Both the position numbers and the translations under genes were made by a program. This document shows positions 1 to 26,931 of a stretch of DNA of 26,931 nt, in pieces. The DNA is taken from the IMG/VR virus record IMGVR_UViG_3300037264_006580, positions 1 to 26,931 of that record. One strand, given 5' to 3'. Position 1 is the stretch's first letter. The number at the start of each line of letters is the position of its first letter. The notes under the pieces were generated by a model. The model was not told the origin of the DNA and ran no database searches. It was given only the letters and a program-made list of their open reading frames with translations. The stretch is from a virus.

Positions 1-2
1 AG

Positions 3-3000
3 CTTTTAACTAACAAAGAAAGAGACTTAGGAGCTGCCTATTCCGTCATCGACGAAATTGCCACAGGGCAAAAACAGGCCCCGACAAACGCATATCCCAA
101 TCTGGTTGAGGCATCTCAAGGGGCCAATAAACCCTTGCTTGAGCAATCCATGTTTGTTGCATCAAAAAGAGAATCGGATAGATGGGCTTCTGTACTAGAT
201 TTATCTAAAAAATCCAATTTGCCGCCTGAAATCATTGACAGAAATTTCGACACTATAAACAAGACGCTAAATACTGAATTAGATTACGCATCTATACTAA
301 AAGACCATCCCGGCCTATCAAAATGGCTTCAAAATCCAGACAACGCAACAATCGCAAAGGATGAACTTGATCCTTTAAAGGCGATTGATAGGCACGCAAA
401 TGGCATTATTCTCAGGCAACAAGACTCTCAATCAGATGTTTCCAAGGCCTTTCAAACTGGTTGGACGAATTTAAAGACATCTGCCATCCATCTTGCAACT
501 ACTTACGGCCTCATCTCCCCTGAACAATCCGCAGATATCATTGCGGAGCAAAATAAAGTTATCCAGTCCATTATGGAAAGACGCCCGGATTATGTAAAAG
601 AATATGAAAAGGCTTTAGAGGCAGAAGGGCAAGACGTTGTGAATGCCGGACGTCGATTCGGAGAAAGTTTTTCGGAGATACGGGACGGGCATATTAAACA
701 AGCGATTGAAGACTTCACGGTAGGCGGGCTATCTACGGTTGGTGAACTCTTAGATATGGTTAAAGCGGGAACCATTGATAGACCAAGAGGGCTCGCCTAT
801 TCAACCATTCAAACCCTTGCCTATGGAATCCCGGCCCTTGCGACAGGTGCAGTAGGAGCATTGCTTGCGCCTGCTGTTCTGCCCGGCGCAATTGGGGCTG
901 GTGCTGCCGCAGGGATTGGGTTTGCAGCCGGTGGATTTGTTGGCCAAGTGCCGACTGAGATAGGGGCATGGATTAGTCAACGTTTACAAGAAAAAGGGTT
1001 TGATCTAACTAACCCTGACGATATTAAGAAAGCTTATTCAGACCCAAACTTAATGGCCACAGTCCGGGCAGAGGCCGAACGAAAAGGAATTACAACTGCT
1101 TCGGTAGATGCCTTAGCGAATGCCTTCGCGGGCAGATTACTTGCAAAGCCAGGAACCTCCATTTTATCTAAAATAGGACGAGGCGTCGCAGAGGTTGGGA
1201 TTCAGGCCACCGGAGAATCAACGAGTGAGCTTGCAGGACAGGTCGCAGCTAAAAAGGGATTTAAGGGTGTTGATATAGGGGAGGTTATCCAAGAAGGAAT
1301 CGGAAGCCTTGGCTTTAGTTTCGCTGAAATAGGGATAGGAACGCTTTCAAGAACCAGAAGCCTGTTTTCCTCCGACCCTATTATTTCGGTAGTTGAGGTA
1401 TCAAAGAAAACCGATGAAGCCATTAAAACACAGCAAAACCTTGAAGCGTTAAGTAACATATCGGAAGCAGTTAAAGAGGTGAAAACAGTTACAAAGGTTC
1501 CTGAAGCGCTAAAATCTTTAATCGACACCATAACCGATGAAACCCCACAGAATATCTATTTTCAAACTAAGGATTGGGACGATTATTGGCAATCTCAAAA
1601 ACTGTCTCCTGCTCAAGCTGCCGCCCAAATTATGGGCGATGACGGGAAATCGTATTATCAATCAAAGGTGGAAGGGACTTCTTTTGAAATCCCGTTATCA
1701 AACTACATAGATAAAGTTGCAACAACCGAGCATTTCAATGGACTTCTTGAGACTACCCGGATACAGCCGGACGGGATGACCCTTAAAGAATCTCAAGACT
1801 TTTTAAAAGAACTGCCCGCCGTAATGAACGAAATTGCATCAGAGGCAACAAAGAAGATAGACACACCCGCCATTCAAGAGGCAAGGGCCATAGGGCAAAA
1901 TATTGCAACTCAATTAGAGTCTGCCGGGTTTGAAAAGACAACGGCAAGAACCTATTCACGTCTCTATGAGTCTACGTTTAGAACACTTGCAGATAGAACC
2001 GGGCTAAGCCCACAGGCGTTATTTGATCGGTTTAAGCTTCAGATTCAAAGACGGGAGACTGTTGAAAAAGGGCCTCTCCCTATTAAAGAATCAGAACTAA
2101 AAAAATCGGTTGAAACGCAAGTTTTGCAAGAGCTTGAGGCAACACCCATATTTGCTTTTAAGAAACGATTAGGAAATAAATCTGTTTTTATATCCCCTGA
2201 AAATTGGAACGATTGGAAGCCAGTGATTGATAAAATAGGCCAAACATATTTTACAAAATCAAAAGAAAAGGGAACTAAACTCCACATTGATACCTTTGCT
2301 CAAGAGTTTGGAGAGCTATTGATTGGGCGTGAATTGTCTGACAAAGAACTTTTTGACCTTCTTGATAGGGCTGAAGTTTTTACGCAAGAAAGAATAAAAG
2401 AAGAAGTGACCAAACGAATTTCAGATGAAGACTCTATCTCCGAATTCTTTCGCAATAAAGACATCCAAAAACTAATTGAAGGAGTTACAGTTGAGCAAAT
2501 AGACGATATACTTAACAATGAACCCCGAATCAAAGAAACGGTTGATTTATTTAATACTATTGAACCAGACTTAAATGTTACACAAGAGGAACTTAAAAAT
2601 GCCCTTAACCGACTTAGAATATCTATTACTCACCCTAGTGAAGCACATTCAAGGCCGCTCCAAGAATTCTTCCAAGGAGAAGTAACTCTATTTCAAAATG
2701 ATAGTAATTTTATCGATGGAAGAAGCTCATCAGGCATTACACTATATCATGGAACATCTAAATCTAATTTTTCAGAAATATCAAAAACAGGAATTTTAAA
2801 CGGCCCCGTTTTTTTAACTCCCAAAAAAGAAGTCGCAGGCGAATATTCAGGTGACGGAGAAGTTATTGAAGTTAATATCCCAGAAAAAGATATTAAGATT
2901 GACCTTGATTTACCAGGAGCGAAATTATTATCAGTAGAAGAAGCAAATGATTATTTAGGAAATCAAGATTGGACTTTAGATACTTACATAGAAAATGGGT

Positions 3001-6000
3001 ATTCAGTCGGCACAGAAAAATCAATATATCTAAATCAAAATAAAACCCAACTCAACCAAGGAGAAGTAACCCCTAAAGGCGCATTCCGATTCGGAGACTC
3101 TGAATTCAACATCGACATTCTGAAAGGCGCAAACCTTTCAACTTTCCTACACGAAACCGGCCACTTTTACTTCGAAATCCTTGGTCGTCTTGCCCAAGAT
3201 GAAAATGCCCCGCAACAGATCAAGGATGATTACGCTTCCCTTCGTAAATATGTGGATTCCAAAGAATGGGCGACGATCACAAGAGAGCAGCACGAAAAAG
3301 TGGCCGAAGCCTTCGAGGTTTACCTTAGAGAAGGAAAAGCCCCATCCATTAGTCTTCGAAAAGCCTTTGCCAATTTTAGAGCTTGGTTGTTAGGCCTTTA
3401 TCGCAACATCCAAGGTTTTCCTGTCCTAACAAAAGAGGTTAGAGGTGTCTTTGACCGGCTTATTGCAACCGATGAAGAAATCCTGGCAGCCCAGGCAGAG
3501 GGGGAAGTCATTCCCATATTCTTAGATGCCAAAGAAGCGGGGATGACTGATGAACAATTTGAGCTTTACAAACAAGACGTTCAAGAAGTAAGTCTTAAAG
3601 CTCAAGAAGAATTCCAGCAACAGGTACTGAAAGAGCATAACCGGGCTACAAAGAAATGGTGGAAAGACGAAGAAGAAAAAACAAGGGACCAAGTCACAAA
3701 AGAGATAAATGACAAGAAAGAATACATCGCCCTATCGCTCCTTCAAAAAGGAACGATGCCCGATGGAAGCCCTGCCCCTGAAGGCGTAAAAACACCTAAA
3801 CTAGCCAAGCAAGCCTTAGTCGATGTTTACGGGAAAGATATCATCAAAAGCCTGCCTAAAGGCCTGTATTCAAGTGAAGGGGTGGACCAAGACTCCGCAG
3901 CAGAACTTTTCGGATTCACAAGTGGTGATGAACTGGTTAAGGCACTTATCTCCCTTAAAGATAAAAATAAAACAATCGACGGGATCACAAATGCAAGAAT
4001 GATCGTTGAACATGGGGATATGCTCATTGATGGGCGGGCTGCAGAAGTAGCGAGGCTCGCTGTCAATAATGAAGGACGCTCTGCGGTGATGTTAGCGGAA
4101 CTAAGGGCATTAAGAAAAAGGCAAAAAGAAGTCGCGCCTATACTAAAAGGCAAAGAAAAGGAAATTCGAGCTGGGCTAGCACAAATTAAAGAAACCGTTC
4201 CCAGCCTAAACCTTATCAGGCAAGCAGCAGAGACAACGATACGAGAAACGAAGGTACGCAATCTCGCCCCATACAAATATTTTGTTGCCTCAAGGCAGGC
4301 TTCACGCGAGGTTTTATCGGCCTTCGCAAAGGGGGATTATAAAACGGCGGCAGACTTCCAAGAAAAAGCCTTATTCTCAAATGAACTTTATAGGGCTGCC
4401 GTCAAAGCCAAAACCGAATCAGATAAAATTGTCACCTATGCCAACTCATTCCTTAAGCCAAAGACGAGGGAGCGAATCGGGAAAGCAGGGAAAAGCTATC
4501 TTGATCAAATCGATAGCTTCTTAGATCGATTTGATTTTACCCGTGGGTTATCTCTAAGCCGAATTGATAAACGAACCTCATTAGCCGATTGGATTAAGAG
4601 CCAGGAAGATCAAGGGCTCGTGCCTGTAATTCCTCCCAACCTTAGAAATGAAGCTTTCCGGGAGCATTACAAAAACCTTTCATACGAAGACTTGATCGGC
4701 ATTAAAGACTCACTCAAAAACATTGAACATTTTGCCAGCTTAAAAAACAAACTTCTAACCAGCGTCAAAAAAAGGAACCTGGAAGAAACCGTAGATTACG
4801 GTGTTGCGGGAATCATTAAGGAGTCTAAAGGGAAGAAAAAGCAGCAGATAGAAACAAGATTGCCTTCTCAGGAAGCAAAGAGAGTCGTTACCGGATTTTT
4901 GGCGCATAGCCGTAAATTTGATTCTCTAATCCGTGAAATGGATGGGTTTAAAGATAATGGCCCGATGTGGGAAATCTTTTCCTTGCCGCAAAACATAGCC
5001 GCAGATAAAGAGGTTCAGGCTAATATTGAAGCCTCTCAAAAACTAGATAAAATATTTTCAACCTATACAAAAACAGAAAGGTTTAACCTTTACCGAAAAA
5101 AACACTTCCCGGAAATTCAGGACAGCTTAAGCAAGACCGCTCAACTTCTAATCGCGCTTAATTGGGGGAATGTGGGTAACCGGACTAAATTTATGGCAGG
5201 GAGAAAATTGCGTGATGGGAGAAACTGGGATGAGACACAGGTTAAAGCTGTCTTGGACAACCTCACAAAAAAAGACTGGGATTTTGTTGAATCAATATGG
5301 CGTTTACTTGAAAGCTATTGGCCGGAAACAAAAGCGATCAGCGAAAGAGTAAACGGTGTTGCGCCTGAAAAAGTGGAAGCAGCTCCAGTTCAAACAAAAT
5401 TCGGGATAATTGAAGGTAGTTATTTCCCCCTTAAATATGACCGTGAATTATCCAGAAAGGTATTTGAAACAGAGATTATAGCCAACCTGGAAGACTCTCT
5501 GAGAGGAGGCACAATTCGGGCCACAACCAAGCACGGGTACAGAGAAGAACGTGTAGAAGGCGTTGAATTGCCGGTACGATTAGACTTTGGCGTCATATTC
5601 GAGCATTTATCGGAAGTTATTCACGACCAAACCCACTACGAATATCTTTTAGATGCCAATAAACTCTTAAGAAATCAGAGGATGCAAGAAACGATTATCG
5701 AGCATTACGGCCTACAGGTTTATCAGGAGCTAACCAATCTTTTGAAAGACCTTGCTATCGGTAATCGAGGAGCTCAGGAATCTTTTGAAAAATTCACAAA
5801 CTATCTCAGGAATGGCCTCACAATATCCATTCTTGCGTTTAGAGCGACTACAGCCTTAATCCAACCAACTGGATTAACAAACTCTATTTCTAGAGTTGGC
5901 CCTAAATGGGTAGCAAAAGGCGTTGAAAAATGGCTTGGGGATACCGCTAAGCTGGAACTCGTAACCAAGATGATTTACGAGAAATCAATCTTTATGAGAA

Positions 6001-6848
6001 ACAGGTGGGCTGCACTTAATCGTGAGATAGCCGATATAAGAAACAAGGCAAAGGCCAGGGGAATTATTTTAGGCCCTATTGAAGACTCGTACTTTTACTT
6101 TATTCAAAAAATGCAGCTAGTTGCCGATATCCCTACTTGGCTAGGCGCGTATGAAAAAGCAATGGCAACTTTGCCAAATGATTTTACAGCCCAAGAGAGA
6201 GAGGCTCGGGCCGTACATTTAGCAGACCAAGCGGTAGCAGACGCCCAGGGCGGAGGGAGGTTGAAAGACCTCGCGGGAATTCAAAGAGGAAGCGCTTATA
6301 AAAAACTCTTTATAAACTTCTTCTCATTTTTCAGTTCAACTTACCAGCTAATTGTCGAGGCTGTTAAAAAACGGAAGTTAAGAATCTCGAATTTCTTAAG
6401 TCTACAGACGCCCCTTGAAATCGGGCGATTAGCTGCTGATATGGCGCTACTTGTCTCAATCCCTTCAATGATGGGCACGGCACTTTCAACGGCCATTGCG
6501 GGCGGGGATGATGAAGATGAATTTATTAAAAGGGCCGCCGAAGATCAGGTGTTCTATCTGATGGGGATGATGGTCGGGCTTCGTGAGATCGGAAGCGCAA
6601 TTCAAGGCTATAGAGGGTATGAAGGCCCCGCAGGAACGCGCTTTTATAGTGAAGCTGGACGACTGGCAAAACAAGTAATGCAAGGAGAAGTGGACGAGGC
6701 TTTACTTCGTTCGCTTAATAAAACTGGCGGTATCTTGTTCCATTACCCAGCCTCACAGTTAGACGCCACTTTGCGCGGCTTTCTTGCCTACAACGAGGGA
6801 AAAACTGATAATCCGGCAGCTATCTTATTCGGGCCACCAAGAAAATAA
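3..6848 (+). CDS. Large polyvalent virion protein, 5' end outside window
   Basis: The frame is open from the first bases of the window to the stop, so the gene begins upstream; a TTG at 135 is only the first start-like codon inside. Numbering from that TTG: a Gly/Ala-rich hydrophobic stretch at about 230-290; an ADP-ribosyltransferase-like segment at about 865-970 (YHGTS, then a conserved Y/E-containing region); a zincin-like metallopeptidase segment with HETGH at 1006-1010 followed by an AEAFEVYL helix that may give the third ligand; long charged helical stretches; and a second hydrophobic part at about 2100-2160. This mix is typical of 'large polyvalent proteins' packaged in phage particles and delivered with DNA. 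Its place directly before the tail fibre and lysis genes matches the large internal virion protein of T7-like phages (inferred). The ART and zincin calls rest on motifs seen by eye; the general class is fairly sure. Confidence 0.75.
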   Translation, partial: LLTNKERDLGAAYSVIDEIATGQKQAPTNAYPNLVEASQGANKPLLEQSMFVASKRESDRWASVLDLSKKSNLPPEIIDRNFDTINKTLNTELDYASILKDHPGLSKWLQNPDNATIAKDELDPLKAIDRHANGIILRQQDSQSDVSKAFQTGWTNLKTSAIHLATTYGLISPEQSADIIAEQNKVIQSIMERRPDYVKEYEKALEAEGQDVVNAGRRFGESFSEIRDGHIKQAIEDFTVGGLSTVGELLDMVKAGTIDRPRGLAYSTIQTLAYGIPALATGAVGALLAPAVLPGAIGAGAAAGIGFAAGGFVGQVPTEIGAWISQRLQEKGFDLTNPDDIKKAYSDPNLMATVRAEAERKGITTASVDALANAFAGRLLAKPGTSILSKIGRGVAEVGIQATGESTSELAGQVAAKKGFKGVDIGEVIQEGIGSLGFSFAEIGIGTLSRTRSLFSSDPIISVVEVSKKTDEAIKTQQNLEALSNISEAVKEVKTVTKVPEALKSLIDTITDETPQNIYFQTKDWDDYWQSQKLSPAQAAAQIMGDDGKSYYQSKVEGTSFEIPLSNYIDKVATTEHFNGLLETTRIQPDGMTLKESQDFLKELPAVMNEIASEATKKIDTPAIQEARAIGQNIATQLESAGFEKTTARTYSRLYESTFRTLADRTGLSPQALFDRFKLQIQRRETVEKGPLPIKESELKKSVETQVLQELEATPIFAFKKRLGNKSVFISPENWNDWKPVIDKIGQTYFTKSKEKGTKLHIDTFAQEFGELLIGRELSDKELFDLLDRAEVFTQERIKEEVTKRISDEDSISEFFRNKDIQKLIEGVTVEQIDDILNNEPRIKETVDLFNTIEPDLNVTQEELKNALNRLRISITHPSEAHSRPLQEFFQGEVTLFQNDSNFIDGRSSSGITLYHGTSKSNFSEISKTGILNGPVFLTPKKEVAGEYSGDGEVIEVNIPEKDIKIDLDLPGAKLLSVEEANDYLGNQDWTLDTYIENGYSVGTEKSIYLNQNKTQLNQGEVTPKGAFRFGDSEFNIDILKGANLSTFLHETGHFYFEILGRLAQDENAPQQIKDDYASLRKYVDSKEWATITREQHEKVAEAFEVYLREGKAPSISLRKAFANFRAWLLGLYRNIQGFPVLTKEVRGVFDRLIATDEEILAAQAEGEVIPIFLDAKEAGMTDEQFELYKQDVQEVSLKAQEEFQQQVLKEHNRATKKWWKDEEEKTRDQVTKEINDKKEYIALSLLQKGTMPDGSPAPEGVKTPKLAKQALVDVYGKDIIKSLPKGLYSSEGVDQDSAAELFGFTSGDELVKALISLKDKNKTIDGITNARMIVEHGDMLIDGRAAEVARLAVNNEGRSAVMLAELRALRKRQKEVAPILKGKEKEIRAGLAQIKETVPSLNLIRQAAETTIRETKVRNLAPYKYFVASRQASREVLSAFAKGDYKTAADFQEKALFSNELYRAAVKAKTESDKIVTYANSFLKPKTRERIGKAGKSYLDQIDSFLDRFDFTRGLSLSRIDKRTSLADWIKSQEDQGLVPVIPPNLRNEAFREHYKNLSYEDLIGIKDSLKNIEHFASLKNKLLTSVKKRNLEETVDYGVAGIIKESKGKKKQQIETRLPSQEAKRVVTGFLAHSRKFDSLIREMDGFKDNGPMWEIFSLPQNIAADKEVQANIEASQKLDKIFSTYTKTERFNLYRKKHFPEIQDSLSKTAQLLIALNWGNVGNRTKFMAGRKLRDGRNWDETQVKAVLDNLTKKDWDFVESIWRLLESYWPETKAISERVNGVAPEKVEAAPVQTKFGIIEGSYFPLKYDRELSRKVFETEIIANLEDSLRGGTIRATTKHGYREERVEGVELPVRLDFGVIFEHLSEVIHDQTHYEYLLDANKLLRNQRMQETIIEHYGLQVYQELTNLLKDLAIGNRGAQESFEKFTNYLRNGLTISILAFRATTALIQPTGLTNSISRVGPKWVAKGVEKWLGDTAKLELVTKMIYEKSIFMRNRWAALNREIADIRNKAKARGIILGPIEDSYFYFIQKMQLVADIPTWLGAYEKAMATLPNDFTAQEREARAVHLADQAVADAQGGGRLKDLAGIQRGSAYKKLFINFFSFFSSTYQLIVEAVKKRKLRISNFLSLQTPLEIGRLAADMALLVSIPSMMGTALSTAIAGGDDEDEFIKRAAEDQVFYLMGMMVGLREIGSAIQGYRGYEGPAGTRFYSEAGRLAKQVMQGEVDEALLRSLNKTGGILFHYPASQLDATLRGFLAYNEGKTDNPAAILFGPPRK

Positions 6849-6863
6849 GGAAAGGAGTAAATC

Positions 6864-9242
6864 ATGACAATCACATCATTAGTTAATCGGGTTCAATATA
6901 TTGGGACTGGAACCTTAAATTTTTATGAGTATACCTATCGAATTTTTAATGAGGCAGACTTAGAGGTTACAGTAGTTGATAATGCCGTTCTTCCCGTTGT
7001 CCCAATAGAAACACCCCTTATTCTAAACGTTGATTATTCCGTTTCAGGAGCTGGTAGTTTATCGGGGGGAATTATCAGCTTAATTAACAATGGGCAACCT
7101 TGGCTTATCGTTGGGAAGCTCAAGCTGAACTACGGCATCATCATCCGAAGAGTACGCGTTTTAAAGCAAGAAACTGAGGTTCGCAATCAAGGTGAGTTTT
7201 TCCCTGAAATACACGAAGATACTTTTGATATCTTAACGACGCTAGATCAACAACAACAAAATGAAATTGATCGATCACTAAAGCTCCCTGAATCTGTTAC
7301 GCCTGCATCATTTAATACGACACTCCCAACAAACATCAATCAGGCCAGTATCTCAATTGTGACGAATGCCACAGGTGACGGGTTAGCCGCAGGCCCGACC
7401 GTAAATCAAATTAGCAACGCCCAAACTCACGCCACTAACGCCGCAACTTCCGCTACCAACGCCGCAACTTCTGCTACTAACGCCGCAACATCCGCCACTA
7501 ATGCGGCGGATTCGGCTACCGAAGCTCAACAAGTAGTTGATGGGATGATCTGGAATGATGTTGTTTTTAAAAGTTTCGCGAACTCCCCTATCACAATAAC
7601 CGACTTAGATAGAGGGAAAGTGTTTGCAATTGATTGCACTGGCGGAAACGTGATAGTTAATCTTCCTTTGATCTCATCCCTACTATTCGACCCATGGGCA
7701 GTTGGGGTTAAAAAAATTGATTCGAGCTTTAACACGATCACGGTAAATAGGGCGGGCTCTGATTTAATTGATAATGCAGTGACTAAAATAATTGATATTC
7801 CAGGGGCTGGCATGACGCTTGTCCCAGACATAGACCCATCGCCCGACATGTGGACAAGTTTAACTTTTGGGGCCATCACCGGAAATAATATCGTGAATAT
7901 TTTTAATGGCGATGGTATAACGACAGCTTTTACGCTAACGGCAGCCCCTGGAACTCAAAACAATGTAAACGTACACATTCTTAGCCTTTACATACAAAGA
8001 AGCGAATACTCCGTTATCGGGACAACATTAACCTTCAATTCCCCACCAGCTGTCGGGGTTGGAAATATTGACGTCGTCATAAGCTCCCTCATTTCTGCCG
8101 CCAGTGTAGGGATAACACAAGTAACGGAGCTAATCGTTCAGCCAATAGCGGGTAATTCGCTCATAAAATTTAAAGACCCCTCAACGGCAACACGTTGGAT
8201 AATGGGAAACGATGAAGCCGATTTGGATAAATTTAAGTTGTGTAATGGCTCCACATTTGGCTCAAATCTGCATTTTATTTCATACCCCGGCGCAACAGAG
8301 TTGAGGCCAGGGAATAATATCTATAAACTTGTTTTTGATTCAGATGGGCAGATTAAATTTACTGGTGCAATTGGAAATAACCCTGTTTTTACCATAGGGG
8401 GGCCGTTGGGCGGGACTTCTCCTTTAAATGTTCTTCAGCATCAATTTCTTACTGCTGCATATACCCCTATTTTCAACTCGATATCAGCAACAGGTAATTT
8501 TAGAAACGACAACTTCAACGTGAGTTCTCCCGGGCAATATTGTGCCGTTCAGTTAGCAGCTATGAATATAACCGGTCACCAAAACCCGGTTAGCATTGTG
8601 GCTCTTGGCGTAGACGGTGTTCCAGATCAAGCCATCATGACGCTCATGACAAGAAACGGGGTTAATGATGTCGAGAGACTACGCCTAGACGCAAAAGGAA
8701 ACGTCGTTCTAAATATCGCCGCCTTAGCCACAAACGCAACTGATGGGTTTTTATATATCCCAACAAGCGTAGGCTCTCCAACGGGAATCCCAACAACCTA
8801 TACAGGCCGATCCCCTATTGAATACGACACGCTAAATGATCGTTTGTACGGGTATAACGGCTCCTGGCGTTACGCGCCAACCACTACCGGATGGAATACT
8901 TGGGCTCCTGTCTATTCCGCATCAGGAACGATGACCTTTACATCGGTAACAACCACCTTTGCGAGATACATGATCGTCGATAAAACGCTGTCTTTTGAAA
9001 TAAAGGCAAACGGAATAGTTGGAGGATCCAATAGCGATGAGCTTAGATTTACGTTGCCAAATGATATGGCAAATGGGGATGGGACTTGCTACGGATTTAC
9101 AGACGATTTAGGCTCTTTAAAAGACGGGGCGTTCGGAATCAGGTCAGGGGCGGCACAGATTGGCGTAAAACGAAGTCAAGGGGGAAATTATAATGGCGGC
9201 ACTTGGGGATTCGTTGTATCAGGGAGTTTTGAGATTGCCTAA
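6864..9242 (+). CDS. Tail fibre / receptor-binding protein, T7-type N-terminus
   Basis: Product is 792 residues, with a GGAAAGGAG-type ribosome site just before the ATG and 15 bases after the previous stop. Residues 1-145 resemble the particle-attachment domain of T7-like tail fibres: the 'YxYRIFNEADLEV...VDYSVSGAGS...GGIISL...IIRRVRVLKQETEVRNQG.FFPE.HEDTFD.L' pattern, ending in DRSLKLPES. Residues about 190-220 are four near-identical ATNAATS heptads, expected to form a trimeric coiled coil. The rest is glycine-, serine- and threonine-rich beta-type sequence with no recognised enzyme motif, and the C-terminal 120 residues look like a compact beta-sandwich tip (inferred). The role is host recognition at the virion surface. 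I see no C-terminal chaperone domain. Confidence 0.85.
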   Translation: MTITSLVNRVQYIGTGTLNFYEYTYRIFNEADLEVTVVDNAVLPVVPIETPLILNVDYSVSGAGSLSGGIISLINNGQPWLIVGKLKLNYGIIIRRVRVLKQETEVRNQGEFFPEIHEDTFDILTTLDQQQQNEIDRSLKLPESVTPASFNTTLPTNINQASISIVTNATGDGLAAGPTVNQISNAQTHATNAATSATNAATSATNAATSATNAADSATEAQQVVDGMIWNDVVFKSFANSPITITDLDRGKVFAIDCTGGNVIVNLPLISSLLFDPWAVGVKKIDSSFNTITVNRAGSDLIDNAVTKIIDIPGAGMTLVPDIDPSPDMWTSLTFGAITGNNIVNIFNGDGITTAFTLTAAPGTQNNVNVHILSLYIQRSEYSVIGTTLTFNSPPAVGVGNIDVVISSLISAASVGITQVTELIVQPIAGNSLIKFKDPSTATRWIMGNDEADLDKFKLCNGSTFGSNLHFISYPGATELRPGNNIYKLVFDSDGQIKFTGAIGNNPVFTIGGPLGGTSPLNVLQHQFLTAAYTPIFNSISATGNFRNDNFNVSSPGQYCAVQLAAMNITGHQNPVSIVALGVDGVPDQAIMTLMTRNGVNDVERLRLDAKGNVVLNIAALATNATDGFLYIPTSVGSPTGIPTTYTGRSPIEYDTLNDRLYGYNGSWRYAPTTTGWNTWAPVYSASGTMTFTSVTTTFARYMIVDKTLSFEIKANGIVGGSNSDELRFTLPNDMANGDGTCYGFTDDLGSLKDGAFGIRSGAAQIGVKRSQGGNYNGGTWGFVVSGSFEIA
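7431..7514 (+). repeat. 21-bp tandem repeat (4 units) coding tail-fibre coiled coil
   Basis: Four consecutive 21-bp units start at 7431, 7452, 7473 and 7494, each encoding the heptad ATNAATS or a near variant (last unit ATNAADS). They differ mostly at third codon positions, so protein-level selection has kept the heptad while the DNA drifts. Confidence 0.85.
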
Positions 9243-9365
9243 AACAAAACTTTCACCTACGTCATTTCAATATATGTTGATTCGTCACATGTCTTTTGGT
9301 AAAAAAAAAGGCTTTTTCTCCAATTTATTCTCATTTTTACAAAAAAAAAGAAGGAGTGATTTTGA

Positions 9366-9800
9366 ATGGAAATGAAAAGAGCTGATATTTTAAAGGCGTA
9401 CTTTCAATCGGTCTTAAACAAACCGTATATATGGGGTGGGCAATCATCACTTACAGGGTTTGATTGTTCCGGCTTTGCCCAAGAGGCACTCGCTTGCCTT
9501 GGTTTAGACCCAGAGGGAGACCAAACATCGGGGATGTTACGCTCCGAATTGATTGCAAGGGGATGGGTAAAAGTGTCCACGCCACGGTTTGGAGCGATTC
9601 TCTCCTTTGGCTCTCTCTCAGAAATTAAACACACAGGAATAGCGGTTAATGAAACAATTATGATCGAAGCAGGCGGCGGAGGGTCAGCTAATATCACACT
9701 GAATGATGCGATCAGGACTAACGCGACGGTTAGGTATCGCCCAATTAAAAGACGTTCAGACCTGATTGACGCGATTTGGCATCCCAGCTTAGCAGAGTAA
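9366..9800 (+). CDS. NlpC/P60-like peptidoglycan hydrolase (endolysin)
   Basis: Product is 144 residues, preceded by AGAAGGAG. The family signature is clear: PYIWGGQSS, then FDCSGF with the catalytic cysteine at about residue 31, an IKHTGIAV segment with the catalytic histidine, and EAGGGG after it. NlpC/P60 enzymes cut peptide bonds in the peptidoglycan stem. There is no signal peptide or membrane segment, so release would depend on a holin; the next two genes encode small membrane proteins that fit a lysis cassette. Position between the tail fibre and the terminase supports endolysin over a virion-bound tail hydrolase, though the latter is possible. Confidence 0.8.
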   Translation: MEMKRADILKAYFQSVLNKPYIWGGQSSLTGFDCSGFAQEALACLGLDPEGDQTSGMLRSELIARGWVKVSTPRFGAILSFGSLSEIKHTGIAVNETIMIEAGGGGSANITLNDAIRTNATVRYRPIKRRSDLIDAIWHPSLAE

Positions 9801-9887
9801 AGAATATAAGTAAGGCGGTGTGAACCGCAGTATTTAAGTAGTATCGGTAGGTTTTGGAGTTACGAATTAATTTAAAAGGAGTTTAAT

Positions 9888-10202
9888 ATGAATATTTTAG
9901 GTATGATAAACAGTCTCTTTGCAAATACTTTATTTTCTCCATCAGCAACCGCAATAAGTGCAATCGGTGGGGTAGTACTGTGGAAAACGCTAAACTGGGC
10001 ATGGGCAAACTTTAGGCCATTAAAAACACCCACAGAATTCGCAAAAAAATGGGCTTACAAAAAAGGGTTAGCATTCGGAATATTTTACGACAGACGGATT
10101 ATGAATCCAGAGCTTAGAAAATCGATAAAAAATGATATCTCTAACTCCAGCAACGAAATACAAGAGGCTTTTGTACGCGGCCTATTGGCTAACGAAAAAT
10201 GA
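9888..10202 (+). CDS. Small membrane protein, possible holin
   Basis: Product is 104 residues with AAAAGGAG before the ATG. One hydrophobic segment lies at about residues 17-38 (FSPSATAISAIGGVVLWKTL), followed by a basic, soluble C-terminal part. The next gene overlaps its stop by ATGA, so the two are translationally coupled. Holin is a guess from size, membrane segment and position between the lysin and the terminase; I see no family motif. In the 87 bases upstream a small GCGGT/ACCGC hairpin (9815-9828) has no T-run. Confidence 0.55.
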   Translation: MNILGMINSLFANTLFSPSATAISAIGGVVLWKTLNWAWANFRPLKTPTEFAKKWAYKKGLAFGIFYDRRIMNPELRKSIKNDISNSSNEIQEAFVRGLLANEK

Positions 10203-10522
10203 ACTTGCTTGATATAGGGAAATACTCCCAGGCCTTACTTACCCTGTTTTTGCTAATAGGCGCAATAAATACCACGTTTTGGTGTGTGTTCTGGCTGGTA
10301 TTTGATAATCGAGTAAAGGTGAAACTCTCAAGCGCATTTATCAGTAGAGAGTCGTACGAAGGGGAAACAAAGCTTCTCAAGCAAAAAATGGAGTACGACT
10401 ACCAGATGATATCTGAAAAACTTGCTTCGTGCATTTCGGCTATAGAGTCACTACGCTCTGAATTCAGAGAATTCACCGGAGAGATACAAAAACGAATAGA
10501 TCATGTTGTTGAGAAAACTTAG
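10199..10522 (+). CDS. Membrane-anchored coiled-coil protein, Rz/i-spanin-like topology
   Basis: Product is 107 residues and starts in the ATGA overlap with the upstream gene. A strongly hydrophobic segment (about 11-34, LLTLFLLIGAINTTFWCVFW) is followed by a charged, heptad-like helix (about 50-105). An N-terminal anchor with a coiled-coil tail is the topology of inner-membrane spanins (Rz type), and T7-like phages put such a gene just before TerL. No nested Rz1 lipoprotein frame was recognised. A phage-tail or holin-accessory role remains possible. Confidence 0.55.
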   Translation: MNLLDIGKYSQALLTLFLLIGAINTTFWCVFWLVFDNRVKVKLSSAFISRESYEGETKLLKQKMEYDYQMISEKLASCISAIESLRSEFREFTGEIQKRIDHVVEKT

Positions 10523-10531
10523 GAGGTAGCC

Positions 10532-12031
10532 ATCACTCACGAACAACGAGAGGCTGTAGAGCTAATCAAGGGTTGGTATGAAAAACCCGTCAAGTTCGTG
10601 TGGGATAATTTCAGGGTAGTACCTGATAAATGGCAGGCTAAAGCACTTATGCTGCTCCCCGAACCGAAAATAAAGCGAATATCTTTGCAGGCTTGCGTCG
10701 GCCCCGGGAAAACGACAGAAATGACTTGGGATGCCTGGTGGTTTTTGGCTTGCTCCCCTGTTTCCTCTCCTATTAAAGGCGAGCATCCAAAAGGGGCTGC
10801 CGTTTCAGTTACCGCAGCTAACCTCAAAGACAATCTTTGGCCGGAGCTATCAAAGTGGCAGCAAAAATCACCATTTCTTAGTGAGAAATTCGAGTGGACG
10901 AAAGAGCGCATTTACGCTGTCGATCACCCAGAAACCTGGTTCTTATCGGCCAGATCGTGGGGGAAAGATAGCGACGAGCAAGCGCAGGGGCGCACTCTAT
11001 CCGGCCTTCACTCTCAATACGTCCTCTGTCTGATAGACGAATCAGGGGAAATCCCGCTTTCTGTTTTGAAAGCCGGGGAACAGGCCCTTTCAAATTGTAC
11101 GTGGGGAAAAATAATACAGGCGGGAAATCCGTCATCAATGAATGGAATGCTCTACGCTGCAGCCTCAACTTTGCGCAGCCAGTGGGAAATCATCCGCATC
11201 ACTGGCGACCCGGACGACCCGGAGCGATCACCGCGTATTGATATCGAGTGGGCAAGGGAGCAAATAAAAAACTACGGGCGAGATAATCCCTGGGTAATGT
11301 ATTCGATTTTAGGTGAGTTCCCCCCATCGTCAATCAATTCCCTGCTAGGGATTGAGGACGTTCAGACCGCGATGAACCGGCACTATTCAATTGAAAAATA
11401 CGATTATTCTCAAAAAAGACTCGGCGTGGACGTGGCCCTATCGGGGGACGACAGAACCGTTATCTATCCTAGACAGGGTTTGATCGCGTTTAAACCGGTC
11501 GTCATGCGAAACGCAAAACCCAGTCAGATAGCAGCACGAATAATTCAGGCTATCGATCGGTGGGGGCAAACAGGGACAAAGGATATCGCGGTTTTTATCG
11601 ATAACTCAGGCGGGTTCGGGTCAGGGGTAATCGATAGTTTATCACAGGCCGGACAGTCTGCTATCGCCGTTAATTTTGCAGGGAAGGCAATTGACCCGCG
11701 GTACTTTAACACACGCTCTGAAATTTGGATTAATTATCGAGATTGGGTATTGCGTGGTGGCGCACTACCAAATAGCCAGTCACTCGTCCGTGAGTCAACC
11801 GAACCAACGTACTCACTACAGGGGGGGAAATTTCGCCTCGAAGAAAAGGCGCAAATCAAAAAGAGATTAGGTTTCAGCCCCGACGAGGTGGACGCTCTAG
11901 CCCTCACGTTCACGCTACCGGATAGACCGGCAAACGATTACGGGGGTGTGACGATTATTAACCCGATGAATTCGTATTCAAACACACGCGGCTTGGCTGA
12001 TTACGACCCGTTTACACATAATAGGAGCTAG
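10532..12031 (+). CDS. terL: Terminase large subunit; probable ATC start codon
   Basis: ATP-driven DNA packaging motor plus headful or cos nuclease. Visible motifs: KWQ adenine-binding element early, Walker A-like GPGKTTE, Walker B LCLIDESGE, then a C-terminal RNase H-like nuclease with GVDVALSGDD, VFIDNSGGFGSG and EVDALALTF. The first normal start, GTG at 10598, has no ribosome site and would cut off the helix before the conserved KWQ element. A perfect AGGAGG at 10521-10526 sits 5 bases before an ATC at 10532 in the same frame; from there the protein is 499 residues and begins ITHEQREAVELIKG. I therefore place the start at ATC 10532, which would be rare (an ATG-to-ATC substitution or base error is the alternative). 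The gene follows the lysis genes directly. TerS is separate, on the other strand. Confidence 0.9.
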   Translation: MTHEQREAVELIKGWYEKPVKFVWDNFRVVPDKWQAKALMLLPEPKIKRISLQACVGPGKTTEMTWDAWWFLACSPVSSPIKGEHPKGAAVSVTAANLKDNLWPELSKWQQKSPFLSEKFEWTKERIYAVDHPETWFLSARSWGKDSDEQAQGRTLSGLHSQYVLCLIDESGEIPLSVLKAGEQALSNCTWGKIIQAGNPSSMNGMLYAAASTLRSQWEIIRITGDPDDPERSPRIDIEWAREQIKNYGRDNPWVMYSILGEFPPSSINSLLGIEDVQTAMNRHYSIEKYDYSQKRLGVDVALSGDDRTVIYPRQGLIAFKPVVMRNAKPSQIAARIIQAIDRWGQTGTKDIAVFIDNSGGFGSGVIDSLSQAGQSAIAVNFAGKAIDPRYFNTRSEIWINYRDWVLRGGALPNSQSLVRESTEPTYSLQGGKFRLEEKAQIKKRLGFSPDEVDALALTFTLPDRPANDYGGVTIINPMNSYSNTRGLADYDPFTHNRS

Positions 12032-12242
12032 ACGGGAGAGATAACGAGCCTATAATCTTTAGAAAATTTTCTGGGATATTGCGAGAATAAAAACGACTGT
12101 TTCGTTGAGCGCATTTCGTGCAAATAGTCGTGACGTTAGCCAGCGCTCCTCTGTATTCAGATTTAAAAACGAAACAATCAACCCAGCAGCAATCAGAGAT
12201 TAGGGACTCGTTAACGTACCCGTTTATTCTAATCTCGCTCAC
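12012..12242 (-). CDS. Short Cys-rich ORF, possible zinc knuckle
   Basis: 76 codons from a GTG start, running toward the terL end and overlapping its last 20 bases on the opposite strand. The product has CC and a later CTKC, which could bind zinc; no family was recognised. Support for it being real is mostly from the leader: the 19-nt sequence upstream (12252-12270 on the + strand) is repeated exactly upstream of the next ORF on this strand, and contains a GAAAGGGG ribosome-site-like run. It may be a decayed paralogue of the neighbouring ORF, or not translated. Confidence 0.4.
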   Translation of the reverse strand: MSEIRINGYVNESLISDCCWVDCFVFKSEYRGALANVTTICTKCAQRNSRFYSRNIPENFLKIIGSLSLPSSSYYV

Positions 12243-12251
12243 CCTATTGCC

Positions 12252-12577
12252 CCCCTTTCAACGTCGCATACTGGTTCATACTGGTTATTCCCACTTCACC
12301 ACCCCTCTTTCTAAGGTTATTTTTTTAGCTCCACAGAAACCCTTTATAAAACTACAGCCCCTCTCTGGAACGCCAAGCCACCAAAACCAGTTTGGATAGG
12401 AACGGCTGAGAAAAACGCCACACGTATGGCACACGAAAACACTGGCCTTTAGTTTTCCTCCGTACAAAATATGAAATTTTCGCACCCTCACGCGACAGCA
12501 CATAGAAATCTCGTCGCCGATTAAATGCCTAACCACCAGCCTACGCATTAACTGTCAACCCCTTTCAACGTCGCATA
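12252..12577 (-). repeat. Pair of identical 19-nt leader repeats
   Basis: The same 19 bases occur at 12252-12270 and 12559-12577. Read on the - strand they run TATGCGACG then TTGAAAGGGG and end 9-11 bases before the starts of the two short Cys-rich ORFs. They look like a duplicated leader with a built-in ribosome site, or an operator repeated before each gene. Confidence 0.7.
12285..12548 (-). CDS. Short Cys-rich ORF, possible zinc ribbon
   Basis: 87 codons from ATG on the - strand. Cysteine pairs CC (about residue 17) and VCHTCG (about residue 40) would suit a small zinc ribbon; the tail is aromatic and basic. The leader holds GAAAGGGG about 10 bases before the ATG and a 19-nt stretch shared exactly with the leader of the ORF at 12242. 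It lies in the 700-base gap between the convergent ends of terL and terS and has no counterpart I recognise. Moderate to low confidence. Confidence 0.4.
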   Translation of the reverse strand: MRRLVVRHLIGDEISMCCRVRVRKFHILYGGKLKASVFVCHTCGVFLSRSYPNWFWWLGVPERGCSFIKGFCGAKKITLERGVVKWE

Positions 12578-12740
12578 ATAACCATTACGTATAATTCACT
12601 AATTCTGTTGCAAGCCAAAATCGAGCGTGAGAGCGATTCCAACCCTGTAGCTTTTGTTCCACGTCAACTATTCTGGAATTCCAAACAGTTGATTTAAATG
12701 TGATCGTGCGTGATGTTATATTTTTTTGATCTCTTTAATT
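12578..12740. other. Non-coding gap after terS
   Basis: 163 bases downstream of the terS stop on the - strand and upstream of the Cys-rich ORF leader. AT-rich; no ORF with a ribosome site on either strand. A weak leftward promoter might be present (TTGCAA and TATACG on the - strand near 12585-12612, spacing only 14). I see no convincing terminator. Confidence 0.4.
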
Positions 12741-13319
12741 TCATGACGCTACTGGGCTCTGATCCTGCGGTTTGTCTTTTGTCTCCCAAAGTAGCTGCTC
12801 TAGGGATTTAACGTTTAGGTTAACGTCGCTCACAACCTTAAACCCTCCAAGGTGTTTCCCTAGGTCAACCAGGGCAGCCCGTTTGTCGTACAGCGTCAAT
12901 TTAGTTTCAATGTGGGTATTTCCCTTTTTATCAAACGTTTCCCTAGTGGTTATCGTTTGAACCGCGGCCCCCTGAGATCGACTCAGGCCCCGTATTTTCG
13001 TCCTCCCGTCGACGTCAACGTAATCGAGGATATTTGAGTGCGCGAGCGTCGTCATCTCCCCCACAATCTTCTCTATGCTGGTCTGGTGTGCCTGGGCAGC
13101 ATGTTGCAGCATGTTTTTTATATAGTCCGCGATTACGGGAACTTTCAACAGTCGTGCTGAGTTTGTAGTAGCGGTGAATTCAGAACACCCTGGATAGGCG
13201 ATTTTATACGCAGCGATTGCCCCCTTTGGCTCTGTCCACCTCAAAACGTATTCGTCTGCGAAAATTTTTCGCCTACGCGTCAGTTTATTGTTTTCCCGTG
13301 GTTTTTCAGGGAGATTCAT
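12741..13319 (-). CDS. terS: Terminase small subunit
   Basis: Product is 192 residues, matching the Terminase_2 family in size and pattern: RRRKIFADEYVLRW..PKGAIAAYKIAYPG then TATTNSARLLKVPVIADYIKNML, an N-terminal DNA-binding helical domain, followed by a central oligomerising region with EKIVGEMTTLAHSNILDYV and DKRAALVDLGKHLG. It recognises the packaging site and loads TerL. The start overlaps the upstream HTH gene by ATGA. It lies on the strand opposite terL, in a leftward operon with two HTH-like genes, so the two terminase subunits are under separate promoters. Confidence 0.85.
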   Translation of the reverse strand: MNLPEKPRENNKLTRRRKIFADEYVLRWTEPKGAIAAYKIAYPGCSEFTATTNSARLLKVPVIADYIKNMLQHAAQAHQTSIEKIVGEMTTLAHSNILDYVDVDGRTKIRGLSRSQGAAVQTITTRETFDKKGNTHIETKLTLYDKRAALVDLGKHLGGFKVVSDVNLNVKSLEQLLWETKDKPQDQSPVAS

Positions 13320-13561
13320 TCCCTCACCCCTAGGATTAGTATTTCTGCCGACAGAGGCACTCCCAATTCGTTCGCAATCTCTAGAAATCGCCTCTGAAGA
13401 TTATTTGACAATTTTCCCCCGTGTTTTTTCATCTGGCAAATACGGGAGGGGTCGCAGCCGAGGAGCCGCGCTGTTTTCCGAATACTCCCACCACCGAGTA
13501 AAGCAATTACGTATTCAGCAGGGGTTTGTTTTATTATTTTGGGAGGTGTTCGCATCGCCAT
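13316..13561 (-). CDS. Small HTH-like DNA-binding protein
   Basis: Product is 81 residues, with GAGGA about 9 bases before the ATG. The segment EYVIALLGGGSIRKTARLLGCDPSRICQMKK reads as a helix-turn-helix (A-x3-G-C-D motif in the turn). It overlaps terS by four bases (ATGA), so the two are co-translated. Role could be control of the leftward operon or an accessory to packaging; no family name is claimed. Confidence 0.65.
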   Translation of the reverse strand: MAMRTPPKIIKQTPAEYVIALLGGGSIRKTARLLGCDPSRICQMKKHGGKLSNNLQRRFLEIANELGVPLSAEILILGVRE

Positions 13562-13619
13562 AAAATAGATTCCTCAAAATCAATAATACCTCACCTGAAG
13601 CTATTTTCAATATTTTTCT

Positions 13620-13808
13620 CTATTTTTCGGTTATTTTTTCTACGCGACGCAATCCCCGGTACTCCTCATATCCGTGCCGTTTGAGCCAGCGACTCAGAGC
13701 CCCGATATCCGTGCCGTAGTAGGCAGCTATTTTTCTAAGGGATTTTTTAATCCCGAGTTGCTCGTGAATATATATAGGATCGTATTTTAAGGATTTATCC
13801 CTGGTCAT
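13620..13808 (-). CDS. Small HTH-like protein, first gene of leftward operon
   Basis: Product is 62 residues. SLRKIAAYYGTDIGALSRWLKRHGYEEYRG reads as a helix-turn-helix with a basic recognition helix, similar to short phage sigma-region-4 or resolvase-type folds. The ATG is about 17 bases from the likely leftward transcription start, and I see no good ribosome site, so translation may be weak or near-leaderless. Nearby dyads at 13821-13908 are candidate operators for this protein. Confidence 0.6.
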   Translation of the reverse strand: MTRDKSLKYDPIYIHEQLGIKKSLRKIAAYYGTDIGALSRWLKRHGYEEYRGLRRVEKITEK

Positions 13809-13945
13809 AATGAAAGTATAACATCAAATTGATTATAAACCCACGTTTTTTTTCATATTGATGTCACGAAACAGAAACTATCGATTTGTATAATGACATC
13901 ATTGATGTTATTCTGCACCTATAACCAAAACAGGAGGACAGCAAA
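13809..13945. promoter_or_regulatory. Divergent control region with three ACATCA/TTGATGT sites
   Basis: Lies between the leftward HTH/terS operon and the rightward operon that ends with the TnpB-like gene. A rightward -10 TATAAT is at 13889-13894 and a leftward -10 TATAAT at 13832-13837 (complement); -35 elements are weak in both directions. Half-site ACATCA or its complement occurs as dyads at 13821-13833 and 13896-13908 (ACATCA T TGATGT, perfect) and singly at 13858-13864. The two dyads sit over the two expected transcription starts, which suits a repressor controlling both operons. A strong AGGAGG precedes the ATG at 13946. Confidence 0.55.
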
Positions 13946-14281
13946 ATGACTAAAACAACTGAGCAGATCGAGGAAATAGATACAAACCTAATGAACAAGG
14001 AACTTTTCGAGTTAACGGTAGGCACGATTCTGTACGTTTCATGGGGGTACGACCAAACGAATATAGATTTTTATCAAATAATACGAGTCCTCAAAAAATC
14101 AGTTGAAATTAGGCCAATTGGGGCGAAATCAGAACAAACCGGTTTTATGTCTGGGAAAAAAATGCCATCGCCTGGTGATTTTATTGGGTCTAAAACGCTC
14201 CTTAAGAGGTCACGTAGTATGGATCCTGGCTATTTATCAGATTGGAACGGGCGCCCCACTTCATATAGTTGGTACGGCTAA
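13946..14281 (+). CDS. Conserved phage/plasmid protein with WGYDQTNIDFYQ motif; holds protospacer 2
   Basis: Product is 111 residues with AGGAGG at an ideal distance. The TVGTILYVSWGYDQTNIDFYQIIRVLKKSVEIRPI stretch resembles a small beta-barrel seen in many phage and plasmid hypothetical proteins; the function is unknown to me. It is the first gene of the operon leading to the TnpB-like gene at 15017. A 28-nt core in its early part (14048-14075), coding the YDQTNIDFYQ segment, is identical to spacer 2 of the array at 16.2 kb. A guide-directed block here would stop transcription of the whole operon. Confidence 0.75.
   Translation: MTKTTEQIEEIDTNLMNKELFELTVGTILYVSWGYDQTNIDFYQIIRVLKKSVEIRPIGAKSEQTGFMSGKKMPSPGDFIGSKTLLKRSRSMDPGYLSDWNGRPTSYSWYG
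14046..14077 (+). other. Protospacer matching array spacer 2
   Basis: Spacer 2 (16287-16318, 32 nt) matches here with 28 consecutive identical bases (14048-14075). The mismatches are C versus G at spacer position 2 and CT versus AA at its last two positions. Sense strand of the gene; immediate 5' flank is ATGGG, 3' flank ATAATA. Confidence 0.9.
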
Positions 14282-14290
14282 TAACGAAGG

Positions 14291-14355
14291 CCACCTAGAA
14301 GACCACAACTCCCCCGCGTAGCGGGGATAAACAAAGGAGCAACGGAAATGAAAAC
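14291..14355 (+). repeat. 65-nt direct repeat copy 1 with solitary type I-E-like CRISPR repeat
   Basis: Identical over 65 bases to 14684-14748. It contains the end of a short reading frame (HLEDHNSPA then stop), a perfect hairpin CCCCGC-GTA-GCGGGG (14312-14326) followed by ATAAAC, then the ribosome site AAAGGAG and the ATG of the next gene. The 14309-14332 core (CTCCCCCGCG, TAG, CGGGGATAAAC) closely resembles type I-E CRISPR repeats such as the E. coli repeat, including the GGGG-ATAAAC cleavage junction used by Cas6e. A single repeat without an array is what has been called a solitary repeat unit in phages. Confidence 0.75.
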
Positions 14356-14596
14356 CTTAGAAGCCCAAATTCACAATAACAAAATAAATCAGAATGTGGA
14401 CGATACCCTTAAAAAAAACGGCCTCTCATTTACGATTAATAATGATGGAACCCGTTACGTTATTACGGACGACAGCAAGCTGATTGATTTTTGGCCTTCA
14501 AGCGGAAGATGGATTTGTCGAACAACTAAAACAAATGGGCATATCCTACAGAGTCTAATTAAACATTTAAGGAGCAACGGAAATGAGCAAAATTGA
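14348..14596 (+). CDS. Hypothetical protein behind first solitary repeat
   Basis: Product is 82 residues; ribosome site AAGGAG is located inside the 65-nt repeat. The sequence has a two-part pattern, SFTINNDGTRYVITDDSKLIDFWPSSGRWI, resembling small phage proteins that begin with a beta-rich 'DFWPTTGRW' element; no function is known to me. The next small gene overlaps its end (14583). Being translated directly from the repeat leader, its expression would be affected by any protein binding or cutting the hairpin. An anti-CRISPR role is conceivable from context only. Confidence 0.65.
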   Translation: MKTLEAQIHNNKINQNVDDTLKKNGLSFTINNDGTRYVITDDSKLIDFWPSSGRWICRTTKTNGHILQSLIKHLRSNGNEQN

Positions 14597-14714
14597 TCAA
14601 ATTGTTGAACAGGTCGACAAAAACAAGCTGTCGCACTGGATAGACGTAGACGACGCGGTAATAGAAAATTGGCTGGAAAAAGACCACCTAGAAGACCACA
14701 ACTCCCCCGCGTAG
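14583..14714 (+). CDS. 43-residue acidic peptide ending in second repeat element
   Basis: Starts at ATG 14583 behind the same AAGGAGCAACGGAA leader sequence as its neighbours and ends at the TAG inside the hairpin of repeat copy 2. The product (MSKIDQIVEQVDKN..., ending HLEDHNSPA) is acidic with Trp residues and no recognised family. The first 65-nt copy carries the same HLEDHNSPA-stop remnant without the rest of the gene. That suggests the element was duplicated from here, or that copy 1 marks a lost gene. Confidence 0.6.
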   Translation: MSKIDQIVEQVDKNKLSHWIDVDDAVIENWLEKDHLEDHNSPA

Positions 14715-14748
14715 CGGGGATAAACAAAGGAGCAACGGAAATGAAAAC
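14684..14748 (+). repeat. 65-nt direct repeat copy 2 with solitary type I-E-like CRISPR repeat
   Basis: Exact copy of 14291-14355. Here the hairpin CCCCGC-GTA-GCGGGG lies at 14705-14719, overlaps the stop of the 43-residue gene, and is followed by ATAAAC, AAAGGAG and the ATG at 14741. Conservation of the complete 65 bases, including non-coding parts, implies recent duplication or gene conversion, or selection on the RNA. Confidence 0.75.
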
Positions 14749-15016
14749 TTTGTTAGAAGGAAGGTTAAAAAAACACTTAAAAACTTTAATTAGAACGGAT
14801 AATAAAAAAATCTGTACTTGTGAAGAGTTTTACAAAAATTTGAAAGCTAGCGGATATATCACTCAAAAAATAGAGGGGTCATTCTATAGCAGAAAACAGA
14901 GGAACCTTGACCATGTGCTACTAAAAAAAACAATTAAATATAGAGCGGTAAATAAAAAAGACAACACGTTATACGAGATCCCGAAACTCGCTTACGACAA
15001 TTGGGATTCGATATAA
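14741..15016 (+). CDS. Hypothetical basic protein upstream of TnpB-like gene
   Basis: Product is 91 residues, started from the ribosome site in repeat copy 2. It is lysine-rich: MKTLLEGRLKKHLKTLIRTD, then CTCEEFYKNLKASGYI (helical) and a short beta-like tail. I do not recognise it. Its stop (14...15016) abuts the ATG of the TnpB-like gene with no gap, so the two are likely translated together and may work together, for example as a guide-RNA or protein partner. This is inference from arrangement only. Confidence 0.65.
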   Translation: MKTLLEGRLKKHLKTLIRTDNKKICTCEEFYKNLKASGYITQKIEGSFYSRKQRNLDHVLLKKTIKYRAVNKKDNTLYEIPKLAYDNWDSI

Positions 15017-16030
15017 ATGGCACGCGCAATGAAACCCAAGAAAGGCCCTAAAAAAATAAACCTAATACGAACCTACAAATTCAGAGCCTACCCGACTACC
15101 GAACAATCAGACGCCTTGTCTGCCATTTTTCTAACGTCTGCGGAGGTCTATAACATATTGATAACGGAGAACCTGAAACGATTGAAAGAGTTTGTCCCCT
15201 CTGATGTTAAAAAGGTAGCTTTCAATATGAGCTATTTTGACTGTATTAATTTTTTGTACAAGTCAAAACTTAAAAAACTACCCATACAAACCATATTATT
15301 CATCTGCAGGACTGCCGCAACTGTTTTTAAGAAATACCAGAAAAGACAAATAGAGTACCCTGGCCCGATAGAGGCTTTTAAATCGTTCGGATTCATGATG
15401 CTAACCAATCGATGCCTGATGAAAAATGCTGTCCGATTCCCCATTTTTTATAAAAATTATGGGGCCATTGAGGTCAAGTTCCACCGTCCAATCTTTGGGC
15501 AGATCAAGTTCGGGGGTATTAAAAGAGAGAGAAATGGGTGGCATCACGTCTTTTTAGTTGTGAATAGAGAGATTGATACCCCAAAGAATAAGAACTCAAT
15601 GGAAAAATCTATCGCCCCAACTATTTTCAACAAGGACGATCAGTTTGTATTTGAGCGAAAGCATATGGCATATCGAAAATTAAAGGGGGCCCAAATTCAA
15701 TTGGAAAAACTAAACACACTCACCCCCAAGACCAAAGAATTCGAAAAACAGAGGCTAATCACGGCGGAGGCGTGGCGAAAGGTAGTCGATTTTCGAAACG
15801 ATAAAATCCACAAATTGAGCAGGGAGATGGTGTCAAAGTTTCGTAAGATTGAGCTCAATATGGATAAGTTCTCAATTAAAAAAGGAGAAAGCTCAGTTGA
15901 AAAAAGCGATAACTTAAAATATCTTATGTCCGGCCCGACTATCCTAAAAAACTATCTTGCTTATAAATCGGTTGAAACAGGTACAGAGTTGTCTATAATT
16001 GAGAGTGAACCCGTTATTAAAGAAAAATAA
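15017..16030 (+). CDS. TnpB/Cas12-like RNA-guided protein, nuclease-dead and C-terminally truncated
   Basis: Product is 337 residues. The N-terminus IRTYKFRAYPTTEQSDAL is the start of IS605 OrfB/TnpB proteins; residues about 90-185 follow the TnpB pattern (..ATVFKKYQKR..., VKFHRPIFGQIKFGGIKRERNGW). The RuvC-I motif, normally GIDLG, is SIAPT (198-202), so the catalytic Asp is Ala200. After the lysine-rich helical insert and RNDKIHKLSREMVSKF, the RuvC-II Glu position reads Asp283 (NMDKFSI). The protein ends after YKSVETGTELSIIESEP, just before where TnpB has its CxxC zinc ribbon and the RuvC-III Asp, so both are missing. TnpBs are usually about 370-430 residues. Such inactivated, truncated forms are known as RNA-guided repressors (TldR). 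No transposase TnpA or transposon ends are seen. A CRISPR-like array begins 165 bases downstream. Fold assignment is strong; DNA-binding repressor function is inferred. Confidence 0.85.
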   Translation: MARAMKPKKGPKKINLIRTYKFRAYPTTEQSDALSAIFLTSAEVYNILITENLKRLKEFVPSDVKKVAFNMSYFDCINFLYKSKLKKLPIQTILFICRTAATVFKKYQKRQIEYPGPIEAFKSFGFMMLTNRCLMKNAVRFPIFYKNYGAIEVKFHRPIFGQIKFGGIKRERNGWHHVFLVVNREIDTPKNKNSMEKSIAPTIFNKDDQFVFERKHMAYRKLKGAQIQLEKLNTLTPKTKEFEKQRLITAEAWRKVVDFRNDKIHKLSREMVSKFRKIELNMDKFSIKKGESSVEKSDNLKYLMSGPTILKNYLAYKSVETGTELSIIESEPVIKEK

Positions 16031-16195
16031 CTTTTATTGATCCTTAACTTTTGATCTTTGAGTTTGTAACGAGTTAGTACCGGCGGTTCTCCGGGATTCT
16101 CGGATAAAATTAAAAATATGCCAATAGGAAAAAAAATTTAGCGTCTTTCGTCACGCTAACGCGCAAATACAAGGTGACACGGGCAGCTAGAAACT
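16031..16195 (+). ncRNA. Array leader; candidate guide-RNA scaffold
   Basis: 165 bases between the TnpB-like stop and repeat 1, with no gene. TnpB guide RNAs normally arise from the 3' end of the gene and the sequence after it. Visible structure: a 7-bp hairpin TTAGCGT/ACGCTAA (16138-16159, 8-nt loop), CCGG repeats near 16080-16096 able to pair, a repeat-end-like CACGGG at 16178-16183, and GAAAC-T-GTTTC (16190-16200), which is self-complementary and spans the leader/repeat-1 border. No strong promoter was seen on the + strand. Confidence 0.4.
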
Positions 16196-16570
16196 GTTTC
16201 CCCCGCGCGCGAGAAGAGCACGGGGGTGTTAGATATAAAATAAATGGTCACCAACCCGTTTCCCCCGCGCGCGAGAAGAGCACGGGGCTACGACCAAACG
16301 AATATAGATTTTTATCCTGTTTCCCCCGCGCGCGAGAAGAGCACGGGAACGGTACGAAAAAAAAGTTTTAGTAAACCAAGTTTCCCCCGCGCGTAGAGAA
16401 CACAGCGGGTGTGATTACCCAGAAATCTATTTATTGGCCACTTTCCCCCGCGCGTAGAGAACACGGACAGATTAAACGATGTGTAATGTCTATATTTACC
16501 TGTTTCCCACGCGCGAGAAGAACACTAATCTAGCTACATTTAATTGATTCCCTGTTTCCCCCGCGCGTAG
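16196..16570 (+). CRISPR. CRISPR-like array, 7 repeats, period 61, three self-matching spacers
   Basis: Repeat starts are at 16196, 16258, 16319, 16380, 16441, 16502 and 16554. Repeats 1-3 are identical, 29 nt, beginning GTTTCCCCCGCGCG and ending GAGAAGAGCACGGG; repeats 4-7 share the GTTTCCCCCGCGCG part but diverge, and the last is cut to 17 nt. Spacers are 32-33 nt, so unit length equals that of type I-E arrays, although the 3' half of the repeat does not form the usual I-E stem. Spacers 1, 2 and 3 match 25686-25718 (exact), 14046-14077 (28-nt core) and 21988-22019 (exact). I found no match for spacers 4-6 in the window. Degeneration toward the right suggests the leader is on the left, beside the TnpB-like gene. 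Read on the other strand, the repeat would end GGGGGAAAC, so orientation is not settled. No cas1, cas2, cas6 or Cascade gene is present. Confidence 0.85.
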
Positions 16571-16670
16571 GCCTTATTCCCAATGATGACACATGTTAAC
16601 TGCGTATTTCCTGCGTATTTTCTACCGCAATTGAGGGCTTCCCAATTAATAAAATAATATTCCATATTTA
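16571..16670. other. AT-rich spacer between array and regulator promoter
   Basis: 100 bases with no gene; contains a short direct repeat CTGCGTATTT (near 16599-16620). A leftward promoter is possible on the - strand (TTGTGT overlapping the first operator at 16671-16689, then TATTTT 17 bases on), which would transcribe the array from its right end. Confidence 0.35.
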
Positions 16671-16761
16671 TTGACACAACGTATTGTGTGTATAACTATT
16701 GACACAACGCATTGTGTGTATAACTATTGACACAACGCATTGTGTGTAATATAATGGAATT
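16671..16761 (+). promoter_or_regulatory. Triple operator and promoter of XRE regulator; leaderless start
   Basis: Three near-identical 28-bp units, each TTGACACAACG(T/C)ATTGTGTGT plus linker. Each holds the dyad ACACAA-N4-TTGTGT (16674-16689, 16702-16717, 16730-16745). The third unit supplies a consensus promoter: TTGACA at 16727-16732, 17-bp spacer, TATAAT at 16750-16755. The ATG of the next gene is at 16762, 7 bases after the -10, so transcription should begin on or beside the start codon, giving a leaderless mRNA like lambda cI from PRM. Operators overlapping the -35/-10 spacer imply repression, most simply by the XRE protein itself. Confidence 0.85.
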
Positions 16762-17004
16762 ATGAGCTTAACGAATAGAAACTTTAATCACAATAAATTT
16801 AAAAAGCTGTTTTTTGAACGCATCGGAAATGTTTCTGCTGAAGAGTTTCTTTACATAAAAAGGAAGGAGGGTCGTCTTAAATTGAGTCGAGGGACACTTT
16901 ATAACTGGCTGACAGGAAACGCGACTCCTAGCATGTCAAGATTCCTAGAGCTATGTGACATTCTTGGCTGTTCAGCGGAGAGTTTTTTTGAAAAAAAATC
17001 TTAA
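16762..17004 (+). CDS. XRE/Cro-CI-type transcription regulator
   Basis: Product is 80 residues. FKKLFFERIGNVSAEEFLYIKRKEGRLKLSRGTLYNWLTGNATPSMSRFLELCDILGCSAESFF fits the HTH_3 fold; the recognition helix would be RGTLYNWLTGN. It has no ribosome site because the promoter's start coincides with the ATG (leaderless). Three dyad operators directly upstream suggest cooperative autoregulation. It is the first gene of the rightward accessory operon and, given the possible leftward promoter in the same operators, might also control the array. It is shorter than full CI repressors and lacks a peptidase domain, so it is Cro-like rather than an SOS-cleavable repressor. Confidence 0.8.
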   Translation: MSLTNRNFNHNKFKKLFFERIGNVSAEEFLYIKRKEGRLKLSRGTLYNWLTGNATPSMSRFLELCDILGCSAESFFEKKS

Positions 17005-17016
17005 CAGGAGGATGAC

Positions 17017-17148
17017 GTGCGTGAGGACATCAAATTGGGTTACTACGAGTTATGGAATAACATTTCGGAGAAAATCAAGTATGAAACAGGTGTTTTTACT
17101 ATCGATCTTGATGAAGTTTCTATCTATTTTGAAATCAACTTTAATTAA
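17017..17148 (+). CDS. 43-residue hypothetical protein, GTG start
   Basis: A perfect AGGAGG (17006-17011) lies 5 bases before GTG 17017. The product, VREDIKLGYYELWNNISEKI and on to FTIDLDEVSIYFEINFN, is acidic and amphipathic with no known family. It follows the regulator by 12 bases, so they share an mRNA. Possible role as a small anti-repressor or antitoxin-like partner is speculation. Confidence 0.55.
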   Translation: MREDIKLGYYELWNNISEKIKYETGVFTIDLDEVSIYFEINFN

Positions 17149-17201
17149 AAGGAGGGGGATAAGCAGATTTAAAAAACGATCTACCGGAATATGGGGACTA
17201 T

Positions 17202-17238
17202 AAAAAAAGCCCGCTTAAGCAGCAAAACAAAAGCGGGC
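17202..17238 (-). terminator. Rho-independent terminator-like hairpin for leftward transcription
   Basis: GCCCGCTT (17209-17216) pairs perfectly with AAGCGGGC (17231-17238), with a 14-nt loop. On the - strand the stem is followed directly by a T-run (A-run 17202-17208 on +), the classic layout; on the + strand no T-run follows. It would stop leftward transcription entering the regulator region, yet no leftward gene is recognised to its right. Confidence 0.6.
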
Positions 17239-17259
17239 AACCAAACAGAGGTGTATTCA

Positions 17260-17448
17260 ATGGACAGTTTAACAAAATGGAATGAATTTGAAAAGAAACA
17301 GACTCAGGGATCAATGAGCTTGGTCTATCTAAACCCTGAAGATCAGGGCTATGAAGTGCCTATAGGACGGCATAATTTGCCCTTATTTGAGCATATCCAC
17401 CCAATATTCCACCCTATTTTAAACAATCTTTCATCGAGGGGGGGCTAA
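17260..17448 (+). CDS. Hypothetical 62-residue protein
   Basis: ATG 17260 is preceded by AGAGGTG. An upstream ATG at 17191 in the same frame would include the terminator-like hairpin and has no ribosome site, so it is not chosen. Product begins MDSLTKWNEFEKKQ and contains a His/Pro-rich stretch (GRHNLPLFEHIHPIFHPIL). Unknown function. The next gene starts 4 bases after the stop. Confidence 0.6.
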   Translation: MDSLTKWNEFEKKQTQGSMSLVYLNPEDQGYEVPIGRHNLPLFEHIHPIFHPILNNLSSRGG

Positions 17449-17451
17449 GGA

Positions 17452-17679
17452 ATGGTTCTGGAAATAGCTGTCATCTCGTTAGCCCTCCTTTCAATGGTTA
17501 CGGTTGTGTACGTATCGATAAGCGATTTTTTCCGAAATAGAGCCCGGGAAAAAAAATGGGAGAAAGATAGCCTGGAATGGGAGAAAGCTAGACTGGAAAG
17601 GGAATGCAAGAAAAACAGCGGCCTCTGGGTTACGTGTGCTTATTGTGGCGGGGCTGTTAATTTAGAGATCGAAAAATGA
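17452..17679 (+). CDS. Membrane-anchored coiled-coil protein with CxxC
   Basis: Product is 75 residues: an N-terminal membrane segment (VLEIAVISLALLSMVTVVYV), a charged helix rich in Glu/Lys/Arg (about 28-55), then CAYCGG near the C-terminus. Ribosome site AAGG lies just before the ATG. It overlaps the next gene by ATGA. Function unknown; the single CxxC could bind metal in a dimer. Confidence 0.6.
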   Translation: MVLEIAVISLALLSMVTVVYVSISDFFRNRAREKKWEKDSLEWEKARLERECKKNSGLWVTCAYCGGAVNLEIEK

Positions 17680-18035
17680 ATTCATTTACTGATTTTAAAG
17701 AGCTGCCTCTTTGCCCGCCAGAGCCTTCAGATCACTGGCGATTGTTTGAGTGCACGTGTGGTAGTGAGGTTGAGGGGGATATAACAGATTTGATTTTTTG
17801 TGACGAGACGGCAACTGTTGTTTGTGGCGAGTGTCAAGTGACTGTAAACTTCCAGACACTTGAAAAGTTTGCGCCCGGACAAAACTGCACAACTGAGGTT
17901 ATTTGCCTGGCTTTTTACGAGTTTTTACAAAAGACCAGGAAAAGACATCTTTGCCCGCAGTTAATCCCTCCAGGAGAATACAGAAAATCTTTAGTGAACT
18001 TATTTTTGGAGGAACACAAGAGGGAGCTCCCGTAA
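17676..18035 (+). CDS. Cys-rich hypothetical protein, probable zinc ribbon
   Basis: Product is 119 residues, start in the ATGA overlap with the upstream gene. ECTCGSEVEGD...LIFCDETATVVCGECQV gives four spaced cysteines (CxC and CxxC), which look like a zinc ribbon at about residues 25-55. The C-terminal half is helical and basic. No family recognised. The stop abuts the next gene's ATG. Confidence 0.6.
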   Translation: MNSFTDFKELPLCPPEPSDHWRLFECTCGSEVEGDITDLIFCDETATVVCGECQVTVNFQTLEKFAPGQNCTTEVICLAFYEFLQKTRKRHLCPQLIPPGEYRKSLVNLFLEEHKRELP

Positions 18036-18305
18036 ATGAAAACTTATTCGAAAGAAGACTTGAAAGAGATCCTGGAAAAACATGAAAAATGGCTTAGGAA
18101 GGAAGAGGGGGGAGAATGTATAGACCTGTCAGGTGCTGATCTGTCATTTGTAGACCTGATAGCCGAAACACTGATAGCCGCAGACCCGTCAGACGCAGTC
18201 CCGTCAGACGCAACTCTGAGAAAAGTGGGCCAGATAGCCGCGATGCTGATAGCCGCAGACCTGAGAAAAGCAGGCCTGGAAGGCTCAATACAAGGAGAAG
18301 CTTGA
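18036..18305 (+). CDS. Degenerate pentapeptide-repeat protein
   Basis: Product is 89 residues. The first 27 (MKTYSKEDLKEILEKHEKWL then RKEEGGE) are nearly the same as those of the gene at 24576. After one good pentapeptide pair (LSGADLS) the repeats decay into irregular blocks (DLIAETLIAADPSDAVPSDA), built from variants of the 15-bp unit. The paralogue keeps clean A(D/N)LxG repeats, so this copy looks eroded by slippage and frame changes inside the repeat DNA. Pentapeptide proteins fold as right-handed beta helices and can mimic DNA; this one may no longer do so. Confidence 0.6.
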   Translation: MKTYSKEDLKEILEKHEKWLRKEEGGECIDLSGADLSFVDLIAETLIAADPSDAVPSDATLRKVGQIAAMLIAADLRKAGLEGSIQGEA

Positions 18306-18337
18306 GAAAAGATTTGTTAAAAAAAGGAGTTTTTTAA

Positions 18338-19243
18338 ATGGCCATTAAAGTGATCAAAGCATCGGATTTAAAAATAAATGGGAACCTAAACGTCTTGGTT
18401 TATGGCCCTCCCGGAATAGGTAAGACAACATTCGCAGCTACAGCCCCAAAACCGTTAATCATAGACGTAGAGGGGGGCACGATGTCGATTATGGATAGGG
18501 AGGTCGATATCGTTAAAGCTGTTACATCATACGACGTAAACGATGCCATTCAACACGCCATTTCAAATAAATACGAAACGATTGTTTTTGATAGCCTAAC
18601 GCGTTACTCGGAAATCCTGATGGATTCAATCCTATCAGAGGCGCGGGTAGCAAAGCCACAAATTCAACACTGGGGCGAATTGATAACCAGAATAAAAAAA
18701 GCAATATGGAAATTACAAACATACGACATCAATACGATTTTCATCTGCCTTGAAAAAGAATTCGAAGAAGACAAGCACGTCATAAAGAGGCCAATGTTAA
18801 ATGGGAACCTATCTCAGTCTATCCCCGCAATTATGGATGTCTGTGCGTATCTATACGTAAACGACCTTGGGGAACGGGTCATGTCCGTAAACGGAAACGC
18901 TCGATTCTACGCGAAGCATCGTACCCCTAGGCAGAATTCAATAAAAGAAGACATCGCCCCGGATTTTATGTATCTGAAAGAACGCATTTTCAACAAAATA
19001 AAGATCGAAAAAAATGTTCCAGCTGCTCCAATGGAGCAGCGATCTAATGGAACATCCATTCATATTGTTTCCGAACTTATGGAGAGAATCGAGAGGCTTT
19101 CCGAATTGAAGACCTTCCAGCTTGATTCATCAAAAATAATGGGGGAGGCTCAAATAAAGGTAAATCCAGACGAGTTTGATATCTTAAGTTCAATAGTTAA
19201 CGAACACCATAAAAACCTTAAAGAAAAGGCATCACATGTCTAA
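18338..19243 (+). CDS. Sak4-like RecA-fold ATPase (phage recombination)
   Basis: Product is 301 residues, AAAAAGGAG before the ATG. Walker A GPPGIGKT at residues 23-30, then PLIIDVEGG, Walker B TIVFDSLTR (Asp85) and a conserved sensor-like region: this is the 'phage nucleotide-binding protein' (AAA_24) group that includes Sak4 single-strand annealing proteins. It would promote strand annealing in phage recombination and replication. It is followed, with 8 bases of overlap, by a RecB-like nuclease and then an SSB-like protein, the usual three-part module. The C-terminal third is helical and less conserved. Confidence 0.85.
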   Translation: MAIKVIKASDLKINGNLNVLVYGPPGIGKTTFAATAPKPLIIDVEGGTMSIMDREVDIVKAVTSYDVNDAIQHAISNKYETIVFDSLTRYSEILMDSILSEARVAKPQIQHWGELITRIKKAIWKLQTYDINTIFICLEKEFEEDKHVIKRPMLNGNLSQSIPAIMDVCAYLYVNDLGERVMSVNGNARFYAKHRTPRQNSIKEDIAPDFMYLKERIFNKIKIEKNVPAAPMEQRSNGTSIHIVSELMERIERLSELKTFQLDSSKIMGEAQIKVNPDEFDILSSIVNEHHKNLKEKASHV

Positions 19244-19985
19244 AATAGCTTTACGCCAATCCCATTTGAAGCATTATTTTGATTGTCCAAAAAAGTTTGG
19301 TTTATCACTTGTTTATCCAATCGATGAATCAAAAGACGCTTTAAGAGAAGGATGTCTTTTTGAAGGGTTTTTGTTTGGTTTTAAAGGCGACAAAGACCTG
19401 GATGATCTTATCGGTAAAAAAAAGGATATAACAATTGATCGAATAAAGGCCCACGCAGAACAAGTCAAAGCCGCTAATTTTTTTTCAGAAGACGGTGAAA
19501 AATTTTGCAAACGTAGCTTAGAGGGGGATAGCTATACTCTAAACGGAGAATACGATTACGTCGGTATTATGCCAAGCTTTGGAGGTGATAAATTTATAGC
19601 CGACCTGAAATATACCGGGGATTTAATCCGTATTTGGGAATCGGCCCTTGAAAATCTGAATAAAAAGCAATTTTTTCAATCAGTCGTTTACCCTTACATA
19701 GAATGGAGGTTGACCGGCCAAATACTGCCATTCATCTACATAATAGTCGAAAACAAGTATGACCAGGCCATCATCAAAACAATAAAAGTGACTTCAACAA
19801 TTGCCGATTTTATGGAGTTGGAGGCGATGCTTACGATTATCGGGAATAGCAGCTTCCTAAAGGCAAATGAATTTGCTTGCGTCTCGAATTTTGGGAGATC
19901 ACGGTGCGAGTATTTGGAACATTGCCCAGTCGGTAGGTATCAAGTTGGGCAACCGCTAGAAATTTATTTTTCGGATTTAACTTAA
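19236..19985 (+). CDS. PD-(D/E)XK exonuclease, RecB/Cas4-like with possible Fe-S cluster
   Basis: Product is 249 residues. RecB-type motifs: Glu43 (CLFEGF), Asp107 in GEYDYVG, Asp123-x-Lys125 in IADLKYTG, and QSVVY (Gln148, Tyr152). Four cysteines, Cys17 near the N-terminus and Cys215, Cys224, Cys230 near the C-terminus, match the arrangement that holds an iron-sulphur cluster in Cas4/AddB nucleases. It probably resects DNA ends to feed the Sak4-like annealase encoded just upstream. Although Cas4-like, it is 3.7 kb from the array with no Cas1, so I place it in recombination rather than spacer acquisition. Confidence 0.8.
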   Translation: MSKIALRQSHLKHYFDCPKKFGLSLVYPIDESKDALREGCLFEGFLFGFKGDKDLDDLIGKKKDITIDRIKAHAEQVKAANFFSEDGEKFCKRSLEGDSYTLNGEYDYVGIMPSFGGDKFIADLKYTGDLIRIWESALENLNKKQFFQSVVYPYIEWRLTGQILPFIYIIVENKYDQAIIKTIKVTSTIADFMELEAMLTIIGNSSFLKANEFACVSNFGRSRCEYLEHCPVGRYQVGQPLEIYFSDLT

Positions 19986-19998
19986 AAAGGAGTAACTT

Positions 19999-20553
19999 AT
20001 GTCTTTCAATTTAAACGGGGATGACCTTCTTGAATACGAGAAGCAACGGCCAGCAACGCAAGCTGTACGTTTTCTAAACAAAGACCTAAAAAATGCGACG
20101 CTTAAAATAGTGAGGATTTTTAAGGAAAAAGAATCCGACACAGAAAAATACGTTCACCTTTACCTTGATGTTATTTCCAAGGTTGAATATGGAACACGAT
20201 TAGATGTTAAATATTACGATCGGGGCCCGGTTAAACTAGATAACGGGAAAGACATGCCTTCTCACAGATCACTATATAGATATGTCGTTGTGGCGTGCGG
20301 ATTTGTTGAAGACAAAGCAGAAATTCCGCCCATCATTGTTTCCTATTTCCAGCCAGAGCTGCTAATCGGGAAAATATTCACCTGTGACGTTGTTGTTAAA
20401 CCTAAACAAGATTCAGATAAATTTTGGTACAACCTATATTCTGTAAGGCCCGTTCAAGAACAATCTGAGGAAGGCATATTCCAAAGCGATACGCATCTCC
20501 TTATAGCTGAAGAAGAGCCTGGAGATAATCCCGCTGAATCGTTTAAGTTTTAA
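19999..20553 (+). CDS. DUF669-type single-strand DNA-binding protein
   Basis: Product is 184 residues with AAAAGGAG before the ATG. Pattern fits phage DUF669 proteins found with Sak4/ERF modules: a compact beta-rich body with HRSLYRYVVVACG..., VSYFQPELLIGKIFTCDVVVK and an acidic C-terminal tail ending in ESFKF, which resembles the partner-binding tip of SSB. It likely coats single-stranded DNA during phage recombination or replication. Third gene of the recombination module. Confidence 0.7.
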   Translation: MSFNLNGDDLLEYEKQRPATQAVRFLNKDLKNATLKIVRIFKEKESDTEKYVHLYLDVISKVEYGTRLDVKYYDRGPVKLDNGKDMPSHRSLYRYVVVACGFVEDKAEIPPIIVSYFQPELLIGKIFTCDVVVKPKQDSDKFWYNLYSVRPVQEQSEEGIFQSDTHLLIAEEEPGDNPAESFKF

Positions 20554-20576
20554 TGAGTCATTAAGGAGCACCATAA

Positions 20577-21227
20577 ATGAAAAAAGCACTAACAAAAACC
20601 GATACCCCCTTACTTTTTCATATCGAAGGGGAGTGTCGTAAAGATGGGAAAAATAAATTTATGATCGGGGACTGCACCGGGCTTAGAGGAGACTGCACCG
20701 GGCTTAGCGGGGACTGCACCGGGCTTATAGGGGACTGCACCGGGCTTAGAGGAGACTGCACCGGGCTTAGAGGAGACTGCACATGGCTTACCGGAGACTG
20801 CACCAGGCTTAGAGGGGACTGCACCGGGCTTTACGGAAACTGCTCCGGGCTTACCGGAGACTGCACCGGGCTTAGAGGAGACTGCACATGGCTTATAGGG
20901 GACTGCACCGGGCTTAGAGGAGACTGCACCGGGCTTAGCGGGGACTGCACCGGGCTTTACGGAGACTGCACCGGGCTTAGAGGAGACTGCACCGGGCTTA
21001 TAGGGGACTGCACAGGGCTTATAGGGGACTGCACCGGGCTTAGAGGAGACTGCGCCGGGCTTTACGGGGACTGCTCCGGGCTTTCCGGGAGCTGCACCGG
21101 GCTTTACGGGAGCTGCACCGGGCTTAGAGGGAACTGCACCGGGCTTAGCGGGGATTTAGATGAATGCGATATCTCCGAATATGAAAGAGATGCATTAATC
21201 GATATCTTAATGTTAGTAAAATCATAA
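20577..21227 (+). CDS. Cys-heptapeptide repeat protein (23 repeats), copy A
   Basis: Product is 216 residues: a 30-residue head (MKKALTKTDTPLLFHIEGEC...), then 23 repeats of seven residues, G-D-C-T-G-L-x, then an acidic 25-residue tail beginning GDLDECDIS. Cys recurs every seventh residue. The last position of the unit varies (R, S, I, Y, T) while the rest is nearly fixed; a few units have W or R in place of the second Gly. Such strict periodicity suggests a beta-solenoid with a Cys ladder on one face and a variable column on another. The length is set by a 21-bp tandem repeat. A paralogue lies at 23979. No function is known to me; DNA mimicry or ice/metal binding can only be guessed. Confidence 0.75.
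   Translation: MKKALTKTDTPLLFHIEGECRKDGKNKFMIGDCTGLRGDCTGLSGDCTGLIGDCTGLRGDCTGLRGDCTWLTGDCTRLRGDCTGLYGNCSGLTGDCTGLRGDCTWLIGDCTGLRGDCTGLSGDCTGLYGDCTGLRGDCTGLIGDCTGLIGDCTGLRGDCAGLYGDCSGLSGSCTGLYGSCTGLRGNCTGLSGDLDECDISEYERDALIDILMLVKS
20667..21149 (+). repeat. 21-bp tandem repeat, 23 units
   Basis: Units of GG(G/A)GACTGCACCGGGCTT plus one variable codon (AGA, AGC, ATA, TAC, ACC). Unlike the tail-fibre repeat, units agree at the DNA level almost everywhere except that codon, a sign of recent unit exchange or slippage with change focused on one position. Confidence 0.95.
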
Positions 21228-21476
21228 ATGTCTAACGACTACGACTTTCAAAGAGGCTTTCCAGTTCAAAAGGCAATGCCTCTGGATGACTTTGTGATTA
21301 GTGTGAATCTAACAAGAATTGCAACTGCTATTTATCAGAAAACAGGATTGCCCATCGCTACCGTTTACCTAAAATTAAAAGAGCTGGATATCTCTTTTCC
21401 AAGATGGCCTAAATTAAGCCAAAGCCAAAAAGACTCGCTTCTCCACCAAATTATTTCTGAACTAGAAAAAGGATAA
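21228..21476 (+). CDS. Hypothetical 82-residue protein, HTH-like C-terminus
   Basis: Starts directly after the previous stop. Product has TRIATAIYQKTGLPIATVYLKLKELDI, which could be a helix-turn-helix, followed by a helical tail. No family recognised. It is the last gene before a new promoter, so it likely ends the transcription unit that starts at the Sak4 module or earlier. Confidence 0.55.
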   Translation: MSNDYDFQRGFPVQKAMPLDDFVISVNLTRIATAIYQKTGLPIATVYLKLKELDISFPRWPKLSQSQKDSLLHQIISELEKG

Positions 21477-21487
21477 AATTAAATTGT

Positions 21488-21515
21488 TTGACTTGTCTAT
21501 TTCTTGGGATATAAT
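21488..21515 (+). promoter_or_regulatory. Probable promoter of second XRE gene
   Basis: TTGACT at 21488-21493 and TATAAT at 21510-21515, spacing 16, in the only sizeable gap of this region. The start at 21550 follows a normal AAAAGGGG ribosome site, unlike the leaderless regulator at 16762. Confidence 0.65.
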
Positions 21516-21549
21516 AATTACAATGTATTTTAATTTAAAAGGGGATTAG

Positions 21550-21804
21550 ATGAAAGAACTGAAAAATTTAGGCCGCATCATTCGATCAATTAGGCAATCT
21601 AAAAAAATGACGCTTATTGACCTTCAGTTGGCTTATAATCATCGATTCCATACAAAGATAAGTCACGCGACATTTTCTAACTGGGAACGCGGGAATACTG
21701 AACCATCCGTTATCGGCCTACACCGCCTCTCCCTTATTCTTAATTATGATTTTTTAGAGGAATTCAGCTTAAAAAACAGGCTAAAAAAAGAGGAGGGGAA
21801 ATGA
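21550..21804 (+). CDS. XRE-family regulator
   Basis: Product is 84 residues: LGRIIRSIRQSKKMTLIDLQLAYNHRFHTKISHATFSNWERGNTEPSVIGLHRLSLIL is a standard HTH_3 domain, ISHATFSNWERG being the recognition part. It has its own promoter and overlaps the following gene by ATGA, so it probably controls the DUF6291-like gene. Cro-like size, no ligand or peptidase domain. Confidence 0.8.
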   Translation: MKELKNLGRIIRSIRQSKKMTLIDLQLAYNHRFHTKISHATFSNWERGNTEPSVIGLHRLSLILNYDFLEEFSLKNRLKKEEGK

Positions 21805-22787
21805 AAAAAGCGTCCTTTATTTTTCATATCGACTCCCTGGATATTTTAGACAGCATGACAGATGAACAAGCTGGCAAATTTTTGAAAATAATTATCAAAT
21901 ATCAAAAAACTGGTAAATTTCCGGACGTGGATTTTGGAATGAAAATGGCGATAACTCCGTTTATAAATCAGTTTCGACGCGATGAAGAACGGTACGAAAA
22001 AAAAGTTTTAGTAAACCAAGCAAACGGAAAAAATGGTGGGCGGCCTCTAAAAAATAGAGCTCAAAAAAACCCATCAAAACCCAAAAAACCCAGTGGGTTT
22101 ACTGATAACCCAGACAAACCCAATGAAACCCACCTAAAGCCGAATAACCATGATAATGATAATGATAATGATAATGATAATGATAATGAGAATGATAATG
22201 AGAATGATAATGAGAATAAAAATAAAAAGACTTCTTCGTCGTCTTCTTACAAAAAAACAAAACCGACGACGACGACGAATTTTATAAAAATTTATTTTGG
22301 GAAATCAAAAAACGACCCCGATAGTCTTCGGAGTAAATTTATTCGGGTACTGGAAAACGATGAGTCAATTGAAAACCCGAATTCGTATATTGGGCCAGTG
22401 GATTCGGAGTTCAGAGAGCTAAAAAAATCCGGTAGCCAGGAGGAAATCACGGCTTGGTTGGACACGAAGAAAAACAAAATTTTAGAATTTGAAATAGCCA
22501 AGAGAGAGAAAGAAATTACGGATAAAAAAGTGAAAGAAGACAAAGCTTTACAGGATAAAGAACAAAAGGACGCCTTGGAGTTTGAAAATAAAAAAAACAA
22601 AGAAATAGCCAAATATATAGGCTCTCTGGACGATCAAGCCAAACTAGCCATACAGCAAGAGGCAGAGAGGCGGATAATCGATAGTTCACACGGGTTTTTA
22701 AAGCGAGCACAGATAAACCCACTTGCACTAAAAAACAATGTAGCGGCCATTGCCTGGGAAATAATTTCAAATGAAGAGGCTGATTAA
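21801..22787 (+). CDS. DUF6291-like replication-associated protein; holds protospacer 3
   Basis: Product is 328 residues. The N-terminal about 80 residues (FIFHIDSLDILDSMTDEQAGKF, PFINQFRRDEERYEKK, ANGKNGGRP) follow the DUF6291 pattern found in phage replication genes, usually linked with DnaD-like or helicase-loader functions. A low-complexity Asp/Asn/Glu linker (about 117-140) and a Ser/Thr/Lys stretch separate it from a charged helical C-terminal region. Bases 21988-22019, in the conserved RDEERYEKKVLVNQA segment, equal spacer 3 of the phage array exactly. A guide-directed block about 190 bases into the gene could stop its transcription. Replication role is inferred from the family and position. 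Confidence 0.7.
   Translation: MKKASFIFHIDSLDILDSMTDEQAGKFLKIIIKYQKTGKFPDVDFGMKMAITPFINQFRRDEERYEKKVLVNQANGKNGGRPLKNRAQKNPSKPKKPSGFTDNPDKPNETHLKPNNHDNDNDNDNDNDNENDNENDNENKNKKTSSSSSYKKTKPTTTTNFIKIYFGKSKNDPDSLRSKFIRVLENDESIENPNSYIGPVDSEFRELKKSGSQEEITAWLDTKKNKILEFEIAKREKEITDKKVKEDKALQDKEQKDALEFENKKNKEIAKYIGSLDDQAKLAIQQEAERRIIDSSHGFLKRAQINPLALKNNVAAIAWEIISNEEAD
21988..22019 (+). other. Protospacer matching array spacer 3
   Basis: All 32 bases of spacer 3 (16348-16379) are identical here, on the gene's sense strand; base 22020 also agrees with the first base of the next repeat. 5' flank is GATGAAG, 3' flank GCAAACG. Confidence 0.97.
22151..22215 (+). repeat. TGATAA/TGAGAA microsatellite
   Basis: About ten 6-bp units (TGATAA, then TGATAATGAGAA forms) encoding an Asp-Asn/Glu-Asn linker. 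It is in phase and a length change of one unit keeps frame, so linker length can vary freely. Confidence 0.9.
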
Positions 22788-22790
22788 TTT

Positions 22791-22970
22791 ATGACAAAAA
22801 AACGTGAACTTATGGTGCTTTTTAACGAGTTGAAATCGAGCCCAGACGAATTCATAAGGGCCTTATCTGTTGCAACAGAATTACTAAAAAATGAGGGGAA
22901 TTCTAGTCCAAGTGAATTTGAGGTTAGAGAAAAAATTCGGGATTTGATAGCACTCGGGGAAAAGTTTTGA
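22791..22970 (+). CDS. Hypothetical 59-residue helical protein
   Basis: ATG 22791 follows the previous stop by 3 bases. The product MTKKRELMVLFNELKSSPDE...EVREKIRDLIALGEKF is charged and helical, without a known family. Codon use and lack of stops over 60 codons directly behind the DUF6291-like gene suggest it is real. Confidence 0.55.
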   Translation: MTKKRELMVLFNELKSSPDEFIRALSVATELLKNEGNSSPSEFEVREKIRDLIALGEKF

Positions 22971-23014
22971 TGGCCGGAAATTCTTTACTACGGGCAATAT
23001 GATATTAACTGGCT

Positions 23015-23101
23015 ATGCTGATATTGATTGCCTGCAATTTTATCGATGATCGAAAGAATTACGGCAAATGGCGGGATTCTAAAAGCGATGAAAAGGATTA
23101 A
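23015..23101 (+). CDS. Possible 28-residue peptide
   Basis: A short frame between two better genes, beginning MLILIACNFIDDRKNYGKW, hydrophobic then charged, ending at the TAA two bases before the next ATG. There is no clear ribosome site. It may be the end of an eroded gene. Weak call. Confidence 0.25.
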   Translation: MLILIACNFIDDRKNYGKWRDSKSDEKD

Positions 23102-23103
23102 CA

Positions 23104-23628
23104 ATGACTCACTCTGTTGAAGAAATGTTTTACGAGATTGATTGCGCGATCACGGAAAAACTCGATGAAAACCCTGATATTAAAAATAAAATATCGTGTA
23201 AAAAAGGATGCGCCGCGTGCTGCCATCAAGCAGTATCTTGCTCCCAAAAAGAAGCTGCTTTACTGGCTAAACAAATAAAAGAGGGGAATGTGGAGATAGA
23301 TTTAACTCTCTTGGAAAAACAAGCGGAAAACCTGAAGGTTTTGGAATCTATAGAATTTTGGAGGCTTCCTATTCCTGAAAGAAAATGCGTGTTTTTATCC
23401 GACGAAAATACTTGCATGGCGTATAAGTATCGCCCCCTAGTTTGTAGAACGCACTTTGTTCTTTCTGATCCAAAAATTTGCGCCACTCCTGATGGGAAAG
23501 GGACGATAACTTTTATTAATTTCAAATCACTTGAAATACCGGCATTTAATCTTCTAACTAACGGTGATCTAAATAAAATTAATTATCTCCCTATCCTTCT
23601 AAAAAAAGAGCTGGAAAAATTAGGGTGA
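23104..23628 (+). CDS. YkgJ-family Cys-cluster protein
   Basis: Product is 174 residues. SCKKGCAACCHQAVSCS, RKCVFLSDENTCMAYKYRPLVCRTHFV is the YkgJ/CxxCxxCC signature thought to hold zinc or iron. Family members are common in bacteria and phages, and the biochemical role is not established. It has AAAAGGA-type leader sequence and ends just before a small membrane-protein gene. Confidence 0.8.
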   Translation: MTHSVEEMFYEIDCAITEKLDENPDIKNKISCKKGCAACCHQAVSCSQKEAALLAKQIKEGNVEIDLTLLEKQAENLKVLESIEFWRLPIPERKCVFLSDENTCMAYKYRPLVCRTHFVLSDPKICATPDGKGTITFINFKSLEIPAFNLLTNGDLNKINYLPILLKKELEKLG

Positions 23629-23641
23629 AAAGGAGCTGTAA

Positions 23642-23806
23642 ATGGATACGTGGGATTGGGTAGTTATACTTATTGAGGTCGCTTTATACTCAGCATGCAT
23701 TCACATTTTGGCCACTAAAGCCTTTCCTGAGAACACTCTGCCTGCCGGGGTTTGTATGGCGGTGTTATTTACTGCTATTTACGCGAACGTGAGATTTAAG
23801 TCATGA
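23642..23806 (+). CDS. 54-residue membrane protein
   Basis: AAAAGGAG and ATG 23642. Two hydrophobic stretches, WVVILIEVALYSACIHIL and VCMAVLFTAIYANV, around a short polar loop make a hairpin membrane protein. It overlaps the next gene by ATGA. Holin-like size, but far from the lysis genes; function unknown. Confidence 0.6.
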   Translation: MDTWDWVVILIEVALYSACIHILATKAFPENTLPAGVCMAVLFTAIYANVRFKS

Positions 23807-23982
23807 CCAGATATGGAGATGAAATGACCCCAAAAAAGTATACCTGCAAGTGGTGCGGAGATAGATTTGAAGAGATGGAAAATGACAAACCGAAACAGAT
23901 TGGACGCTGTTGCAGTGATGATTGTTCGAAACGTTGGATTCAGAATCGGCTTAATACAAAACAAGAAAGGAATCGAAAATGA
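23803..23982 (+). CDS. 59-residue zinc-finger protein
   Basis: Starts in the ATGA overlap. YTCKWCGDRFEEM ... GRCCSDDCSKRW gives CxxC and CxxxC pairs, a treble-clef or MYM-type small zinc finger, followed by a basic tail. Probably nucleic-acid or protein binding. Its stop overlaps the next gene by ATGA. Confidence 0.65.
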   Translation: MTRYGDEMTPKKYTCKWCGDRFEEMENDKPKQIGRCCSDDCSKRWIQNRLNTKQERNRK

Positions 23983-24575
23983 AAAAATTAATTAAAAGAA
24001 TACAAACAGAAACGCTTTTCCATCGCGTAAATAATGAGAAAATAGAGGGTAAAAATAAATCTATGAGCGGGGACTGCACCGGGCTTAGAGGAGACTGCAC
24101 ATGGATTAGCGGGGACTGCACCGGGCTTAGAGGAGACTGCACCGGGCTTAGAGGAGACTGCACCGGGCTTAGAGGAGACTGCACATGGCTTAGCGGGGAC
24201 TGCACCGGGCTTAGAGGAGACTGCACCGGGCTTAGAGGAGACTGCACCGGGCTTAGAGGAGACTGCACCGGGCTTATAGGGGCCTGCACCGGGCTTATAG
24301 GGGACTGCACCGGGCTTAGAGGAGACTGCACATGGCTTAGAGGAGACTGCACCGGGCTTAGAGGAGACTGCACATGGCTTAGCGGGGACTGCACCGGTCT
24401 TAGAGGGAACTGCACCGGGCTTATAGGGGACTGCACAGGGCTTAGAGGAGACTGCACATGGCTTAGCGGGGACTGCACCGGGCTTAGCGGGAATTTTGAC
24501 GCTTGCGAAATCTCCGATGAGGAGAGGAACGACACCGTTGATATCTCAGATTTAATTGAATTAAAGGAAACGTAA
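23979..24575 (+). CDS. Cys-heptapeptide repeat protein (20 repeats), copy B
   Basis: Product is 198 residues, paralogue of the protein at 20577: similar head (MKKLIKRIQTETLFHRVNNE..., GKNKSM), 20 GDCTGLx heptads and an acidic tail (NFDACEISDEERND). Many units have W in place of the second Gly (CTWL), more than in copy A. Start overlaps the upstream stop by ATGA, and the stop abuts the next gene. Head and tail are more diverged than the repeats, which implies the repeats exchange DNA between the two loci or arose by recent expansion. Confidence 0.75.
   Translation: MKKLIKRIQTETLFHRVNNEKIEGKNKSMSGDCTGLRGDCTWISGDCTGLRGDCTGLRGDCTGLRGDCTWLSGDCTGLRGDCTGLRGDCTGLRGDCTGLIGACTGLIGDCTGLRGDCTWLRGDCTGLRGDCTWLSGDCTGLRGNCTGLIGDCTGLRGDCTWLSGDCTGLSGNFDACEISDEERNDTVDISDLIELKET
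24069..24488 (+). repeat. 21-bp tandem repeat, 20 units
   Basis: Same unit as at 20667-21149. Several long runs are identical to copy A, making the two loci a 3.4-kb-spaced direct repeat able to recombine and delete the DUF6291-like, XRE and YkgJ genes between them. Confidence 0.95.
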
Positions 24576-24986
24576 ATGAAACTTTACACAACTGAAGAAT
24601 TAAAAGGGATATTGGAAAAACATCTAAAATTGCTGAGAAAAGAAGATGGCGGAGAATATGCCAACCTGAGTGGCGCAGACCTGAGAGGCGCAAACCTGGA
24701 ACGCGCAGACCTGAGTGGCGCAGACCTGACAGGCGCAAGAAATATTCAATCAATCCCAGATTTTTGTAAATGGACGTTTCTTATTGGGAAAGATAATCTT
24801 GAAATCGGGTGTGAAATAAAGTCATGGGACGAGTGGAATATTTTCTTTTCTGAAAATCAGTTTATAGAAACTGATCCAAGAGAAAAAGAGTTAGAATACG
24901 CGCTTATAAAAGCAAAATTCGAATACTGCAAAAGTTTGAGGCCCATTTATACAAAGATGTTTTGGGAGAAGGAGGTTGAAAAATGA
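24576..24986 (+). CDS. Pentapeptide-repeat protein
   Basis: Product is 136 residues. A head shared with the gene at 18036 (MKLYTTEELKGILEKHLKLL) is followed by clean A(N/D)LxG/A pentapeptides (YANLSGADLRGANLERADLS) and an unrelated 85-residue C-terminal domain, with IGCEIKSWDEWNIFF and a helical end. The head-plus-repeat layout is typical of phage pentapeptide proteins next to DUF-type tails. The fold is a short quadrilateral beta helix; target unknown. It directly follows the Cys-heptapeptide gene. Confidence 0.7.
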   Translation: MKLYTTEELKGILEKHLKLLRKEDGGEYANLSGADLRGANLERADLSGADLTGARNIQSIPDFCKWTFLIGKDNLEIGCEIKSWDEWNIFFSENQFIETDPREKELEYALIKAKFEYCKSLRPIYTKMFWEKEVEK

Positions 24987-25141
24987 AATGCTTTAAGTGC
25001 GGAGTGGAATTCGAGGGGGAGCACTTGGCCATGTGTCGTTTTTTGCAAGGCAAGTCATCCTGGGAAGACGTAATAAAAAGCTGGGTAAAAGAAGGGGCAA
25101 AAGAAATAGCACGACGTCAGAAAAAGGAGCAACTAAAATGA
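24983..25141 (+). CDS. 52-residue protein with CxxC zinc knuckle
   Basis: Starts in the ATGA overlap. MKCFKCGVEFEGEHLAMCRF has CxxC plus His/Cys spaced like a small zinc finger, then a basic helix. It overlaps the next gene by ATGA. Unknown role, probably nucleic-acid binding. Confidence 0.6.
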   Translation: MKCFKCGVEFEGEHLAMCRFLQGKSSWEDVIKSWVKEGAKEIARRQKKEQLK

Positions 25142-25290
25142 ACTGCTTTAAATGCGGACTAACAACCGCTCAGTTTTATATTGAGACTGACGCCAAAGAC
25201 AAAATAAGGATTCCAGTTTGTGACAACCTTGATTGCGGCGCTTACGGGTTTTTGCAAGCCAGCAAAGAAGTTATGGCTAAGAAGAATTAA
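25138..25290 (+). CDS. 50-residue zinc-ribbon protein
   Basis: ATG 25138 lies in the overlap and follows AAAAAGGAG. MNCFKCGLTTAQFYIETDAK, then IRIPVCDNLDCGAYGF: two CxxC/CxxxxC pairs as in small zinc ribbons. Its beginning resembles that of its upstream neighbour, so the two may be diverged duplicates. Confidence 0.65.
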   Translation: MNCFKCGLTTAQFYIETDAKDKIRIPVCDNLDCGAYGFLQASKEVMAKKN

Positions 25291-25291
25291 A

Positions 25292-25438
25292 ATGTATATC
25301 AGCGTGTATGGGTTTCTTCTTATTCTATTTTGTTGCTGGTTGACTTGTGTAATAACCGTTTTGGTTTGGGGCCTCATAATTTTGCCGCTCTGTCGCGGGA
25401 AATCTCTAAGATGGGTTGATGATGAAAAAAATTCTTAG
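25292..25438 (+). CDS. 48-residue membrane protein
   Basis: ATG 25292 is one base after the previous stop. A long hydrophobic segment (YGFLLILFCCWLTCVITVLV and on) occupies most of it, ending in a basic tail (CRGKSLRWVDDEKNS). Single-pass membrane miniprotein of unknown role; it overlaps the next gene's start by about 20 bases. Confidence 0.5.
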   Translation: MYISVYGFLLILFCCWLTCVITVLVWGLIILPLCRGKSLRWVDDEKNS

Positions 25439-25814
25439 ACGTGAGGTTAAAGAGGTTTATATCGCTTGCCAAAAGGATGATTGGGATGGCCATGGGGCTA
25501 ATAGAATGCCATACGACTCATATATAGCAGTAGTCCGGTTAATACGGGCGCTTCCGCAAACCATTATTAAACCAGATGTCGTTCCTGAACCATCTGGAAA
25601 AATAGGGCTGGAATGGAATGTCGACAACAAAAACCGGTTGGTACTGAGTGTATCGGAGCGCACAATTTTTTATGCGGCTATATTAGGTGTTAGATATAAA
25701 ATAAATGGTCACCAACCCTTTGTTAAAGAATTGCCGATGGCGATTAAAGAGATCCTTTCATCCTATTTTTCGAGGGAGCAAGAAATTAAAATCAAGCCAA
25801 AAAAAAGGGAATGA
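25419..25814 (+). CDS. Conserved hypothetical protein (WDGxGA family); holds protospacer 1
   Basis: Product is 131 residues from the ATG at 25419 (another ATG follows at once). Pattern DDWDGHGANRM...AVVRLIRALPQTIIKPDVVPEPSGKIGLEWNV...VSERTIFYAAILG is that of a widespread bacterial/phage hypothetical family, of unknown function. The segment coding GVRYKINGHQP (25686-25718) equals spacer 1 of the phage array exactly. It is the third gene targeted by the array, so it may be a delayed or dispensable gene under guide control, or a gene shared with rival phages. Confidence 0.75.
   Translation: MMKKILRREVKEVYIACQKDDWDGHGANRMPYDSYIAVVRLIRALPQTIIKPDVVPEPSGKIGLEWNVDNKNRLVLSVSERTIFYAAILGVRYKINGHQPFVKELPMAIKEILSSYFSREQEIKIKPKKRE
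25686..25718 (+). other. Protospacer matching array spacer 1
   Basis: All 33 bases of spacer 1 (16225-16257) are identical here, on the sense strand of the gene. 5' flank is TATATTA, 3' flank TTTGTTA. Confidence 0.97.
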
Positions 25815-26038
25815 GTAGATTCGGGGAACCTTGGAAACGAGATAAATTTAACTGGACGGTTCTCAATAAAAACGGAGAAGATATTTTTAGTGACTACACA
25901 GTTCAGCCGGGAGTATTAGAGAGAGCAATCATTTGCGTTAACGCCTGCACTAATATCCCCGATCCCGAAAAAACTATCCCTCTTTTAATTAAGTTGGCCG
26001 AAAAGATCAACAGGATGGATGTTGAAGCAAATGGATAA
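25811..26038 (+). CDS. Phage hypothetical protein
   Basis: Product is 75 residues, starting in the ATGA overlap. LERAIICVNACTNIPDPEKTIPLLIKLAEKI resembles a short conserved helical motif ('RIVxCVNACxGI') in many phage early proteins of unknown role. It overlaps the next gene's start by about 20 bases. Confidence 0.65.
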   Translation: MSRFGEPWKRDKFNWTVLNKNGEDIFSDYTVQPGVLERAIICVNACTNIPDPEKTIPLLIKLAEKINRMDVEANG

Positions 26039-26237
26039 TTTAATTGAAATTATAGTTGCTATCCTGATATGGGCAGTTATTATGCTGGCTTTCGCGTTGG
26101 GTTGGTTCTTTGGCTATGTTAAAGGGTTTTCAAGAGGGTTTTTAAAAGGATTAAGGGCAGCTCCAGAATTACAAGAAAAAGTGATAAAAGAAATTTTAAT
26201 TGAAAAAATGGAGGAGCATATTTATGCGCGAAATTAA
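26019..26237 (+). CDS. Single-pass membrane protein
   Basis: Product is up to 72 residues from ATG 26019 (an ATG at 26031 is an equal choice). One strong membrane segment (IIVAILIWAVIMLAFALGWFF) near the N-terminus, then a basic and acidic tail. It overlaps the YopX gene by 14 bases. Function unknown. Confidence 0.55.
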   Translation: MLKQMDNLIEIIVAILIWAVIMLAFALGWFFGYVKGFSRGFLKGLRAAPELQEKVIKEILIEKMEEHIYARN

Positions 26238-26808
26238 GTTTCGGGGGATTTCAAAAAAAACGAGGGAACAGGTTTATGGCGATTATCTATGTATTAATTT
26301 TAGGCATTATATCTATTCTGGTGGCACTGTTCATAAAATTATTTCAAAAGAATTAGGTATTAGTTATTTTCTTTCTCCTAACACAGGCCCATTTATACCA
26401 TCACCTTTGGCTGAGTTAGTTGACGGATTAAAATTAATTGAAATAATTCCTGAAACTTTAGGGCAATTTACAGGGGTGTTTTATGAGAAAATTGAGATAT
26501 ATGAGGGGGATATTGTTGAAATAAAATGCCCCATAAACAATACGAAATATGGAGATATCTTTTATTTAGATGCTGCCTTTATGGTGAATTCTGAAAAAGA
26601 TCAGGACTCAAACAACAACGGAACTTTATGGGATGAATCTACGTATTTATTGGGAATAAAAGGAACCATCCACGATCACCTTTTAAAAGAAAATATCGAC
26701 AAACTCGAATATCGACCCACTGCTTTTGTTGATGCCCCTGATGCCGAACCCGTAGTCAACATACGGGGGAGCTCTCTCAAAAGTAGTTTACACAGGCCAA
26801 ATGTGTAG
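26224..26808 (+). CDS. YopX-family protein
   Basis: Product is 194 residues; ATG 26224 follows GGAGGAG, whereas an ATG 24 bases upstream has none. MREIKFRGISKKTREQVYGD is the YopX domain start, and GQFTGVFYEKIEIYEGDIVE with a later TIHD completes it. YopX proteins are common in phages of many hosts; role unknown. The last codons run into a 22-bp tandem repeat, so the C-terminal residues (SLHRPNV) are repeat-derived and the natural end is doubtful. Confidence 0.8.
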   Translation: MREIKFRGISKKTREQVYGDYLCINFRHYIYSGGTVHKIISKELGISYFLSPNTGPFIPSPLAELVDGLKLIEIIPETLGQFTGVFYEKIEIYEGDIVEIKCPINNTKYGDIFYLDAAFMVNSEKDQDSNNNGTLWDESTYLLGIKGTIHDHLLKENIDKLEYRPTAFVDAPDAEPVVNIRGSSLKSSLHRPNV

Positions 26809-26931
26809 TTTACACAGGCCAAATGTGTAGTTTACACAGGCCAAATGTGTAGTTTACACAGGCCAAATGTGTAGTTTACACAGGCCAAATGTGTAGTTTA
26901 CACAGGCCAAATGTGTAGTTTACACAGGCCA
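26783..26931 (+). repeat. 22-bp tandem repeat, 6.8 units, at window end
   Basis: Identical units beginning GTAGTTTACACAGG and ending CCAAATGT start every 22 bases from 26783; the window ends in the seventh. Each unit contains TACACA-N7-TGTGTA, a perfect 6-bp dyad. Possible iteron or operator cluster, or an assembly end within a long repeat. Confidence 0.9.

Follow-up and report, generated by a model that had tools for sequence, protein, structure and literature searches.

A phage-borne CRISPR-like array with spacers matching three genes of its own carrier, downstream of a TnpB-like protein predicted to be nuclease-dead

The stretch of DNA analysed here (hereafter the window) comprises an entire IMG/VR record; at 26,931 bp it is probably part of a phage genome. 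At 16196-16570, where a reading of the sequence alone had placed an array, we found seven repeat copies and six spacers. An ORF for a TnpB-like protein stops 165 bp upstream of the first repeat, on the same (+) strand, and three of the spacers recur inside other genes of the window. The features concerned are as follows.

14048-14075, + strand: counterpart of the spacer 2 core (protospacer 2), inside ORF 13946-14281 (phrog_37844)
14309-14332, + strand: solitary hairpin resembling a type I-E repeat, 5' of a ribosome-binding site
14702-14725: second copy of the solitary hairpin, 5' of a ribosome-binding site
15017-16030, + strand: TnpB/Cas12f-like protein of 337 aa with the RuvC-I motif deleted, without zinc finger and without RuvC-III
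15972-15999, + strand: promoter-like TTGAAA-16-TATAAT, pointing into the array
16138-16159, - strand: terminator-like hairpin and T-run, predicted to stop an array transcript from the minus strand
16196-16224, no strand assigned: repeat R1, 29 nt, GTTTCCCCCGCGCGCGAGAAGAGCACGGG
16225-16257, + strand: spacer 1, equal to 25686-25718 (33/33)
16258-16286 and 16319-16347: repeats R2 and R3, identical to R1 over 29 nt
16287-16318, + strand: spacer 2, with an exact core at 16289-16316 equal to 14048-14075 (28/28)
16348-16379, + strand: spacer 3, within an exact match of 16347-16380 to 21987-22020 (34/34)
16380-16553, no strand assigned: older half of the array, with diverged repeats R4-R6 and spacers 4-6
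16380-16409, 16441-16466 and 16502-16525: diverged repeats R4, R5 and R6
about 16410-16440, 16467-16501 and 16526-16553: spacers 4-6, with no match in the window
16554-16570, no strand assigned: terminal repeat R7, truncated to 17 nt
21987-22020, + strand: protospacer 3, inside ORF 21801-22787 (DUF6291)
25686-25718, + strand: protospacer 1, inside ORF 25416-25814 (132 aa)

The repeats are G+C-rich and 24-30 nt long, and the seven copies comprise three that are identical (R1-R3), three that have diverged and one that is truncated; they follow one another with a period of about 61 bp, the final unit being shorter. Regular repeats with unique spacers of similar length are the hallmark of a CRISPR array, as is identity of spacers to mobile-element sequence, which we observed for three of the six, all from the carrier phage itself. 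Because R1-R3 are identical and their spacers match exactly, this half of the array appears to be recent. A chimera formed by misjoining at the shared spacers is unlikely, as the junctions between array and phage coincide with no spacer or protospacer.

The central claim of the sequence-only reading, that spacers 1-3 match three genes of the same phage, held in full (33/33, a 28/28 core and 34/34, in three ORFs), and so did its view that such matches are not due to chance: about 8e-10 28-mer matches would be expected by chance, and shuffles reach only 21-23 of 33-34 positions, which together rule out chance similarity. With tandem and local repeats left out, the window has no exact direct repeats of at least 20 nt besides the three spacer pairs, and no inverted exact repeats of at least 20 nt were found in its 26.9 kb. 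The matches all run the same way, in the sense direction of the target genes (chance p about 0.25), and all three sites lie inside ORFs, not at promoters or ribosome-binding sites; no PAM or TAM common to the three sites was found beside the protospacers in either orientation. The mismatch just 5' of the spacer 2 core is synonymous (GGG in the target, GGC in the spacer, both glycine), and the spacer looks as if it had come from a close variant. A homologue of the spacer 2 target gene is present in Manatee Spring phage MW202577 (20000-20042), with 88% identity over 43 nt at the protospacer. For spacers 4-6, similarity to the window was at shuffle level only, including the best match of spacer 4, inside the terminase gene, and neither a codon-degenerate spacer 4 pattern nor the spacer 5 core had a match in IMG/VR; as the record is a fragment, these spacers could match missing parts of the genome.

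The ORF upstream of the array matches HTH_OrfB_IS605, TnpB and Cas12f models (PADLOC Cas12f E 9e-9), and the predicted model of its product (pLDDT 80) resembles TnpB and Cas12f structures, the best structural match being to TnpB-reRNA complexes (TM 0.70 to 8exa). In an alignment of 40 sequences (39 relatives), the columns of RuvC-I, the zinc finger and RuvC-III are gaps in this protein and are conserved in nearly all of the relatives; the RuvC-I GIDLG is absent, the C-terminus precedes both the zinc finger and the RuvC-III aspartate, and the RuvC-II glutamate is ambiguous in the alignment. From these deletions we predict that the protein is nuclease-dead. The ORF does not look like a decayed pseudogene, since its reading frame runs uninterrupted from ATG to stop and codon usage scores highest in that frame, by a modest margin.

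The statement that the window contains no nuclease gene went too far. Apart from the TnpB-like protein, no cas effector turned up in the window, nor did Cascade or Cas3 genes in cis, but ORF 19236-19985 (+ strand, 249 aa), which adjoins a Sak4-like gene, carries Cas4/RecB-type PD-(D/E)XK motifs and four cysteines (motif evidence only). The residues that it shares with a homologue (C17, D107, D123-x-K125, Q148xxxY152 and C215/C224/C230) form a Cas4/RecB pattern; its predicted model has a pLDDT of 29. Unusual spacer acquisition has been linked to phage Cas4-like proteins (PMC4283603), and that this ORF contributes to spacer uptake in the present phage is speculation.

The promoter-like site at 15972 sits in the 3' end of the TnpB-like ORF, the part of a TnpB gene in which guide RNAs generally begin. 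Its sigma70-like score is the second highest of about 269,000 scored positions in the window; the highest, at 16727, lies before the next HTH gene, which it is predicted to drive. Three 28-nt direct repeats at 16664-16748, each with TTGACA and an inverted repeat ACACAACGYATTGTGTGT, stand 5' of this HTH gene (16762-17004) and are probably a repressor operator. As to the strand from which the array would be read, the promoter-like site, the location of the TnpB-like gene on that strand and the degeneracy of the far end point to plus, and better folding, the terminator-like hairpin (7 bp followed by eight T, just past the array) and the I-E-like sequence point to minus. The minus strand folded better for every individual repeat tested, and the whole array folds better than shuffles on both strands (z -3.7 for minus versus -2.3 for plus). 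No tracrRNA/anti-repeat or omegaRNA scaffold was identified adjoining the array, and an Rfam search gave nothing above the gathering score.

The best single explanation for this arrangement, which we put forward tentatively, is that the phage CRISPR-like array acts together with the upstream nuclease-dead TnpB-family protein in non-cleaving binding to the phage's own genes, the self-matching spacers being tolerated because the effector is dead. Under such circumstances, a plus-strand RNA from near 16006 would carry the guides, and the TnpB-like protein would bind repeat and guide and sit on the phage's own genes without cutting them; the guides, being sense to the mRNAs, would base-pair with the template strand, and binding in this dCas12-type orientation could stop transcription. 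The size of the spacers (32-33 nt) suggests that they would most likely have been taken from phage DNA by host Cas1-Cas2. The fuller proposal, in which a nuclease-dead TnpB descendant silences several of its own phage's genes with array guides captured as spacers from that phage, we consider doubtful. The sequence-only reading had likewise seen silencing-type guides in place of self-killing; the real self-matching array and the dead TnpB neighbour, which makes guides without self-killing possible, support this part of it, whereas the targets inside ORFs and the absence of a shared PAM or TAM do not. The autoregulator reading is anatomically coherent: in its favour are the three matches, the intact TnpB-like ORF with its predicted TnpB fold and missing nuclease motifs, the promoter-like site directed into the array, the position of the array past the 3' end of the gene, as in phage CL131, and the common orientation of the guides. 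It is weakened by the lack of a common TAM, the intra-ORF targets, the unrecognised scaffold and the I-E-like repeats, which are shorter than those of CL131. Further points against it are the better minus-strand fold and terminator, the divergence or truncation of R4-R7, and our failure to find a second cassette.

Alternatively, the array may be a relic, captured or phage-borne, which took up recent self spacers and is now functionless, the dead TnpB gene lying nearby by coincidence. Such an origin is in keeping with diverged or truncated R4-R7, with the missing PAM pattern and intra-ORF targets, and with the absence of cas genes in cis; it fits poorly with the identity of R1-R3 and the exact spacer matches, or with the fact that both array strands fold better than shuffles, and we think it unlikely when taken singly.

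The kinship of the repeats bears on a further possibility. R1-R3 and spacers 1-3 have type I-E geometry (repeat 29 nt, spacers 32-33 nt), and against a set of I-E reference repeats the array repeats align above shuffles on both strands, mostly slightly better on minus, where the repeat reads GTGCTC...CGCGC GCGGGG AAAC, like the I-E repeats of that set. The two solitary hairpins are nearer to these I-E repeats than the array repeats are, sharing 20/22 positions with a Salmonella-type repeat, and TCCCCCGCG(CG)TAG is common to the hairpins and to R4, R5 and R7. Both hairpins belong to a 65-nt exact duplication (14291-14355 and 14684-14748) in which each copy joins the I-E-like hairpin to a ribosome-binding site, serving a different gene in each case; the loop of the second hairpin contains the stop codon of the preceding ORF. 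One could thus envision an I-E-derived decoy, the phage having captured part of a host array that targeted it, so that array RNA from either strand interferes with the host system, whether as a Racr-type repeat mimic or as plus-strand RNA antisense to host crRNAs. The repeat and spacer lengths with their period of about 61, the sequence of the minus-strand repeat, the pair of I-E-like hairpins standing alone elsewhere in this phage and the precedent of RNA anti-CRISPRs against I-E (PMC10651486) speak for a decoy, which would also account for self-matching without suicide. However, neither the array repeat nor the hairpin core, as exact patterns, had a match in 84,980 genomes, and the repeats are strongly diverged; we judge a decoy to be similarly unlikely on its own.

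Another possibility is that the minus strand gives rise to an antisense RNA which acts without a protein. Such an RNA would be able to pair with the three mRNAs and, via its repeats, with the hairpin/ribosome-binding-site leaders of the genes at 14348 and 14741. Minus-strand R1 pairs best in the window with 14296-14350 and 14701-14750 (-42 to -43 kcal/mol), and the terminator-like hairpin on that strand is in favour; but the target sites lie inside ORFs, away from ribosome-binding sites, and the leader pairing is partly due to shared G+C-rich hairpin sequence, making this a decidedly improbable account. Nor is it at all probable that the array supplies crRNAs to host Cascade or another host Cas effector, for self-silencing or for use against related phages in the manner of virus mini-arrays. 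There is precedent for phage mini-arrays served by Cas proteins of the host (PMC6858448; PMC11656645), but the known carriers have lost or mutated their own copy of the site (PMC6858448), which here is exact, and the repeat pattern had no match in the 84,980 genomes.

Given the intra-ORF targets, the lack of a shared PAM or TAM, the I-E-like geometry and the divergence of some repeats, we regard a relic of host origin and an RNA decoy as each roughly on a par with a regulator; each comes close behind the regulator, and the two jointly outweigh it.

Elsewhere in the window, the terminase and a 2.2-kaa virion protein have kin in Xanthomonas CP2, Bordetella BMP-1 and Caulobacter phages. Two ORFs (20577-21227 and 23979-24575) are built from 21-nt repeats (GDCTGLR), owing to which the reverse strand of 23979-24575 has a long open frame as well, and 22-nt tandem repeats GTAGTTTACACAGGCCAAATGT at 26783-26931 reach the contig end and are probably where the assembly stopped. 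Searches of IMG/VR, of phages and plasmids and, with patterns only, of GTDB genomes gave no relative of the cassette; none of 80 terminase relatives had an array or a TnpB-like gene, and no second array-bearing relative was recognised among 80 generic TnpB loci, all of which are about 25% identical to the query and nearly all of which have RuvC motifs in a coarse motif scan. The same kind of test found no own-carrier matches in cyanophage CL131 (10 spacers) or Nostoc phage N1 (4 spacers), and exact self-matches on the carrier are exceptional among the examined arrays, a small sample.

Since an array that targets its carrier would be lethal, the known phage arrays avoid such matches. An array with three exact self-matches next to an RNA-guided protein unable to cut would, if functional, represent either a natural CRISPRi-like autoregulator with several targets or an RNA anti-CRISPR of a new kind, with direct bearing on how TnpB proteins and CRISPR arrays joined; even as a relic, it documents phage-derived spacers landing in that same phage.

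Several known systems share part of this anatomy. RNA anti-CRISPRs (Racr) are solitary repeats on phages that resemble the host repeat (PMC10651486), and the solitary hairpins here are I-E-like, with a core absent from the 84,980 genomes; this phage additionally has an array with self-matching spacers. The mini-arrays of archaeal viruses SPV1 and SPV2 (PMC6858448) are likewise cas-less arrays in a viral genome, but they have one or two spacers, host-like repeats and other viruses as targets, the carrier's own site being altered, whereas here there are six spacers, the own sites are intact and the repeats match no genome. Repeats identical to a host array, which mark virus mini-arrays, were thus not found among exact patterns in 84,980 genomes, and the host may be unsampled.

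Cyanophage vB_AphaS-CL131 has a type V-U2 locus of comparable layout, in which a TnpB-like phage gene is followed at its 3' end by a short array, and a regulatory role was proposed for that locus (PMC6293099). The CL131 repeat is 36 nt and well conserved (PMC6293099), in contrast to 29 nt and partly diverged here; its TnpB retains the RuvC motifs and cysteines that the protein here lacks, and 0/10 of its spacers match its own genome as against 3/6. Compared with type V-U/V-F systems in general, a small type V effector does lie beside the array, at 165 bp, but its RuvC is not intact. TldRs, TnpB-like nuclease-dead repressors (PMC13418256), are also phage-encoded with a TnpB fold (here in a predicted model) and an inactivated RuvC. 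Their guides are directed to host flagellin promoter regions through a short seed beside a TAM (PMC13418256), unlike the multi-spacer array, the 28-34-nt matches and the interiors of the phage's own ORFs seen here, where no TAM-flanked promoter target was found; in place of a recognisable guide scaffold, we observed a promoter-like site with the array downstream. In the dCas14-type phage system (PMC7162821), the array likewise accompanies a small type V effector without a catalytic residue, and repression was proposed for it (PMC7162821); its spacer aims at a host tRNA synthetase gene, whereas the spacers described here aim at the phage itself.
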